64,000 nucleotides of DNA from an uncultured Caulobacter sp. Its GTDB lineage: Bacteria; Pseudomonadota; Alphaproteobacteria; Caulobacterales; Caulobacteraceae. The translations under genes were made by a program, and so were the position numbers. Shown piece after piece: positions 1-64,000 of the stretch. Below the pieces are notes generated by a model that had not been told where the DNA came from, ran no database searches, and saw only the letters and a program-made list of their open reading frames with translations. Location of the stretch: positions 1 through 64,000 of the forward strand of contig NZ_CAMQSF010000014.1 in the NCBI RefSeq assembly GCF_947036865.1. The letters run 5' to 3'. Within the stretch, counting starts at the first letter, position 1. Every line of letters begins with the position of its first letter.

Positions 1-786
1 GCCAAGGCCGCCCCGAGCGCCGCGCCCGCCGCCGCCGCTCCGGCCGCCGCCGAGCCGCGCAAGGCGCTGTCGCTGGAGCAGATGGGCATCCCGGCCGGTT
101 CGTACGACCTCGTGCCGCTGGACGGCATGCGCAAGACGATCGCGCGCCGCCTGACCGACAGCTTCCGCGACGTCCCGCACTTCCCGCTGACGATCGACAT
201 CGAGATCGACACGCTGCTGGCCGCGCGGGCCAAGATCAACGGCCTGCTCGAGAAGCAGGGCGTGAAGGTCTCGGTCAACGACATCGTCATCAAGGCCGCC
301 GCCGTGGCCCTGAAGCAGGTGCCGGAGGCCAACGCCAGCTACACGCCCGAAGGCATCGCCCTGCACAAGCATGCCGACATCGCCGTGGCCGTGGCCATCG
401 ACGGCGGCCTGATCACCCCGATCATCCGCGCCGCCGAGACCAAGGGCCTGGCCCAGATCTCGACCGAGATGAAGGACCTGGCCGCCCGGGCCAAGGCCAA
501 GAAGCTGAAGCCCGAGGAGTTCCAGGGCGGCACCTTCTCGGTCAGCAACCTTGGCATGTTCGGCATCAAGGCCTTCTCGTCGATCATCAACGAGCCGCAG
601 GGCGCGATCATGAGCGTCGGGGCCGGCGAACAGCGCCCGGTGGTCAAGAACGGCCAGCTGGCCGTGGCCACCGTGATGACCGTGACCCTGACCTGCGATC
701 ACCGCGTGGTCGACGGGGCCATCGGCGCCAAGTTCCTGGCGGCCTTCAAGCCGCTGATCGAAGAGCCTTTGACCCTGATCGTCTAA
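1..786 (+). CDS. pdhC: Pyruvate dehydrogenase E2 (dihydrolipoamide acetyltransferase), 3' part
   Basis: The frame is open from the first base, so the gene begins upstream of the window and only the last 261 residues are visible. They start with an Ala/Pro-rich flexible linker (about residues 1-20) followed by the complete acyltransferase core. The core ends in the catalytic DHRVVDG signature (about bases 697-717), where the His acts as general base for acetyl transfer from lipoyl-lysine to CoA. The lipoyl and E3-binding domains would lie outside the window. The lpdA gene 580 bp downstream supplies the E3 partner, and lipA further on makes the lipoyl cofactor. A branched-chain or 2-oxoglutarate E2 is less likely given the 'GMRKTIARRL' start of the core and the PDH-type linker, but the missing N-terminus would settle it. 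Confidence 0.9.
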   Translation, partial: AKAAPSAAPAAAAPAAAEPRKALSLEQMGIPAGSYDLVPLDGMRKTIARRLTDSFRDVPHFPLTIDIEIDTLLAARAKINGLLEKQGVKVSVNDIVIKAAAVALKQVPEANASYTPEGIALHKHADIAVAVAIDGGLITPIIRAAETKGLAQISTEMKDLAARAKAKKLKPEEFQGGTFSVSNLGMFGIKAFSSIINEPQGAIMSVGAGEQRPVVKNGQLAVATVMTVTLTCDHRVVDGAIGAKFLAAFKPLIEEPLTLIV

Positions 787-804
787 GGCCAAGGAGGGGC
801 AGGG

Positions 805-1281
805 ATGTCCGTCTACGACTATTCGGCCAAGACGCTGGACGGCCAGGACGCGAGCCTGGCCGACTATCGCGGCCAGGTGCTGCTGATCGTCAACACCGCC
901 AGCAAGTGCGGCTTCACCCCTCAGTACGAGGGGCTGGAGCAGCTGTGGCGGACCTACAAGGACCGCGGCTTCACGGTCCTGGCCTTCCCCTGCAACCAGT
1001 TCGGCGCGCAGGAGCCCGGCGACGCCGCCGAGATCGCCAACTTCTGCTCGCTAACCTACGACGTCACCTTCCCGGTGATGTCGAAGATCGACGTCAATGG
1101 CGAGGGCGCTCATCCGCTGTACCGGTTCCTGAAGAAGGAACAGAAGGGCCTCTTGGGCACCGAGGCGATCAAGTGGAACTTCACCAAGTTCCTGATCGGT
1201 CGCGACGGCGAGGTCGTCGAGCGGTTCGCGCCGACGACCAAGCCCGAAGACCTGAAAGCGGCGATCGAAGCGCTGCTCTGA
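805..1281 (+). CDS. Glutathione peroxidase family thiol peroxidase
   Basis: This 158-residue protein has the normal length for a bacterial GPx and probably reduces hydroperoxides using thioredoxin or glutathione. The peroxidatic Cys35 sits in NTASKCGFTPQY, followed by the FPCNQFG motif with Gln65 and the WNF motif at 124-126, giving the Cys/Gln/Trp/Asn set. Cys81 is in the place of the resolving cysteine seen in thioredoxin-dependent GPx proteins, which favours thioredoxin as donor (inference). The enzyme is the cysteine form, with no selenocysteine. The start has a strong AAGGAGGGG Shine-Dalgarno. The gene lies between pdhC (18 nt upstream) and lpdA, so it may be co-transcribed with the PDH genes. 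Confidence 0.93.
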   Translation: MSVYDYSAKTLDGQDASLADYRGQVLLIVNTASKCGFTPQYEGLEQLWRTYKDRGFTVLAFPCNQFGAQEPGDAAEIANFCSLTYDVTFPVMSKIDVNGEGAHPLYRFLKKEQKGLLGTEAIKWNFTKFLIGRDGEVVERFAPTTKPEDLKAAIEALL

Positions 1282-1362
1282 ATTTCCCCGGACCGATCGC
1301 CTGGATCGGTCGATCGTCGCGCCGCTCCCCCGGCCGACGTCAAAGCTAGGGTAGACAAGACT

Positions 1363-2763
1363 ATGTCCACGGAATTCGATGTCGTCGTCATCGGCGCCGG
1401 TCCTGGCGGCTACGTGGCCGCGATCCGCGCCAGCCAGCTGGGCCTGAAGACGGCCATCGTCGAGCGTGAGAACCTGGGCGGCATCTGCCTGAACTGGGGC
1501 TGCATCCCCACCAAGGCCCTGCTGAAGTCGGGCGAAGTCTATGAGCAACTCTCGCATCTCGGCGGCTACGGCCTGTCGGTGCAAGGCGCGTCGTTCGATT
1601 TCAACAAGATCATCGAGCGCTCGCGGGGCGTGGCCAAGCAGATGTCGGGCGGCATCGCCTTCCTGATGAAGAAGCACAAGATCGAGGTGATCGAGGGCGA
1701 GGCCAAGCTCGAGAAGGGCGATCCGGCCCCGAAGCTCGTCATCGCGCTGAAGGCCGGCGGCAGCCGCACGGTCCAGGCCAAGAACGTCATCCTGGCCACC
1801 GGCGCCCGCGCCCGCGAGATCCCGGCCATCGGCGCGGTCTCTGACGGCGACAAGATCTGGACCTATCGCGATGCCCTGGCGCCCAAGAGCATGCCCAAGT
1901 CGCTGGTCGTCATCGGCTCGGGCGCCATCGGCATCGAGTTCGCCAGCTTCTACCGCGCCCTGGGCGCCGAGGTGACCGTGGTCGAGGCGATCGACCGCAT
2001 CATGCCGGTCGAGGACGAGGAGGTCTCCAAGGCCGCCCAGAAGGCGTTCGAGAAGCGCGGCATCAAGTTCCGCGTCGGCGCCAAGGTCGGCAAGATCGAG
2101 AAGGCCAAGGACGGCGTGGCCGTGACCGTCGAGGCCGGCGGCAAGATCGAGCAGCTGACCGCCGAGAAGTGCATCGTCGCCGTCGGCATCGCGCCGAACA
2201 ACGACGGCCTCGAAGCGCTGGGCCTCAATCTCGATCGCGGCCACGTCGTCACCGACAAGCACTGCCGCACCAACATTCCGGGCCTCTACGCCATCGGCGA
2301 CATCACCGGCGCGCCCTGGTTGGCCCACAAGGCCAGCCACGAAGGCATCCACGCCGCCGAGGCGATCGCCGGCTACAAGACCCCGAACGTCCACTCGCCG
2401 ATCCCGGGCTGCACCTACGCCAACCCGCAGGTCGCCTCGGTCGGCTACACCGAGGCCGGCGCCAAGGCGGCCGGCATCGAGGTCAAGGCCGGCCGCTTCC
2501 CGTTCCGCGTCAACGGCAAGGCCGTGGCGGCGGGCGAGGTCGAGGGCTTCGTCAAGACCGTGTTCGACGCCAAGACCGGCGCGCTGATCGGCGCCCATAT
2601 GATCGGCCACGAGGTCACCGAGATGATCCAGGGCTTCGTCACGGCCATCACCCTGGAAGCCACCGAGGAAGACCTGCACGGCATCGTCTACGCCCACCCG
2701 ACCATGTCGGAGGCCATGCACGAAGCCGCGCTGGACGCCTACGGCCGCGTGCTGCACATCTAG
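1363..2763 (+). CDS. lpdA: Dihydrolipoamide dehydrogenase (E3)
   Basis: This 466-residue FAD flavoprotein reoxidises dihydrolipoamide in the PDH and related 2-oxoacid dehydrogenase complexes, passing electrons to NAD+. It has an N-terminal FAD Rossmann motif GAGPGG (11-16), the redox-active disulphide in GGICLNWGCIPTK (Cys42/Cys47), a second Rossmann motif GSGAIGIEF for NAD, and the C-terminal dimer-interface pair His445/Glu450 in AHPTMSE. Length and motif order are canonical. It lies in the same direction as pdhC and gpx and is followed after 18 nt by an uncharacterised gene. Confidence 0.97.
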   Translation: MSTEFDVVVIGAGPGGYVAAIRASQLGLKTAIVERENLGGICLNWGCIPTKALLKSGEVYEQLSHLGGYGLSVQGASFDFNKIIERSRGVAKQMSGGIAFLMKKHKIEVIEGEAKLEKGDPAPKLVIALKAGGSRTVQAKNVILATGARAREIPAIGAVSDGDKIWTYRDALAPKSMPKSLVVIGSGAIGIEFASFYRALGAEVTVVEAIDRIMPVEDEEVSKAAQKAFEKRGIKFRVGAKVGKIEKAKDGVAVTVEAGGKIEQLTAEKCIVAVGIAPNNDGLEALGLNLDRGHVVTDKHCRTNIPGLYAIGDITGAPWLAHKASHEGIHAAEAIAGYKTPNVHSPIPGCTYANPQVASVGYTEAGAKAAGIEVKAGRFPFRVNGKAVAAGEVEGFVKTVFDAKTGALIGAHMIGHEVTEMIQGFVTAITLEATEEDLHGIVYAHPTMSEAMHEAALDAYGRVLHI

Positions 2764-2781
2764 GACAACTAGGGAGTCTGG

Positions 2782-4245
2782 ATGGCGCGCAAGGCGGCCG
2801 CGACGACGGGTGAGAAACCAGCCAAGGCGCGGAAGGGATCCAAGACGACCCTTTCCGAGGCCAATCTGGTCGACCTGGGTCCCGAGCGCCTGGCCGCCAT
2901 CCTGCTCGACCTTTCCAGCGACAGCCACGTCAAGCGCGTGCTGCGCCTGGAGCTTTTCGCCGAGGCGGGCGGGGAGGGGCTGGCGAGCGAGATCGCCAAG
3001 CGCCTGGCGACCATTGGCAAGTCGCAGTCGCGCATCCACTGGCGCAAGCGGCCGGCCTTCGCCAAGGATCTCGATCTGCATCGCCGGATGATCGAGCGGC
3101 TGGCGCGGGACGACGCCACGGCCGCCTTGGGCTTGATGCTGGATCTGCTGGATCTGGCCACGCCGACCCTGGACCGTCTCAGCCAGATCGAAGGCCCGAT
3201 CGGCGACGTCTTCCTGGCCGCGCGCGACGGCGTCGGCGCCATCGCCGCCCAGGCTCTGCCCGATCCGCTGGCCCTGGCCGACCGCGTCGCGAGCCTGTTG
3301 CGCCACGACGAGTATGCTCAGTTCGGTCCGTTGGTGAACGCCCTGGCGCCGACCCTAGGCGGGACGGGGCGTGACCGGTTACGAAAGACGCTGGAGCAGT
3401 TGCTGGCCGCGCGGCCGACGCGGTCGGCCCACGCCTATGACGCGCGCGGCGCCATCTACAAGGACGCCCTGCGCCGCCTGGCCGACGCCAGCGGCGATGT
3501 CGACGCCTTCGAGGCGACCTTCTCGCCCGAGCTGCGACGCACGCCGCTGGTCGCCGCCGAGATCGGCCGGCGCCTGCTGGCGGCCGGCCGGGCCGAGGAC
3601 GCGCTGGCTACGTTGCAAGCCGGCGCGCCCGGCGACCAGCGCGGCCGGCATCAGAGCTCGCTCGAGGAGCGCGCGACCTGGGAAGACGTGATGCTGGAGG
3701 CGCTGGAAGCCACCGGCCACCGCGACGAAGCCCAGAAGCGCCGCTGGACCGAGTTCGAGCGCACGCTGTCGATCCCCCGCCTGCGGACCTATCTGAAGGG
3801 CCTGCCGGACTTCGATGATGTCGAGGCCGAGGATCAGGCCAAGGCGGTCGCCCGGCGCTTTCCCCGCTTCGACATGGCCTTGGCGTTCCTGGTCTCGTGG
3901 CCCGACCTGCCGGCCGCCTCGCGCCTGGTGCTCGAACGCGCAGGCGAGATCAGCGGCGCGGACGACACCCTGATCGCCGAGGCCGCGCGCCGGCTGGAGG
4001 GGAGCTATCCGCTGGCCGCGACCCTGCTGCTGCGCGCGTCCATCCAGTACGTGCTGACCTATGGCGTGGCGACCCGCTACGCCGACGCCGCCCGCCAGCT
4101 GCTGGAGGCCGAGTCGCTGGCGGCGATGATCGGCGACTTCGGCGAATATCCCGACCACGCCGCCTTCGTCGCCGACCTGCGGGCCATGCACGGGCGCAAG
4201 CACGGCTTCCGCGCCGAGGTCGAGGCCCTCGGGGCGGTGTTTTAA
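2782..4245 (+). CDS. Uncharacterised DUF6880-like protein
   Basis: This 487-residue soluble protein has no signal peptide and no membrane segment. The N-terminus is basic (MARKAAATTGEKPAKARKGS), and the rest looks almost entirely helical with many Ala/Leu/Arg/Glu repeats of the kind seen in TPR-like or HEAT-like alpha-solenoids. No catalytic motif was recognised. The DUF6880 assignment is from memory of similar alphaproteobacterial proteins and is tentative. The start is 18 nt after lpdA with an AGGGAG ribosome site, suggesting it belongs to the lpdA transcript. Its TAA stop overlaps the stop of the convergent AMP-ligase gene within a shared TTAA at 4242-4245. Confidence 0.75.
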   Translation: MARKAAATTGEKPAKARKGSKTTLSEANLVDLGPERLAAILLDLSSDSHVKRVLRLELFAEAGGEGLASEIAKRLATIGKSQSRIHWRKRPAFAKDLDLHRRMIERLARDDATAALGLMLDLLDLATPTLDRLSQIEGPIGDVFLAARDGVGAIAAQALPDPLALADRVASLLRHDEYAQFGPLVNALAPTLGGTGRDRLRKTLEQLLAARPTRSAHAYDARGAIYKDALRRLADASGDVDAFEATFSPELRRTPLVAAEIGRRLLAAGRAEDALATLQAGAPGDQRGRHQSSLEERATWEDVMLEALEATGHRDEAQKRRWTEFERTLSIPRLRTYLKGLPDFDDVEAEDQAKAVARRFPRFDMALAFLVSWPDLPAASRLVLERAGEISGADDTLIAEAARRLEGSYPLAATLLLRASIQYVLTYGVATRYADAARQLLEAESLAAMIGDFGEYPDHAAFVADLRAMHGRKHGFRAEVEALGAVF

Positions 4246-5795
4246 GCCGCCCGCGCGTCCGTCTCGGCCATCCGCTGGATGGCGACATAGTCCGTCTTGC
4301 CGCTGCCCAGCACCGGCACCTCGGTGACCTTGAGGATCTTGCGCGGCACGGCCAATTCGGGCGCGCCGATCGTCTGGGCGTGCGCCACCAGCGGCCCGAC
4401 GTCGGCGTCTGGACGGTCGGTGATCAAAACAAGCTTCTCGCCCTTCTTCTTGTCGGGCATCGAGATGACCGCGTGACGGCCATCGGGCCAGACGGCCGAG
4501 GCCAGGTCCTCGGCGGCCGTCAGGGAGACCATCTCGCCGCCGATCTTGGCGAAGCGCTTCACACGGCCCTTGATCGTGATCCACAGATCGTCGGTGACCG
4601 TGACCACGTCGCCGGTGTCGTGCCAGCCGCCCTCTGGCGCATCGACGCCGCCGTCCTCGCGCAGATAGCCGGCCATGATGTTCGGGCCGCGCACCAGGAG
4701 GCGTCCGCCTTCCGGAATGCCCTCGACCGGTTCGATCTTCCACTCCTGCCCGGGGAGCAGGCCGCCGACCGTGCCCCGGCGGTTGTCGTCGGGCTTGTTG
4801 ACCGCGATGACCGGCGCCGCCTCGGTGGCGCCATAGCCTTCCAGCACGGGCACGCCGCCGAACTTCTCGGCGATCAGGTTGTGGGTCTCCTCGCGGACCT
4901 TCTCGGCGCCGCAGACGATGAAGCGCAGTCCCGAGAGCTCGTCGCTTTCCGCCGCGCGGGCGTACTGGTTGACGAAGGTGTCGGTGGCCAGCAGCACCGA
5001 GGCGCCGGCGTCCTTCAGCAGCGGCGGAATCTGCTTGGTGTGCAGCGGCGACGGATACTGGAACGCCTTCATGCCGGTCAGCATCGGCAGGATCACCCCG
5101 CCGGTCAGGCCGAAGCAGTGGAAGACGGGCAGGGGGTTGAAGAACACCCACGCGGGATCCAGCGCGATATGCGCGGCGATCTGCATGGCGTTCTGAACCA
5201 GGTTCTCCTGGGTCAGCACCACCCCGCGCGGCGCGCCGAAGCTGCCGGAGGTGAACAGCACGACCCCGGTGTCGGAAGGCTTGGCCGGATGGCGGAAACG
5301 GCGCGGAAAGAAGCCGGCCGCGGCGGCGAACAGCTTGTCGCCAAACCCGATCGTCGCCCGAACGTCCTCGAGATAGGTGACCTCGGCCGTCTCGCTGATC
5401 GCGTCGACGATATCGTGCAGCTTGCCCAGCTCGATGAACTTGTGAGCCGTCAGCACCCGCTTGACCTTGGCCAGCTTGCAAGCGGCCTTGATGTTCCGCA
5501 GCCCCGCCGTGAAGTTCAGCATGGTCGGCACGCGGCCGAAGGCGTGAAGCGCGAAGAAGGTCACCACCGAGCCCGCGCCGGAGGGCAGCAGAACGCCGAC
5601 GTTCTCGCCGGGTTCGGTCACGGCCGCGATCTTGCGGCCCAACGCGAAGCTGGCCCGGATCACGTCCGTATAGGTGAGCGGATTGCGATCCTGGTCCTCC
5701 AGGATCGGCTTTTTGGCCCCGTATGTGTCGCGGGCGTCGATAAGGGCGTCGAACAGGGCCTTGTGGCCGTTACGCGCGTCGTAAGCTACCGGCAT
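4242..5795 (-). CDS. AMP-dependent acyl-CoA/acyl-ACP synthetase
   Basis: This 517-residue ANL-superfamily adenylating enzyme activates a fatty or aryl acid with ATP. The P-loop-like A3 motif appears as LFTSGSFGAPRGVVLT, the A5 motif as GYGATEAAP, the hinge region as WHDTGDVV, and the C-terminal lysine motif near GSGKTDYVA. Overall it resembles the acyl-ACP synthetase half of the bifunctional Aas phospholipid-recycling enzyme, which is an inference. The ATG at 5795 follows a GGGGAGG site. An upstream in-frame extension to 5876 exists but lacks family-like sequence. It is convergent with the preceding gene. Confidence 0.85.
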   Translation of the reverse strand: MPVAYDARNGHKALFDALIDARDTYGAKKPILEDQDRNPLTYTDVIRASFALGRKIAAVTEPGENVGVLLPSGAGSVVTFFALHAFGRVPTMLNFTAGLRNIKAACKLAKVKRVLTAHKFIELGKLHDIVDAISETAEVTYLEDVRATIGFGDKLFAAAAGFFPRRFRHPAKPSDTGVVLFTSGSFGAPRGVVLTQENLVQNAMQIAAHIALDPAWVFFNPLPVFHCFGLTGGVILPMLTGMKAFQYPSPLHTKQIPPLLKDAGASVLLATDTFVNQYARAAESDELSGLRFIVCGAEKVREETHNLIAEKFGGVPVLEGYGATEAAPVIAVNKPDDNRRGTVGGLLPGQEWKIEPVEGIPEGGRLLVRGPNIMAGYLREDGGVDAPEGGWHDTGDVVTVTDDLWITIKGRVKRFAKIGGEMVSLTAAEDLASAVWPDGRHAVISMPDKKKGEKLVLITDRPDADVGPLVAHAQTIGAPELAVPRKILKVTEVPVLGSGKTDYVAIQRMAETDARAA

Positions 5796-5898
5796 CCCGG
5801 CGAAACCTCCCCGAAAAGCGATGACCGCTTTCGTTCGTTGAACGCGGAGTCTGCCGAGGAAGGTCCAGCTTTGCAAGAAAGAGTCACAAACCGTGAGC

Positions 5899-6960
5899 TC
5901 AGCCCTTGCCGCCCGCGCCTTTGGCGGTGATCCGCGCCCGGGTGAAATCCTCGATCGCGGCCAGCCACGGGCCGCGAACGGCGTCCGATTCCAGGTGTAG
6001 CGCGTGCCCCGCGCGAGGGTCGCGGACCTCTCGACAGGCGGGCATCGCGGCGCAGAGCCGGGTCTGAGGGCCGGCGGTGGCCACCCTGTCGTCGCCGGCG
6101 GTCAGCATCAGGGTCGGCGCGGTCGCCTTCTTCACCTCGCGCGCGGCGGCCTCGGACGCGTCGAAGAAGGCCGCGTACCAGCCAAGGCTGCGGCCGCCCA
6201 TCCGCAGGTCGGGATTGGCCAGCATCCAGGCCGCCCGCACCTTGCCGCGCGTTGCGTCGTGCGTGAGGCCGGCCTGAGCGTCGTCGGGGCCCTCGCGCCG
6301 CCAGCCGGGCTGGCCCGGGGCGCGGACCCAGCCCAGGTGAAGCGCGCGCATCGCCGGCGTGAATTTGGCGAACTCCGCCCGTGAGCGCGGCAGGGTTTTC
6401 AGGCCGAAGGCGGGCGTGGAGAGGATCAGGCCGTCCATGGCCAGGCCCTCCTGCGCCGCGCGCAGGGCGACGAGGCCGCCTTCGCCATGGCCCAGCAGGA
6501 CCAGAGGCGCGCCGGCCGCCGGCCGGATCACGCCCTTCACCAGGCCCTTGGTCGCGGCGACGTCGGGCGCGAAGCTCTCGACATGGCCAAGGTCTCGCCA
6601 GGGCGTCGCCCGCTCCGAGCCGCCTTGGCCGTCGCGCTCCAGGACCCAGACCGAATAGCCCTGGTCCACGAGTTCGGCCACGGTTTCGAACCAGACCTCG
6701 GCGCTCTCGCCATAGCCCGTCAGGATCAGGATCGTGGCCTTGGGGGCGGTCGGCGGCGCGGTGACGCCGTAGCGCTGGGCGCGGCCGTCCCCGCTGCGGA
6801 CATAGCCCCAGGCCCAGCCCGGCGGCGGATAGAAACGGACCCCCAGGGCCGGCGGCGTCCGGGTCTCGGCGAACGGCGCGCGCGCGCCGCCGTCGCCGCA
6901 GGCGGAGACGGTCAGGACGGGGACGAGGGCCAGGAGAACGGCGAGGAGGCGGCGACGCAT
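5899..6960 (-). CDS. Alpha/beta-hydrolase lipoprotein (lysophospholipase-like), nucleophile substituted
   Basis: This 353-residue protein has an N-terminal lipoprotein signal (VSAC, Cys21), so it is probably membrane-anchored. The fold matches the serine aminopeptidase/monoglyceride-lipase group: the oxyanion region TGYGES is at 81-86, the nucleophile elbow at 157-162, the Asp motif is TAGDD and the His motif is AGHALHLES near the C-terminus. The elbow reads GHGEGG where GHSxGG is expected, so the catalytic Ser is Gly159 (codon GGC against AGC). Asp and His are retained. The protein may be a pseudoenzyme, use another nucleophile, or carry a strain-specific change. It is divergent from lipA. 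Confidence 0.82.
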
Positions 6961-7042
6961 ATGCCGCAGTCATTTCGCGCCTCGCGGCCTTAAGCAAGAT
7001 CGAGCGCTTGATCCAGCGGGCAAGAAGACCGATTTAGGCGCC

Positions 7043-8020
7043 ATGGCCACGGTGATCGACACCCTCAAGGCGCGCGGCCCGGAAGACCGGGCGGCGCGTC
7101 ACCCCGAAAAGCAGAACCGTCCGGACACGCCCGTGCTCCGCAAGCCCGAGTGGCTGCGCGTCCGCGCGCCAGGCTCGGGTCAGTACAACGAGACCAAGGG
7201 CATCGTGCGCGAGCACAAGCTGCATACGGTCTGCGAGGAGGCGGCCTGTCCGAACATCGGCGAGTGCTGGAGCCAGAAGCACGCGACCATGATGATCATG
7301 GGCGAGATCTGCACCCGCGCCTGCGCCTTCTGCAACGTCACCACGGGCCTGCCGACCCAGCTGGATCCCGATGAGCCGCGCCGCGTGGCCGAGGCCGTCG
7401 CCAAGATGGGCCTCAAGCACGTGGTCATCACCTCGGTGGACCGCGACGACCTGATCGACGGCGGCGCGCGGCATTTCGCCGAGGTCGTCACCGCCATCCG
7501 CGCCGCCGCGCCGGGCACGACGATCGAGATCCTGACCCCGGACTTCCTGCGCAAGGACGGGGCCGAGGACGTGGTGATCGACGCCAAGCCCGACGTCTTC
7601 AACCACAATCTCGAGACCGTGCCGCGGCTCTATCTGAAGATCCGCCCCGGCGCCCGCTACTACAATTCCCTGCGCCTGCTCGATCGGGTGAAGCAGCGCG
7701 ATCCCTCCCAGTTCACCAAGTCCGGCCTGATGGTCGGTCTGGGCGAGACCAAGGAGGAGGTCATGCAGGTGATGGACGACATGCGCTCGGCCGGGGTCGA
7801 CTTCATCACCATCGGCCAGTACCTGCAGCCGACCCGCAAGCACGCGGCGATCGACCGGTTCGTGACGCCCGAGGAGTTCAAGGCCTACGAGGCCATCGCC
7901 CGGGCCAAGGGCTTCCTGATGGTGTCGTCGAGTCCGCTGACCCGCTCGTCGCACCATGCCGGCGACGACTTCGCCAAGCTGCAGGCGGCGCGGCGCGCGC
8001 TCGACGCTCGCTCGGCCTGA
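7043..8020 (+). CDS. lipA: Lipoyl synthase
   Basis: This 325-residue radical-SAM enzyme inserts two sulfurs into octanoyl groups on E2 and GcvH proteins. Both iron-sulfur clusters are visible: the auxiliary cluster cysteines Cys64, Cys69 and Cys75 in [12 protein letters not shown], and the SAM-binding CxxxCxxC at Cys90, Cys94 and Cys97. The C-terminal RSSHHAGDD sequence, which carries the serine ligand of the auxiliary cluster, is present. The ribosome site before the ATG is weak. The following RatA-like gene starts 4 nt after the stop, an arrangement typical of alphaproteobacteria. Confidence 0.98.
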
Positions 8021-8023
8021 GCC

Positions 8024-8476
8024 GTGCACCGCCATGCCGTCACGCGCGTCTTGCCTTACGCGCCCGAGCAGCTGTTCGAGCTCGTCGGCGACGTCGACGC
8101 CTATCCGAGTTTCGTGCCGTGGATCACCGGCATGCGGACCTGGAACGGCCGCGTGGACGGGGCGGTGAGCACCGTCGACGCCGAGGCTCAGGTCGGGTTC
8201 TCGTTCCTGAAAGAGAAGTTCGCCACCCGGGTTCGCCGCGATCGCGAGGCGCTGACCATCGACGTCAGCCTGCTCTACGGCCCGTTCAAGCGCCTCGCCA
8301 ACGGCTGGCGCTTCGTGGCGGAGGGGGAGGCGACACGCGTGGAGTTCGTCATCGACTTCGCCTTCAAGTCGGTGATGCTGGACGCGCTGCTGGCGGCCAA
8401 TATCGACAAGGCGGCCCACAAGCTGATCGCGTGCTTCGAGGATCGGGCGCGGCGGATCTACGGGTCGAAAGTCTAG
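8024..8476 (+). CDS. RatA/Coq10-like START-domain protein
   Basis: This 150-residue single-domain protein of the polyketide-cyclase/Coq10 START-like family starts at a GTG codon 4 nt after lipA. The N-terminus (HAVTRVLPYAPEQLFELV, then YPSFVPW) is the typical family opening, and the DFAFKS segment near residue 110 is also characteristic. Coq10 homologues bind ubiquinone or its precursors. RatA of E. coli is reported to affect ribosome association, but no toxin partner is seen here, so a respiratory-lipid role is preferred. Its TAG stop shares a CTAG palindrome with the convergent FUSC gene. Confidence 0.88.
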   Translation: MHRHAVTRVLPYAPEQLFELVGDVDAYPSFVPWITGMRTWNGRVDGAVSTVDAEAQVGFSFLKEKFATRVRRDREALTIDVSLLYGPFKRLANGWRFVAEGEATRVEFVIDFAFKSVMLDALLAANIDKAAHKLIACFEDRARRIYGSKV

Positions 8477-9591
8477 TCCTTCTTCGCGACCGCTTCCTCG
8501 ATCCGTTCCTCGAAGTCGCCGAGGTTGCCGAACAGGTTCTCGACCGCGAAGACGAGGCCGAACACGCGGGCGGCGTCGTCGAATTCCAGGTCCCGCGTCA
8601 CGCCCTCCCGCCGCAGCGCCTCGACCGCGCCCTGAAACGCCTGGTGCGCGCTGGCGAAGGCCAGGCGGTCCGGTCTCGGGCCGTCGGCCAGCAGCGCCGC
8701 CGACGCGCGCAGAAAGGCGGCGCTGGCCTCCAGCATGTCCGCCGCCGCCGGGGCGAGGCCGGGCGCGGGCAAGGGCGCTTGCAAGGTCCGCCCCACCATC
8801 ACCGTGTCGTTGCGCAGACGCCAGAGCGTGCGGGGCACGGCTTCGGAGATCGAGCGATCGCTGAGCTTGCTGGCGCTTTCACGGTCGGCCTCGGTCATGG
8901 CGCCCTGCAACCTGGCCAGCGCGGCGCGCAGCTCGTCCTGAGCCTTGAGATTGTCGACCGGACCCGCCGTTCCCCGCAGGATCGCCACGTGATTGTCCAG
9001 GACCTGGGCCTCGAGGTTCGCGATCTTCTGGACGCTGGCGACGACCGAGGCGTGGGCGCGGGCTGGGAAGATCAGCAAGGTGGCGGCCACGCCGACCACG
9101 CTGCCGACCGTGATCTCGGCCACCCGGAACCAGGCGGTCGTCAGCGGATCGAAATGGGTCGAGGTCCCGCCGATCAGCATGATCACCGCCGTCACCGGCG
9201 CGACCTTGAGCGCGGGCCGCATCGACACCACAAAGGACAACAAGGCCACCGTGACGCACAGGATCACCCCGCCGAAGTCGGGCCAACGGGCGTGAAAATA
9301 CGCCGCCGCCGCCCCGGCCAGCGCGCCGACCACCGTGCCCATGAACCGCTCGACCGACGCCGTGATCGTCGCGCCGAGGCTGGATTGCACGACGATCACC
9401 GCGGTGAACACCGCCCAATAGCCCTGCGGCGGACGCAGCAGGGTGGCCAGGGCGAAGGCCGCGCCAACCGCGGCCGACACGCGGATCGCGTGACGAATCT
9501 CGGTCTGACGCGCGGCGGCGGCCTTCAGCGCCGTGCGCGGCAGCGCAACGCCCGTGAAGCGCCTCCAGTCGCCGGGCGTCGGCTCGGCCAT
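8473..9591 (-). CDS. FUSC-family inner-membrane protein
   Basis: This 372-residue protein has about six transmembrane helices in the first half (roughly residues 35-175) and a soluble helical second half. The segment PPQGYWAVFTAVIVVQSS is the hallmark first-repeat sequence of the FUSC/YccS/aromatic-acid-efflux family. At this length it is a half-size member; full-length relatives carry two such halves. The substrate is unknown. Start and neighbour are tightly packed: its ATG follows the cinA stop directly, so the ispDF-cinA-FUSC order reads as one minus-strand operon. Confidence 0.83.
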   Translation of the reverse strand: MAEPTPGDWRRFTGVALPRTALKAAAARQTEIRHAIRVSAAVGAAFALATLLRPPQGYWAVFTAVIVVQSSLGATITASVERFMGTVVGALAGAAAAYFHARWPDFGGVILCVTVALLSFVVSMRPALKVAPVTAVIMLIGGTSTHFDPLTTAWFRVAEITVGSVVGVAATLLIFPARAHASVVASVQKIANLEAQVLDNHVAILRGTAGPVDNLKAQDELRAALARLQGAMTEADRESASKLSDRSISEAVPRTLWRLRNDTVMVGRTLQAPLPAPGLAPAAADMLEASAAFLRASAALLADGPRPDRLAFASAHQAFQGAVEALRREGVTRDLEFDDAARVFGLVFAVENLFGNLGDFEERIEEAVAKKD

Positions 9592-10083
9592 CTAGGCGAC
9601 CGCTTCGCGCAGCATCTCCAGCGCCGTGCGCACCGCCGCCAACTGCACGGCCTCGCGGGTCTGGCCGTCGAATCGCTCGTGGCGATGGACCACGGACCGA
9701 TTGGCGCGGGCGACGGCGAAGTGGACCGTGCCGACCGGCTTCAAGGGCGTGCCGCCGCCCGGCCCGGCGACGCCGGTGATCGCGACGGCGACGTGGCCGT
9801 TGCTCTCCCGCAGCGCGCCTTCGGCCATCATCCGCGCCACCGGCTCGGAGACCGCGCCGTGGTCGGCGATCAGGTCGCCCGGGACGCCCAGCATCTCGGA
9901 CTTGGCGCGATTGGTGTAGGTGACGAAGCCGCGCTCGAAGACGTCGGACGCGCCGGCGATGGCGCAGATCGAGCCGGCGACGAGCCCGCCCGTGCAGCTC
10001 TCGGCGGTGACCAGGCGGAGCGATCGGGCGCGCGCCTCGTCGATCAGCAGTCGGGCCAGGGTCTCGATTTCCAGCGGGAACAT
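9592..10083 (-). CDS. CinA C-terminal-domain protein (nicotinamide-nucleotide amidase)
   Basis: This 163-residue stand-alone CinA C-terminal domain corresponds to the PncC amidase that converts NMN to nicotinate mononucleotide for NAD recycling. Family motifs are AESCTGGLV near residue 28 (with the catalytic Ser), GGFVTY-like RGFVTYTN, and GVAGPGGGTPLKPVGTV. The N-terminal molybdopterin-like domain of full-length CinA is absent, as is common in proteobacteria. It lies 40 nt after ispDF and directly abuts the FUSC start. Confidence 0.93.
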   Translation of the reverse strand: MFPLEIETLARLLIDEARARSLRLVTAESCTGGLVAGSICAIAGASDVFERGFVTYTNRAKSEMLGVPGDLIADHGAVSEPVARMMAEGALRESNGHVAVAITGVAGPGGGTPLKPVGTVHFAVARANRSVVHRHERFDGQTREAVQLAAVRTALEMLREAVA

Positions 10084-10123
10084 CCAAAGCGCTCCGGTTG
10101 CTATGACGACGAGTGTAACCCGA

Positions 10124-11272
10124 TCAAGCCGGCGTCTCGACCGCCACGACGGCGGAAGCCGCCAAGCCCTCGCCGCGGCCGGTGAAGCCCATCTTCTCGG
10201 TCGTGGTCGCCTTGACGCTGATCCGGTCGAGCGGCAGGCCCAGGATCTCGGCCAGCCGTTCGCGCATCGCCTGCCGGTGGGGTTTGATCTTGGGGCGCTC
10301 GCAGATCAGGGTCACGTCGACATTGACGATCGCGCCCCCGCGCGCCGCCGCCAGCTCGGCCGCGTGCTTTAGGAACCGGTCGGAGGACGCGCCTTTCCAC
10401 TGGGGATCGGTCGGCGGGAAATGGTCGCCGATGTCGCCCTGGCCGATCGCGCCGAGGATGGCGTCGGTCAGGGCGTGCAGGCCGGCATCGGCGTCGGAGT
10501 GGCCGATCAGGGTCTCGTCGTGCTTGATCGCCACGCCGCACAGCCAGACCTCGTCGCCCGGACCCCAGCGGTGGGCGTCGAACCCCTGGCCGACTCGGGT
10601 GATGCGCGCGGCGCCGGCGAGCCGTTCGGCCATGGCGAAATCCTCGGGATAGGTGAGTTTCATCAAGAGCGGATCGCCGGGCGCCAGCGCCACGCGGCCG
10701 CCGGCCGCCTCGACCACCTGGGCGTCGTCGGTCGGCTCGCCGCCGGACCAGACGGCGTAGGCGGCCAGCAGCGTCGCGCGGCGGGCGGCCTGCGGGGTCT
10801 GGGCGCGCCAGAGGTGATCTCGGGATGTCGTCGCCAAGGGCTCGCCTGGCTCAGCGCGCTTGAGCGTGTCCGCGACGGGCAAGGCGGGCAGGGCGAGGTC
10901 GGCGCTCTCCAGCGCCGCCAAGACCCCTGTGATCGTCGCCCCGCTCACCAGCGGACGGGCGGCGTCGTGGACCAGCACGGGCTCGTCATCCGGGCGATCG
11001 GCAAGCGCCGCGAGACCGGCTTGCACCGACAGGGCGCGCGTCGCGCCGCCTAGGGCCGAGGTCCAGCCGCTCAGGCCGGCGAGCACGTCGCTCAAGGCCG
11101 CTTCGCCGTCCCGCGTCGTGACGACGACGATCCGCGCCGCGCCCGCCGCCAGGAAGGCCTCCACCGACCACCGCAGCACGGGCTTGCCCGCCAAGGGCCG
11201 CCACTGCTTGGCCTGGCCGGGACCGGCCCGGGTTCCGGAACCGGCGGCGACGATGACGGCGGAGAAGGTCAT
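10124..11272 (-). CDS. ispDF: Bifunctional IspD/IspF of the MEP isoprenoid pathway
   Basis: This 382-residue fusion has two MEP-pathway enzymes. Residues 1 to about 222 are the cytidylyltransferase IspD, with the nucleotide-binding opening IVAAGSGTRAG and VHDAARPLV. Residues about 224-382 are IspF, the 2-C-methyl-erythritol 2,4-cyclodiphosphate synthase, with metal ligands in GFDAHRW (Asp232, His234), the SDADAGLHALTDA helix and the TTTEKMGFTGRGEG tail. Fusion of these non-consecutive enzymes is common in alphaproteobacteria. It is the first gene of a probable ispDF-cinA-FUSC operon and is divergent from dusB. Confidence 0.97.
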   Translation of the reverse strand: MTFSAVIVAAGSGTRAGPGQAKQWRPLAGKPVLRWSVEAFLAAGAARIVVVTTRDGEAALSDVLAGLSGWTSALGGATRALSVQAGLAALADRPDDEPVLVHDAARPLVSGATITGVLAALESADLALPALPVADTLKRAEPGEPLATTSRDHLWRAQTPQAARRATLLAAYAVWSGGEPTDDAQVVEAAGGRVALAPGDPLLMKLTYPEDFAMAERLAGAARITRVGQGFDAHRWGPGDEVWLCGVAIKHDETLIGHSDADAGLHALTDAILGAIGQGDIGDHFPPTDPQWKGASSDRFLKHAAELAAARGGAIVNVDVTLICERPKIKPHRQAMRERLAEILGLPLDRISVKATTTEKMGFTGRGEGLAASAVVAVETPA

Positions 11273-11371
11273 GGCCGCTGTTTAGTCCGACCCTGGCGCT
11301 TGTCCAGTCGATCAGGGCTTTACTGCGCTGCACAACATGCCTAAAAAGATAGCTACGGGGATGATCAGAAA

Positions 11372-12379
11372 ATGAGCAACAAGCTCGAAGTCGGCGGTGT
11401 CACCGTCCCCGGTCGGGTGTGGATCGCACCGATGACCGGGGTCTCGGACCTGCCCTTCAGAGAGACGGCCACGGCGCTCGGCGCGCCTTACGTGGCGACG
11501 GAGATGGTGGCCAGCGCGGAGTTCGCGAAGGGGCGACCCGATGTGGTGCGCCGCGCCGCGGTCGGCGAGGGGCTGCCGCTCACCGTGATCCAACTGGTGG
11601 GGCGCGACATCGGCTTCATGGCCCAGGGCGCGCGCATGGCTGAGGAGGCCGGCGCCGAGATCATCGATCTGAACTTCGGCTGCCCCGCCAAGGAAGTCGC
11701 CGCCGGGGCCGCGTGCGGTTCGGCTCTCATGCGCGAACCCGAGCTCGCCGAGGCGCTCGTCGCCGCCGCGGTGGAGGCGGTCGATGTTCCTGTCACCGTC
11801 AAGATGCGCCTGGGCTGGGACGTCGACAGCCTGAACGCGCCCGACATCGCGCGCCGGGCCGAGGCCGCCGGCGCCAAGGCGATCACCGTGCATGGCCGCA
11901 CCCGCAACCAGTTCTACAAGGGCGTCGCGGATTGGACCGCCGTCTCGGCGGTGAAGCGGGCCGTCTCGGTGCCGGTGCTCGTCAATGGCGACGTCGTCGA
12001 CGGGGACAGCGCGCGACAGGCCCTCGCCCAGTCGGGCGCGGACGGGGTGATGATCGGGCGAGGCGTGTATGGCCGTCCGTGGATCGCCGTCGCGATCGAG
12101 GCGGCGCTGGAGGGGCGCGGCTTCGTCGAGCCTGGACCCGAGGAGCGGCTGGCCATCGCGCTCACCCATTTCCGCCGAAGCCTGGCCTTCTACGGCGAGC
12201 GCTTGGGTTTGAAGATGTTCCGCAAGCACCTGGCCTCGTACATCGAGGCCGCCCCGTGGCCCGAGACCGCCGAGGCCCGGCGCGCGGCGCGCGCCGACCT
12301 GTGCCGTCTGGAAACCCCCGACGCCGTGGAAGCCGCCCTGAGCGACCTTTGGCTGGCGGGGCGGAGACTCGCCGCATGA
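11372..12379 (+). CDS. dusB: tRNA-dihydrouridine synthase B
   Basis: This 335-residue FMN-dependent TIM-barrel enzyme reduces specific uridines in the tRNA D-loop. The catalytic Cys104 lies in the NFGCPAKEV motif, preceded by the WIAPMTGVSDLPFR opening. The flavin/RNA segment HGRTRNQFYKG and phosphate-binding IGRGVYGRPW are present. Its TGA stop overlaps the ATG of ntrB (ATGA), reproducing the dusB(nifR3)-ntrBC operon known from alphaproteobacteria. Confidence 0.96.
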   Translation: MSNKLEVGGVTVPGRVWIAPMTGVSDLPFRETATALGAPYVATEMVASAEFAKGRPDVVRRAAVGEGLPLTVIQLVGRDIGFMAQGARMAEEAGAEIIDLNFGCPAKEVAAGAACGSALMREPELAEALVAAAVEAVDVPVTVKMRLGWDVDSLNAPDIARRAEAAGAKAITVHGRTRNQFYKGVADWTAVSAVKRAVSVPVLVNGDVVDGDSARQALAQSGADGVMIGRGVYGRPWIAVAIEAALEGRGFVEPGPEERLAIALTHFRRSLAFYGERLGLKMFRKHLASYIEAAPWPETAEARRAARADLCRLETPDAVEAALSDLWLAGRRLAA

Positions 12380-13506
12380 CCGACCGCGCCCGCGTCCTGG
12401 GAACCCTCGCTCCCGAAGCCCTGAAGGCCGCCGCCTTCGACCTCAGCCCCGAACCGGCCCTCGTCGTCGATCGGGATGGCGGCCTCGTCGCGGTCAACGA
12501 AGCCGCCGAGGCGCTGTTCGGCCACGGCCTGTCTCTGCTGGCGCGCGGCCGGTTCCGCGCCGCCTTGCCCCCCGGCTCGGTGCTGGTCTCGCTGATCGAC
12601 CGCGCGATCTTCGAAGGCGCGCTGGTTCGCGAGCATGGCGTGGAGGTCAACCTCTTCGGCCAACCGCCGTTCGAGGCCGACGGCGCCGCCGCGCCGCTGG
12701 GCGACGGCTCGGTGCTGCTGACCCTGCACGTCAAGGGCGTCCTGGGCGTCGATCGCGGCGCCGACGCCGCCGGCCTACGCTCGGTCGTGGGCCTGGGCAA
12801 GATGCTGGCGCACGAGATCAAGAACCCGCTGGCGGGCATCCGCGGCGCGGCCCAGCTGTTGAAGACCGGCGCCAGCGCCGTCGACCAGCCTCTGGCCCAG
12901 TTGATCGTCGACGAGACCGACCGCATCCGTCGTCTGGTCGATCGAATGGAGGCGTTCTCCGACGAAATCCCGACGCCGCGCGAGCCCGTCAATATCCACC
13001 TCGTGCTGGACCGCGTGCGCGCCCTGATCGCCAATGGCGTCGCCGACGGGCTGGCGCTGAAGGAAAGCTATGATCCCTCGCTTCCCCCCGTCTGGGGCGA
13101 CGAGGATCACCTGATCCAGATCTTCCTGAACCTGACCAAGAACGCCGCCGAGGCGGCGCACGCGCGGGGCGATGGTCGCGGCGCGATCTCGATCCACACG
13201 GCCTGGCGGCCGGGCGTACGGGTGCGCGGGGCCGACGGCAAGGCGACCAGCGGCGCGCCGATCGAGGTGCGAGTGGTCGACAATGGTCCGGGCGTGCCCG
13301 CCAGCCTGCGCGACCACCTGTTCCAGCCGTTCGTGACCACCAAGGCCAACGGCACGGGCCTGGGGCTGGCCCTGGTCACCAAGCTGGTCACCGCCCACGG
13401 CGGCCTGATCGATTTCGAGTCCGAGCCCGGCCGCACCGTGTTCCGCGTGCTGTTGCCCGTCGCGCCCCAGAAGGGCGCCCCCGAAGTCCAAGCCGGAGAC
13501 GCCTGA
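12376..13506 (+). CDS. ntrB: Nitrogen regulation sensor kinase NtrB
   Basis: This 376-residue soluble histidine kinase/phosphatase controls NtrC in response to nitrogen status through PII proteins (family knowledge). It has an N-terminal PAS domain (about 20-125), the phosphoacceptor His146 in [14 protein letters not shown], and an ATPase domain with N-box [10 protein letters not shown]1 DNGPGVP and G2 GTGLGLAL. No membrane segment is present. Its start overlaps dusB by 4 nt, and ntrC follows after 2 nt. Confidence 0.96.
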
Positions 13507-13508
13507 GC

Positions 13509-14930
<1,422 letters not shown>

Positions 14931-14993
14931 CGCTGAAGCTTTCCTAGCACATAGCTGTTGAATTTGGGACACACGCTCCTAAACTCAGCGGCG

Positions 14994-17237
14994 ATGTCGT
15001 CAGTGGCTTACGCACCGGAAACGGAAAGCCCGCCGACCCGGTACAGCCGGGCCTGGTGGCGGGCGCTGTTACGATCGCGCTATCTGACCGGCGGCGCCTA
15101 CGCCCTGGCCGTGATCCTGACGGTCGCCAGCGTCGCCCTGGCCTCGTCTCCGCCGCGCACCGACTCGATCAGCACCGCCAGCACCGCGATCTTGGTCGTG
15201 CTGGGCTTCAATCTGGCCCTGATCCTTGGCGTCGCGACCATCATGGGTTTGCGGCTTTACGACCTGATTGACGCGCGGGCCAGCGACGCCGGCGCGCGGC
15301 TGCACCTGCGGTTCGTCGGGCTCTTCTCGCTGGCGGCCGTGGCGCCGGCGGTGATCGTGGCGCTGTTCTTCGGCGTCCTGGTCAATCGCGGCGTCGACGG
15401 CTGGTTCAGCCAACGTGTCCAGACCGTGGTCGGCAACTCCGCCAAGGTCGCCAACTCGTACGTCGAGCAGCAGAAGAACTACATCTCCGAGCACATCGCG
15501 CCGATGGCCGCGGACCTGAACCGCGCCGCCCCGGCCCTCGCCCAATCGCCGGTGGCGTTCGGCCACTATCTGGCGGGCCTGACCGAGGACAACGGCTTTT
15601 CGGCCGCCTACATCCTCGATCGCGACGGCCGCATTCTGGCCCGGGCCGAAAGTCCGTCCGCGCCGCCGTTCCTGGCCCCGCCGCCGTCGAGCTATCAGGC
15701 GACGGAGACGGGCGAGGCGACGGCTCAGCGGTTCATTTCCAACGACCTGTTCCGCGCGCTCTACAAGTTGAAGGCCTTTCCGGATGGCTATCTCTATGTG
15801 GTGCGGCCGATCGAGCAGGGAATTCTGAGCCACCTGATCGAGACCCAGGACGCGCTCTTGTCCTATCGCGACGCCAAGCGCAGTCGCGGACGGATCCAGG
15901 CGATCTTCGGCCTCAGCTATCTGGAGACCGCCCTGCTGGTGCTGGTCGCCGCGATTTGGGTCGGCATCGCCGCCGCCAACTCGATCGCGGGCCCGGTGGC
16001 CGGCCTTGTCGAGGCGGCGGGCCGGGTCTCGGCCGGCGACCTGGACGCGCGGGTGGAGGCCGACGCCGGACCGGAGGAGATTCGCGCGCTCTCCGACGCC
16101 TTCAACATGATGACCAGCGAACTCCAGCTCCAACAGGCGGCCTTGAAGGACGCCAGCCTGGACGCCGAGAGTCGCCGGCAATTCATCGAGACCGTGCTGT
16201 CGGGCGTCAGCGCCGGGGTGGTCAGCCTGGACGAACACGGCAAAATCTCGGCGGTGAACCGGCGGGCGGTGGCGCTGCTCGACCTGCCGGACGGCGCCCT
16301 GGGCGTCGACCTGATCCAGCTGGCGCCCGAGTTCGAGCCGGTGATGGCGGCGTTGGAGGAAAGCCGGCCGGAGACCGATGTCGAGGTCGACCTGACGCGC
16401 GCCGGCGAGACGCGGCGCCTGCGGGTGCGCGCGGCGGGCCATGTGGCCGAGGGCCTCGTGCTGACCTTCGACGACATCACCCGCCTGGTCGCGGCCCAGC
16501 GCAACGCGGCCTGGAAGGACGTCGCGCGGCGCATCGCCCACGAGATCAAGAACCCGCTGACGCCGATCCAGCTGTCGGCCGAGCGCCTGCGCCGCAAGTA
16601 TCGCAAGGAGATCGCCGGGGATCTCGAGACCTTCGATCGCTGCACCGACACCATCATCCGCCAGGTCGGCGACATCGGCCGGATGGTCGACGAGTTCTCG
16701 GCCTTCGCCCGGATGCCCGCGCCGCGCTTCGAGCCGGCCAACCTGACCGAGATGCTGCGGGCCGCGGTGTTCGCCCAGCGCTTCCAGGACGCCGAGATCG
16801 AGGTGCGGCTGGAGGAGCCCGGCGGCGAGGACGTCTGGATCACCTGCGACCAGCGCATGATCGGCCAGGCCCTGACCAACATCCTCAAGAACGCCGGCGA
16901 AGCCGTGGGCGGGCGACGGCTCGCGGAGTCGGGCCTGCGCGGCCGGATCACCGCGACCTTGATCTCGGACGCCGACGATCTCTGCGTGACCATCGAGGAC
17001 AACGGCGTCGGTCTTCCCGCGAAGGATCGTGACCGACTCACCGAACCCTATGTGACGACCCGCGAGAAGGGCACGGGCCTGGGCCTGGCCATCGTCAAGC
17101 GGATCATGGAGGACCATGGCGGCGGCCTGGCCCTCACCGACGCGCGCGAGCTTCCCGGAGCCCGCGTGATCCTGAAGTTTCCGACGACCGCGCGACTGCA
17201 CGCCGCGGCCCAAAGTGGCGTTGAGGAGATGACATGA
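14994..17237 (+). CDS. ntrY: Nitrogen-related sensor kinase NtrY
   Basis: This 747-residue membrane histidine kinase has three to four N-terminal transmembrane helices (within about 33-130 and near 310-340), a periplasmic portion, HAMP, PAS, the phosphoacceptor His516 in [15 protein letters not shown] and an ATPase domain ending with GTGLGLAI. It is the cognate kinase of NtrX. The ATG at 14994 is chosen. An in-frame TTG at 14958 would add 12 unlikely residues, and neither site has a strong ribosome sequence. The gene is 63 nt after ntrC and overlaps ntrX by 4 nt. Confidence 0.94.
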   Translation: MSSVAYAPETESPPTRYSRAWWRALLRSRYLTGGAYALAVILTVASVALASSPPRTDSISTASTAILVVLGFNLALILGVATIMGLRLYDLIDARASDAGARLHLRFVGLFSLAAVAPAVIVALFFGVLVNRGVDGWFSQRVQTVVGNSAKVANSYVEQQKNYISEHIAPMAADLNRAAPALAQSPVAFGHYLAGLTEDNGFSAAYILDRDGRILARAESPSAPPFLAPPPSSYQATETGEATAQRFISNDLFRALYKLKAFPDGYLYVVRPIEQGILSHLIETQDALLSYRDAKRSRGRIQAIFGLSYLETALLVLVAAIWVGIAAANSIAGPVAGLVEAAGRVSAGDLDARVEADAGPEEIRALSDAFNMMTSELQLQQAALKDASLDAESRRQFIETVLSGVSAGVVSLDEHGKISAVNRRAVALLDLPDGALGVDLIQLAPEFEPVMAALEESRPETDVEVDLTRAGETRRLRVRAAGHVAEGLVLTFDDITRLVAAQRNAAWKDVARRIAHEIKNPLTPIQLSAERLRRKYRKEIAGDLETFDRCTDTIIRQVGDIGRMVDEFSAFARMPAPRFEPANLTEMLRAAVFAQRFQDAEIEVRLEEPGGEDVWITCDQRMIGQALTNILKNAGEAVGGRRLAESGLRGRITATLISDADDLCVTIEDNGVGLPAKDRDRLTEPYVTTREKGTGLGLAIVKRIMEDHGGGLALTDARELPGARVILKFPTTARLHAAAQSGVEEMT

Positions 17238-18622
17238 GCGCCGACGTTCTCGTGGTGGATGACGAGGCGGATATCCGCGAACTGGTGGCCGGCATCCTGG
17301 AGGATGAGGGCTACGCGGTGCGGACCGCCGCCGACTCCGACCAGGCCCTGGCCGCGATCCGGGCGCGCAAGCCCGCGCTGCTGGTCCTGGACATCTGGAT
17401 GCAGGGCGGCGGCATGGACGGGCTGGAGCTGCTCGACATGGTCAAGGCGCTGGACGCCGACCTGCCGGTGATCATGATCTCGGGCCACGGCAATATCGAA
17501 ACCGCCGTCAGCGCGATCAAGCGCGGCGCCTACGAGTTCCTGGAAAAGCCCTTCAAGTCGGACCGTCTGCTGCTGGTTGTCGAGCGGGCGCTGGAGGCGG
17601 CGGGTCTGCGTCGGGAAAACCGTCGCCTGCGCGCCCAGACCCTGGCCCCCGACGGCCTGATCGGCAAGTCGGCCCCGGCCCAAGCCCTGCGGCAGCTGAT
17701 CCTGAAGGTCGCCCCCGCCAACAGCCGTGTTCTCGTGTCCGGCCCGCCGGGCGCGGGCAAGGAGCTGGTGGCGCGGCTGATCCACGGCGCCAGCGCGCGG
17801 GCCCGCCAGGAGTTCGTCGCGGTCAGCGCCGCCGGCATGGCCCCGGAGCGCCTCGACGTCGAACTGTTCGGCGAGGAAGGCGAGGGCGGTCGACCGCGCA
17901 AGATCGGCGTGTTCGAGCGCGCCCACGGCGGCACGCTCTATCTCGACGAGGTCGCCGACATGCCGCGCGAGACCCAAGGGCGCATCCTGCGGGTGCTGGT
18001 CGAGCAGCGCTTCCGCCGGGTGGGCGGCGACAGCGACGTGCAGGTCGATGTCCGGGTCATCTCCTCGACCTCGCGCGACCTGCGCGAGGAGATCGCGGGC
18101 GGGCGCTTCCGCGAGGACCTGTTCCACCGCCTGAACGTCGTGCCGGTGCGGGTGCCGGGCCTGGCCGAACGCCGCGAGGACATTCCTGAGCTGATCCAGT
18201 ATTTCGTCGAGAAGATCAGCGAGGCCACCGGCCTGCCGCGTCGGCGCCTCGGCGAGGACGCCTTGGCCACCCTGCAGGTGCAGACCTGGCCGGGCAATGT
18301 CCGGCAGCTGCGCAACAACGTCGAGCGGATGCTGATCCTGGCCTCGGGCGAGCCCAACGACCTGATCACCGCCGAGATGCTGACCGGCGCCGACCAGCCC
18401 AGCGCCGGCAACGCCGGCGCGATCGGCGCCGAGCGGATCATCGCCTTGCCGCTGCGCGAGGCGCGGGAGCTGTTCGAGCGCGAGTATCTGAACGCCCAGA
18501 TCCTGCGGTTCGGCGGCAACATCTCGCGGACGGCCAATTTCATCGGCATGGAGCGCTCGGCGCTGCACCGGAAGCTTAAGTCCCTGGGCGTCGCCGGGGC
18601 GCGGGGCGAGGAGGAAGAGTAG
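17234..18622 (+). CDS. ntrX: Response regulator NtrX
   Basis: This 462-residue NtrC-family regulator has a receiver domain (Asp53 in VLDIWMQ), a AAA+ domain with Walker A GPPGAGKE (170-177), ELFG at 210-213, Walker B LYLDE, and a C-terminal Fis-like helix-turn-helix (NISRTANFIGMERSALHRKL). As known for alphaproteobacterial NtrX, the GAFTGA loop is replaced, here by the GRPRKIGVFERAHGG segment, so direct sigma-54 activation is not expected. NtrYX is linked to nitrogen, redox and envelope control in relatives. ATGA overlaps with ntrY upstream, and dat begins immediately after its stop. Confidence 0.95.
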   Translation: MSADVLVVDDEADIRELVAGILEDEGYAVRTAADSDQALAAIRARKPALLVLDIWMQGGGMDGLELLDMVKALDADLPVIMISGHGNIETAVSAIKRGAYEFLEKPFKSDRLLLVVERALEAAGLRRENRRLRAQTLAPDGLIGKSAPAQALRQLILKVAPANSRVLVSGPPGAGKELVARLIHGASARARQEFVAVSAAGMAPERLDVELFGEEGEGGRPRKIGVFERAHGGTLYLDEVADMPRETQGRILRVLVEQRFRRVGGDSDVQVDVRVISSTSRDLREEIAGGRFREDLFHRLNVVPVRVPGLAERREDIPELIQYFVEKISEATGLPRRRLGEDALATLQVQTWPGNVRQLRNNVERMLILASGEPNDLITAEMLTGADQPSAGNAGAIGAERIIALPLREARELFEREYLNAQILRFGGNISRTANFIGMERSALHRKLKSLGVAGARGEEEE

Positions 18623-19486
18623 ATGTCGCGCTTTGCCTATGTGAACGGCCGCTTCGTGCGTCACGGCGAGGCCGCCGTCCACATCGAGGATCGCGGCTAT
18701 CAACTGGCCGACGGCGTCTATGAGGTCTGGGCCGTGTTCGACGGCAAGCTGGCCGACGCGGAGGGCCATTTCACGCGGCTGTGGCGCAGCCTGGACGAGC
18801 TGCGCATCGCTCATCCGATGAGCCAGGCCTCTCTGCTGATGGTGCTTCGCGAGGCGGTGCGCCGCAACAAGGTCAAGGAAGGCCTCTGCTATCTGCAGGT
18901 CACCCGAGGCGTCGCCCGTCGCGATCACGCCTTCCCGAACCCGGCCGTGCCGCCGTCGGTGGTGATCACCGCCAAGAGTCTCGACCGCGCCGCCACCGAG
19001 GCCAAGGCCGCGCTCGGCGCGTCGGTGGTTTCCGTGCCCGAGACGCGCTGGGCGCGCTGCGACATCAAGTCCATCGGCCTTCTGCCCAACGCCCTGGCCA
19101 AGCAGGCGGCCCGCGAGCGCGGGGCGATCGAGGCGTGGTTCGTCGACGACATGGGCCTGGTCACCGAAGGGGCCTCGTCGAACGCCTGGATCATCGACGC
19201 CGAGGGCACGCTGCGCACGCGGGACACCAACGCCAACATCCTGCGGGGGATCACCCGCTCGACCCTGCTGGAGGTGATCCGCGCGAGCGGTCTTCCGTTT
19301 AGCGAAAAGCCGTTCACCATCGCCGAAGCCCAGGCCGCCAAGGAAGCCTTCATCACCGGCGCGGGATCCCTGGTCACGCCGATCGTGGCGGTCGACGGCG
19401 TCAAGTTGGGCGACGGCAAGCCCGGACCGGTGGCGACGCGCTTGCGGCGTTCCTATATCGAGCTCGCGCGCCAGAAGGCCGTCTGA
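18623..19486 (+). CDS. dat: D-amino-acid aminotransferase-like class IV PLP enzyme
   Basis: This 287-residue fold-type IV PLP aminotransferase has the normal length for the family. The Schiff-base lysine is Lys149 in [12 protein letters not shown], with the cofactor motif EGASSN (Glu182) and the phosphate-binding GITRSTLLE. The DIKS form and overall spacing match D-alanine aminotransferases rather than branched-chain (IlvE) enzymes. Aminodeoxychorismate lyase (PabC) is an alternative. It immediately follows ntrX, a conserved neighbourhood in alphaproteobacteria just upstream of hfq. Confidence 0.88.
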
Positions 19487-19538
19487 GTCCGGAACAATTC
19501 CGGCAACGGCGGCCGGCGTTAACGCTAGCATGCGGAAA

Positions 19539-19571
19539 TTTTCGCCGACGGCCCGTCGCTTTCGGCGAAAA
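19539..19571. repeat. 10-bp inverted repeat in the dat-hfq gap
   Basis: TTTTCGCCGA at 19539-19548 pairs exactly with TCGGCGAAAA at 19562-19571 across a 13-nt loop. It lies 52 nt after dat and 70 nt before hfq. No U-run follows on the plus strand, so it is not a classical terminator. It may form a hairpin in the hfq leader or act as a protein-binding dyad. Confidence 0.6.
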
Positions 19572-19641
19572 ATCCTCTAGCATGGCTTTGTTTGTGTGGA
19601 GGGCGTGTTGCCCTCCGAAAACAACGAGAGGGGAACCCCCG

Positions 19642-19890
19642 ATGTCGGCCGAAAAGAAGCAAAATCTGCAGGACACGTTCCTGAACAGCGTGCGCAAGTC
19701 GAAGACGCCGCTCACCATCTTCCTCGTCAACGGCGTCAAGCTGCAGGGCGTGGTCAGCTGGTTCGACAACTTCTGCGTCCTGCTGCGTCGCGATGGCCAG
19801 TCGCAACTGGTCTACAAGCACGCCATCTCCACCATCATGCCGGCCCAGCCCGTTCAGCTGTACGAGCCGAGCGCCGACTCCGACGACTGA
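19642..19890 (+). CDS. hfq: RNA chaperone Hfq
   Basis: This 82-residue Sm-like hexameric RNA chaperone supports small-RNA regulation. The start [11 protein letters not shown] has a GAGAGGGG ribosome site. The Sm1 motif ([20 protein letters not shown]) and the Sm2 YKHAIST signature are intact. The acidic tail is short, as in other alphaproteobacteria, in contrast to the long tail of E. coli. It is followed after 11 nt by hflX in the conserved hfq-hflX pair. An in-frame upstream start at 19582 would add a non-homologous leader and is rejected. Confidence 0.98.
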
Positions 19891-19901
19891 TCCGAGACCA
19901 T

Positions 19902-21242
19902 TTGTCCAAATCCGCATCCAGGTCCATTGACCACGCCGCGCCGATCCTGAAGGCGCTCGTCATCCATCCGGCGCGGCAGGTTCGCGGCCAGGCGGCCCTT
20001 GAGGCCAGGGATCCCAACGCCCGCCTCGAGGAGGCCGTCGGTCTCGCGATCGCGCTGGATCTCGAGGTCGTCGAGGCGCTCGTCGCGCCCCTGCGCGCCG
20101 TGACGCCGGCGACCCTGTTCGGCAAGGGCAAGGTCGAGGAATTCGCCGCGATCTGCGAGGTCGAGCACATCGACGTCGCCGTTTTCGACGATCAGCTGAC
20201 GCCGATCCAGCAGCGCAATCTCGAAAAGGCGCTGAAGGTCAAGGTCGTTGACCGTACGGGCCTGATCCTCGAGATCTTCGCCCGCCGGGCCCGCACGCGC
20301 GAGGGGCGGTTGCAGGTCGAGCTCGCGCGCCTGGAATACGAGCGCTCGCGCCTGGTCCGCACCTGGACCCACCTGGAGCGCCAGCGCGGCGGCACCGGCT
20401 CGACCGGCGGCCCCGGCGAAACCCAGATTGAACTCGACCGCCGCCTGATCCGCGACAACATCGCCAAGCTCAAGAAGGAGCTGGACGAGGTGCGCCGGAC
20501 GCGGACCCTGCATCGCAGCGCCCGCAGGAAGGTCCCGTATCCGACCGTCGCCCTGGTGGGCTACACCAACGCCGGCAAGTCCACCCTGTTCAACCGCCTG
20601 ACCGAGGCGGAGGTGCTGGCCAAGGACATGCTGTTCGCGACCCTGGATCCGACCCTGCGCACGGTGAAGCTGCCCGATGGCCGGCCGGCGATCATGTCCG
20701 ACACCGTCGGCTTCATCTCCGACCTGCCGCACGAACTGGTCGAAGCCTTCCGGGCCACGCTGGAGGAGGTGCAGGAGGCTGACGTGGTCCTGCACGTGCG
20801 CGACGTCGCCAATCCGGACAGCGAGGCCCAGGCGCGCGACGTCGAGACGGTGCTGTCCGAGCTCGGCGTCACGCTCGACGAGGGCAAGACCGTCGTCGAG
20901 GTCTGGAACAAGATCGACCTGCTGTCGGACGACGACCGCGACATCGTCGAGGGCCAGGCCCGCCGCACCAACGCCTCGCCCGTCTCGGCGGTCACGGGCG
21001 AGGGTTGCGAGGCGCTGCTGCGGCGCGTCGCGGGTCTGATCGACGATTCCCCGCCGGTCGAGGTGTCGCTCGGCGCGCACGAGGGGCAGGCGCTGGCCTG
21101 GATCTACCGCAACGGCCGCGTGCTCAGCCGCTATGATGGCCCGGCCGGCGACGTCCAGTTGGTCGCCCGCCTCGATGGGCAGGCGCTGGGCCGCTTCGAG
21201 CGCCAGTTCCCCGACGCCCTGGTCAAGGCCGCGGCGGAGTAG
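19902..21242 (+). CDS. hflX: Ribosome-associated GTPase HflX
   Basis: This 446-residue TRAFAC GTPase splits stalled or hibernating ribosomes in E. coli (family knowledge). It has an N-terminal HflX domain (ending GRLQVELARLEYERSRL), a glycine-rich linker GGTGSTGGPGETQIE, and a G domain with G1 GYTNAGKST, G3 DTVGFI and G4 NKID. No ATG lies near the domain start. A TTG at 19902, 11 nt after hfq, gives LSKSASRSIDH and is taken as the start with moderate certainty. The C-terminus overlaps the convergent rpiB by 20 nt. Confidence 0.93.
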   Translation: MSKSASRSIDHAAPILKALVIHPARQVRGQAALEARDPNARLEEAVGLAIALDLEVVEALVAPLRAVTPATLFGKGKVEEFAAICEVEHIDVAVFDDQLTPIQQRNLEKALKVKVVDRTGLILEIFARRARTREGRLQVELARLEYERSRLVRTWTHLERQRGGTGSTGGPGETQIELDRRLIRDNIAKLKKELDEVRRTRTLHRSARRKVPYPTVALVGYTNAGKSTLFNRLTEAEVLAKDMLFATLDPTLRTVKLPDGRPAIMSDTVGFISDLPHELVEAFRATLEEVQEADVVLHVRDVANPDSEAQARDVETVLSELGVTLDEGKTVVEVWNKIDLLSDDDRDIVEGQARRTNASPVSAVTGEGCEALLRRVAGLIDDSPPVEVSLGAHEGQALAWIYRNGRVLSRYDGPAGDVQLVARLDGQALGRFERQFPDALVKAAAE

Positions 21243-21663
21243 CCAGCTTTTCGACCCGCCGCACATGACGGCCGCCCGCGAACGGCGTCGTCAGGAAAGC
21301 CTCGACGCAGGCCTTCGCCGTGTCTGGCGTGATCGCCCGGGCGCCCAGCGCGATGACGTTGGCGTCGTTGTGCTCGCGGCTCAGGGCGGCGGTCGCGGGT
21401 TCGGTCACGAGAGCGCAGCGGCAGGCCGGATGGCGATTGACCGCGATCGATATGCCCACGCCGGAACCACAGAGCGCGACGCCGAACGCGGACCAGCCGC
21501 TGGCGATGTGTTCAGCGAGCTTGTAGCCGTAGTCGGGATAGTCGACCGGAGTCCCGTCGTCAGGACCCAGGTCCGTCACCTCGTGGCCCCGCGCCGCCAA
21601 CCAGGCCGCCAGTTCGGCCTTCAGGGCGACGGCGGCGTGGTCCGACGCGATGGCGACGCGCAT
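21223..21663 (-). CDS. rpiB: Ribose-5-phosphate isomerase B
   Basis: This 146-residue RpiB/LacAB-family isomerase interconverts ribose 5-phosphate and ribulose 5-phosphate, and some members act on other aldoses. It opens with VAIASDHAAV (active-site Asp and His), has the catalytic Cys in CGSGVGISIAVNR, and the NVIALGAR loop. The ATG at 21663 overlaps the mazG stop by one base (TGATG), indicating coupled translation. The 3' end overlaps hflX on the opposite strand by 20 nt. Confidence 0.95.
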   Translation of the reverse strand: MRVAIASDHAAVALKAELAAWLAARGHEVTDLGPDDGTPVDYPDYGYKLAEHIASGWSAFGVALCGSGVGISIAVNRHPACRCALVTEPATAALSREHNDANVIALGARAITPDTAKACVEAFLTTPFAGGRHVRRVEKLATPPRP

Positions 21664-22490
21664 CAGGCCTCTTTTTCCGCCGCCTTGGCCGCGTTCCACA
21701 GGCCATCCATCTCGGCGAGATCGGACTGGTCCGGCGTCTTGCCTCGCTCGGCGAGCCGCGCTTCGACGAAGCCGAAGCGGCGGGTGAACTTGGCGTTGGT
21801 GGCGCGCAGGGCGTCCTCGGGATCGACATCGAGCTTGCGGGCCAGGTTGGCGCAGACAAAGAGGATGTCGCCCAACTCCTCGCGCGCCTTGGCCTTGTCG
21901 CCGGCCTCGATCTCGACGGCGATCTCCTCGGTCTCCTCGCGCAGCTTGTCGAGCACCTCGGCGGCCGACGGCCAGTCGAAGCCGACGCGGGCGGCGCGCT
22001 TGGTCAGCTTCACGGCGCGGGTCAGGGCGGGCAGGCCAGCCGGCACGTCGTCCAGAACGCCGGTCTTGGCCTTGGCCTTGCGCTCTTCGGCCTTCAGCTG
22101 CTCCCAGCCGGCGACCTGGGCCGAGAGGTCGTCATAGGCGTGGTCGCCGAATACGTGCGGATGGCGGCGGATCATCTTGTCGGAAATGGCCGTCGCGACG
22201 TCCCTGAGGTCGAACGCGCCTTGCTCCTCGGCCATGCGCGAATGGAACACGACCTGCAGCAGGAGATCGCCCAGCTCTTCCTTCAGCTCCGGCAGGTCGT
22301 TGCGCTCGATGGCGTCGGCGACCTCATAGGCCTCCTCGACCGTGTAGGGCGCGATGGTGGCGAAGGTCTGCTCCAGGTCCCAGGGGCAGCCGCCGACCGG
22401 GTCGCGCAGCTTGGCCATGATCTCCACGAGGCGGAAGAGCGGGTGCTGATCTTCACTCGGCGGGGCCAAGGGCGGGGTCTGGGAAGGCAT
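21663..22490 (-). CDS. mazG: Nucleoside triphosphate pyrophosphohydrolase MazG
   Basis: This 275-residue tandem-domain MazG hydrolyses (d)NTPs and non-canonical nucleotides to monophosphates. The opening MAKLRDPVGGCPWDLEQTF and the metal-binding EELGDLLLQVVFHSRMAEE (first domain) and REELGDILFVCANLARKL (second domain) are clear. Its first 38 nt overlap the end of the upstream transporter gene, and its stop overlaps the rpiB start by one base. Confidence 0.96.
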   Translation of the reverse strand: MPSQTPPLAPPSEDQHPLFRLVEIMAKLRDPVGGCPWDLEQTFATIAPYTVEEAYEVADAIERNDLPELKEELGDLLLQVVFHSRMAEEQGAFDLRDVATAISDKMIRRHPHVFGDHAYDDLSAQVAGWEQLKAEERKAKAKTGVLDDVPAGLPALTRAVKLTKRAARVGFDWPSAAEVLDKLREETEEIAVEIEAGDKAKAREELGDILFVCANLARKLDVDPEDALRATNAKFTRRFGFVEARLAERGKTPDQSDLAEMDGLWNAAKAAEKEA

Positions 22491-23865
22491 TCGGCTGCGA
22501 CTCGGCTGCGGACGTGGCGGCGGCCGCCGAAGCCGCGTCCCGCGCCGCGAGCTGGCGCTGGATCTCGGCGAGGCGGTTCGCGTCCAGCGGATAGCGCATC
22601 ATGATCGCCGCGACCACCAGTCCCAGCACCGCCGGCACGAAGGCGTAAAGTCCGATCAAGGCCGCGTCGCCCTCCGGCGTCGAAACCTTGGGGTCGAAAC
22701 CCAGCCAGCCCAGCGCGATGAACACGGCCACGGCCAGGGCGTAGCCCAGCTTCACCGTGCCGGTGACGATCGCGTAGAGCAGGCCGGTCTTGTCGACGCC
22801 GCTTTCAAGCCGCTCCTCGTCGCCGACGTCGGCCATCATCGAGCGCACCAGCACCGGCGCGGCGGAATAGGGGAGGCCGGCCAGAATGAGCACGACCATG
22901 CCGATGCCCGAATTGCCTTCCGGCGTGATCACCGCGCAGACCTGGACGAAGGCGTAGACGATGGCGGCCACGACCAGCGCCCGGTGCTTGCCGAGCCGCT
23001 TGGCCAGAATCGGCCAAAGCGGCGCGCCGACCAGGGCGGCGACGAAATAGACCAGTAGCAGGACGCCGGCCTGGGTCTTGTCGAAGTGCTTGATGCGCTC
23101 GAAGAAGAACAGGAACAGCGTGCCGGCGATGCCGGGAGCCAGGCCCATCAGCAGGTCGGCCGTCAACAGCCGTCGCACCGACGGCCGCCCCAGGAGCTGG
23201 AAATACTGCTTAAGGCCGGTGTGGGCGGGACGCGGCGGCGCCTCCGGCTCCTTGACGCCCAGGACCGCCAGGGCCGTGGTCACGGGCAGCAGGAGCACGA
23301 TGAACCAGCCCATGGCGCGTACGCTGTCGAGGTGGTCGCCCCTGAGCACGCCCGTGACGAACGGCGGCAGGCAGAGCACCAGGATCATGCCCACGACATT
23401 GGCGGCCTGCCACCAGCCGTAGATCCTGGAGCGTTGCTGATAGTCGCTCGACAGCACCGCGCCCCAGGCGGTCTGCGACAGCACCACGATCGAGAAGCCC
23501 GCGTAGAGCACCGCCAGCCAGAACCAGAGATACAGCGATCCGACTCCAGGCTCGGCCATGAACAGGGCGTAGACTCCGGCCGTCAGCAGCGGCGCGCCGA
23601 AGATCATCCACGGGCGGAAGCGGCCGAAGCGTGAACGGGTGCGGTCCAGCACGCCGCCGAAGATCGGGTCGAACAGGATGTCGAACAGCTTGACGATCAG
23701 AAAGGCCGAGCCGACCGCGGTCAGCGAGAGGCCCAGCGAGTTGATGTAGTATTCCGGCAGATACACCACGAGCGGCAGGCCCATGGCCGCGACCGGGATG
23801 CAGGGCGCGGCGAACGCGGCGAGCGACCATGAGGACGCTCTCTGAGGCGATGGCCCTTGCGACAT
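22453..23865 (-). CDS. GPH-family (MelB-like) sugar:cation symporter
   Basis: This 470-residue major-facilitator protein has about 12 transmembrane helices. The diagnostic glycoside-pentoside-hexuronide signature KLFDILFDPIFGGVLDRTRS followed by RFGRFRPW is present near residues 45-75. The substrate is not predictable. A sugar or glycoside taken up with H+ or Na+ is likely, and the rpiB neighbour hints at pentose metabolism only weakly. The start has a GGGAGGAG ribosome site. It heads a minus-strand GPH-mazG-rpiB unit and is divergent from the B12 riboswitch/receptor. Confidence 0.87.
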   Translation of the reverse strand: MSQGPSPQRASSWSLAAFAAPCIPVAAMGLPLVVYLPEYYINSLGLSLTAVGSAFLIVKLFDILFDPIFGGVLDRTRSRFGRFRPWMIFGAPLLTAGVYALFMAEPGVGSLYLWFWLAVLYAGFSIVVLSQTAWGAVLSSDYQQRSRIYGWWQAANVVGMILVLCLPPFVTGVLRGDHLDSVRAMGWFIVLLLPVTTALAVLGVKEPEAPPRPAHTGLKQYFQLLGRPSVRRLLTADLLMGLAPGIAGTLFLFFFERIKHFDKTQAGVLLLVYFVAALVGAPLWPILAKRLGKHRALVVAAIVYAFVQVCAVITPEGNSGIGMVVLILAGLPYSAAPVLVRSMMADVGDEERLESGVDKTGLLYAIVTGTVKLGYALAVAVFIALGWLGFDPKVSTPEGDAALIGLYAFVPAVLGLVVAAIMMRYPLDANRLAEIQRQLAARDAASAAAATSAAESQPNAFPDPALGPAE

Positions 23866-24054
23866 GCTCGATCTCCTCCCAGCGCTGTTGCTCGCGCCGC
23901 GCCCGTGGTCCGGACGCTCTTATCGCCCGAGTGTGCGAGGAATACGCCAGGCGCGCCAGCCTCTTCGTGACGTCGACCCGAAGCCGCCTTCGAGGATGAC
24001 CGGCGCGGCGCCATCCGAAGCTGCGCATTGACCGTGTGCGACGCACCGGGTAGG

Positions 24055-24225
24055 CCTGCCCGGGCGTCAGGTTCCTCGCGAGAGGATGAAAAGGGAACGA
24101 GGTTGAAGACCTCGGCTGCCCCCGCAACTGTAAGCGGCGAGTTCTAGCGCCATTGGCCACTGGGTCTCCATGACCTGGGAAGGCGGCGCCAAGAGCAGTG
24201 ACCCGCGAGCCAGGAGACCTGCCCG
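24055..24225 (+). promoter_or_regulatory. Cobalamin (B12) riboswitch
   Basis: The region carries the conserved cobalamin aptamer elements in order: the AGGTTCC/GGGAAC P2-P3 arms (about 24068-24098), the core GGCTGCCCCCGCAACTGTAA (24114-24133), a CACTGGG segment, CCTGGGAAGG, and the B12 box GCCAGGAGACCTGCC (24209-24223). Binding of adenosylcobalamin would repress the downstream receptor. About 160 nt of expression platform follow before the ATG, including a perfect 7-bp hairpin GGACCGC-GCG-GCGGTCC at 24294-24310. The remaining part of this 520-bp gap (23866-24054) is the divergent promoter region. Confidence 0.95.
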
Positions 24226-24385
24226 GCGCGGTCGTTCATCGCTCGGCCGGGGTGCGCCGAACGAACGGGATCTCCCGAGAAACGACAGTCACAGGACCGC
24301 GCGGCGGTCCGGGGCGTTCGCGCGGCCGTCAGGCTGGCGGGAGCGTCGCGGTCGACGCGCGGGTCGTTCAAAAGGGAATGAACTT

Positions 24386-26335
24386 ATGATCCGAGCGTTT
24401 CTCAGCTCCACCGCCTTGGCGTCCGTCCTGATCGCCAACCCCGTCCTGGCCCGCGATCAGCAGGCGCCCGAGGCGGACGTCGCCGGTCGCGCCGGCGCCA
24501 ACGGCGTCGCCGAACTTGTCGTCACCGCCACGCGCGCGGCGACCCCGATCGAGAAGATCGGCGCGTCAGTGACGGTCCTGACCGAGCCTGTCATCAAGGC
24601 CAGCCAGGCCGTCGTGGTCACGGAACTGCTGGCCCAGCAGCCCAGCGTAAGCTTCGCCCGCAACGGCGGCCCAGGCTCCGCGACCAGCCTCTATATCCGG
24701 GGCGCGGAGTCCCAGCACGCCGTGGTGCTGATCGATGGCGTCAAGCTGAACGACCCCTCGTCGACCCAGGGCGGCTTCAACAGCGGCAATCTTCTCGTCG
24801 GCGACATCGCCCGCATCGAAATCCTTCGCGGCGCGCAGTCGACCCTGTGGGGCAGCCAGGCCATCGGCGGCGTGGTCAATATCGTGACCGCCGACCCGAC
24901 CGTCCCCTTCACCAGCTCGGTGGAAGCCGAGGGCGGGGCCCGCGACACCGCCTATCTGCGCGGCGCGATCGGCGGCGCCACCGACAAGGTCACCTGGCGC
25001 GCGGCCGGCGGCTACTACACCACCGACGGCTTCTCCTCGTACAAGTTCGGGACCGAGAAGGACGGCTACCAGAACGCCGGCGCCTCGGGCCGCCTGCGCG
25101 TGAAGCTGGCCGACAACGTCTCGGCCGAGGTGCGCTCGGTCTATTCGCGCGGCAAGAACGACTTCGACGGCTTCAATGTCGACAGTCCGGAGTTCGGCCG
25201 CACCAAGGAACTGGTCGTCTATTCCGGCCTGAACGTCGCCCTGCTGGACGGCCGCTGGAACAACCGCATCGGCTTCGGCTACACCGACACCGACCGCCAG
25301 AACTACAATCCCGCGCGGAGCGTCCCGCTGACCTTCGACGCGGCCGGCAAGAACCGGCGCTGGGAATACCAGGGCGCGCTGGCGATCTCCGACCTAGTTA
25401 GCGCCACCTTCGGGGCCGAGCACGAGCGCGCCACGATGCGCACCCGCTCGCCCAGCGTCGCCCAGCCGCTGGTTCCGTTCCGCACCGGCCGCGTCGGCGT
25501 CGACAGCCTCTACGGCCAGCTGCGCGCCGAGCCGGTGAAGGGCCTCAGCCTGACCGGCGGGCTCCGGTACGAGGACCACGACACCTATGGCAGCCACACC
25601 CTGGGTCAGGTCGCCGCCGCCTGGGCCGTGAACGACGGCGATACGGTCCTGCGGGCCAGCTTCGGCCAGGGCTTCCGCGCCCCGGGGCTCTACGAGCTCT
25701 ATAGCGAGTACGGCAATGTCGGCCTGTCGCCCGAGACGTTCGACAGCTGGGACGCCGGGGTCGAGCAGCGCCTTCTGGGCGGCAAGGCCCGGGTCTCGGC
25801 CACCTGGTTCCACCGCCAGGCCGACAACGAGATCCGCTTCTTCTCGTGCTCGTCGACCTCGTCCGATCCGCTGTGCCGCCCCGGCGGGACGTTCCGGTTC
25901 GGCTATTACAGCAACCTGCAGAAGACCAAGGCCCAGGGCCTGGAGCTGATCGGCGAACTGAAGCCCGTCCAGGGCCTGACCCTGACCGGCAACTACACCT
26001 ACACCGACGCAGAGTCCGACAGCGGCGCCAGCAAGGGCAAGCAGCTCACGCGGCGGCCGAAGACCATGGGCAATCTGTCGGCGACCTACCGCTGGCCGGT
26101 CGGCCTGTCGACCGGGGTAGCGGTGCGTTATGTGGGCAAGACCTACAACAACGACGCCAACACCCAGGTGGTCGCCAGCTACGCCACGGTCGATCTGCGG
26201 GCTTCTTACCCGATCAACGAAAACCTCGAGGTTTTCGGTCGGGTCGAGAACGCCTTCGACAAGGACTATCAGACGATCCTGAACTACGGGACGCCGGGGC
26301 GTGGAGCCTTCGTCGGCCTGCGAGCGCGCTTCTAG
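24386..26335 (+). CDS. btuB: TonB-dependent vitamin B12 receptor, BtuB-like
   Basis: This 649-residue outer-membrane receptor is under cobalamin-riboswitch control, which strongly supports corrinoid uptake. It has a signal peptide (cleavage after NPVLA, about residue 22), a TonB box (ELVVTATR), a plug domain (SLYIRGAESQHAVVLIDGVK and the following RIEILRGAQSTLWGSQAIGG) and a 22-strand-type barrel ending in the aromatic terminal residue of GLRARF. The frame is open upstream to 24170, but that part overlaps the riboswitch, so the ATG at 24386 is used. No periplasmic BtuF or BtuCD gene is adjacent. Confidence 0.93.
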   Translation: MIRAFLSSTALASVLIANPVLARDQQAPEADVAGRAGANGVAELVVTATRAATPIEKIGASVTVLTEPVIKASQAVVVTELLAQQPSVSFARNGGPGSATSLYIRGAESQHAVVLIDGVKLNDPSSTQGGFNSGNLLVGDIARIEILRGAQSTLWGSQAIGGVVNIVTADPTVPFTSSVEAEGGARDTAYLRGAIGGATDKVTWRAAGGYYTTDGFSSYKFGTEKDGYQNAGASGRLRVKLADNVSAEVRSVYSRGKNDFDGFNVDSPEFGRTKELVVYSGLNVALLDGRWNNRIGFGYTDTDRQNYNPARSVPLTFDAAGKNRRWEYQGALAISDLVSATFGAEHERATMRTRSPSVAQPLVPFRTGRVGVDSLYGQLRAEPVKGLSLTGGLRYEDHDTYGSHTLGQVAAAWAVNDGDTVLRASFGQGFRAPGLYELYSEYGNVGLSPETFDSWDAGVEQRLLGGKARVSATWFHRQADNEIRFFSCSSTSSDPLCRPGGTFRFGYYSNLQKTKAQGLELIGELKPVQGLTLTGNYTYTDAESDSGASKGKQLTRRPKTMGNLSATYRWPVGLSTGVAVRYVGKTYNNDANTQVVASYATVDLRASYPINENLEVFGRVENAFDKDYQTILNYGTPGRGAFVGLRARF

Positions 26336-26371
26336 CGCGCGTCCCGCCGGGCGGTCGCCAGATCGCCCGGC

Positions 26372-26971
26372 TCAGGCCTTGTCGAAGCCCGGCAGTTCGA
26401 TCCTGACCAGCTTCCAGGCGAAGACGCCGCGTCGCTCCAGAACGAGGCCGAAGGTGTCGCCGTCGCGGCGATCACGATAGGCGGCCTTGAAGTGGTTGAG
26501 GTCGAGATAGGCCAGCTTACGCTCGGTGTCCGACGGAGACTTGGCCTTGGCCGGAGCCTCGGCCGGGGCTTGGGGCGCTGGGTCCGTGGGGCCCGGCGCG
26601 GCTTGCGCCGTGCTTTGCGGCGCCTTGTTCGTCGCCACCATGGTCGCGATCGCGTCGGGCGTGGCGTAGGTCTCCACGGCCTTGTCGACGACGCCGACCA
26701 GCAGCATCTGGCCGAAGGCGGCGAAGGGGTTGTCCCGCAGCTTCGGATCTTCGGCGAACTTGCGTGTCATCGCCGCCTTCAACTGGCTCTTCAGGCTCTC
26801 GCGCACCGCCGGAAAGTCGACCGCGCTTTCCAGCCTGGCCTTGTCGCCCGCCCGGGCGGCTTCGTTCAGGTTCTGGAGCGCCAGAAGCGGCGAGACGAAA
26901 TAGCCGGCGACCAGAAGGACGACGGCGACGGTCGCGCCAGCGCCGATCAGGATACGATTGTTGCGAGTCAT
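26372..26971 (-). CDS. DUF2939-family membrane-anchored protein
   Basis: This 199-residue protein has one N-terminal transmembrane helix (about 7-27) and a periplasmic helical domain. The sequence YFVSPLLALQNLNEAARAGDKARLESAVDFPAVRESLK is the typical DUF2939 opening. A Pro/Ala-rich linker (about 125-145) leads to a short C-terminal domain (LAYLDLNHFKAAYRDR). No catalytic residues are known for the family. It is convergent with btuB and lies just downstream of the alginate-lyase gene. Confidence 0.85.
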   Translation of the reverse strand: MTRNNRILIGAGATVAVVLLVAGYFVSPLLALQNLNEAARAGDKARLESAVDFPAVRESLKSQLKAAMTRKFAEDPKLRDNPFAAFGQMLLVGVVDKAVETYATPDAIATMVATNKAPQSTAQAAPGPTDPAPQAPAEAPAKAKSPSDTERKLAYLDLNHFKAAYRDRRDGDTFGLVLERRGVFAWKLVRIELPGFDKA

Positions 26972-27027
26972 CGGAGCCTCCAGCCGCGATTGACGCAGGC
27001 GTAAGGCGCCTGGTCAACCGGACGGGG

Positions 27028-28089
27028 TCAGCGCGGCGGCGACGCGCGCAGGATTTCAATCCACGGCGCCGGCTTCTTGCCGGTGCGCTTGACGAGGTCG
27101 TCGCCCAAGGCCCCGTACTTCGGATCCAGAAGGCTGGCCAGGGCGTAGGTGCCCACGGCGTTCGAGACGTCCCAATTGTGCGGCGCGTACTCGGCCTGGC
27201 CCGAGGCGGCGCGGTCGCGGTCGAACTGGATCTTGGAATTGGCGAACTCGATGTGCGTCTTCTCTCCGGTGGCGTAGGCCGTCAGCCAGTCCAGCGAGTG
27301 GGGCAGGCTAGCGCCGGCGGCGGTCTTGAACGTGAACCAATCCTCGCCATGGGCCTGGGCGGCCAGCGCCGCCATCATCAGCGGGTCCAGATCGTAGGTC
27401 ACATAGTGCAGGGCGTCGCGTTCGTGGAAATCGAACATCGACCCGTCGGCATAGAGATTGGCCGCGATCTGGTCGCGGAACGCCTGCCGGGCGCGGGCGA
27501 TGAGCTTGGCGTCGCCTGTCTGGTAAGCGGCCAAGGTCGCCAGCTTGACCCGGTGGCTCTGCCAGTTGGTGTTGAAGTTCCTGGGTTTGGCGTCCATGGC
27601 GTCGAGATAGCCGCTGGCCATCTTGCGCCAGAACCCGTCGAGCTTGGCCCGGATCGGCGCGGGCAGGTCGTCCTCGGTCAGGTCATAGGCCATGATCAGG
27701 GTGTCGAAGCCCGTTTCGTCGATTGGGTTGAACGAGATCTGATAGATGTCGGCCCAGTTCTCGAGATAGCGCCCGGTCGCCGCGAGGAAGCGGCGATCGC
27801 CGGTCAGGCGGTAGGCGATCGCGAAGTTCAGCACGATCGGCTGGTCCTCGCGGGCCTTGATGCTGATCTCGCGGATGCCCTTGCCCGGCAAGGTGCCCTC
27901 GGTATGGGCGTGCGGGATGGCGCCCGGTGGCCGATCCAGGTTCGCGGCGGCCTTCGAGACGATCGAGTCCCTGCTCGCGGGCGCGATCGGTCCCTTGCCG
28001 AAGCCCGGCCCCAGCAGCCCGTAGTCGGCGGCCTGAGCGGCGGAGGCGGTGACGATCAAGCCGGCCGCGGCCATCCAAGCAGTCTTCAA
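27028..28089 (-). CDS. Exported alginate-lyase-family protein
   Basis: This 353-residue protein probably acts in the periplasm on uronate polysaccharides. The TTG at 28089 is chosen because a GGGAGG site lies 5 nt upstream and it opens a good signal peptide (KTAWMAAAGLIVTASAAQA). The upstream extension to 28317 runs through the promoter and operator and is rejected. The body matches the alginate_lyase (PF05426-type) alpha/alpha-toroid: NTNWQSHRVKLATLAAY, FHERDALHYVTYDLDPL. The substrate may be alginate or mannuronate oligomers. No other polysaccharide-utilisation genes are adjacent. Confidence 0.82.
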   Translation of the reverse strand: MKTAWMAAAGLIVTASAAQAADYGLLGPGFGKGPIAPASRDSIVSKAAANLDRPPGAIPHAHTEGTLPGKGIREISIKAREDQPIVLNFAIAYRLTGDRRFLAATGRYLENWADIYQISFNPIDETGFDTLIMAYDLTEDDLPAPIRAKLDGFWRKMASGYLDAMDAKPRNFNTNWQSHRVKLATLAAYQTGDAKLIARARQAFRDQIAANLYADGSMFDFHERDALHYVTYDLDPLMMAALAAQAHGEDWFTFKTAAGASLPHSLDWLTAYATGEKTHIEFANSKIQFDRDRAASGQAEYAPHNWDVSNAVGTYALASLLDPKYGALGDDLVKRTGKKPAPWIEILRASPPR

Positions 28090-28140
28090 AGCAGCCTCCC
28101 AACGCTGAACCTCGCCCGCGTCTTCGCGTGGCGTCGGGAA

Positions 28141-28170
28141 AGATATCTGACCACCTGAAGCGCTTGTCAA
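28141..28170 (-). promoter_or_regulatory. Sigma-70-type promoter of the alginate-lyase gene
   Basis: On the minus strand TTGACA (28170-28165) and ATATCT (28146-28141) are separated by 18 nt. The start codon is about 50 nt downstream. The -35 box is a perfect consensus, unusual in this GC-rich sequence. Confidence 0.65.
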
Positions 28171-28189
28171 TAATTGGCTATGCCAATTA
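28171..28189. promoter_or_regulatory. 19-bp palindromic operator next to the -35 box
   Basis: TAATTGGC-TAT-GCCAATTA is a perfect 8-bp dyad with a 3-bp spacer, immediately upstream of the -35 hexamer. It resembles operators of GntR/FadR-type uronate regulators (AATTGGTnnnACCAATT pattern), which would suit an alginate-lyase gene. No GntR gene is in the window. The adjacent LysR regulator is another possible binder but usually uses a T-N11-A site. Confidence 0.65.
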
Positions 28190-28220
28190 AGGGAACTGGT
28201 CCGACCGTTCTCCGGCCGCT

Positions 28221-29096
28221 CTATGGCCCCGCCAGCAGGATGGAGAGCAGGGGGTTGGGAAAGCGCCGGTTCTGGATGATGGCGTAGAAGCTCTCGGTGA
28301 TCCCAGGAACCTGGCACACCTCCACGAGGTCGCCGCGCGCCAGTTCGTCCCGAACCACGATCGGGGGAACCAGGGTAAGGCCGTCATGCTCGCGGGCGAA
28401 CAGGCGCAACATGGCCATGTCGTCGACTTCAGCGTGAACGTCGGGCGTCACGCCGGCCAAGTCCATGGCGCGATCGAACGCCCGTCGGATCTCGCTCTCG
28501 GGGCCCGGCAAGACCAAGGACGCGCCGTCCAGGGCGGCGGGGTAGTCAAAGGCGCTGGAGGCGGCGCCGGGGCGGGCGACGAGGCTGACGGTCTGGGCGT
28601 CGATCAGATGGCTGCGCAGCGAGCTTCGGGCGTCCAGCGGGGCCGGCGAATTGGCCAGGACGAGATCGAGGCTTCGCTCCTCCAGCCGCGCGAAGAGCTC
28701 GCGCGTGCCGCCCGAACTGACGGTCAGTTCGACGTCGGGCCGGGCGAGAAGCGGCCGCAGAAACCCGAGCTGGAAGTTGCGCGACAGGGTCGTCAGGGCG
28801 CCCACCCGCAGGCGTTTATGGGTCGCGGCGCTTCGGCCCTTGAGCGTGTCGAACAGCTCCTCGCCGGTCTCGAACACCGTGTTGGCGTAGTCCAGGGCGA
28901 TCTGCCCCGCCTCGGTCAAGACCAGCCGCCGACCCGCGCGGTCGAACAGAGCGACGCCCAGTTGCTGCTCAAGCTTTTGAAGTTGAACCGAAAGCGCCGA
29001 CTGCGAGACATTGAGCCGCCGCGCCGCGCGCGTCATGGCGCCCTCCTGGGCCACGACCCAGAAATAGCGCAGATGGTTGTAGTTCAAGCTCGCCAT
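28221..29096 (-). CDS. LysR-family regulator, NhaR-like
   Basis: This 291-residue LysR-type regulator has an N-terminal winged helix (LNYNHLRYFWVVAQEGAMTRAARRLNVSQSALS) typical of the NhaR subgroup, then a substrate-binding domain. It is divergent from dabB across a 99-bp AT-rich gap (29097-29195), which probably holds its binding site. A LysR gene beside dabB-dabA is known from characterised DAB operons, so control of inorganic-carbon uptake is the best guess. No Shine-Dalgarno is seen before the ATG at 29096. Confidence 0.88.
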   Translation of the reverse strand: MASLNYNHLRYFWVVAQEGAMTRAARRLNVSQSALSVQLQKLEQQLGVALFDRAGRRLVLTEAGQIALDYANTVFETGEELFDTLKGRSAATHKRLRVGALTTLSRNFQLGFLRPLLARPDVELTVSSGGTRELFARLEERSLDLVLANSPAPLDARSSLRSHLIDAQTVSLVARPGAASSAFDYPAALDGASLVLPGPESEIRRAFDRAMDLAGVTPDVHAEVDDMAMLRLFAREHDGLTLVPPIVVRDELARGDLVEVCQVPGITESFYAIIQNRRFPNPLLSILLAGP

Positions 29097-29195
29097 TCAT
29101 CTGTTTTATGAAAAATCCTGATCCAAACAATCAATTTTATCGAAGGCTAGCGGCGCTGTAGCTCTCCCTCCTGAAACCGGCGGGAGATTTCGGTG

Positions 29196-30728
29196 ATGTT
29201 GGAACCTTGGCTTGGAGCTGTCGCGGCAATCGCCGTCCTGACGCTGGGCGGGCTCGTCGCGATCGTCAGAGGCGCGAGCGGGCCACGCCAAGCCGGACTG
29301 ATCGCCGAGAGCGCGGCCGCGATCGCCGCAGGGCTGGTGCTGAGCGTCGGCGCCTGGGCGCTGGCGACGCCGGCCGCGGCGAGGGCGGGGGCCAACCTGC
29401 GGGTCGACGTGGCGTCGGTCTGCGTCGGCCTGCTGGTGACGCTGGTGGGCTGGGCCAGCCTGAGGTTCGCGCGGGTGCAACTGCGCGGAGAGCGGGGCGC
29501 TTCGGCGTTCTCCGGGTGGCTTTGCCTGACCTTGGCGGCGGGACTTCTGACCGCCTTTTCCGACCATATCGCCTTGACGGGCGTGGGCTGGGTGCTGGCC
29601 AGCCTCTGCCTGCACGCGCCGATCCGCTTTCGGTCGGAGCGTCCCGCCAGCCGCCGCGCGGCCTGGCGCAAGTTCTGGATCGACCGGGTCTCCGAGGTTC
29701 TGCTGGCCGGCGCGATCGCCATCCTGTGGGTCCGGGTCGGTGACGGCCGCTTCTCGGCCATAGCCGGCGCCTCCGCCGCGCTGGGCGGGTGGGGGGTTCT
29801 GGCCGCGTCACTCGCGGCCGCCGCGGTCGTGCTGCGTTCGGCTCAGGCGCCGTTCCAGGGCTGGCTGCTCGATCTGCTGGAGGCGCCGACGCCGGTCTCG
29901 GCCGTCCTGCACGCGGGCCTGATCAGCGCGGGCGGGCTGCTGCTGATGCGGCTTTCGCCCCTGATGGCGCACGCCCCGATGGTGATGGTCGCCCTGGCCC
30001 TGATCGGCGGCGCCAACGCCCTGATCGCCGGCCTGGTGCAGACCGCGCAGCCGGCCGCCAAGACCGCGCTGGTCTGGTCGACCGTCGCGCAGATGGGCTT
30101 CATGCTGCTGGAATGCGGGCTTGGCCTCTATCCGCTCGCCCTGCTGCACATCATCGCGCACGGCCTTTACAAGGCGCGGGCGTTCCTGTGGGCCTCCAGC
30201 GCCGTGCAGACCGTGGCCAAGCAGCGGCGCCTGGGCCCCGTCGCCGCGCCCGGTCCTCGGGCCATCGCCGCCGCGATGATCATCGCATTGATCTCCTATG
30301 GCGTCGCCGACGCCGTGTTTGGGCAGGCGGGGCGCCCGGTTCAGGCCCACGCCCTGGGCGCCATCCTGGTGCTCGGCGTCGGCTATCTGCTGGCCCAGGG
30401 CCTGGCGGACGCCGCGCCGCTTGGCCTGACCCTGCGCCTGGCGGGCGTGAGCCTGCTGGCCTTCCTCGCTTATTTCGCCCTCCAGGCGGTCGCGTGGCGA
30501 CTGACGGCCGGCGGCTTCGCGCCGGCCCCCGCGGCCGGGCCGCTTTGGATCGCGATCCTGGCCCTGACCTTGGTGACCTTCGCGGCGCTGGTGGTGTTCC
30601 AGGCGACCCTGCCGCGCTGGCGCGAGCACGCGCTGGTCCGGCGACTGCGAGTGCACCTGGCCAACGGTCTTTACCTTGATCTGATCCTCAATCGCCTGGT
30701 TCGCCGGGCGGCTCTTAAGGAGGCCTGA
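29196..30728 (+). CDS. dabB: DabB, proton-channel subunit of the inorganic-carbon transporter
   Basis: This 510-residue polytopic membrane protein is of the proton-antiporter M (NuoL/MrpA-like) family, with about 13 hydrophobic helices. The conserved segment QAPFQGWLLDLLEAPTPVSAVLHAGLISAGGLLLMRL is the typical NuoL-like motif. It is followed by DabA, so it is the energy-coupling subunit of a DAB (DABs accumulate bicarbonate) complex rather than a respiratory complex I subunit. ATG 29196 is chosen; a GTG directly in front at 29193 is equally possible. Confidence 0.9.
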   Translation: MLEPWLGAVAAIAVLTLGGLVAIVRGASGPRQAGLIAESAAAIAAGLVLSVGAWALATPAAARAGANLRVDVASVCVGLLVTLVGWASLRFARVQLRGERGASAFSGWLCLTLAAGLLTAFSDHIALTGVGWVLASLCLHAPIRFRSERPASRRAAWRKFWIDRVSEVLLAGAIAILWVRVGDGRFSAIAGASAALGGWGVLAASLAAAAVVLRSAQAPFQGWLLDLLEAPTPVSAVLHAGLISAGGLLLMRLSPLMAHAPMVMVALALIGGANALIAGLVQTAQPAAKTALVWSTVAQMGFMLLECGLGLYPLALLHIIAHGLYKARAFLWASSAVQTVAKQRRLGPVAAPGPRAIAAAMIIALISYGVADAVFGQAGRPVQAHALGAILVLGVGYLLAQGLADAAPLGLTLRLAGVSLLAFLAYFALQAVAWRLTAGGFAPAPAAGPLWIAILALTLVTFAALVVFQATLPRWREHALVRRLRVHLANGLYLDLILNRLVRRAALKEA

Positions 30729-30731
30729 GAC

Positions 30732-33080
30732 ATGGACGGCAATCTCACGCTCGTCGGCCTGGATCCGGCCGCCCTCGACTGGGCGCTGGATGCGATCCCG
30801 CCGGCCTTTCCGCTGGACGCGACCGTCGCGGTCAATCCGGTCCTGGGCTTCTCGCGCCTGGACCTGGGCCAGGCGAGCGCTCTGCTGGAAAAGACCGCCG
30901 GCGCGCGGCTGACGGCGCCTCGCGCCTGGTACGGACAGAAGATCGCCGGCGGCGAAATCACCTCCGGCGATCTCGACGAAGCCCTGAACGACGGGCCGGG
31001 CCCCAGAACCTTCACCGGGGTCGAGCGCCTGAAGTCCGCGGCGCGGAGCGACCGTCCCGCGCCGACGCCCCTGCCTTTGATCAGCGATCTGGCGCGGGCG
31101 CCCGGCGAGGCCGACTGGACCGCGTTCGTGACCGAACGGATCGCGACCTGGGCCTCGGCCTTCTTCGACCAGGGCCAGGCGCTGTGGGGACCCGCGCGCG
31201 AGCAAGACGCCTTCGCCGACTGGCGGGCCTTCGCGCGCGTCGATCTCGCGCCCGAACTCAGCGGCCTGCGGAAGTTCCGCGCTTTTGTCGGCGCGCTGGA
31301 CCCGAACCCGCGCGCGGTGATCGCGGAGATCGCTGAACGGCTGGGACTAAGGCCCGCCGCCCAGAAGGCCTACTTCCTGCGCGTGCTGCACGCGATGGGC
31401 GGCTGGAGCCAACTCGCGGCTCACCGCCGCTGGACGGCGCTGCGCGACGGGCGGTCGGACGCGACCCTCGAAGGCCTTTTGGCGGCGCGGCTCGCCTGGG
31501 AACTCTATTTCCAGGCGCGGGGCAGGGGAGGCGCGCCGGTCCATTCGCCCGATCTGAGCGAGACCTATGCGGGCGCCTTCGCGTCGGATCCGGAGGCCGA
31601 GATCGACGCCGCGCTGCATCGGGCCTACGAGGCGGCGCAACGGCGCGGTCTGTCCGAGCGGTTGACGACCGGCGCGCCGATCGCCGCCAAGCCCGGCCGG
31701 CCGGCTCTGCAGGCGGTGTTCTGCATCGACGTCCGCTCCGAGGTTTTGCGGCGGCATCTGGAACGCCAGGATCCGAGCATCGTCACGCTCGGCTTCGCGG
31801 GGTTCTTCGGGATCGGCGCTGGCTTTTCGCCGGGCATGGGAGAGGAGCCCGAGCATCGTTTGCCGGTCCTTCTCCAGCCGCAGGTTCACGCCCACGCCTG
31901 CCAGGGGGACGTTCGGCGGACCGAGCGCGCGCGCCTAGACGCGCGAACCGCGCGGGCGATCGAACGCTTCAAGACCGGCGCGGTGGCGGCTTTCGCCTTC
32001 GTGGAGTCCATGGGCCTGGGCTCGGTCAAGGATCTGATGGGCGCCCGCGCCAAGCCGTCGCCGGCGGCGCGGCCGGTGCTGGACGCGTCGCTCGACCAGC
32101 GGATCGCCCTGGCGCGCGGCGCCCTGAAAGGCATGGGCCTCGATCGCGACTTCGCGCCCACCGTGCTGATCGTCGGCCATGGCGCGAAGGTCCAGAACAA
32201 TCCGCACGCCAGCGCGCTGCAGTGCGGCGCGTGCGGCGGCCACGCGGGCGATGTCAATGCGCTGCTGCTGGCGGGCCTGCTGAACGACGCCGAGGTTCGG
32301 GCGGGCTTGGCCGAGAGCGGCCTTGTCATCCCGGCCGACACCCGGTTCTTCGCGGGACTGCACGACACCGCCAGCGACGCGGTCGAATGGCTGCGGGCGC
32401 ACGACCACAACGAAACCGATCAGCGGTCGCTTCAACAGGCGCGCGCCTGGCTCGACGCGGCCGCGCGGGCCGCCCGGGCCGAACGCGCCGATCGGCGTCC
32501 GGGCGCGGCCCTGTCGTCGAGCCCCGGGCGCGCGGCGCGGTCCTTCGCCGAGGTTCGGCCCGAGTGGGGCCTGGCGGGATGCCACGGCTTCATCATCGCG
32601 CCGCGCGCGCGGACCCGGGGCCTGGACCTCGACGGCGCCGTGTTCCTGCACGACTACGACCAGAGCCAAGATCCCGATTTCAAGGGACTGGAAGCCATCC
32701 TGACCGCGCCCGTCGTCGTGGCCAGCTGGATCAACCTGGCCTATTTCGGCGCGCGCGTCGCGCCGGAAATCTATGGCGGCGGCGACAAGCTGCTGCATAA
32801 CGTGGTGGGCGGCGTCTCGGTGGGCGAGGGCGGAAGCCTGACGCCTCGGCCGGGCCTGCCGTGGCAGTCGCTGTGGGGCGAACAGGACATCCATCCGCCT
32901 CGGCGCTTGGTCGTCGTGGTCGACGCGCCGGCGGCGGCGGTCGCCGAGATCCTCGACCGCCACCCGGATCTGAAGGCCTGGTTCGCCAGCGGCTGGCTGA
33001 CCCTGACGACCTTGGAGTCGAGCGGAGGTCTTGGCCCGCGTTGGTCGCCGAAAGCCAAGCGGCTGGGCGCGGATCTTTGA
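30732..33080 (+). CDS. dabA: DabA (DUF2309), carbonic-anhydrase-like subunit of the DAB transporter
   Basis: This 782-residue DUF2309/UPF0753 protein is of family-typical length. The zinc-site residues of the beta-carbonic-anhydrase-like fold are visible as Cys331 and Asp333 (VFCIDVRSE), His483 (IVGHGAKVQNNPHAS) and Cys498 (LQCGACGG). The C-x-D and H-x14-C spacing is the same as in characterised DabA. With DabB it is expected to hydrate CO2 vectorially, accumulating bicarbonate in the cytoplasm. It starts 3 nt after dabB with an AAGGAGG site. A perfect hairpin follows 9 nt after its stop. Confidence 0.95.
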   Translation: MDGNLTLVGLDPAALDWALDAIPPAFPLDATVAVNPVLGFSRLDLGQASALLEKTAGARLTAPRAWYGQKIAGGEITSGDLDEALNDGPGPRTFTGVERLKSAARSDRPAPTPLPLISDLARAPGEADWTAFVTERIATWASAFFDQGQALWGPAREQDAFADWRAFARVDLAPELSGLRKFRAFVGALDPNPRAVIAEIAERLGLRPAAQKAYFLRVLHAMGGWSQLAAHRRWTALRDGRSDATLEGLLAARLAWELYFQARGRGGAPVHSPDLSETYAGAFASDPEAEIDAALHRAYEAAQRRGLSERLTTGAPIAAKPGRPALQAVFCIDVRSEVLRRHLERQDPSIVTLGFAGFFGIGAGFSPGMGEEPEHRLPVLLQPQVHAHACQGDVRRTERARLDARTARAIERFKTGAVAAFAFVESMGLGSVKDLMGARAKPSPAARPVLDASLDQRIALARGALKGMGLDRDFAPTVLIVGHGAKVQNNPHASALQCGACGGHAGDVNALLLAGLLNDAEVRAGLAESGLVIPADTRFFAGLHDTASDAVEWLRAHDHNETDQRSLQQARAWLDAAARAARAERADRRPGAALSSSPGRAARSFAEVRPEWGLAGCHGFIIAPRARTRGLDLDGAVFLHDYDQSQDPDFKGLEAILTAPVVVASWINLAYFGARVAPEIYGGGDKLLHNVVGGVSVGEGGSLTPRPGLPWQSLWGEQDIHPPRRLVVVVDAPAAAVAEILDRHPDLKAWFASGWLTLTTLESSGGLGPRWSPKAKRLGADL

Positions 33081-33088
33081 GGACGGCT

Positions 33089-33124
33089 CGCGTATGCGGC
33101 GACCATTGCGTCGCCGCATACGCG
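33089..33124. repeat. Perfect 15-bp inverted repeat after dabA
   Basis: CGCGTATGCGGCGAC (33089-33103) pairs perfectly with GTCGCCGCATACGCG (33110-33124) around a 6-nt loop. It starts 9 nt after the dabA stop. No U-run follows, so it could be an mRNA 3' stabiliser, a rho-dependent end structure or a palindromic repeat. The rest of the 245-bp gap holds an AT-rich patch (33166-33205) that may be the promoter for the next gene. Confidence 0.75.
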
Positions 33125-33303
33125 GAACGGGGCGGAGCGAAGCCCGGGCGACTCCCGACCGTGATCAATGAATCGTCTAAGATATATTATCAGAAATAAT
33201 GAAACACCCTCGGCGTCTGAGCCTTCGGATGGTTTTCCGCGTCGCGTCTGCCATTTAGCGGCGTTTTTTATAGCGCGGAACCGCGCCCCCTGACCGCAAT
33301 TTC

Positions 33304-33319
33304 CCTCCTGCGCAGGAGG
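33304..33319 (+). promoter_or_regulatory. Ribosome-binding site buried in a 16-nt palindrome
   Basis: CCTCCTGCGCAGGAGG is fully self-complementary, and its 3' half is the AGGAGG Shine-Dalgarno of the gene starting at 33326. In RNA it can fold as a 6-bp stem with a GCGC loop, hiding the ribosome site. Confidence 0.7.
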
Positions 33320-33325
33320 TGCGTC

Positions 33326-34075
33326 ATGACGATCCGGAAAGAGAAATATCGGCGCTTGGCGCTCTGCGGGCTGGCGGCGCTGAGCGTCACGGCCTGCGCG
33401 ACCGGCCAAGGCAGCTTCGTGGCGGGCTCCGGCGGCTCGGCCGGCGGCGAAGACGCCCGCTTGGAGGATCCGTCTCTTGACGAGGCCGCGCCGGGTCTGA
33501 TGGCGGCCAGTGGCAACGCGCTGCTGCCAGGCGTCCGTGCGTCGACCCTGGCGGCTTCTCCGGGGCCTTCTTTGCTCGCGACGGGCCTTTCGGCCGGCCC
33601 CGCCGGCGGCGCTCTCGCGACGAACCTTTCCGTGGGACCGGTGGCGGCGAATCTCGACGCCTCGATCAATGCGCTCGGCGGCGCGCCATCGGCCAGCGTC
33701 GGCGCGGGATTGTCGTCAGCGCTAGGCTCGGCTCGGGTCGGCGCCAATCTCGGCGGCCCGCTGCTGGCGCTCAACGGCTCGCGTTCGGCCTTGCTGGGCG
33801 TCGCCGTCGCGGGACCTTCCGTGCTGGGCGCGACACCGAACCTCAACCTCAATGTCGGCGCGGCGCTCAATCCCGCCACCGCGGCGACCCAGACCTTGAT
33901 CAGCGTCGGCGCCAGCGCCACCCCGACCTCGCCCGCGTCGCCGACGCCGCCTTCGACGACGGGTCCGCCGCCCGTGCTGCCGCCCGCGCTGACTGTCCCC
34001 GGGGCCACGCCGCTACAGATCCTGCTTCCGCTGCTGACGACGGCCCGACCGCCCCTCCCCTTGCTCGGCCGTTAA
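33326..34075 (+). CDS. Low-complexity Ala/Gly/Leu/Ser-rich lipoprotein, unassigned
   Basis: This 249-residue protein has a lipoprotein signal peptide (LAALSVTAC, acylated Cys24). The mature part is dominated by Ala, Gly, Leu, Ser and Asn with loosely repeated elements such as VGANLGG, GLSAGPAGG and NLNLNVGAALN, then a Pro/Thr-rich stretch (about 195-225). No known domain was recognised. It is followed after 9 nt by a TpsB transporter gene, so it may be a partner, cargo or surface anchor of that secretion system (inference). The start sits behind a possible ribosome-site hairpin. Confidence 0.7.
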   Translation: MTIRKEKYRRLALCGLAALSVTACATGQGSFVAGSGGSAGGEDARLEDPSLDEAAPGLMAASGNALLPGVRASTLAASPGPSLLATGLSAGPAGGALATNLSVGPVAANLDASINALGGAPSASVGAGLSSALGSARVGANLGGPLLALNGSRSALLGVAVAGPSVLGATPNLNLNVGAALNPATAATQTLISVGASATPTSPASPTPPSTTGPPPVLPPALTVPGATPLQILLPLLTTARPPLPLLGR

Positions 34076-34084
34076 GGGATTCCG

Positions 34085-35704
34085 ATGCGAAAATGCTTCC
34101 TGCTCGCCGCGGCCGCGCTGGCGCTGCCGCTGATCGCCCATGCCCAGACGAGCACCAGCCGCGTCGTGCCCCAGGACCGTCCTGACCAGAACCCGAGGGC
34201 CGGCCACAACCGTCCCGCGCCAGGCCCGCGCGCGCCGCGCGGCCGCGCGCGATCGGCCCCGGTCGCCGCCTTTGTCTTGCGCGACGTGGTGGTCGAGGGC
34301 TCCACCTTGCCTCCCGACGAGGTGCGCGCCGCCTGGCGGCCGTTCGTCGGCCAAAGTCTGGACGCCACGGGCCTGGTCAGGGTCACGGACGCCCTCGCTC
34401 GCGTCTACGCGCGCCGGGGCCTGGCGATCTACACCGTCACGGTCCCGGACCAGACCTTCGACAACGGCGTTCTGCGCCTGAGGGCGCTGGAAGGCTACAT
34501 CTCCGAGGCCGTCGTCACCGCGCCCGCCGGCAGGGGCCGGGTCCAGGCCGATCGCTATGTCAGTCGGCTACGCGCCGAGCGTCCGCTGAAGCGCGCGACG
34601 CTGGAGCGTTACGTCTCGTTGATCCGCGACCTTCCCGGGACCACGAACGAGATGGCGCTCGAGAACGGCGACGGCGATACGGGTGTGCGCCTGCGTCTGA
34701 ACCTGAAGCCCCAGCCCGTCCAGATCGCGTTTTCCGTCAATAATCGCGGCACCAGCTATCTCGGCCGGACCCAGGTCCAGGCCGATCTCTACCTGAACGG
34801 GCTGCTGCGATCCGGCGACCAAACCCGCCTCACCGTCGCGCTCCCGACCGACACCGGCCGGTTTCAGTCCTACGGGCTGGGCCACGTGACGCCGATCGGC
34901 TCCGAAGGCCTGACCCTTGGCGTCAACGCCGGCTACCTGAAGACCAAGCCCAGCGTCGGCGGGCTGGTGGGCCACGCCAAGTCGGCCGGCGCCCAGCTCT
35001 CCTACCCTGTCCTGCGCGGTTACGAGCGAGACCTTTACGTCAATCTCTCGGTCGACGGCGTCGACAGCGACAACGCCTTCCTCGGCTATACCTTCGCCAA
35101 CGACAAGACCCGCGCCGCTCGGGCGGCGCTGTCGACCAGCACCCAGAAGACGCGCGGCCTGTGGTACGCCAGCGCGACCGTCAGCCAAGGCATCGACGGG
35201 CTGGGCGCGCGCGCGGACCCCGCGCTGGCCAAGCTGGATTTCCGCAAGTTGAACTTGCGCGGCGGCGCGGCGTGGAGTGTGGGAAAGCAGGCCGCCGTGC
35301 GGCTCAATGCCGCCGGCCAGGTCACGTCGGACCGGCTGCCGGGCGCCGAACAGTTCGCGGTCGGCGGCGACGAATTCGGGCGCGGCTACGAGGCCTCCGT
35401 GATCGCCGGCGACAGCGGCTACGCCGCCTCGGCCGAGCTCGCCTTCATTCCGGCCCGGACGCCGGCGGGGCTTGGGGGTTCGGAGTTCTACGGCTTCGTC
35501 GACGGCGGCAAGGTCTGGTATCGCGGACGTCTCGGCTACGCGACCTCCCACGCCGACTTGCGCTCGGCCGGCGGGGGCGTGCGGCTGCGCGTCCGCGACA
35601 AGGCCATCTTGCAGATCGAGGCCGCCAAGGCCCTGCCCAATGACTTGGCCTTCCTGGACAACCGCCCCTGGCGCGGCGTCGTCATGGTCAAGACGGTCTG
35701 GTAG
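34085..35704 (+). CDS. TpsB/ShlB-family outer-membrane secretion protein
   Basis: This 539-residue two-partner-secretion transporter has a signal peptide (ending IAHAQ), a basic Pro/Arg-rich linker, a POTRA domain (about 58-140: FVLRDVVVEGSTLPPDEV through GVLRLRALEGYI) and a ShlB-type 16-strand barrel to a terminal Trp. The cargo-binding POTRA opening is canonical. No filamentous-haemagglutinin-like TpsA is nearby, so the cargo is unknown; the adjacent lipoprotein and the Ser/Asn-rich protein are candidates. A strong terminator follows the gene. Confidence 0.87.
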   Translation: MRKCFLLAAAALALPLIAHAQTSTSRVVPQDRPDQNPRAGHNRPAPGPRAPRGRARSAPVAAFVLRDVVVEGSTLPPDEVRAAWRPFVGQSLDATGLVRVTDALARVYARRGLAIYTVTVPDQTFDNGVLRLRALEGYISEAVVTAPAGRGRVQADRYVSRLRAERPLKRATLERYVSLIRDLPGTTNEMALENGDGDTGVRLRLNLKPQPVQIAFSVNNRGTSYLGRTQVQADLYLNGLLRSGDQTRLTVALPTDTGRFQSYGLGHVTPIGSEGLTLGVNAGYLKTKPSVGGLVGHAKSAGAQLSYPVLRGYERDLYVNLSVDGVDSDNAFLGYTFANDKTRAARAALSTSTQKTRGLWYASATVSQGIDGLGARADPALAKLDFRKLNLRGGAAWSVGKQAAVRLNAAGQVTSDRLPGAEQFAVGGDEFGRGYEASVIAGDSGYAASAELAFIPARTPAGLGGSEFYGFVDGGKVWYRGRLGYATSHADLRSAGGGVRLRVRDKAILQIEAAKALPNDLAFLDNRPWRGVVMVKTVW

Positions 35705-35743
35705 TTGGATCGTACGGGGCTCGCCTCCCATGACGACGAAAAG

Positions 35744-35772
35744 AAAGGCCGCCCTCGCGAGGCGGCCTTTTT
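35744..35772 (+). terminator. Intrinsic terminator after the TpsB gene
   Basis: AAAGGCCGCC pairs perfectly with GGCGGCCTTT (10 bp, 7-nt loop) and is followed by a five-T run. It lies 40 nt after the stop. The A-rich left flank lets it work in both directions, also ending the convergent minus-strand gene. Confidence 0.9.
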
Positions 35773-35826
35773 CGTGGAGGCTGCGAAAGGCGAGCGGGCG
35801 CGGCGAGGCCGCGCCCGGCCTGCCCG

Positions 35827-36426
35827 TCAGCGCGGCGTCGACGAGGAAGAGCTCTGCTGGCTCGAATTGTTCGAGCTGTTCGAGGTCGAGGACTGCCCCC
35901 CGCTGCGGTCGCTCGACGACCTGCTGGAGTTGTTCCAGCGATTGCCGCCCGAGCTGTGACGCTCGAAGCCGCCGAGGGTCACGCCATCGGTGCTGATCGG
36001 CACGCCGATGTTCAGGCCGCTCGACGAGGCGTTGGCGCTGTTGTTATTGGCCGAGTTCGCGCCGCCGCCGGAGCCGCCGTTGGCGCCGCCGCCATTGTTG
36101 GCGTTCGACGAGGCGTTATTGCTCGTCGTGTCGCGATAGGCCCCGACGTGCGGATCGACATGGATGCCGCCGATCGTGGTGTCGCGCAGGTTCGAGTTGT
36201 TGTCATGCCAGCGTTCGCCAGCCTTGCTGGCTTGCCGGTTCTGGACGTCGTTCTTCCAGGATTGGCTCGCGTTCGAGCTCTGCGAAGTGTTGGTCGAGCT
36301 GTTTTGCTGGCTGGTGCTGGAGCCGCGCCCCAGAAGGTTCATGCCGTTGCCGCTGCCGATCTGGGCGAAGGCGGGCGCGGCGATCAAGGTCAGCGCGGCG
36401 GCGCCGGTCAGAAGATAGGTACGCAC
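35827..36426 (-). CDS. Exported Ser/Asn-rich low-complexity protein
   Basis: This 199-residue protein has a signal peptide (cleavage after APAFA, residue 21). It starts at a GTG with an AGGAGA site 7 nt upstream. The mature part is rich in Ser, Asn, Gly and Gln. Only a short central segment (about 56-100, ERWHDNNSNLRDTTIGGIHVDPHVGAYRD) is compositionally normal. A Gly/Asn stretch and a Ser-rich tail follow. The function is unknown; a surface or matrix protein is possible. It is convergent with the TpsB gene across the bidirectional terminator. Confidence 0.75.
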   Translation of the reverse strand: MRTYLLTGAAALTLIAAPAFAQIGSGNGMNLLGRGSSTSQQNSSTNTSQSSNASQSWKNDVQNRQASKAGERWHDNNSNLRDTTIGGIHVDPHVGAYRDTTSNNASSNANNGGGANGGSGGGANSANNNSANASSSGLNIGVPISTDGVTLGGFERHSSGGNRWNNSSRSSSDRSGGQSSTSNSSNNSSQQSSSSSTPR

Positions 36427-36578
36427 TTATAATTCTCCTGAATTTATTGCATAGATCCATCGACGAAAGCCGATGAATAGAAAACTCGTCGTGAAACTGT
36501 TAGTTTCGATATTTGATTTCTGATTGCGCCGTCGGTAACATATCCTATTCAGCGCTATAGATTACAAATATTCGGAAT

Positions 36579-36731
36579 ATGCCTACGGTTATGCTGATGG
36601 CGCTTGGAATTATACTGACGTTAAATTTGGTCGCTTGGGCCTTTCAGCTCGTCGGCCGGCGCCACCGAGCAGAAGCGCGCGCCGCTCATCGCGAGGCTGT
36701 CGCGAGACGCGAATGGCGACGCTTTGGATGA
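36579..36731 (+). CDS. Possible 50-residue single-pass membrane protein
   Basis: A short ORF lies within the 380-bp AT-rich gap between two minus-strand genes (36427-36806). Its translation has one hydrophobic helix (about 4-26) followed by a strongly basic amphipathic tail (RRHRAEARAAHREAVARREW). The ribosome site is poor (GGA close to the ATG). The base-composition shift from AT-rich to GC-rich inside the ORF is odd. The rest of the gap holds the promoter of the Ser/Asn-rich gene and nothing else recognised. Confidence 0.35.
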   Translation: MPTVMLMALGIILTLNLVAWAFQLVGRRHRAEARAAHREAVARREWRRFG

Positions 36732-36806
36732 TTTCACACGGACCCAAGGGCTCTAGGCTCCGCCGCTTCCCTGGTCAGGAAAGCGGCCGTGGCCCGATGA
36801 CAGACC

Positions 36807-37598
36807 CTAGCCCTGGTCCGTCCCAGGTTCGGCCATCTTCCGGTGCTGCTCGGCCAGGACGCTCTGCGGCGTCACGGCGGCGGCCGCGGCTTGCAGCTTG
36901 TTCTTGAAGCCGGCGACGACATCGCCCTCGCCCTTCTGCATGGCCCGATAGCCGGTCAGCGCCACGTCGGCCGGATCGGCCTTCTTGGGATCCGAGCCGA
37001 TCTTGGTGTCGAGCATGTCGGCCCGCTCGAAGAACTCGGTGTCGGTCGGCCCCGGCATCAGACAGCTGACCGTGACGGCGGTGTCCTTCAGTTCGTTGCG
37101 CAAAGCCCAGGCGAAGCTGTCCAGGAACGCCTTGGTGCCATTGTAGATGGCCTGGAACGAGCCCGGCATCAGGCCAGCGATCGAGCCGGTGATCAGGATC
37201 CTGCCGCGGTCGCGGGTCCGCATGTCGCGAGCGACTTGCTGGATCAGGTAGACCGTGCCCGTGACATTGGTGTCGATCACCAGACGCGCTTGCGTCCAGT
37301 CCTGGTCGAGGAAGCCGTGGCCAAGGCCCCTGCCCGCATTGGCCATCAGCGCGTCGACTTGGCGGCCGCCAATCAGCGCGACAAGCTCATCGACGCCATC
37401 GGTGGTCGACAGATCGACCTGCAGCGCCTCGACCTTGCCGCCATGCTGCTCGAGCGCGCCCTTGGCCTCGACGATCGCCGGCTCGTCGGCGGCGATCACC
37501 AGGTCGTAGCCGTCCTCGGCCGCCAGGCGGGCCAGTTCATAACCGATGCCGGACGAGGCGCCCGTCACGACGGCCAGGGGGCGAATATCGTCGATCAT
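36807..37598 (-). CDS. Short-chain dehydrogenase/reductase
   Basis: This 263-residue SDR has the Rossmann motif TGASSGIG near residue 13, the NAG motif, and the catalytic Ser in ITGSIAG and Tyr/Lys in YNGTK. The ATG at 37598 with an upstream GAGGA is chosen over an 18-residue longer form. The C-terminal extension (GYRAMQKGEGDVVAGFKNK, LAEQHRKMAEP) is typical of a subgroup of oxidoreductases of unknown substrate. It is in the same direction as the TonB receptor upstream but separated by 118 bp. Confidence 0.88.
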   Translation of the reverse strand: MIDDIRPLAVVTGASSGIGYELARLAAEDGYDLVIAADEPAIVEAKGALEQHGGKVEALQVDLSTTDGVDELVALIGGRQVDALMANAGRGLGHGFLDQDWTQARLVIDTNVTGTVYLIQQVARDMRTRDRGRILITGSIAGLMPGSFQAIYNGTKAFLDSFAWALRNELKDTAVTVSCLMPGPTDTEFFERADMLDTKIGSDPKKADPADVALTGYRAMQKGEGDVVAGFKNKLQAAAAAVTPQSVLAEQHRKMAEPGTDQG

Positions 37599-37716
37599 CA
37601 CGAGCTTCCTCAGGCTTCCAGAGACGCTGGAAGAACCTGGCCCCGGACGCATCGTTCCTAGGGCGAAGGTCGAAGCCTCAAAGGTTAAACGGCGCCGGAT
37701 TGGTTCGGGGCCGGGG

Positions 37717-40134
37717 CTAATACCGGGCGCGGAGTTCGATCGAGAGGGTCCGGGGCCTTTGAGGCGTCACTTGCCGATACGACCTCAGCGTGAACGGGTT
37801 GCCGTAGGCGAAGGTGTCGCCGGCGTGGTCGAAGAGATTGTCGACCGAGACGCCCAAGAGCAGCCGATGCGACTCCAGCCGGAGGGCCGCGCGCGTCGCC
37901 GCGTAGTCGCCCATGCTGGGCGCCGTGGCGGCGTCGAAGCTCAGGCGCGACCGGCCGACATAGGCCGCGCGGAGATCCGCTCCGATCTTCCAGTCGGCGT
38001 CGAGGGGGCGCTCGTAGCTGGCCGAGAGCGCCGCCGAGCCCGCCGGAACGCCCGCCAGGCCGAGGTCCTTGCGACCCGGGAACGCGGGATTGACGGAGTC
38101 CAGTTCCGGGTGGTTCAGGAGGAAATTGGCGTCCAGCCGCAGCCGCCCGACCACATAGGTTCCTTCGAATTCCAGGCCGATGTTGCGGCCGTTTCCCAGG
38201 TTGGCGGTATAGGGCAGCCCCGAGGGCAGCAGCTGATCGCTCTGAATGCCGTTCCAGGCCGCGTAGAACGCCGCCATGCGCAACCGCAGGCGACCGTCCA
38301 GCTTGACCGTCTTGGCGCCCGCCTCGTAACTCCAGAGCTCGTCGCCCTCGTAGCGGCGCTGGGGTTCGCCGCCGCCGCTGTCGAACCCCTGGCTGGGAAT
38401 GAGCGCCGTGTTGAAGCCGCCGGAGCGGTACCCCTCGACGGCCTGGGCATAGATCAGCGTCGACGGCGTCGGCGCGAACGACAACACCACCTTCGGCGCG
38501 AACCCGACATAGCCCTGCTTGCCCGCGAACGCGACGGCCGCGCTCGCGCCGGCGGCCTGACTGGCGACCTCCTTCCAATTGGCGAACAGGCGCCCGCCCA
38601 GCGTCAGGCTCCAGCCGGCGCCCAGGTCGCCGGTCGCCTCGCCGTAGAGCGCGCTTTCCTCAAGCACGTCCCGGCGGCGTTCGCGGGCCAGCGCGGTCGA
38701 AGTGGCGCTCACCAGATTGATGACGCCATCGCGGCCCTGTCGCGTCCTGGCCAGGAAGGCGCCGGCCTGCCAGACGATCGGTCCGCCCGGCCGCGAGGCC
38801 AAGGACGCTTCCGCGACCACGGCGCCGACGTGGTTGTCATCGTCGAAGGCGACGGCGGCGCCCGGAGGCGCCGGGACCGGCGGCGCGGCGCTGGCGTCGT
38901 AGCGGCTGGAGAGATCGTGGCTCACCGCCGCGAGCGAAAACCTCGCCTCGCGTCCGAACAGAACGCCCCGCGCGCCCACGTGCGTCTCAAGGAAGTCGTT
39001 GTCGTGCGGTTCGGCGAGCCGGTTGCGCCGGTCGAAGCCGCCAAGCCGAGCATCGCCATATTGGGTGTCTGCGGATTTGATGCTCTGGGCCACGGCGCCG
39101 ACCTCGGCCGTCCACGTCAGCCCGACGGCCGCGTCCACAGCCAGCCGCAGGCCAGAGCGGCGGGTCTGGTTGACGTCCTTGAGGCCCTGGCCGTCGTCAT
39201 CGATATAGCCCCCCTGGCGCTCGGCGTAGGCCACCAGACGGGCCGCGCCGCGTCCGCCGACGAGCGGCGCGTTGATCATGGCCGAGGCCAGGCCGCTCCC
39301 CTGCCCCGCGCGCGTGCTCGACGCGGTGACGGCGGCCCAAGCATCGAAGCCGTCCGGATCGGGCCGCCGCGTCGTCAGTTGCAGCACGCCGCCCAAGGAT
39401 CCCGAGCCGTAGAGCGCGCCCTGCGGCCCGCGCAGCACCTCGATCTGGCCGATGTCGACGAGCAGCAGGTCGGGGTCCGGCGCGTTGTAGGTCAGCCGCA
39501 CGCTGTCGAGATAGATGCCGACCATCGACTGGGTCTGTCCCGTCAATGGACCATCGGACAGACCGCGCAGAATGAGCTTGTCACGGCCGGGGCCCAGGTT
39601 CGTGACCGTCATCGATGGCACGGCGCGCGCCAGATCGACGGAATCGCGCAGGCCTTGGTTCTGGACCGCGCGTCCGTCCACGACGCTCACGGAATAGGCC
39701 AGGCGATCGGCCAGGGTCGGGCGCCGCGTGGCCACGATAACGAGCTCAGGGAGCAGCGACGAGGCGCTCACGGGGGGCGCGGCGATGGTCGGCGGGGGAG
39801 CGGAGGCTCGAGGCGCGATCGGGGCGCGGGGATGGATCTGGTAAGCGCGCGGCGCGACCCGCCGCGCCTCGCAACCGGTGCCGGCCAGGATCGCCGCCAG
39901 CGCCGCCTCCGGCGTGGCGCGGCCCGAAAACCCGGGGGACCGTCCGCAGCCCCCGGCGGCGGTGACATCGATCGATACGCGCGCCTGCAGCGCGAATATC
40001 GTCGCCGTGCTCCGAACCGGTCCGGGCGGCGCGGCGAACGCCATGGTCTCGCCGGAAGCCCAGGCGCACGCGGGCGCGACGGCCAGAGCCAGCGCCGGAA
40101 AATGCCGAAGTCTCCGCCATGCGCGGTTACGCAA
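37717..40134 (-). CDS. TonB-dependent receptor with an N-terminal signalling (STN) domain
   Basis: This 805-residue receptor begins with a TTG codon (GAGGGG site 7 nt upstream) and a signal peptide. An STN domain follows (about 42-100: ATIFALQARVSIDVT, ATPEAALAAILAGTGCEARR), then a plug (VSVVDGRAVQNQGLRDSVDLARA, PLTGQTQSMVGIYLDSVRL) and a barrel ending in Tyr. With fecR and fecI upstream this is a transducing receptor: ligand binding signals through FecR to the ECF sigma factor. The ligand is unknown; siderophores or oligosaccharides are typical. Confidence 0.9.
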   Translation of the reverse strand: MRNRAWRRLRHFPALALAVAPACAWASGETMAFAAPPGPVRSTATIFALQARVSIDVTAAGGCGRSPGFSGRATPEAALAAILAGTGCEARRVAPRAYQIHPRAPIAPRASAPPPTIAAPPVSASSLLPELVIVATRRPTLADRLAYSVSVVDGRAVQNQGLRDSVDLARAVPSMTVTNLGPGRDKLILRGLSDGPLTGQTQSMVGIYLDSVRLTYNAPDPDLLLVDIGQIEVLRGPQGALYGSGSLGGVLQLTTRRPDPDGFDAWAAVTASSTRAGQGSGLASAMINAPLVGGRGAARLVAYAERQGGYIDDDGQGLKDVNQTRRSGLRLAVDAAVGLTWTAEVGAVAQSIKSADTQYGDARLGGFDRRNRLAEPHDNDFLETHVGARGVLFGREARFSLAAVSHDLSSRYDASAAPPVPAPPGAAVAFDDDNHVGAVVAEASLASRPGGPIVWQAGAFLARTRQGRDGVINLVSATSTALARERRRDVLEESALYGEATGDLGAGWSLTLGGRLFANWKEVASQAAGASAAVAFAGKQGYVGFAPKVVLSFAPTPSTLIYAQAVEGYRSGGFNTALIPSQGFDSGGGEPQRRYEGDELWSYEAGAKTVKLDGRLRLRMAAFYAAWNGIQSDQLLPSGLPYTANLGNGRNIGLEFEGTYVVGRLRLDANFLLNHPELDSVNPAFPGRKDLGLAGVPAGSAALSASYERPLDADWKIGADLRAAYVGRSRLSFDAATAPSMGDYAATRAALRLESHRLLLGVSVDNLFDHAGDTFAYGNPFTLRSYRQVTPQRPRTLSIELRARY

Positions 40135-40162
40135 ACTTGCGCCCCTCGAAAGTGTCAGGGCG

Positions 40163-41149
40163 TCACTTTAGGATGATTTGTCCGGGCGTGCGATCGACAG
40201 TGAGCGACGCCGACGCCGCCAACAGGCGCACCGCCGCGTCCTGGTCATCGAGCGCGATGACGCCGGAGAAGCGTTGCTTGGCCGCTTCGGACGTGATGCG
40301 GACCGGCCTTTTGAAGCGCCGGTTCAGATCGGCGACGATGTCGCCGAGGGTTTCGTTGTCGGCGACCAGGCGCCCTTGCGCCCAGGCGAAGGCGGCGTCG
40401 GGCGCGACCCGCCGCACGGTCGCCGGGCCGGCGCCGTCCGTATGGCGCAACTCCTGACCGACGGTGAGCCGCGCCGGCGCGCCGACCTGGCCCTCGCGCG
40501 CGGCGACCTCGACGACACCGCGTCGCACGGTCACTCGCGTGCTGGTCCGATCGCGCCGAATATTGAACTCCGTCCCGACCACCCGGACCCGCTGATCGCC
40601 GACTCCGATCAAGAACGGCCGGGCGGGGTCCTTCGCCACGTCAAAGCTGGCCTGGGCTTGGCCCATCTCGACCTGCCTCCGACGCCAACCGAACCGCACG
40701 GTCAGCTTGGAGCCGCCGTCGAGGGTGATCCGGCTGCCGTCGGCCAGAATGATCCGTCGCGTTTCTCCGGGCTTCGTCTCGTAGGCGACCAAGGGTCCCT
40801 GAGACGCGTTCCACACCGCCGGCGCGGCGACCATGGCCGCGAGGCCAGCGGCGACGGCGCCGCCGATCCAGACGCGCCTGGCGGGGCGGCGAGCCGTCCG
40901 CGCCTGGAAGTTCACGACCTGGGGCGCGCTCCGGGGCGCGGCGTCGGCGATCTCGGCGCGGCGAGCCTCCAGATCCGCGACGATCAGTTCGGCCTCCTCG
41001 AACGCCGCGAGACGCGCCTCCGAGACAGCGAGCCAGTCCGTAAGGGCGGTCCAATCCTCGGCCGTCGCGGCGTCGGATTGGATACGAACCAGCCACGCGA
41101 CCGCCTCGTCGCGCAGTCCCTCCGTCGTCTCCCCGTCGTGACCGCTCAT
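40163..41149 (-). CDS. FecR-family anti-sigma regulator
   Basis: This 328-residue inner-membrane protein has an N-terminal cytoplasmic DUF4880-like domain (DEAVAWLVRIQSDAATAEDWTALTDWL), a transmembrane helix (about 93-112), and a periplasmic FecR domain (YETKPGETRRIILADGSRITLDGGS, VVGTEFNIRR). It relays the signal from the TonB receptor's STN domain to the sigma factor. It is 97 bp after fecI and 28 bp before the receptor gene. Confidence 0.93.
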   Translation of the reverse strand: MSGHDGETTEGLRDEAVAWLVRIQSDAATAEDWTALTDWLAVSEARLAAFEEAELIVADLEARRAEIADAAPRSAPQVVNFQARTARRPARRVWIGGAVAAGLAAMVAAPAVWNASQGPLVAYETKPGETRRIILADGSRITLDGGSKLTVRFGWRRRQVEMGQAQASFDVAKDPARPFLIGVGDQRVRVVGTEFNIRRDRTSTRVTVRRGVVEVAAREGQVGAPARLTVGQELRHTDGAGPATVRRVAPDAAFAWAQGRLVADNETLGDIVADLNRRFKRPVRITSEAAKQRFSGVIALDDQDAAVRLLAASASLTVDRTPGQIILK

Positions 41150-41246
41150 GCGCGTTCGCCATGCGCCGGAGGGCCAAGCGCTCTCCGGTTCGCCTCAAAG
41201 ACGCCATAAAGGCCGCGGCGCCTCAAAATAATCTCGCGGACCCCTG

Positions 41247-41771
41247 TCACGGCCATCGCCCCACCTTGGCGACGATTAGCTTAAGGCTGGCCATGATGTA
41301 CTTCTCGACGCTGGAGCGGGAGACGCCCATCGCCGCCGCCGTCTCGGCGTGGCTCAGCCCTTCGAGCTTGTGAAGCTGAAACGCCCGCTGGGCCGCCGGC
41401 GGCAGCGCCTTGATCGCCTCGACGATCCGCGACAGCTGGAGCTTGGCCGCCGTCGCCTCGTCGGGCGAGGCTTCGTCGACGATCTGAGCCCCGCCGATAT
41501 CCGACACATGCGCGCCGTGCCACTGCGCGTCCCGCGCCTCGGCTCGCCGACGGACCTTGATCCGGTCCAGCATCAGGTTCGTGCCCAGGCGATAGAGATA
41601 GGCGGCGGGGTTATCGATATCCTCGCCGCCGCGATCGGCGATCTTCAGATAGATATCCTGCACCAGATCCTCGGCGGCCTCCTGCGAACGGAGGCGGACG
41701 CGGAAGTACCGCAGAAGGTCCTCGCGCCTCTCCATGTAGGTCGATAGCAGGGGGCGGACCGGGTCGTCCAA
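41247..41771 (-). CDS. FecI-family ECF sigma factor
   Basis: This 174-residue ECF sigma factor has region 2 (LRYFRVRLRSQEAAEDLVQDIYLKI, then AYLYRLGTNLMLD) and region 4 with a helix-turn-helix (LEGLSHAETAAAMGVSRSSVEKYI). The ORF opens with a TTG at 41771 preceded by GAGGAG; an ATG 12 codons in (41735) is the alternative. It probably drives transcription of its own cassette. The gap 41772-41883 holds no gene. Confidence 0.92.
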   Translation of the reverse strand: MDDPVRPLLSTYMERREDLLRYFRVRLRSQEAAEDLVQDIYLKIADRGGEDIDNPAAYLYRLGTNLMLDRIKVRRRAEARDAQWHGAHVSDIGGAQIVDEASPDEATAAKLQLSRIVEAIKALPPAAQRAFQLHKLEGLSHAETAAAMGVSRSSVEKYIMASLKLIVAKVGRWP

Positions 41772-41883
41772 GGCGCGGCCGCGCTCCTCGAAGGCTCGCG
41801 CCGAGAATCTGCGGCGCGCGGGGCCAATCTTTCCGAACCGCCCGCGCCGCGCAACCGCTCAAACGCCCCCGAGCCCAGGCGCG

Positions 41884-42090
41884 CTAGGCCGCTACCCGCG
41901 CGTCCAGCGCCGCCAGCTTGGCCAGCACGCGGTCCAGCGTCGAGCGCTTGATGGGCTTGCCGTCGCGCAGCTTCGTCCAGGTGGTCTCGCTGATGGCATA
42001 GCAATCGAACAGATGCTCGCGGGTCACGGCGGGCAACCGCGCCCGCAGGCGCTGGAAGATTTCTCGAGAGACGGTGACGGTTTCAGCCAT
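41884..42090 (-). CDS. Small helix-turn-helix-like protein
   Basis: This 68-residue basic protein is mostly helical. The segment [33 protein letters not shown] looks like a Cro/CI-type helix-turn-helix, with a helix, a turn at SETT, a recognition helix and a following helix. It may bind DNA or be a small accessory regulator. It is in the same direction as fecI, 112 bp upstream of it. The family was not recognised. Confidence 0.6.
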
Positions 42091-42221
42091 GGGGTGGTCT
42101 GATCAGCAACGCACGGTAGGGTGACAGTACCGCGTCCCTATGACGGTGTTGTTGGGCTCTCTTATTTCAACGCTGTTACGAACGGCCAAGTTCTCGCCTG
42201 ACTTCGACGACAAAGCGACGA

Positions 42222-42250
42222 AAGCGGGCGGACGAGCGAGAAGCCCGCCT
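42222..42250 (-). terminator. Weak terminator candidate
   Basis: On the minus strand AGGCGGGC pairs with GCCCGCTT (one G-U pair) over a 13-nt loop, with a short U-rich end. It lies 53 nt after the small gene ending at 42303. The 212-bp gap 42091-42302 otherwise shows no gene. Confidence 0.35.
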
Positions 42251-42302
42251 GAAACGTGAGCTTAACACGGGCCAGACGGGCTCAAAGTGACAACGCGCTA
42301 AC

Positions 42303-42383
42303 CTAGCGCATCACGCCGAACAGATAGAGCAGCAGGATGATCGGCAGCGGCACGCCGAGCAGCCAGAGAAAGACGCCTCGCAT
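42303..42383 (-). CDS. 26-residue hydrophobic peptide
   Basis: This short ORF translates to a single hydrophobic helix with Arg at both ends (begins MRGVFLWLLG, ends YLFGVMR). It has an AAGGAGG ribosome site 6 nt upstream, the best in its neighbourhood, and lies 12 nt downstream of a membrane-protein gene in the same direction. A co-expressed single-pass membrane peptide that may bind its neighbour is likely (inference). Confidence 0.65.
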   Translation of the reverse strand: MRGVFLWLLGVPLPIILLLYLFGVMR

Positions 42384-42395
42384 GATCGACCTCCT

Positions 42396-43004
42396 TTAGA
42401 CTTGCGGGTTGTAGGTGGCGCGCTCGCGGCGATGCCATTGCGGATGCTGCGAGCCCAGATAGCCTCCGGCCACGGCGCCGATCGCGCCGAGCGCCATGCT
42501 GGCCGCGCCCCACCAGGCCAAGGCGGCGGTCACCTTGCGGGCCGCGTCGGCGGCGGCCTTCACGTCCGCGTCGGTGACCCGGGCGTCGTCCCGGGTGGCC
42601 TCGATCGAGGCCTGGGCGCCGGTCAGCAACGACCCGGCGCTCGCCCCGCCGCCGGCGCCGCCGAGCGCGACCAGGAAAGCCAGCCCCCACACGGTCAGGC
42701 CGATCAGCGCGCCCTTATGATGGTCCGGGAACTTAGCGGCGCGGGCGGCGACATAGGCGCCGAGCTGCAGGGCGAACGCGTTGGCGAACACCACCCACAG
42801 ACCGCCGCCCAGGGTTAGGCCGGCGGCGCCGGTGTCCGTCAGCCGGAACGGATTGGCGATCGTGGCGCCGATCGCCAGGCCGACGAGATTGAGCAAGGCG
42901 CCGAGCGCGATGGCGACGACGACGCCCGCGAACACGCCGCCCCAAGAGATCAGCGGGTGAGCGTACGGGTCTTCATGGAAAGCATAGACTTTCGGTTCGG
43001 CCAT
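42396..43004 (-). CDS. Uncharacterised membrane protein
   Basis: This 202-residue protein has four likely transmembrane helices (about 18-45, 62-84, 100-121, 160-182). The segment ISWGGVFAGVVVAIALGALLNLVGLAIGA is typical of small alphaproteobacterial membrane proteins of unknown role. A cytoplasmic or periplasmic helical stretch rich in Ala/Asp (about 122-156) separates the last two helices. The start has a GGGAGG site. It probably forms a two-gene unit with the 26-residue peptide. Confidence 0.75.
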   Translation of the reverse strand: MAEPKVYAFHEDPYAHPLISWGGVFAGVVVAIALGALLNLVGLAIGATIANPFRLTDTGAAGLTLGGGLWVVFANAFALQLGAYVAARAAKFPDHHKGALIGLTVWGLAFLVALGGAGGGASAGSLLTGAQASIEATRDDARVTDADVKAAADAARKVTAALAWWGAASMALGAIGAVAGGYLGSQHPQWHRRERATYNPQV

Positions 43005-43063
43005 TTTGGTCCTCCCAAGCGTGGCGGGAGAACTCCGCGCGCGTTCGAAGGTTGCCGGGGGCC

Positions 43064-43870
43064 TCAGAGGGTGAAGCGCAGGCCGTCATGGCCGGGCTCG
43101 ACGCCCGCCGGGAGCCGAGCCGCCAGGGCGTTGAAATCCAGGTCGATATGGAGATTGGTCAGGATCGCCCGCCTTGGCTTGGCGCGGGCGATCCACTCCA
43201 AGGCGAGGTCGACATGCGCATGGGTCGGATGCGGCGTCCAGCGCAGGGCGTCGACGATCCAGACATCGAGATCGGCCAGCGCCGCCCAGCTGGAGTCGGG
43301 GATGGCCTTGACGTCGGGCGTATAGGCGACGCCGCCGAAGCGGTAACCGACCGCGCGAATCTCGCCGTGATCGAGGTCGAAGGTCTGGACGGGGATCGCG
43401 CCGCTGGGTCCCTCGATCACGAAGTCCTCGCCCAGCGGCGGGATCAGGCGCGGCTCCAGGATTGCCGGATAGCCGCCCCGGGTGCGGAAAATGTACTCGA
43501 ACCGGGTCAGCAGGCCATCGTGCGTCGCCTGGTCCATATAGGCCGGGATGCGAACGCGCTGGTTCAGGAAGAACGGCCGCAGATCGTCTATGCCGTGGGC
43601 CTGGTCGGCGTGATCGTGGGTGAACAGCGCCGCGTCCACCCGCCTGACCCCCGCCGACGCCGTCTGCAGTCGCAGGTCCGGCGAAGTGTCGACCACGACG
43701 GTGGTTTCATGCAGGGGGCCGCCCTCCCCTTTTCGCCGCACGAGCAGCGAGCAGCGCGACCGATGGTTCTTCGGCTCGGCCGGATCGCAGTCGCCCCAGT
43801 TGCCGTCGGCGCGCGGCACGCCGCCCGACGAACCGGAGCCCAGGATCGTGAACTCCAGCGGCCCCGTCAC
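43064..43870 (-). CDS. MBL-fold phosphodiesterase, PhnP-like
   Basis: This 268-residue metallo-beta-lactamase-fold hydrolase opens with TILGSGSSGGVPR. The metal motif is THDHADQAHGIDDLR, so the third ligand position of the HxHxDH motif is Gln. Further ligands are in THAHVDLAL-type sequence at the C-terminus. PhnP relatives cleave cyclic phosphodiesters. It starts at GTG overlapping the tatD stop (GTGA), and so belongs to the tmk-holB-tatD operon. Confidence 0.88.
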   Translation of the reverse strand: MTGPLEFTILGSGSSGGVPRADGNWGDCDPAEPKNHRSRCSLLVRRKGEGGPLHETTVVVDTSPDLRLQTASAGVRRVDAALFTHDHADQAHGIDDLRPFFLNQRVRIPAYMDQATHDGLLTRFEYIFRTRGGYPAILEPRLIPPLGEDFVIEGPSGAIPVQTFDLDHGEIRAVGYRFGGVAYTPDVKAIPDSSWAALADLDVWIVDALRWTPHPTHAHVDLALEWIARAKPRRAILTNLHIDLDFNALAARLPAGVEPGHDGLRFTL

Positions 43871-44646
43871 GGCCGCTCGATCCGGTCGAACAGCGCGAAG
43901 AAGGCATCCTCGGTGCGCTGCTCTGTCTCGGCGCGGGTCCAGCCGCGCACCTCGGCGAGCTTGTCGTAGATGTGCGGCAGGAACGCCGGCTCGTTGCGTC
44001 GGCCGCGCATGGGCACGGGCGCCAGGTAGGGGCAGTCGGTCTCGACGATGATCCGGTCGGCCGGCATATCGCGGATCAGGGCCCGCACCTCCTCGGCCGC
44101 CTTGAAGGTGGCGATGCCCGACACCGAGAACCAGGCGCCCAGGGCGGCGGCGCGGGCCGCCAGCTCGGCGCCGCTGGTGTAGCAATGCATCAGGATCTTG
44201 AACGGGCCCGCGGCGTGCTCGGCCTCCAGGATCTCGCCCATGACGTCGTCGGCCTCGCGGGTGTGGACCACCAGCGGCAGGCCGCTTTCGCGGGCGGCGA
44301 CGCAGTGCTGGCGGAACACCTGGGCCTGCACATCGCGGGGCGACAGGTCGTAGTGGAAGTCCAGCCCGCACTCGCCTATGCCCACGACGCGCGGCCGCTG
44401 GGCCAGCTCGACCAGCCGCGCGGCGACGAGGTCCGGATCCTCCTTGGCCTCGTGCGGATGCGTGCCGACCGTGCACCAGATGTCCGGCTCGGCCATGGCG
44501 ATCGCGTGGACGGCCTCGAACGACGAGACCTTGTCGCAGATCGTCACCATCAAGCCGATCCCAGCCTCGCGGGCGCGGGCGATGACGGCGTCCTTGTCCT
44601 CGGCGAACTGGGGCGCGTGGAGATTCACGTGGCTGTCGATGAGCAT
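43867..44646 (-). CDS. TatD-family metal-dependent hydrolase/DNase
   Basis: This 259-residue TIM-barrel hydrolase has the family motifs GIGECGLDFHYD, VVHTREADDVMGEIL and the terminal VETDCPYLAPVPMRGRRNEP. The N-terminal metal motif reads DSHVNLH rather than DSHCHLD, so the second His of HxH is Asn. The VNL form is also found in E. coli TatD. Relatives act as 3'-5' DNA exonucleases. The gene is 5 nt after holB and overlaps the MBL gene start. Confidence 0.93.
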   Translation of the reverse strand: MLIDSHVNLHAPQFAEDKDAVIARAREAGIGLMVTICDKVSSFEAVHAIAMAEPDIWCTVGTHPHEAKEDPDLVAARLVELAQRPRVVGIGECGLDFHYDLSPRDVQAQVFRQHCVAARESGLPLVVHTREADDVMGEILEAEHAAGPFKILMHCYTSGAELAARAAALGAWFSVSGIATFKAAEEVRALIRDMPADRIIVETDCPYLAPVPMRGRRNEPAFLPHIYDKLAEVRGWTRAETEQRTEDAFFALFDRIERP

Positions 44647-44651
44647 GCGGC

Positions 44652-45656
44652 TCACATCGCCGTCTTGGCCGCCGCGCGCAAGTCCGAGATCACGCTCCAG
44701 AAGGCGTCGGCGCGATCCAGGTTGACGGCCTCGACCTCGCCCGGGACGCTGACGAGGCGCTCCCACGCCGCCGCCCAGCGGTCCAGCGCCAGCCCGCTCT
44801 TGCCGTCGGCGGCCACCTGCGCGGCGAAGATCCGGACCTGGTCGGCCATCCGCTCCATCAGGAGCTCGAACCGGGCCGCGCCGTCCGCGCCCCGGAACGT
44901 ATCGGCCAGGGCCAGCAAGGCGCCCTCGTCCAGCTTGGGCAGGCCGCGCAGGATCTCATTGGCCGCGTCGTCGATCTCGAGCGCCTTGGCGGCGGCCAGC
45001 TGCAAGGCCTTGCCGGGCGCGCCATGGGCCATGCGGGCGAGGCGCTCGGCGTCGCGGGCGGGCAAGTCTGCCATGCGCTCGACCATCTCGGCGGCGGCCG
45101 CGACGCCCGGCGCCGAAACGGCCAGGCGCCGGCAGCGGGAGCGGATCGTGGGCAGCAGCTTGCCCGGCGCGTGGCTGATCAGCAGGATCACCCCGCGCGG
45201 CGGCGGCTCCTCCAGGGTCTTCAGCACCGCGTTGGCGGCATTGACGTTGAGATCGTCGGCCGCGTCGATGATCGCCACGCGATAGGGCGACACCGCCGGC
45301 GTCGTGGCGAAGAATTCCGGCAGCCGCCGGGCCTCGTCGACGGGGATCGACTTGCGCGCCTTGCCGTCGTCGGTCAGCCGCTCCAGCACCATCAGGTCGG
45401 GATGCGAGCGCGCCGCGACCTGGCGGCTCACCGGATCCGACGGCGCGGCGCCCAGTAGGCCCTGGCCAGGATCCGGCCGCGCGCCCAGCAGGCGACGGGC
45501 CATGCGATAGGCCAGGGTCGCCTTTCCCACCCCCTCGGGTCCCGTCAACAGCCAGGCATGATGCAGGCGGCCGCGATCCAGGGCGTCCAGAAACGCGGCC
45601 TCGGCGGCGGACTGGCCGTCCAGCCGGTAGACGTCGCGGGGGTGAGCCGGCGTCAT
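44652..45656 (-). CDS. holB: DNA polymerase III delta' subunit
   Basis: This 334-residue clamp-loader protein is AAA+-like, with LLTGPEGVGKATLA (Walker-A-like, Ala after the Lys), VAIIDAADDLNVNAANAVLKTLEEPP and the SRC-containing segment IRSRCRRL (sensor 1 region). The zinc-finger cysteines of E. coli HolB are not present. The position between tmk and tatD is the conserved tmk-holB arrangement. The ATG overlaps the tmk stop by 4 nt. Confidence 0.94.
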   Translation of the reverse strand: MTPAHPRDVYRLDGQSAAEAAFLDALDRGRLHHAWLLTGPEGVGKATLAYRMARRLLGARPDPGQGLLGAAPSDPVSRQVAARSHPDLMVLERLTDDGKARKSIPVDEARRLPEFFATTPAVSPYRVAIIDAADDLNVNAANAVLKTLEEPPPRGVILLISHAPGKLLPTIRSRCRRLAVSAPGVAAAAEMVERMADLPARDAERLARMAHGAPGKALQLAAAKALEIDDAANEILRGLPKLDEGALLALADTFRGADGAARFELLMERMADQVRIFAAQVAADGKSGLALDRWAAAWERLVSVPGEVEAVNLDRADAFWSVISDLRAAAKTAM

Positions 45657-46282
45657 CGCAAGTCCAGCCGCTGGGCGACGGCCTCGGCAATCGCGGCGGT
45701 CACACGGTCGAGCTCGGCGTCGGCGTCGATCACGACGCAGCGCTCGGGCTCCCGGCGGGCGATCTCGAGATAGCCGGCGCGCAGGCGCTGGTGAAAGGCC
45801 AGGCCCTTGGACTCGAACCGCGCCGCCCCGCCCCGCGCCTCGGCGCGCTTCAGGCCCGTTTCGGCGGGCAGGTCGAGGATCAGGGTCAGGTTCGGAACCG
45901 TTCCACCCAGCACATGGTCCTCCAGCGCCGCGATCAGGCTGGCGGGCGCGTCGCCGCCCGCCCCCTGATAGGCGCGGGTGGAGTCGGCGAAGCGGTCGCA
46001 CAGCACGATCTGGCCTTGCGCCAGGGCCGGACGGATCACCCGCTCGACATGGTCACGGCGCGCGGCGTACATCAGCAGGGTCTCGGTGACCGGCGACCAG
46101 CGGTCGGCCGCGCCGTTCACCAGAAGCTCGCGAATGGCCTCCGCGCCCGGGCTGCCGCCCGGCTCGCGGGTGACGACGACGTCGTGGCCGGCGGCCTCTA
46201 GGCGCTCGGCCAGACGGCGGATCTGAGTGGACTTGCCCGCCCCCTCCCCGCCTTCGAAACTGATGAAATAGCCCTGGGTCAC
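45653..46282 (-). CDS. tmk: Thymidylate kinase
   Basis: This 209-residue enzyme makes dTDP from dTMP. It begins at GTG with FISFEGGEGAGKSTQ (P-loop), has the DRF-type motif LCDRFADSTRAYQG and TREPGGSPGAE, and a lid region with basic residues near 150. It is first in a tmk-holB-tatD-MBL run and is 39 nt downstream of rlpA. Confidence 0.97.
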   Translation of the reverse strand: MTQGYFISFEGGEGAGKSTQIRRLAERLEAAGHDVVVTREPGGSPGAEAIRELLVNGAADRWSPVTETLLMYAARRDHVERVIRPALAQGQIVLCDRFADSTRAYQGAGGDAPASLIAALEDHVLGGTVPNLTLILDLPAETGLKRAEARGGAARFESKGLAFHQRLRAGYLEIARREPERCVVIDADAELDRVTAAIAEAVAQRLDLR

Positions 46283-46321
46283 ACGGCCTCATTCGGCCGG
46301 ATTCCCGGGCTTGTCCAGAGG

Positions 46322-47281
46322 CTAGGGACGCAGGACCGTCGCGCCCTGATAGCCCAGCGACTCCACGCGATCCCGCAGACTCCAGGCCTCGCCCTCGTTG
46401 GGACCGGCGGCGACCGTGACGCGATAGAGCGTGCCGCCCGGACGTTCGATCGCGTCGATCGAGGCGCGGCCGGCGCTGGCCAGCTGACGCACGGCCTTTT
46501 CGGCGTTTTCGCGGTTCGAAAACGAGCCGGCCTGGATGCGGAAAGCGGGCTTGGCGCTGGCCAGGATCGGGTCGGGCGGATTGATCTCCGGGGCGGCGGG
46601 AACGGCCGGCGCGGCCCACTCCGGCTCGCGACGCGGCGGCAGAACCTGCACGCGCTGCGGCGGCTCGCGGATATCGTCGAAGCTGCGCGGCGCGGTCTCG
46701 GCGCGGACATACTGGCGCGGCGCCTCGAAGACGCTCTTGGGAGCCGGGCCGACATACTTGACCCGCACCCGGGCCACGCCCTGGCGGTAGTAGCCCAGTT
46801 GCTGGGCGGCGGCTTTCGAAAGATCGATGACCCGATCGCCGACGAACGGCCCGCGATCATTGACCCGCACGATCATCTTCCTGCCGTTGTCGAGATTGGT
46901 CACCTCGACCAGGCTGGGCAGCGGCAAGGTCTTGTGAGCGGCCGACGGGACGTCCATGTCGAACATCTCGCCATTGGCCGTGCGGCGGTTGTGGAATTGC
47001 TCGCCGTACCAGGAGCCGACACCGGTGACGTTGTAGTCCTTGTCTTCGTGAGGATAGTACCAGACGCCATTGATCTGATAGGGCTTTTCCGTGCCGCGCA
47101 AGGGCTTGCCGTCGCGACCGACCGTCGAGCCGGCGCGCGGCGCCGCGCCCGTGCTGGTCGACGCCATCGGACGACCGACCTCGTATTTGGGCGTGGCGCA
47201 GGCGGCCAGGCTCGCCGCCGCCAGGGCCATCAGGCCGAGGTTGCGCGCGATCCGCCACACCTGTTCGAAACCCCGGTTCAT
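46322..47281 (-). CDS. rlpA: Septal-ring lytic transglycosylase RlpA
   Basis: This 319-residue outer-membrane lipoprotein (LAAC lipobox near residue 28) has a double-psi beta-barrel domain (GVGSWYGEQFHNRRTANGE, RVNDRGPFVGDRVIDLS) and a C-terminal SPOR domain (about 245-319). RlpA cleaves denuded glycan at division septa. The ATG at 47281 gives a good signal peptide; a longer form to 47326 adds 15 unlikely residues. It is divergent from the tRNA-Ser gene. Confidence 0.95.
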   Translation of the reverse strand: MNRGFEQVWRIARNLGLMALAAASLAACATPKYEVGRPMASTSTGAAPRAGSTVGRDGKPLRGTEKPYQINGVWYYPHEDKDYNVTGVGSWYGEQFHNRRTANGEMFDMDVPSAAHKTLPLPSLVEVTNLDNGRKMIVRVNDRGPFVGDRVIDLSKAAAQQLGYYRQGVARVRVKYVGPAPKSVFEAPRQYVRAETAPRSFDDIREPPQRVQVLPPRREPEWAAPAVPAAPEINPPDPILASAKPAFRIQAGSFSNRENAEKAVRQLASAGRASIDAIERPGGTLYRVTVAAGPNEGEAWSLRDRVESLGYQGATVLRP

Positions 47282-47385
47282 CCGCGAAACATCCAGACGG
47301 GTCCGCCCCTTCCGAGCGGGCAACATCGCAGGTTTGTTTTGAAGTCTGGTTAAGCACCGGACGCGCTGATATAGCCGCCGGTTCC

Positions 47386-47475
47386 GGACAGGTGGCCGAG
47401 TGGTTTAAGGCAGCGGTCTTGAAAACCGCCGTAGGTGGAAGCCTACCGTGGGTTCGAATCCCACCCTGTCCGCCA
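47386..47475 (+). tRNA. tRNA-Ser(UGA)
   Basis: This 90-nt gene has acceptor arms GGACAGG and CCTGTCC, discriminator G, an encoded CCA, the anticodon loop CTTGAAA with TGA at 47420-47422, a long variable arm (GTAGGTGGAAGCCTAC) and the TTCGAAT T-loop. The type II structure and UGA anticodon identify serine. Confidence 0.98.
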
Positions 47476-47512
47476 GCCGCTGGGCGATCGGAAAAACCCT
47501 TTCAGGACAAGC

Positions 47513-48427
47513 ATGCCGGCTTCACGTTCCGCGCTCTATGGCCAAGCCGACCACGACCTGGCGCCGTCCGCGCCGGACGCCGCGCAGCTGTCGCCGCTGG
47601 TGCTCGGCTCGACCGACATCGCGTCGGCCCCGGACGAATCCTTTGACGCCGTGACCGTCCGCGCCCCGGCCGGCGCGGCGGAGCGGCGTTATGTCCTGGC
47701 GCACGCCCTACGCGTTCTGACGCCCGGCGGCCGGATGACGGCCTTCGCGCCGAAGGACCGGGGCGGCCTGCGCCTGCGCAAGGAGCTCGAAGCCCTGGGT
47801 TGCGAGGTCGGCGAAAGCGCGCGGCGGCACAATCGTATCTGCCTCGTCGTGCGACCGTCCGCGATCAAGGGCCTCGAAGAAGCCCTCGCGGCCGGCGCGC
47901 CGCGCCAGATCGCCGAGAACGGTCTCTGGACCCAACCGGGCGTCTTCAGCTGGGACCGCCTCGACGCCGGAACCAACGCCCTGCTGCAAGTGCTGCCGCC
48001 GTTTTCCGGCGTCGGGGCCGATTTCGGCGCGGGCATCGGCCTTCTGGCGCTGAACGTCCTGGCCTCGCCGAAGGTGACCAAGCTGACCCTGGTCGAGCTC
48101 GATCGCCGGGCGCTGGAGCTTTCGAAGCGCAACATCGCCGATCCGCGCGCCGCCTTCGTCTGGGGCGATGTGCGCCAGAACGCCGGCGGCCTGGAAGGCC
48201 TCGACTTCGTGGTCAGCAATCCGCCGTTCCACGAGGGCGGCGGCGAGGACAAGGCATTGGGCCAAGCCTTCATCCGCGCGGCGGCCGAGGCCCTGCGCAA
48301 GGGCGGGAGCCTGTGGATCGTGGCCAACCGACACCTGCCGTACGAGGCGATCCTGGCCGAGAGCTTCGCCAAGGTCCGGCTGGTCGGGGAAGGCGGCGGC
48401 TACAAGGTCTTCGAGGCGCGCAAATGA
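47513..48427 (+). CDS. rsmC: RsmC-like 16S rRNA guanine methyltransferase
   Basis: This 304-residue class I SAM methyltransferase has a degenerate N-terminal MTase-like domain (about 1-130) and a catalytic domain with GADFGAGIGLLAL and the substrate motif VSNPPFHEGG. The two-domain plan matches RsmC, which makes m2G1207 in 16S rRNA (RlmG is the alternative). The ATG at 47513 follows an AGGA site 38 nt after the tRNA. Its stop overlaps the next start (ATGA). Confidence 0.87.
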   Translation: MPASRSALYGQADHDLAPSAPDAAQLSPLVLGSTDIASAPDESFDAVTVRAPAGAAERRYVLAHALRVLTPGGRMTAFAPKDRGGLRLRKELEALGCEVGESARRHNRICLVVRPSAIKGLEEALAAGAPRQIAENGLWTQPGVFSWDRLDAGTNALLQVLPPFSGVGADFGAGIGLLALNVLASPKVTKLTLVELDRRALELSKRNIADPRAAFVWGDVRQNAGGLEGLDFVVSNPPFHEGGGEDKALGQAFIRAAAEALRKGGSLWIVANRHLPYEAILAESFAKVRLVGEGGGYKVFEARK

Positions 48428-49164
48428 GCAAGGCGCTGATGGCGCGCCTCGACCGGCTGCTGGCCAATCTGGGCTATGGCAGCCGCAAGGAGGTCCAGGC
48501 GCTGGTCAGCGCCGGCAAGGTCGTGCTGGACGGCGCGGTGCTGAAGGACGCCGGGGCGCGGATCGCGGTCGACGCCACCCTGCCCGACCGCATGACGATC
48601 CGGGGCGCGCCGGTCGACCCGCCGGCCCCGCTGGTGCTGATCATGCACAAGCCCCTGGGCGTCGTATGCTCGCACAAGGAGGACGGCGAGAAGATCTACG
48701 ACCTGCTGCCCCGCCGGTGGCGGTTGCGCGATCCCGGGCTCTCGACCGTCGGCCGGCTGGACAAGGAGACCAGCGGCCTGATCCTCATCACCGACGACGG
48801 CGACTTCCTGCACCGGGTGATCTCGCCCAAGCGCCACGTGCCGAAGACCTATCTGGCGACCCTGGATCGGCCGCTGAGCGGCGCCGAGGGCGACATCTTC
48901 GCCGCCGGGACCCTGATGCTCGAGGGCGAGGACAAGCCGCTGCTGCCGGCCAAGCTCGACGTCGTCGATGCGACGACCGCCCGGCTGACGATCACCGAGG
49001 GCCGCTATCATCAGGTCCGGCGGATGTTCGCCGCCGTCGGCAATCACGTGGTCGCGCTGCATCGCGAGCGGATCGGCGGCCTCGGACTGCCCGCCGATCT
49101 GGAGCCGGGTCAGCACCGTATTCTCCCGGCGGCCGAGGCCGAGGGGGTGTTCGCCGATGACTGA
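48424..49164 (+). CDS. rsuA: RsuA-family pseudouridine synthase
   Basis: This 246-residue protein has an N-terminal S4 RNA-binding domain (ARLDRLLANLGYGSRKEVQALV) and a catalytic domain with the nucleophile Asp in GRLDKETSGLIL and the KTYLATL and EGRYHQVRRMF motifs. RsuA modifies U516 of 16S rRNA; RluE/F-type specificity is possible. It is coupled to rsmC (4-nt overlap) and to tusA (8-nt overlap), forming an RNA-modification operon. Confidence 0.9.
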   Translation: MSKALMARLDRLLANLGYGSRKEVQALVSAGKVVLDGAVLKDAGARIAVDATLPDRMTIRGAPVDPPAPLVLIMHKPLGVVCSHKEDGEKIYDLLPRRWRLRDPGLSTVGRLDKETSGLILITDDGDFLHRVISPKRHVPKTYLATLDRPLSGAEGDIFAAGTLMLEGEDKPLLPAKLDVVDATTARLTITEGRYHQVRRMFAAVGNHVVALHRERIGGLGLPADLEPGQHRILPAAEAEGVFADD

Positions 49165-49399
49165 CCCCATCCTCGTCGACGCGCGCGGACACCATTGTCC
49201 TGTGCCGACCCTGAAGCTGCGCAAGGCGCATGAGGCGGCGACTCCAGGGACGGAACTCGTGCTGCTGGCCACGGATCCGATGGCGCGGATCGACGTGCCG
49301 CATTTCGCCGGTCAGATCGGCGCGACGGTGCTCGAGATCGCCGATCAGGACGGCGGCGTCATTCGGTTTCGTATTCGGAAGGCGCCTTCAGCGGAATAG
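49157..49399 (+). CDS. tusA: TusA-family sulfur carrier
   Basis: This 80-residue protein has the sulfur-transfer motif HHCPVPTLKLRKA with Cys14 as the persulfide-carrying residue. TusA supports tRNA thiolation and other sulfur relays. It overlaps the rsuA-like gene by 8 nt and its 3' 41 nt overlap the convergent yihY gene on the other strand. Confidence 0.93.
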   Translation: MTDPILVDARGHHCPVPTLKLRKAHEAATPGTELVLLATDPMARIDVPHFAGQIGATVLEIADQDGGVIRFRIRKAPSAE

Positions 49400-50318
49400 G
49401 CCGGGGTCCCGAGAGCAGCGCCCGGGGCCGCTCGTCCAGCGCGATCTCGACCTCGGTGGCCAGGGCCCCGCCGAAGAAGATGGCGTTGACGCTCCAAGAC
49501 AGCCAGATCAGGAACACGATCACCGCCGAGATCGAACCGTAGGTCGCGCCCAGGTGCACGACCTTCTCGACATAGAAGGCGCTGGCCCAGGACATGAAGA
49601 CGCACAGGGCCGCCGCCGCCACGCCGCCGGAGATCGAGGCGCGCCAGCCGACCGGTTCTCGCGACATGGCGTAGCGGTAGACCAGACTCATGCCGACCAC
49701 GATGCCGAAGCTGGCCCAGGTCCATTCGGACTGGATCCAGGACACGCCCGCCAACGGCCGCAGGTCCAGGGCGGAGCCGAGCACTCGCAGGGTCACGAAA
49801 ATCCCCGACATCACGAACAGCAGGCCGAAGGCGGCGATCAGGACCAGCAACGCCATCAGGTTGAAGCCGAAGAAGCCGCGCTGGTTCTCTTCGTCGTGAA
49901 TGAACGAGAGGCCCGCCAGCAGCGCCTTGAATCCGCGATGGGCGGCGTAGGCGCCGACGATCAGCACGACGCCGCTCTGCAGGGAGACGGTCTGGCCCGG
50001 CGCGTGGGCCAGCCTGGCGAACTCGTCCTGGAACATCGAGCGCGCGGCCGACGGGATCAACTCGGCCATCCGGGCGGCCTGGCGCGCGGCGGTCTCGGGC
50101 GTCAGGAAGAAGCTGTAGAGGCCGATCATGATCGCCAGCCCCGGAAACACGGCCAGCAGGGCGAAGAACGAGGCGCCGCCGACGTAGAGCATGACGTCGC
50201 GGCCCCACAGACGCGCCAGCGCCAAGCCGAGTACGCGGAGGATCTCGCGAGCCCAATGCATCGGATCAAGGTCCAGGTCGCGCCAACGGATGCGGGAATC
50301 TTGCATCCGCCGGACCAT
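49359..50318 (-). CDS. yihY: YihY/virulence-factor BrkB-family membrane protein
   Basis: This 319-residue protein has about six transmembrane helices with the family segment YVGGASFFALLAVFPGLAIMIGLYSFF and the later GATYGSISAVIVFLIWLSWSVNAIFFGGALATEVE. The substrate is unknown. The ATG at 50318 (GGAGG 11 nt upstream) is preferred over a TTG at 50342. The last 41 nt encode a hydrophilic tail overlapping tusA antisense. Confidence 0.9.
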   Translation of the reverse strand: MVRRMQDSRIRWRDLDLDPMHWAREILRVLGLALARLWGRDVMLYVGGASFFALLAVFPGLAIMIGLYSFFLTPETAARQAARMAELIPSAARSMFQDEFARLAHAPGQTVSLQSGVVLIVGAYAAHRGFKALLAGLSFIHDEENQRGFFGFNLMALLVLIAAFGLLFVMSGIFVTLRVLGSALDLRPLAGVSWIQSEWTWASFGIVVGMSLVYRYAMSREPVGWRASISGGVAAAALCVFMSWASAFYVEKVVHLGATYGSISAVIVFLIWLSWSVNAIFFGGALATEVEIALDERPRALLSGPRPIPLKAPSEYETE

Positions 50319-50340
50319 GGCGACCCGCGCCTCCGGAGTC

Positions 50341-50374
50341 AAAGACGCGCCGCCTCGGATGAGGCGACGCGTCT
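50341..50374 (-). terminator. Hairpin between the AMACR-like and yihY genes
   Basis: On the minus strand AGACGCG-T-CGCCTC pairs with GAGGCG-G-CGCGTCT around a 4-nt loop, with one G-U/mismatch position, and is followed by TTTG. It would end transcripts from the CoA-transferase gene. The rest of the gap up to 50492 shows no gene. Confidence 0.45.
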
Positions 50375-50492
50375 CCGCAGGACGTGCCTGTGAACCGATC
50401 GCCGCATCGAGGGACGGATGGCGCGACGACCGATCGACCCTCGCAAGCTAGGACCCGGCGGCTGAACCGGACCTGAACGCATTCATCATGTT

Positions 50493-51620
50493 TCAGAGCG
50501 CGCCGGAGGCCTTCAGGGCCGCGATCGCGTCGACCGAGAAGCCCCAGTCGCCCAAGGCCTCGTCGTTATGCGCGCCGATCTTCGGCGGCGGACCCTGGAT
50601 CGCGCCCGGCGTGGCCGAGAAGCGCGGAGCCGGCGCCGGCTGGGTCACCCCCGCCACCTCGACGAAGGTCTGTCGCGCGGCGTTGTGGGCGTGGCCCGGC
50701 GCCTCGTCCATGGTCAGGACCGGCGCGAAACAGACGTCGGTGGCGTCCATGATCGCGCACCATTCGTCGCGGGACTTGGTCCGGATCACGGCGGCCAGCT
50801 TATCGCGAAGTTCCGGCCACTCCTCGCGGCTCATCTGATGCTGGAACTGCGGGTCGGAAATGCCCGTCTTTTCCAGCAGAAGCAGGTAGAACTGAGGCTC
50901 GATCGAGCCGATCGAGATCCACTTGCCGTCGGCGCATTCGTAGGTGTCGTAGAAGTGGGCGCCGCCGTCGAGCAGGTTGCTCCGACGGCCTTCGTTCCAC
51001 ATGCCGCCGGCCTTGAATCCGTAGAACATCGCCATCAGCGAGGCCGCGCCGTCGCTCATGGCGCAGTCGATCACCTGGCCCTGCCCCGTGGCGCGGGCGT
51101 GGATCACGCCGGCCAGCAGGCCGAACGCCAGATAGAGCGCCCCGCCGCCGAAATCGCCGACCAGATTCAGCGGCGGCACCGGCTTGTCGGTCGTGCCGAT
51201 CGCGTGCAGCGCGCCGGTGATGGCGATGTAGTTCATGTCGTGACCCGCCGCCTTGGCGTAGGGTCCCGTCTGTCCCCAGCCGGTCATGCGGCCGTAGACG
51301 AGCTTCGGGTTGCGGGCCAGCACGACCTCCGGCCCCAGGCCCAGCCGCTCCATCACGCCTGGACGGAAGCCCTCGATCAGGCCGTCGGCGCTTTCCAGCA
51401 GCTTCAAGCAGGTCTCGATCGCCTCGGGATGCTTGAGATCCAGCGCCACCGAGCGGCGGCCGCGCGCGGTGACGTCGGCCGGCGAACCGCGGCCCTGGCC
51501 CTTGCGGTCGATCCTGACCACGTCTGCGCCGAGATCCGACAGCAGCATGCCGCAGAACGGCCCCGGACCGATGCCGGCGAACTCGACGATCCTCAGCCCC
51601 GAAAGCGGCCCCTGGCCCAT
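50493..51620 (-). CDS. Alpha-methylacyl-CoA racemase-like CoA transferase
   Basis: This 375-residue class III CoA-transferase-family protein has features of alpha-methylacyl-CoA racemase: [17 protein letters not shown] with the catalytic His, the MSDGAASL segment with Asp, and the [19 protein letters not shown] motif typical of AMACR rather than of oxalate/carnitine transferases. It probably interconverts 2-methyl-branched acyl-CoA epimers before beta-oxidation. The ATG at 51620 has a GGGGAG site. It is divergent from popA, with a TGACGTTCGGTCA palindrome 69 nt upstream. Confidence 0.88.
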
Positions 51621-51686
51621 GACGCGATCTCCCCGAATGCTCTCTTTGGGCGGCCGAACCGGCCGAACCATGGTCACTAGAGCGAC

Positions 51687-51703
51687 CCTGACGTTCGGTC
51701 AGG
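51687..51703. promoter_or_regulatory. Palindrome CCTGAC-N5-GTCAGG in the AMACR/popA gap
   Basis: A perfect 6-bp dyad around GTTCG. Its core TGACGTTCGGTCA recurs exactly at 53172-53184 on the other side of popA. It may be a regulator-binding site (TetR-type operators for fatty-acid genes look similar). The rest of the 51621-51848 gap shows no gene. Confidence 0.45.
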
Positions 51704-51848
51704 CAAGCCCCAAGGCGCGCGGCGTGGATTTCCTCGCCTGACCGCGACGTTGCGCGGCTTTGACGGCGCGAACCCTCTGCTATGTTGCGACGTCGAATCT
51801 CGATCCTGGCGTGGGCATGGCCCGGCGAGATTTCGGGCGGAGGTTGGT

Positions 51849-53174
51849 TTGGCGGTTGACGCCCGGATTCTGATCGTGGCGCGAGACGATGTTCGCGCGG
51901 GACCGCTGGCCGAGGGGCTGGACCGGCTGGGCTGGCGCACCATCACCGCGCGCGGGCCCTACGCCGCGCTCGCCGCCCTGGGCGACCTGCCGATCGAGGC
52001 GGTGATCGTCGACCTGGCCAGCGCCGGTCCCGAAACCCAGACCCTGGCGCGTCGCCTCAAGGCCGCCGTCGCGCCGCGCCGCCTGCCGGTGATCGCGATC
52101 GGCGAACCGCACCACGACTATCGCAACCAGGCCTTCGACCTGACCCTTTCGCCGCCGCTGCACCCCTCCCAGGCCGCCCTGCGCCTGGAGACCCTGGTGC
52201 GCACCGCCATCGCCGAGGAAGAGTTCGAGCTGCGTCTCGAGACCTTCGGCGAGCGCGGCCGTCGGCTGGACCTGCCCGAGCCGCTCGACGCGCCGTTCCG
52301 GGTTCTGGCGGTCGGCGAACCCGCGCCCCAGTTCCTGGCCCTGTCCAACGCCCTGCAGGCCAGCGGCGCCGAGGTTGTCGGCGCCTTCACGGCCTATACG
52401 GCCTTCGACTATCTGCACGAGCGCCCGTTCGACGCCGTCGTCCTGTGGGCCGGCGACAGCCAGCAGGAGGCGCTGTCGATCGCCGCCGGCATGCGCCGCA
52501 ACACCCGCCTCTTCCACATCCCGGCCCTGCTCTACCTGAAGGCCGAGAGCTATGTGACCATGGCGGAGGCCTTCCATCGCGGCGTGTCCGACGTCGCCTC
52601 GCCCGAGACGCCCGAGGTCGAGACCGCCCTCCGCGTCATCGAGCTGGCGCGGAGCTTCCGGCGCGGCGAAGCCATTCGCGGCGCGCTGGAAAAGGCCCGC
52701 AGCTCGGGCCTGATGGACGCCGCCACGGGCCTCTTCACCCGCGACCTGTTCGCCGCGCACCTGGCGCGGCTGGCCAGCGCGGCCCGCGAACGGGCCAGGC
52801 CGCTGTCGATCTGCGTGCTGCGCATCGCCGACAAGCCCGAGACCGTCTGGGCCCGGCAGAACGGCTGGCTGGACCGCGCCATCCCGCAGATCGGCTCGAT
52901 GGTGGGGCGGCTGGTCCGGGTCGAGGATACGCCGGCGCGACTGGCCACCGAGGTCTTCGCCCTGGCCCTGCCGGCGACCCATGAGAGCGCCGCCCGCGCC
53001 GCCGCCGAGCGCATCGCGGCGGTGATCGGCTGCACCGCCTTCGACGCCGGCGAGGATCGCGCGCCGTTCGTCTGCGAATTCGATATCGGCGTGGCCGAGG
53101 TCCAGCCGGGCGAAGGCGCGGTCAAGGCGCTCGAGCGCGCGGCGGCCAGCGCCCTCAAGCGCGAGGCCGGCTGA
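51849..53174 (+). CDS. popA: Cyclic-di-GMP effector PopA
   Basis: This 441-residue protein has two receiver-like domains (about 5-120 and 150-270) and a degenerate GGDEF domain (about 285-440). The active-site motif is ATEVF (366-370) instead of GGDEF, so no cyclase activity is expected. The inhibitory I-site RxxD is intact as RVED with Arg357 and Asp360, five residues before the A-site. In Caulobacter, PopA binds c-di-GMP at Arg357, goes to the pole and brings RcdA and CtrA to ClpXP. The TTG at 51849 has a GGAGG site 5 nt upstream and gives exactly this numbering, which supports the start. An open extension back to 51750 is rejected. Confidence 0.95.
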   Translation: MAVDARILIVARDDVRAGPLAEGLDRLGWRTITARGPYAALAALGDLPIEAVIVDLASAGPETQTLARRLKAAVAPRRLPVIAIGEPHHDYRNQAFDLTLSPPLHPSQAALRLETLVRTAIAEEEFELRLETFGERGRRLDLPEPLDAPFRVLAVGEPAPQFLALSNALQASGAEVVGAFTAYTAFDYLHERPFDAVVLWAGDSQQEALSIAAGMRRNTRLFHIPALLYLKAESYVTMAEAFHRGVSDVASPETPEVETALRVIELARSFRRGEAIRGALEKARSSGLMDAATGLFTRDLFAAHLARLASAARERARPLSICVLRIADKPETVWARQNGWLDRAIPQIGSMVGRLVRVEDTPARLATEVFALALPATHESAARAAAERIAAVIGCTAFDAGEDRAPFVCEFDIGVAEVQPGEGAVKALERAAASALKREAG

Positions 53175-53184
53175 CGTTCGGTCA
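53172..53184. repeat. Second copy of TGACGTTCGGTCA
   Basis: An exact copy of the 51689-51701 core, overlapping the popA TGA stop and lying 75 nt upstream of the frnE-like start. The adjoining C is also shared. Confidence 0.5.
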
Positions 53185-53258
53185 CGCTTGGGCGCTAGGT
53201 CCGTGGCCCCTATATGTAACCTGTCCAGTAGCGGACTCGGTTGCGGAAGGAGGCCCCG

Positions 53259-53903
53259 ATGGCCCAGGCCATGATCATCGACGTGGTGGCCGACGTCGTC
53301 TGCCCCTGGTGCTATCTCGGCTGGCGACGGCTGAAATCGGCGCTGGCGCTTCGCCCCGACCTGAAGGCTCAGCTGGTCTGGCGCCCTTATCAGCTTGATC
53401 CGACCCTTCCCGAGGCGGGCGTCGATCGCAAGGCCTACATGGCCCAGAAGTTCCGGGATCCCGACAAGCTGAAGGCCGTCCACGCCGCCTTGGTCGAGGG
53501 CGGCGCCGAGGAAGGCATCACCTTCGATTTCGACGCGATCGCGCTGTCGCCGAACACCAACGCGGCCCATCGCCTGATCCGTTGGGCCCTGACGGCCGGT
53601 GTTCAGGACCAGGTGGTCGAGGCGCTGTTCGCCGCCTATTTCACCCGAGGTCTGGACATCGGCGATCCCATCGTCCTGGCCGATATCGCCGAGGCCGCGG
53701 GCATGGAACGGCTGGTGGTCCTGCAGCTGCTGTCGGAAGGCGCCGACAGGGAGGCCGTCACCCGCGAGCACGCCATGGCGGTGCAGGGCGGCGTGACCGG
53801 GGTGCCGTTCACGATCTTCGCCGGCAAGGTCGCGGTGGTCGGGGCCGAGGCGCCCGAGCGCATCGTCGAGGCGATCGACCAAGCCCTCACCGCCAGCGCG
53901 TGA
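53259..53903 (+). CDS. FrnE-like DsbA-family oxidoreductase
   Basis: This 214-residue thioredoxin-fold protein has the redox motif CPWC (Cys15/Cys18) right after the first strand (IIDVVADVVCPWCYLG), a helical insertion and the cis-Pro loop GVTGVPFTIF. No signal peptide is present, so it is cytoplasmic, as for FrnE and 2-hydroxychromene isomerase relatives. The ATG at 53259 has a GGAAGGAGG site. A pentanucleotide repeat starts at the base after its stop codon. Confidence 0.92.
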   Translation: MAQAMIIDVVADVVCPWCYLGWRRLKSALALRPDLKAQLVWRPYQLDPTLPEAGVDRKAYMAQKFRDPDKLKAVHAALVEGGAEEGITFDFDAIALSPNTNAAHRLIRWALTAGVQDQVVEALFAAYFTRGLDIGDPIVLADIAEAAGMERLVVLQLLSEGADREAVTREHAMAVQGGVTGVPFTIFAGKVAVVGAEAPERIVEAIDQALTASA

Positions 53904-53940
53904 CGAGCCGAGCCGAGCCGAGCCGAGCCGAGCCGAGCCG
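53904..53940. repeat. Pentanucleotide tandem repeat (CGAGC)7
   Basis: Seven perfect CGAGC copies plus a partial eighth directly follow the TGA of the frnE-like gene. Such short tandem repeats are prone to slipped-strand length change. As it lies after the stop it can change only the 3' UTR/spacer, not the protein. Confidence 0.97.
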
Positions 53941-54017
53941 GCGAAGGCTTGGGCGCGACAAATCCGTCAACGCCCTTGCTTTTTTTGTCCGGACCAGCCC
54001 ATAAGCCTGGTCATCGA

Positions 54018-54060
54018 AGCCCCCTTGACGTCGCCTCGGCGCCGGAAGGGGGCTATTTTT
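54018..54060 (+). terminator. Terminator-like hairpin upstream of the helicase gene
   Basis: AGCCCCCTT (54018-54026) pairs perfectly with AAGGGGGCT (54046-54054) across a 19-nt loop and is followed by ATTTTT. It lies 114 nt after frnE and 126 nt before the helicase ATG, so it could end the frnE transcript or act as an attenuator in the helicase leader. A T7 run also occurs slightly upstream (about 53981-53987). Confidence 0.75.
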
Positions 54061-54185
54061 GTTGGAATTGACCAAGAAGCGGTCCGAGGCGAGCGTCGCG
54101 ACCCTCCAGGCAAGGGGCCCGATTTGGTCATTGGCGCGAGCCGCGCGTGTTTGTGTGCGCGGTCGCAGACGTGAACTGGACCCAT

Positions 54186-56249
54186 ATGCCCTTCCCCGCT
54201 TCCCACCCCGCTCTTGAGCGGGCTCTCGCCGCTCAAGGTTACGCCGAGCCCACCCCCGTTCAGGCCGCCGTGCTGGCCGCCGACGCCGCCGACCGCGACC
54301 TGCTGGTCAGCGCCCAGACCGGCTCGGGCAAGACCGTCGCCTTCGGCCTCGCGGCCGCCCCGACCCTGCTGGGCGAGGCCGAGACCTTCGGCCAGGCGGC
54401 CGAGCCGCTGGCCCTGGTGATCGCGCCGACCCGTGAGCTGGCCATGCAGGTCAATCGCGAACTGGCCTGGCTCTATGCCGAAGCCAAGGCCGCGGTGATC
54501 AACTGCGTCGGCGGCATGGACGCCCGCCGCGAGCAGCGCGCGCTGAACTACGGCGCCCACATCGTCGTCGGCACGCCAGGGCGCCTGCGCGACCACATCG
54601 AGCGCGGCCACCTGGATCTCTCCAAGCTGAAGGTCGCCGTCCTCGACGAGGCCGACGAGATGCTGGACATGGGCTTCCGAGAGGATCTCGAGTTCATCCT
54701 CGACGCCGCGCCGCCCGAGCGCCGGACCCTGCTGTTCTCGGCCACCCTGGCCCGCGACATCGTCGAGTTGGCCAAGCGCTATCAGAACGACGCCCTGCGC
54801 ATCGACACCATCGCCCGCGACGAGCCGCACCGCGACATCGAGTACCGCGCCGTGCGCGTGGCCCCCAACGAGGTCGAACACGCGGTCGTCAACCTGCTGC
54901 GCTTCTTCGAAGCCCCCGGCGCGCTGGTGTTCGCCAACACGCGGGAAAGCGTGCGGTCGCTGCACGGCAAGCTGCGCGAGCGCGGCTTCGCCGTCGTCGG
55001 CCTGTCGGGGGAGCTCTCCCAGCGCGAACGCGCCGACGCCCTGCAGGCGCTTCGGGATGGCCACGCCCGCGTCTGCGTCGCCACCGACGTCGCCGCGCGC
55101 GGCCTGGACCTGCCGGACCTCGGCCTGGTGATCCACGCCGAGCTGCCGATCAACAAGGCGACCCTGCTGCACCGCTCGGGCCGCACGGGGCGCGCCGGCA
55201 AGAAGGGCGTCAGCGCCCTGGTCGTCCCCTACACCCGTCGCCGCAAGGCCGAGCAGCTCTTGTACGCGGCCGGCGTCGACGCCGACTGGGGCGGCGCGCC
55301 CAGCGCCGACGCCATCCGCGAGAAGGATCAGGAACGCCTGCTGGAGGATCCGATCTTCTCGGAAGCCTCCACCGAGGAGGACATCGCCCTGGCCGAGGCC
55401 ATGCTGGCCAAGCGCACGCCGGTCGAGATCGCCGCGGCGCTGATCCGCACCCGCCGCGCCAAGCTGCCCTCGCCCGAGGACATCTATGACGATCCGCGCC
55501 ACGGCGCCGATCCGGGTCCCCGCGCCCGCGCCGGGGAGATGGGCGAGCGTCCGCCGCGCGAGCCCCGCGCCGACATGGAAGGCTCCGAGTTGTTCCGGAT
55601 CAGCGTCGGCCGTCGCGGCAACGCCGATCCCAAGTGGCTGATCCCGATGATCTGCCGCCTGGGTCACATCACCAAGAAGGACATCGGCGCGATCCGGATC
55701 TTCGACTACGACACCAAGTTCGAGATCTCCGCCGAGGCGGCGACCAGGTTCGGCGCGGCGGTGCAGGCGACCGTGCGCGAGGACGTGTCGATCACCCCGA
55801 CGGCGGCCCCCGCGCCGCGCGGCGAACGTCCGCCGCGCGATCCCAATGCCCCGCCGCGCGAGTTCAAGCCACGCCCCCCGCGCGGCGAGGGCGACGAGCG
55901 CCCGCAGCGTCCGCCGTTCAAGAAGCGCTTCGAGGATGGCGATCGTCCGCGTGACGTGGCGCCGCGCCCCTATTCGCCCCAGGACTCCGAAGACCGTCCC
56001 AAGCGCGCCTTCAAGCCGCGCCATGAGACGTCTAGCGACGCTCCGCCCCGCGAATTCAAGCCCCGCGCGCCCCGCGAGGATGGCGAGCGCCCGAAGAAGC
56101 CGTTCAAGAAGGGCTTCGGCGACAACGCGGCGGGCCCCAAGCTCTACGCCAAGCCCTATGCCGGCAAGAGCGACGGGCCGGCCAAGCCGTTCAAGGGCCC
56201 CAAGCCCTTCAAGCCGCGCGGCGAGAAGAAGCCGTTAAAGAAGAAGTAG
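54186..56249 (+). CDS. DEAD-box RNA helicase with a DbpA-type RNA-binding domain
   Basis: This 687-residue helicase has the Q motif (PTPVQAAVL), motif I AQTGSGKT, Ia PTREL, Ib TPGR, II DEAD, III SAT, V ATDVAARGLD and VI HRSGRTGRAG. A DbpA-like RNA-binding domain (about 458-530: LFRISVGRRGNADPKWLI) follows, then a long Arg/Pro/Lys-rich disordered tail (about 540-687) with repeated PPREFKPR elements. It resembles DeaD/CsdA, acting in cold-shock, ribosome assembly or RNA decay. The ATG at 54186 is chosen though its ribosome site is weak; a GTG at 54147 is in frame. Confidence 0.93.
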   Translation: MPFPASHPALERALAAQGYAEPTPVQAAVLAADAADRDLLVSAQTGSGKTVAFGLAAAPTLLGEAETFGQAAEPLALVIAPTRELAMQVNRELAWLYAEAKAAVINCVGGMDARREQRALNYGAHIVVGTPGRLRDHIERGHLDLSKLKVAVLDEADEMLDMGFREDLEFILDAAPPERRTLLFSATLARDIVELAKRYQNDALRIDTIARDEPHRDIEYRAVRVAPNEVEHAVVNLLRFFEAPGALVFANTRESVRSLHGKLRERGFAVVGLSGELSQRERADALQALRDGHARVCVATDVAARGLDLPDLGLVIHAELPINKATLLHRSGRTGRAGKKGVSALVVPYTRRRKAEQLLYAAGVDADWGGAPSADAIREKDQERLLEDPIFSEASTEEDIALAEAMLAKRTPVEIAAALIRTRRAKLPSPEDIYDDPRHGADPGPRARAGEMGERPPREPRADMEGSELFRISVGRRGNADPKWLIPMICRLGHITKKDIGAIRIFDYDTKFEISAEAATRFGAAVQATVREDVSITPTAAPAPRGERPPRDPNAPPREFKPRPPRGEGDERPQRPPFKKRFEDGDRPRDVAPRPYSPQDSEDRPKRAFKPRHETSSDAPPREFKPRAPREDGERPKKPFKKGFGDNAAGPKLYAKPYAGKSDGPAKPFKGPKPFKPRGEKKPLKKK

Positions 56250-56260
56250 ACTCCGCCTGA

Positions 56261-56286
56261 AATCCTCCCCCCACTAGGGGAGGATT
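56261..56286. terminator. Bidirectional hairpin between convergent genes
   Basis: AATCCTCCCC pairs perfectly with GGGGAGGATT (10 bp, loop CCACTA). The flanks are weakly U-rich. It sits between the helicase stop and the convergent flavoprotein stop. Confidence 0.7.
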
Positions 56287-56290
56287 GCTG

Positions 56291-57469
56291 CTAAGCCGCC
56301 TGCCCCGCGCTCCACCCCGAGGCCCAGGCCCATTGAAAGTTATAGCCGCCCAGCCAGCCGGTGACGTCGACGACCTCGCCGATGAAGTAGAGGCCCGGAA
56401 CGGCCTTGGCCTGGAGGGTTCGCGAGTCCAGGCCGGCGGTGTCGACGCCGCCCAGGGTGACCTCGGCGGTGCGGTAGCCTTCCGAGCCGACCGGCTTCAC
56501 GGCCCAGGCGTTCACGGCCGCGGCGATCCGAGCCAGGACCTTGTCCGAACAGTCGGCGAGATTGCCGGACGCGCCGGCCTCTTCGGCGATGAGCTGAGCC
56601 AGCCGCGTCGGCACGACCCCGCCAAGCGCCGTGCGCGCCGCCTGGCGGCCGTTGGCGCTCCGCGCGGCCTTGAGGGTCGCCAGCACGTCCGTGCCCGGGG
56701 CCATGTCGACCACGACCTCGTCCCCCTCGCGCCAGTAGGACGAGATCTGCAGGATCGACGGCCCCGAGAGGCCCCGGTGCGTGAACAGCATCCCTTCGCG
56801 GAACCGCGTCTTGCCGCGCGCCACCACGGCGTCCAGCGACACGCCCGACAGCGGCGATAGCCGTTGCAACATGCCCGGCTCGAAGGTCAGGGGCACCAGA
56901 GCCGGTCGCGTCTCGACGACGTCGAGGCCGAACTGCTTGGCGATGTCATAGCCGAGGCCCGTCGCGCCCATCTTCGGGATCGACTTGCCGCCGCTGGCGA
57001 TCACGAGGGACGCGCAGCGCGCGGGGCCTGACGACAGGGCGACCTCGAACCCGTTCTCGATCTTGGCCACGCCACGGACGGCGGTCTCCAGCCGGAGCGA
57101 CGCGCCGGCGGCCTTCATCTCGGCCAGCAGCATGTCGATGATCTGCCTGGCCGAGCCATCGCAGAAGAGCTGGCCCAGGGTCTTTTCGTGATAGGCGATC
57201 CCGTGGCGCTCGACGAGGGCGATGAAGTCGCGGGGCGTGTAGCGCCGCAAGGCCGAGACGCAGAACTTCGGATTGGCCGACAGGAAGTTGGCGGGCGAAG
57301 CGCCGAGATTGGTGAAGTTGCATCGCCCGCCGCCGCTGATGCGTATTTTCTCTCCCGGCGCCTTGGCGTGATCGATCACCAGCACCGAGCGTCCGCGCTT
57401 GCCGGCCTCGATGGCGCACATCATGCCGGCCGCGCCCGCGCCGATGACTAGAACGTCGACTGTTTCCAC
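56291..57469 (-). CDS. BaiN/HI0933-family FAD-dependent oxidoreductase
   Basis: This 392-residue flavoprotein has the FAD motif VLVIGAGAAGMMCAIEAGKRGRSV and the family signatures GGGRCNFTN, GGKSIPKMGATGLGYDIAKQFG and, at the end, GLYFIGEVVDVTGWLGGYNFQWAWASG. The last is diagnostic for the HI0933-like group. The physiological substrate is unclear in most bacteria. It starts at GTG. Confidence 0.92.
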   Translation of the reverse strand: METVDVLVIGAGAAGMMCAIEAGKRGRSVLVIDHAKAPGEKIRISGGGRCNFTNLGASPANFLSANPKFCVSALRRYTPRDFIALVERHGIAYHEKTLGQLFCDGSARQIIDMLLAEMKAAGASLRLETAVRGVAKIENGFEVALSSGPARCASLVIASGGKSIPKMGATGLGYDIAKQFGLDVVETRPALVPLTFEPGMLQRLSPLSGVSLDAVVARGKTRFREGMLFTHRGLSGPSILQISSYWREGDEVVVDMAPGTDVLATLKAARSANGRQAARTALGGVVPTRLAQLIAEEAGASGNLADCSDKVLARIAAAVNAWAVKPVGSEGYRTAEVTLGGVDTAGLDSRTLQAKAVPGLYFIGEVVDVTGWLGGYNFQWAWASGWSAGQAA

Positions 57470-57504
57470 GCGATCGTTCGACCGGACGGCGGCCGGGAAG
57501 TCAA

Positions 57505-59349
57505 TCAGCTCGCGCGACGATAGCCCGGACGCGCGTCGACCCGGGGTCGCGACGCACCGGCGTCCTGAGTGACCCGGAAGCGGCGGATCATCCGCACCAG
57601 GCCGTCGATATCGGTCTTCAGGGCGTGGCTCACGGCGGTGGCCTGCTCGACCATTGCGGCGTTCTGCTGGATGCCCTGGTCCATCTGGTTGACCGCCAGA
57701 TTGACCTCGTTCAGCCCGGTGGCCTGCTCGCGGGCGGAGGCGGCCAGCTCGGAGACCAGAGCGTCGATCTCCCCGACCTTGGCCACGATGCCGTCCAGCG
57801 CCTCGCCGGTCTGACCGACCAGGCGGACGCCCTCGTCGACCTGGGCGGTGGAGGCGCCGATCAGGCCCTTGATTTCCCGGGCGGCGTCGGCCGAGCGCTG
57901 GGCCAGCGCCCGCACTTCCTGGGCGACGACGGCGAAGCCCTTGCCGCTCTCCCCGGCCCGCGCGGCCTCGACCCCGGCGTTCAGCGCCAGAAGGTTGGTC
58001 TGGAACGCGATCTCGTCGATGACGCCGACGATGGCGCCGATCTTCGTCGAGGAGGCCTCGATCCCGCTCATGGCCGCGACGGCGCCCCGGACGACCTCGC
58101 CCGACCGCTCGGCCTCGGAGCGGGTGGCGGTGACGACGCGGCTGGCCTCACCCGCGCCCTGAGACGCGCGGCGAACGGTGGCGGTGATCTCGTCGAGCGC
58201 CGCGGCGGTCTCTTCCAGGCTGGCGGCCTGTTGCTCGCTGCGGCGCGCGGTGTTGTCGGCCGCGGAGGCGATCTCGTCGGCGCTGGCGCCGACGCTGCCG
58301 GCCAGGGCGACGACGCCGCTCATGGCTTCGTCGAGCTGGGCCATGGCGGCGTTAAAGTCCTCGCGAATGGCCTCATAGCCCTTGGGGAAGGCGTCGCTGA
58401 GACGGACGGTCAGGTCGCCGTTCGACAGACGCGACAGCGCGTCGGCGAGACGCTCCATCGCGAAGGCCTGGTCGCGCGCGGCGGCCGACGAAATGGCTTC
58501 GTTGCGCGTCCGCTCGCTCTCCGTGGCCGCGACCGCGCGCGCTTGTTCGGCCTCGGCCGTCCGCAGGGCCACGGCGTTGTCCTTGAACACCTGGACCGCC
58601 CGCGCCATCAGGCCGATCTCGTCCTTGCGCCCAGCGCCGACGACCTCGACGGCCAGCTGGCCCTCCGCCAGGCCTGTCATGGTCGTGGACAAAGCGCGCA
58701 CCGGCCGCGAGATCTTCGAGGCGCCGATCCAGAGGGCGAAGCCCATCCCTCCGGCGGCGGCGCCAAGGCCGAACAGCAGGGTGAGCCACGAGCCCATGGC
58801 CGCCGACTTGCTGGCGCTGGCGACCATGGCGGCCGTCTGCTTGTTGTAGACATCGCCCCAGGCCTTGCCTTCCTTGGCCAGGGCCTCGATCGCCGGATCA
58901 GCCTGGCTCATCACGCCGATGGCGCCCGCGTCGTCGTTCTTCAGGGCGAGGTCGGCGGCCGATCGGGCCTGGGCGTAGACGGCGTCCAGCTTGGCCTTCA
59001 TCTCCGCGGCGTAGTCGGCGGTCGCGGGATCGGCGGCGGCGATCTTGTCGAGACTTTCCTTGCCCTCGCCGTAGACCTTATCGAGCTCGGACGACGCGTG
59101 AGCTGCGGTCGTCGAGGCGCCGTCATAGGTGATCACGCGGTGGGCCGCGTAGCCCATCATGCTGAGCCGGCGCAGGAACCGGGCCGACTGCACCTCGGCG
59201 GGCGAGCGGTGAGCGACCAGTTGCTCGGTGGCCGCGTCCGCCCGCTTCTGTTGCCAGACGCCAAGGCCCGCGCAAGCCACCGTGGCGACGGCGAGGACCG
59301 CCGCCGGCAGCAGGACCTTCGCCGAAATTCTCAGGTCGTCCAACTTCAC
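57505..59349 (-). CDS. Methyl-accepting chemotaxis protein
   Basis: This 614-residue chemoreceptor has an N-terminal transmembrane helix (about 12-30), a periplasmic helical domain (30-180), a second membrane helix (about 185-210), HAMP regions and the signalling hairpin with tip sequence [20 protein letters not shown]. No CheB/CheR-type NWETF tail is present. The GTG at 59349 has a GGGGGAG site upstream and is preferred to a TTG at 59364. The ligand is unknown. Confidence 0.93.
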
Positions 59350-59534
59350 GAGCGTCTCCCCCAATACGCGCGGGACACCGGTGTCATGCGAATCACGCCG
59401 CCCGGTTGCAATCTCCTCATCAGGATCGGGTCGGGAGCGTAAATGCTCTCTTAAGACAGTCCCGGCCCCTTGACCTGAGCGTGGGCGGCGTTACGACGCA
59501 CGCCCTCCCGCCCCGACAGCCTCCGAGCCCCGCC

Positions 59535-60851
59535 ATGACGGCCGCTTCCCCCACGCCGACGATCGGCGTCGACTTCGGCACGACCAACACCGTGGTCTCG
59601 ATGACCCACGGCGGCGAGGCGCGTCTGGTCCGCTTCTCGATCGACAATCGCGATCTCTTCGCCTTCCGTTCGGCGCTCAGTTTCCACGCCACCCAGGGCG
59701 CGGGCGGCCAGGAACGGGTGGTCGAGGCCGGTCCGTGGGCGATCGAGGCCTATCTGGAGGATCCGCTGGAGACGCGGTTCATCCAGTCCTTCAAGACCTT
59801 CGCCGCCTCGCAGGCCTTCACCGAGACGCGAATTCTCGACAAGCGCTACCTGTTCGAGGACCTGCTGGCGGCGTTCCTGCTGCGTCTGAAGGACCACGCC
59901 GGCGACCAGCTCGCCGCCCTGCCCCCGCGCGTCATCGTCGGCCGGCCCGTGACCTTCGCCGGAACCTCGCCGAACGAAGCCCTGGCCCTGACGCGCTATG
60001 AGGAGGCGTTCAAACGGCTGGGCTTCACGGATATCCGCTACGCGTACGAGCCCGTCGGCGCGGCCTTCTTCTTCGCGCGGCAATTGCAGGTCGACGCGAC
60101 GGTGCTGGTCGCGGACTTCGGCGGCGGCACCTCGGACTTCTCGCTGGTGCGGTTCGAGCGCGCCTCGGACGGGACGCTGCGGTCGACGCCATTGTCGCGG
60201 TCGGGCGTGGGCGTGGCCGGCGACGCCTTCGACTATCGGATCATCGACCAGCTGGTCTCGCCCGCCCTGGGCAAGGGCTCGTCGTACCGGTCGTTCTCGA
60301 ACACCCTGCCGATCCCGCAGCGCTATTACGCCGCCTTCGCCCGTTGGGACCAACTGGCGCTGCTGCGCGCCTCGAAGGACATGCGCGACATCCGCGCCCT
60401 GGAGCGCAGCGCGCTGGAGCCCGACAAGATCGCCGCCCTGATCGAGGTGCTGGACGGCAATCACGGCTACGCGCTCTATCGGTCGGTCTCGGCGCTGAAG
60501 GAGGCGCTGTCGAGCCAGACGGAGGCGACCTTCCGGTTCGAGGCTGGCTCGGTCGAGATCGAAAGGCCGGTGGCGCGCCGAGACTTCGAGGGCTGGATCG
60601 CCCCCGAGCTCGCCGCCATCGAAAGGGCCGTCGGCGAGGCGCTCGACGGCGCGGGTCTAACCGAGGCCAGCGTCGACCGGGTGTTCCTGACCGGCGGCAG
60701 CTCCTTCGTGCCCGCCGTGCGCGAGATCTTTCTGCGCCGGTTCGGCGGCGACAAGATCGAGACGGGCGGCGAGTTCGAGTCGATCGCCTCGGGCCTCGCC
60801 TTGATCGGCCGAGAGCCGGATCTGGATCTCTGGACCCAGCGCGCCGGCTGA
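59535..60851 (+). CDS. Short Hsp70-like protein (YegD type)
   Basis: This 438-residue actin/Hsp70-fold ATPase has phosphate-1 GVDFGTTNTVVSM, phosphate-2 VADFGGGTSDFSLV and the adenosine motif VFLTGGSSFVPAVREIF. It ends just after the nucleotide-binding domain and lacks the DnaK substrate-binding and lid domains, as in YegD. The partner is unknown. The ATG at 59535 lies 185 bp from the divergent chemoreceptor; no other gene is in that gap. The octapeptide-repeat gene follows in the same direction after 88 bp. Confidence 0.9.
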   Translation: MTAASPTPTIGVDFGTTNTVVSMTHGGEARLVRFSIDNRDLFAFRSALSFHATQGAGGQERVVEAGPWAIEAYLEDPLETRFIQSFKTFAASQAFTETRILDKRYLFEDLLAAFLLRLKDHAGDQLAALPPRVIVGRPVTFAGTSPNEALALTRYEEAFKRLGFTDIRYAYEPVGAAFFFARQLQVDATVLVADFGGGTSDFSLVRFERASDGTLRSTPLSRSGVGVAGDAFDYRIIDQLVSPALGKGSSYRSFSNTLPIPQRYYAAFARWDQLALLRASKDMRDIRALERSALEPDKIAALIEVLDGNHGYALYRSVSALKEALSSQTEATFRFEAGSVEIERPVARRDFEGWIAPELAAIERAVGEALDGAGLTEASVDRVFLTGGSSFVPAVREIFLRRFGGDKIETGGEFESIASGLALIGREPDLDLWTQRAG

Positions 60852-60939
60852 GCGCGCCTCGTCGCATGGCGAGCGCGCGGGCTTTCGCCTAAGCTTTACG
60901 AGATCGATTCGCATCGCGAACCTCGGGGGCTCGACGTCA

Positions 60940-62535
60940 GTGCCGATCTCGTACCTGTCCGCAGCCCAGATCGCCGCCCTGTCGGCCACCACGATCACGC
61001 ACCTGTCGACCACCAAGCTGGGAAGCTTGGCCAGCACCCAGGTCGCCGCGATCTCGAACACCGCGATCGGCAGCCTTTCGGCGTCCCAGGTCTCCGCGTT
61101 GTCCAACACGGCGGTCAAGGGCCTGACGGCGACGCAGATCCCCGCCTTCGCCCCGAACCTGATCTTCGACGTCAACCAGCTGGCGGCCTTCAGCGGCGCC
61201 CAGCTCAACGCCCTGACCTCCACCCAGCTGGCCAAGCTGGACGCCGCGCGCCTGGACGCGCTGAGCGCCGCCCAGGTCGGCGCTCTCGACGGCACGCACT
61301 TCAGCGCGCTGGACGCCACCCAGATCGCGGCCTTGGACACCACCCAGCTGACCCAGCTCGGCGCCACGACGATCGGGGCGCTGTCGGCCGATGACCTGGG
61401 CGAGCTCTGGCCCGATCAGATCCAGGCGTTTTCGGCGTCGCAGATCGCCGCCCTGCCCGCGACCCTGATCCCGGCGCTGGACGAAGAGCAGTTCGCCGCG
61501 CTGACCGACACCCAGCTCAAGGCGTTGACGCCTAGCCAGGTCGCCGCCCTGTCGAGCGATCAGATTGGAAGCCTCGGGACGGATGTCTCGCTGTTGTCGG
61601 CGACGCAGCTGGGCGGCCTCACCCGCGACCAGACCGCCACCCTCTCGAACGCTCAGGTCGCGGCGTTGACCACGACGCAGTTGGCCGGCCTCAGCGGAAC
61701 GGGTCTGGGCGCGCTGTCGACCACCCAGATCGCGGCCTTCGACGCGACCCGGATCGCGGCGCTGACGGCGACCCAGATCCGCGCGCTCAGCGCGACCGAT
61801 TTCGGCAAGCTGACGGCGACGCAGGTGGCGGGTTTCACCGCCTCCCAGCTCGGCGCCTTGTCGACGACCAACCTTAACGCCCTGACGGCCAGCCAGATCG
61901 CGGGCTTGAGCGCGACGCAGCTCGGCGGCTTGACCAGTACGCAGATCGGCGGGCTGTCGGCCACCGACTTCGCCGAGCTGAGCGCCACCCAGGTGCAAGG
62001 CCTGACGGCGACGCAAATCGGCGGGCTGTCGGCGGCCAATCTGTCGGGCCTGAGCGCTGCCCAGGTCCAGGCCCTTTCCACGACCCAGGTCGGCGGACTC
62101 ACCGCCACCCAGATCGGCGCCCTGACCACCACGGACATCGGCGAGTTCTCGACGACCCAGATCGGCGCCCTTTCCGCCAGCCAGCTCGGCGCCTTCTCGG
62201 TGACCGATCTGGCGGCGTTGTCGACGTCGCAGGTCTCGGCGCTGACGCCCTCGACGCTGAAGGGGCTGTCGGCGTTCCAGATGCGCAGCCTTTCGCCGAC
62301 CGCCTTCGCCCAGCTCAGCGCCACCCAGGTGCAGGGCCTGACCGCGACTCAGCTCGGCTCGCTGTCGACCACGGTGATCGCCGGCCTGACGACCTCCCAG
62401 ATCGGCTATCTGTTGCCCGCCCAGATTCCCGGCCTGACCGTGACCCAGCTGGACTGGCTGTCGACCACGAACCTGGCGGCGATGACGCCGCTGCAGGTCG
62501 GGGCCTTCACGCCGGCCCAGGTGGAAAGCCTCTAG
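60940..62535 (+). CDS. Octapeptide-repeat protein, function unknown
   Basis: This 531-residue protein starts at GTG and consists of a 5-residue lead (MPISY), 66 tandem units, and a final Leu. The unit consensus is L-[ST]-x-[TS]-Q-[ILV]-x-[AG]. Only unit 10 (6 residues) and unit 27 (7 residues) deviate in length. There is no signal peptide, transmembrane helix, cysteine or separate domain. In units 32-64 the Gln of position 5 is replaced in units 32, 36, 39, 43, 46, 50, 53, 57, 60 and 64, a 4-3-4-3 rhythm giving a 56-residue super-repeat. Isolated replacements also occur at 34 and 55. A regular solenoid or long fibrous structure is likely. Export could be by a type I system or by cell lysis (speculative). 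No homologous family was recognised. Confidence 0.85.
   Translation: MPISYLSAAQIAALSATTITHLSTTKLGSLASTQVAAISNTAIGSLSASQVSALSNTAVKGLTATQIPAFAPNLIFDVNQLAAFSGAQLNALTSTQLAKLDAARLDALSAAQVGALDGTHFSALDATQIAALDTTQLTQLGATTIGALSADDLGELWPDQIQAFSASQIAALPATLIPALDEEQFAALTDTQLKALTPSQVAALSSDQIGSLGTDVSLLSATQLGGLTRDQTATLSNAQVAALTTTQLAGLSGTGLGALSTTQIAAFDATRIAALTATQIRALSATDFGKLTATQVAGFTASQLGALSTTNLNALTASQIAGLSATQLGGLTSTQIGGLSATDFAELSATQVQGLTATQIGGLSAANLSGLSAAQVQALSTTQVGGLTATQIGALTTTDIGEFSTTQIGALSASQLGAFSVTDLAALSTSQVSALTPSTLKGLSAFQMRSLSPTAFAQLSATQVQGLTATQLGSLSTTVIAGLTTSQIGYLLPAQIPGLTVTQLDWLSTTNLAAMTPLQVGAFTPAQVESL
60955..62532 (+). repeat. 24-nt coding tandem repeat array (66 units)
   Basis: Protein-coding array with an 8-codon unit and a second-order 168-nt (7-unit) periodicity seen best in units 29-63 (about 61618-62457). 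Units are diverged at the nucleotide level, so the array is old or selected for protein structure rather than recently expanded. Confidence 0.9.
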
Positions 62536-62584
62536 ACAGCGCGCCAGCGCGGGCGTCTGATCGAAACGCAAGCCGGAGGCTTCC

Positions 62585-63067
62585 ATGGCCCGTGTCGCCT
62601 ACGCCCTCCTCGCGGTCGGCCTCCTGGCCGCCGCGCCCGCCCTGGCCCAGACGGGGCCGATCGGCGCCGCCGGCCGCTGGACGATCGACCTGAAGGCCTC
62701 CCGCTTCAACGAGGCCCTGACCGGTCCCGCCCCGACGGCGGCCGAGGTCGACATCACCAAGGACGACGGCAAGAGCCTGGCCTGGACGCTGATCGAGGAG
62801 GACGAGGCCGGTCTCGCCGCCCTTCAGTTCGCCGACGCGCCGCTGGACGGAACGCCCGTCAAGGCCGTCGTCAATACGCAGATCGTCGAGATCACCGTCC
62901 GGCGCGAGGGCCGGAACGCCATAACGGCCGTCACCACCAACAAGACCGGACGCAAGCAGTCGATGCGGGTCTGGCTGTCCGATCCCGACACCCTGCGGGT
63001 CGAACAGGATGTCGACGGCATCCCAGGGCCGCCGGACCAGAGTCTGACATTCCGCCGCGTGCGGTAG
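62585..63067 (+). CDS. Small exported protein, unknown function
   Basis: This 160-residue protein has a signal peptide (cleavage after APALA-Q, about residue 21) and a beta-rich mature domain (GRWTIDLKASRFNEALTGPAP, KQSMRVWLSDPDTLRVEQDV) that looks like the small lipocalin-like or exported single-domain proteins common in Caulobacter. No catalytic residue was recognised. It has a GGAGG site and is 49 nt after the repeat gene, so co-transcription is possible. Confidence 0.75.
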   Translation: MARVAYALLAVGLLAAAPALAQTGPIGAAGRWTIDLKASRFNEALTGPAPTAAEVDITKDDGKSLAWTLIEEDEAGLAALQFADAPLDGTPVKAVVNTQIVEITVRREGRNAITAVTTNKTGRKQSMRVWLSDPDTLRVEQDVDGIPGPPDQSLTFRRVR

Positions 63068-63083
63068 CGAGGCTCGCCGAGCT

Positions 63084-63983
63084 CTACGCCCGGCCCAAGG
63101 TCCGGGTGAGATAGGCGGCCAGGGCGTCGACCCGCGCGGGTCTCGGCCCGCCGGGGGGCATGACCAGGTGCAGCGCGATCGGCGCCGAGGTCCAGTCGGT
63201 CAGGATCTCCTCAAGCAGGCCGGCCGCCAAGGCGTCGCCGACGATGAAGTCCGGCAGCACCGCCACCCCGGCCCCGGCGACCAGCGCGGGCACCATCACG
63301 TCGCCGTTGTTGGCGCGCAGCACCGACCTGGGCCGCACCGCCGCCTCCTCGCCGTTCGCCTTCTGGAAGCGCCAGGTCTCTGGCGTGGACTGATGGCCGT
63401 AGGTCAGGCCCCGATGATCGGCGAGGCCCGCCGGATGTGTCGGGCGGCCGTTCTTGTCCCAATAGGCGGGCGCGGCGACGACGTGGCGTTTGATCGTCCG
63501 CAGGCGGCGCGCGACCAGCGAACTGTCGGGCAAGGCCGCGACGCGCAGGGCCAGATCGAAGCCCAATCCCACCAGGTCCACGGTGGCGTCCGACAGGTGC
63601 AGTTCCACCGACACCTCGGGATAGGCGTCCAGGAACGCCGGCAGAACGGGACCCAGCGTGGTGATGCCCAGCGACATCGGCGCGGCCAGCCGCACCACGC
63701 CGCGCGGGGCCGAGGACTGGCTGGACGCCTCCTCCTCGGCGGCCTGGGCCTCGGCCAGCACGCGGGCGGCGCGCTCGACCAGGGACTGGCCGGCGTCGGT
63801 CAGGGCCAGGCGCCGGGAGGTGCGGTTGAAGAGCCGCGCGCCCAACCGCTCCTCCAGCCGGGTCACCGCCTTGGAGACAGTGGCCTTGGACATGGCCAGG
63901 TCGTCGGCGGCGGCGGCGAAGGACCGCAGCTCGACCACCTTGGCGAAAACGGCGAGGCCTTCGAGATCCGGGAGCTTGGACAT
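63084..63983 (-). CDS. LysR-family transcriptional regulator
   Basis: This 299-residue regulator has a winged helix (LEGLAVFAKVVELRSFAAAADDLAMSKATVSKAVTRLEERLGARLFNRTSRRLALTDAG) of the common CrgA-like subgroup and a substrate-binding domain. The effector is unknown. Its target may be a divergent gene beyond the window end (63984-64000 is upstream sequence). It is convergent with the small exported protein, 16 nt apart. Confidence 0.92.
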   Translation of the reverse strand: MSKLPDLEGLAVFAKVVELRSFAAAADDLAMSKATVSKAVTRLEERLGARLFNRTSRRLALTDAGQSLVERAARVLAEAQAAEEEASSQSSAPRGVVRLAAPMSLGITTLGPVLPAFLDAYPEVSVELHLSDATVDLVGLGFDLALRVAALPDSSLVARRLRTIKRHVVAAPAYWDKNGRPTHPAGLADHRGLTYGHQSTPETWRFQKANGEEAAVRPRSVLRANNGDVMVPALVAGAGVAVLPDFIVGDALAAGLLEEILTDWTSAPIALHLVMPPGGPRPARVDALAAYLTRTLGRA

Positions 63984-64000
63984 CCCGAAATCGTATTTCT

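What the first reader, a model, noticed from the sequence alone, without database searches (positions are those of the whole stretch)
60940..62535. Octapeptide-repeat protein with a second-order 4-3-4-3 unit rhythm (56-residue super-repeat)
The protein is 66 tandem 8-residue units with only two length errors. From unit 32 to 64 the consensus Gln at position 5 is lost in units 32, 36, 39, 43, 46, 50, 53, 57, 60 and 64, an alternation of +4 and +3 that gives 7 units (56 residues) per cycle and 3.5 units (28 residues) per half-cycle. Only units 34 and 55 break it. Earlier units 15, 18 and 22 fit the same series. The first of each block tends to be D-F/D-I/A-F (units 36, 43, 50, 57) and the other N-L/D-L (39, 46, 53). 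Such nesting suggests a solenoid whose turn geometry repeats every 28 residues, or amplification of 56-residue blocks. Ice-nucleation proteins also show octapeptides with higher-order periodicity, but there is no sequence similarity claim here.
Basis: partly seen in the sequence, partly recalled or inferred. Interest (0 to 1): 0.85.

Follow-up and report, generated by a model that had tools for sequence, protein, structure and literature searches.

The report
Screw-shaped repeat protein with straight seam
A bacterial protein made of 66 copies of an eight-residue unit changes one residue in a 4-3-4-3 rhythm that its close relatives keep; the rhythm likely marks one face of a rod predicted to wind like a screw at about 3.4 units per turn, so the sequence itself would tell the pitch of the screw.

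Summary
The protein (60940-62535, 531 aa) is a tandem array of the Pfam ALTTAQ repeat (PF20080): 66 units, two of them short. AlphaFold2 predicts one short helix for nearly every octad, in an alpha-solenoid. The 56-residue cycle approximates something deeper: in 25 of 27 related arrays the Gln-loss period is 27.2-27.7 residues (mean 27.5, about 3.44 octads), coherent over up to 90 periods, with 7-octad steps and occasional 10-octad steps that hold the phase. Arrays without detectable recent duplication show it too. I read the period as the superhelical turn, and the Asp/Asn-rich octads as a straight seam; in the long relatives Lys/Arg lies on the opposite face. A giant paralog in the same genome sits directly before a GT41 O-glycosyltransferase gene, an arrangement found in 28 of 30 genus genomes assessed. 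A chain with the same repeat (9zem, 'HeliScrew4') is solved, so the fold is likely known; the phase-locked seam was not found in the papers I could search.

The parts
60940..62535 (+). Whole gene, 531 aa, GTG start; ALTTAQ-repeat protein without other recognised domain
   Evidence: Open frame; PF20080 229 bits, 19 stretches; 13 further full-length orthologs of 527-532 aa starting at the same place; dN/dS 0.31-0.42 against five of them
60955..61146 (+). Octads 1-8, N-terminal stretch after the shared start PISY
   Evidence: Parse; same start in the orthologs
61147..61164 (+). Unit 9, 6 residues (FAPNLI); a unit of 6 residues sits at the same place in the orthologs and in giants such as L048 and L056
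61165..61572 (+). Octads 10-26
61573..61593 (+). Unit 27, 7 residues
61594..62529 (+). Octads 28-66, the stretch with the 4-3-4-3 rhythm
61690..61713 (+). Seam octad 32 (LSGTGLGA)
   Evidence: Gln in 0 of 14 copies
61786..61809 (+). Seam octad 36 (LSATDFGK)
   Evidence: Asp in 14 of 14
61858..61881 (+). Seam octad 39 (LSTTNLNA)
   Evidence: Asn in 14 of 14
61954..61977 (+). Seam octad 43 (LSATDFAE)
   Evidence: Asp in 14 of 14
62026..62049 (+). Seam octad 46 (LSAANLSG)
   Evidence: Gln in 0 of 14, Asn in 12
62122..62145 (+). Seam octad 50 (LTTTDIGE)
   Evidence: Asp in 14 of 14
62194..62217 (+). Seam octad 53 (FSVTDLAA)
   Evidence: Gln in 0 of 14
62290..62313 (+). Seam octad 57 (LSPTAFAQ)
   Evidence: Gln in 0 of 14
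62362..62385 (+). Seam octad 60 (LSTTVIAG)
   Evidence: Val in 14 of 14
62458..62481 (+). Seam octad 64 (LSTTNLAA)
   Evidence: Gln in 0 of 14, Asn in 13

Best explanation
The gene encodes an ALTTAQ-repeat (PF20080) protein whose 66 repeat units are predicted to fold, with few exceptions, as one short helix each in a rod-like alpha-solenoid, and the Gln-loss rhythm likely marks the octads that point to one side of that rod, once per turn of about 3.44 octads (27.5 residues). Shown: the rhythm is in the sequence, is conserved in orthologs, and across long relatives has one sharp period of about 27.5 residues held over up to 90 periods by mixing 7-octad and 10-octad steps. Predicted: one helix per octad. 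Inferred: that this period is the superhelical turn; that Ser/Thr at position 2 caps each helix and Gln at position 5 is its partner in the first turn, so that Asp/Asn (or Ala, Gly, Val) there makes a continuous seam; that the seam is a contact face (another rod, or an extended ligand), because in a perfect screw all octads would be equivalent and nothing would hold the phase. On this view 4-3-4-3 is to octads what the heptad is to residues of a coiled coil, and the 10-octad step does what a stammer does there. The protein would be a rod of about 19 turns; the giant paralogs (about 90 turns), with a GT41 O-glycosyltransferase encoded next door, would be long Ser/Thr-glycosylated rods.
For: Family: PF20080, 229 bits; solved chain with the same repeat, 9zem 'HeliScrew4', E 9.9e-15. 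Fold: AF2 models at mean pLDDT 86.3 (window) and 94.5 (giant segment), a helix of mostly 5-6 residues in nearly every octad; nearest solved folds listed are mesothelin- and ARM-type helical solenoids. Conserved phase: ten of ten seam units have Gln in 0 of 14 copies; seven longer orthologs peak at 3.44-3.50 units, p 2e-4 to 6e-4. Sharp period: 11 of 11 named relatives peak at 3.425-3.472 units, p<=0.002; 25 of 27 arrays have their best period at 27.2-27.7 aa with p at the floor of 1/301, mean 27.48, sd 0.13; in L048, L055 and L056 the D-octads are coherent at 3.4445 units (R 0.96-0.98) but not at 3.5 (R 0.19-0.22). Different step recipes give nearly the same mean: 7-7-7-10, 7-7-7-7-10, 10-10-4. 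Not recent duplication: L073-L077 and L080 have DNA self-identity of at most 0.49-0.58 at the in-frame lags tested, yet a significant period near 3.43-3.47 units. Two faces in the long arrays: Lys/Arg at position 7 at phase 0.54 (R 0.56) and Asp at position 3 at 0.24 (R 0.81), relative to the D-octads.
Confidence: 0.72

Rival explanations
1. Block amplification alone: an ancestral 56-residue (or longer) block was copied in tandem and the rhythm is only a record of that copying, with no structural meaning.
For: Block copying does occur: G023's giant repeats every 495 aa at 0.862 DNA identity, L081 every 248 aa at 0.77, L078 every 304 aa at 0.73; in L048, L055 and L056 amino-acid identity peaks at lags 62 and 31 octads, with synonymous identity at lag 62 slightly above the mean (0.74 vs 0.69, 0.62 vs 0.58, 0.63 vs 0.61); longer orthologs of the window gene exceed it by multiples of 56 aa in 6 of 7 assessable cases.
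Against: The copied blocks measured (110, 248, 304, 495 aa) are close to whole numbers of 27.5 residues (4.0, 9.0, 11.1, 18.0), and arrays without detectable recent duplication show the same period (L073-L077, L080). In the window gene synonymous identity at lag 7 is not raised. The phase is kept in 14 of 14 copies whose protein identity to this one is 55-74%. Old copying is not excluded.
Confidence: 0.12
2. The seam is the ligand-binding ladder of an ARM-like groove: one Asp/Asn per turn would contact an extended peptide or glycan, as the asparagine ladder of importin-alpha and designed ARM proteins does (recalled).
For: Among the listed structural neighbours are ARM proteins: beta-catenin, importin-alpha and designed ARMs; about one Asp/Asn-bearing octad per inferred turn in the long relatives.
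Against: No groove or ligand was seen; the residues are also what helix capping would favour (recalled); three of the ten seam units of the window protein (32, 57, 60) are Gly, Ala or Val in most copies.
Confidence: 0.3
3. Only local helix-capping preference plus chance: position 5 tolerates several residues and the rhythm is accidental.
For: In units 1-31 of the window protein no rhythm is significant; most of the wider set lacks it.
Against: p at the permutation floor, with one common period, in 25 of 27 long arrays, and strict conservation in orthologs.
Confidence: 0.03

Closest known systems
Pfam PF20080 (ALTTAQ_rpt)
   Same: Same octad; 19 stretches pass in the window protein
   Different: The profile is 38 residues long, shorter than two turns, and so cannot carry the second-order phase. 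No paper of the held library names the family or its accession
PDB 9zem, 'HeliScrew4' (120 aa)
   Same: Best sequence match among solved chains (E 9.9e-15); same octad, LTPEQIAA-like
   Different: 13 octads in the aligned part, too short to test the rhythm (p=0.85); whether it is designed or natural is not told by the answer; not among the listed fold matches, so no structural comparison
ARM-type and mesothelin solenoids
   Same: Short helices stacked in a superhelix; mesothelin is described as 24 short helices in a nine-layered right-handed coil (PMC10035497, passages seen); among the best Foldseek and VIA neighbours
   Different: No ARM or mesothelin family match at E<=1; ARM repeats have about 42 residues per turn (recalled) against an inferred 27.5 here, in one longer repeat rather than near-identical octads
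Coiled-coil heptads with stammers
   Same: 4-3-4-3 spacing and 10-step corrections that keep a stripe on one side of a helix with a non-integer turn (recalled knowledge)
   Different: Here the steps are whole octads (helices), not residues; whether two rods pair along the stripe is untested
FlmG, cytoplasmic O-glycosyltransferase of Caulobacter flagellins
   Same: A TPR plus GT41 gene is encoded next to the giant ALTTAQ genes; FlmG is described as a soluble cytoplasmic OGT needed for flagellin modification (PMC7591256, abstract and passages). That FlmG itself has TPR and GT41 domains is recalled
   Different: The gene lies next to a giant octad gene; its substrate is untested

Membership tests
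ALTTAQ repeat (PF20080) | Profile score over the curated cut-off | tested here: met
   229.2 bits against 26.4, 19 stretches
ALTTAQ repeat (PF20080) | Tandem octads L-S/T-x-T/S-Q-I/V/L-x-x | tested here: met
   64 full octads of 66 units
HeliScrew (PDB 9zem) | Sequence similarity to the solved chain | tested here: met
   E 9.9e-15 over chain residues 3-110; E 1e-13 for the giant segment
HeliScrew (PDB 9zem) | Same three-dimensional fold | tested here: inconclusive
   Not among the listed fold matches; the fold library ends on 8 April 2026 and may not hold it
ARM repeat proteins | Sequence profile match | tested here: not met
   No ARM family at E<=1
ARM repeat proteins | Superhelix of short helices | tested here: inconclusive
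Mesothelin/stereocilin | Fold match | tested here: inconclusive
   Foldseek probability 0.93-1.00 but TM-scores 0.16-0.38
Ice-nucleation proteins | Sequence profile match | tested here: not met
   No such family at E<=1
Ice-nucleation proteins | Beta-solenoid of octapeptides (fold recalled) | tested here: not met
   Model is all helix and loop

The most novel reading that the evidence does not exclude
A helix of helices coded like a coiled coil one level up: octads play the part of residues, 7/2 and 10/3 octad steps play heptad and stammer around a 3.44-octad turn, and the Asp/Asn seam with its opposite Lys/Arg face makes rods of up to about 90 turns pack side by side. In this genus the giant rod and the GT41 enzyme encoded next to it form a two-gene system that makes a long O-glycosylated fibre; the window protein is its short form.
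Probability: 0.3. Interest if true: 0.88.

Novelty: new variant of a known kind. Interest (0 to 1): 0.72.

Why it matters
If right, the pitch of an alpha-solenoid can be read from sequence to about 1%, because a chemical stripe is held on one side by steps of 7 and 10 repeats over as many as 90 turns. That would give a natural example of phase-locked repeat design, would explain why ortholog lengths differ by whole 56-residue blocks, and names a giant Ser/Thr-rich substrate candidate for a GT41 enzyme in a laboratory genus.

Tried and rejected
Ice-nucleation-like beta-solenoid: rejected, model helical, no family match. LRR: LRR chains of the PDB appear with E from 6.9e-5, but the matches look like Leu spacing and the model has no strands. 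Rhythm in HeliScrew4: too short (p=0.85). Helix length along the models as a second gauge of the turn: weak in the giant segment (p=0.005 at 3.444, 0.16 for any period), absent in the window model. Turn from span ratios to ARM proteins: 29.6 +/- 1.1 (39 rows) and 29.0 (37 rows); kept only as rough. Counting residues instead of octads: rescued L079, but octad counting gives higher power in 19 of 27 and lower in 6. Wider family test: the pooled spectrum of 121 runs peaks at 3.38-3.40 units (1.75 against a null 95% of 1.32), with a second peak at 2.0 (1.70); run by run only a minority shows it. One search aligned minus-strand loci without reversing them and was discarded; one search is the corrected version. 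Left out of counts: L045 (two frames) and L047 (contig end) from the length count; G030 from the neighbourhood count because its giant's rows were not listed; G127 was not given. L067 and L068 were fetched but not analysed. Literature: 8 searches in the open-licence library; ALTTAQ, PF20080 and HeliScrew were searched by name and gave no paper; two solenoid papers searched for the matter held none of the terms. Subscription papers and preprints are not held, so absence in print is not established.

Full report
What is there. The frame 60940-62535 (+) encodes 531 residues, GTG start, no cysteine, 25% Ser+Thr. It is an array of 66 units of 8 residues, except unit 9 (6) and unit 27 (7). Pfam calls it PF20080, ALTTAQ repeat, 229 bits. 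The antisense frame of 549 aa is open too; it was not studied. Thirteen further full-length orthologs (527-532 aa) were read in the same genus; 31 of 75 genus genomes have some match at E<=1e-10, paralogs included. dN/dS is 0.31-0.42 against five orthologs and 0.14-0.23 within four closer pairs. The genus is likely Caulobacter: contig C11 of genus member G073 has the same length, 106,724 bases, as the Caulobacter vibrioides OR37 contig that carries L056.

The observation. In this one sequence units 32-66 give p=0.0014 at 3.5 units and 0.0077 for any period; units 1-31 give nothing. Over 14 copies (this one and 13 orthologs) all ten regular units have Gln in 0 of 14; unit 34 is Gln in 11 of 14, unit 55 is a conserved exception, unit 47 is a further mostly non-Gln unit, unit 18 is usually Gln. 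The Gln fraction peaks at 3.52 units in 32-66 and at 3.43 over all 66.

Longer orthologs. Nine longer or partial copies were fetched. Six intact ones exceed 531 by 224, 280, 280, 280, 336 and 336 residues (four of them after leaving out one extra C-terminal residue), all multiples of 56; L046 (+193) does not fit; L045 (two frames) and L047 (contig end) are not assessable. In the seven assessable ones the Gln-loss spectrum peaks at 3.497 units (six, p=2e-4) or 3.436 (L046, p=6e-4). Amino-acid identity at lag 7 is 0.39-0.48, against mostly 0.24-0.38 at lags that are not multiples of 7 (L046 reaches 0.45-0.49 at lags 10, 11 and 17). Synonymous codon identity at lag 7 is 0.46 in the window gene (other lags 0.44-0.63); it is the highest lag in L012 (0.69) and tied highest in L039 and L040, and unremarkable in the other copies tested.

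The deeper period. One genome scan gave 11 named relatives, all labelled as Alphaproteobacteria or genera that belong there; 11 of 11 peak at 3.425-3.472 units with p<=0.002. The giant paralogs (own genome L048, C. vibrioides L055 and L056; about 306 octads) have the majority super-repeat LTTTDIGE LADTQVAA LTATQLGA LSATNFSA LSATQVAA LSTTQIKG LTATQLKG (82 blocks), with D-octads spaced 7-7-7-10 almost throughout: 31 octads, nine turns at 3.444. Amino-acid identity peaks at lags 62 and 31, so old copying of such blocks is likely there. Other lineages use other recipes, such as 7-7-7-7-10 in parts of L059 and 10-10-4 in parts of L060 and L063; over 16 arrays 214 of 264 intervals are 7 or 10. In L048, L055 and L056 D-octads are coherent at 3.4445 (R 0.96-0.98) and not at 3.5 (R 0.19-0.22). 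Eleven giants of the same family, ten of them from five other genera, were added; by unit count 9 of 11 peak at 3.43-3.47, L079 (4.68) and L083 (4.74, p=0.07) do not. Counted in residues over all 27 arrays, 25 have their best period at 27.2-27.7 with p at the floor 1/301, mean 27.48, sd 0.13; L083 misses (27.25, p=0.063) and L076 has its top peak at 37.6 with 27.48 second. These arrays are not independent: several are the same gene in relatives. Octad counting gives higher power than residue counting in 19 of 27 and lower in 6, as expected if each unit, short or full, is one helix.

Not just duplication. L073-L077 and L080 have no DNA self-identity above 0.49-0.58 at the in-frame lags tested (24 to at most 3000 bases) and still show the period. 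Where duplication is plain, block lengths are 495, 248, 304 and 110 aa (L082, L081, L078, L079), i.e. 18.0, 9.0, 11.1 and 4.0 periods of 27.5. So copying seems to happen in whole turns; it does not seem to set the turn.

The wider family. Of the 424 proteins found, the best 120 were listed and used. Their 121 runs of 25 or more units give a pooled Gln-loss spectrum that peaks at 3.38-3.40 units (1.75, null 95% 1.32), with a second peak at 2.0 (1.70). Run by run, 19 of 121 have p<0.05 in the 3.3-3.6 band and 11 p<0.01, the highest of nine bands; three other bands reach 13-15 at p<0.05, and in the half with least internal similarity the count is 6 of 60. So the strong rhythm belongs to the all-repeat proteins of this lineage, not to every ALTTAQ protein.

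Seam and opposite face. At each array's own period, D/N at position 5 and E/D at position 8 sit at phase 0.95-0.99, Lys/Arg at position 7 at 0.54, Asp at position 3 at 0.24; Lys/Arg at 7 is at 0.54 also in the separate subfamily L049-L052, with lower R (0.42). The phase origin was set by octads chosen for D/N at 5 and a polar residue at 8, so those two are partly by construction; the Lys/Arg and the Asp at 3 are the more independent evidence. The window protein itself has only 11 Lys/Arg, so its opposite face was not tested.

Neighbourhood. The window gene lies between an Hsp70-like gene and a small ORF plus LysR regulator; an Hsp70-like gene and the start of a very similar LysR-like protein also flank orthologs L010 and L020. 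The giant paralog of the same genome (C1:26698-33939, minus) is followed by a TPR-GT41 gene. In the genus a GT41 gene lies downstream, on the same strand and within 6 kb of the listed matches, in 28 of 30 genomes assessed; exceptions are G051 (other contig) and G059. All 31 ALTTAQ genomes have GT41 against 12 of 44 others (Fisher 1.4e-11, relatedness not corrected). Of 12 of the 13 ALTTAQ genomes of other genera, I read 7 with GT41 downstream on the same strand, 2 near but divergent, 2 without GT41 and 1 not assessable. FlmG, the known Caulobacter flagellin enzyme, is a soluble cytoplasmic O-glycosyltransferase (PMC7591256, abstract and passages). None of the neighbouring ORFs scanned with Pfam is a secretion gene, and by eye no signal peptide starts these proteins; location is open.

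Verdict. It is a new variant of a known repeat: the repeat family is known and likely its fold too, while the phase-locked seam with a common 27.5-residue period was not found in what I could search.

Noticed in passing
L064:8508-10523 (G000 C1:24753-25787), L053:6822-8849, L056:10515-12017, L061:10222-12162: TPR plus GT41 (PF13844) gene directly downstream of giant ALTTAQ genes; 28 of 30 genus genomes assessed. A likely glycosylation partner.
   Followed up: partly
L064:6121-8526 and L066:15604-16665: Next genes in the giant locus: FkbM-type methyltransferase and GT61 glycosyltransferase, fitting a glycan-modification cluster.
   Followed up: no
L065:643-4473 and L056:278-2587: GH3 glycosidase with a Tat-like start, and in the own genome an SDF dicarboxylate symporter, upstream of the giant.
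   Followed up: no
L082 (G023 C4:374000-389000): Giant with near-identical 495-aa copies (DNA identity 0.862), recent amplification in whole turns.
   Followed up: partly
Homologs P0001, P0006, P0097, P0109 and others: ALTTAQ arrays are fused to calpain-like peptidases, EF-hands or RTX repeats; most runs of this wider set lack the strong rhythm.
   Followed up: partly
window 59406-60851: Hsp70-like gene (PRK11678 model 191.7 bits, below its cut-off of 331) next to the ALTTAQ gene, also in orthologous loci.
   Followed up: no
window 62585-63067: Small 160-aa ORF with a signal-peptide-like start (by eye) and no family over its cut-off.
   Followed up: no
window 60937-62586, minus strand: 549-aa open frame antisense to the whole repeat gene, perhaps a by-product of codon bias in the repeats.
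   Followed up: no
L045 (G070 C462): Ortholog split over two frames in a fragmented assembly; described only.
   Followed up: no
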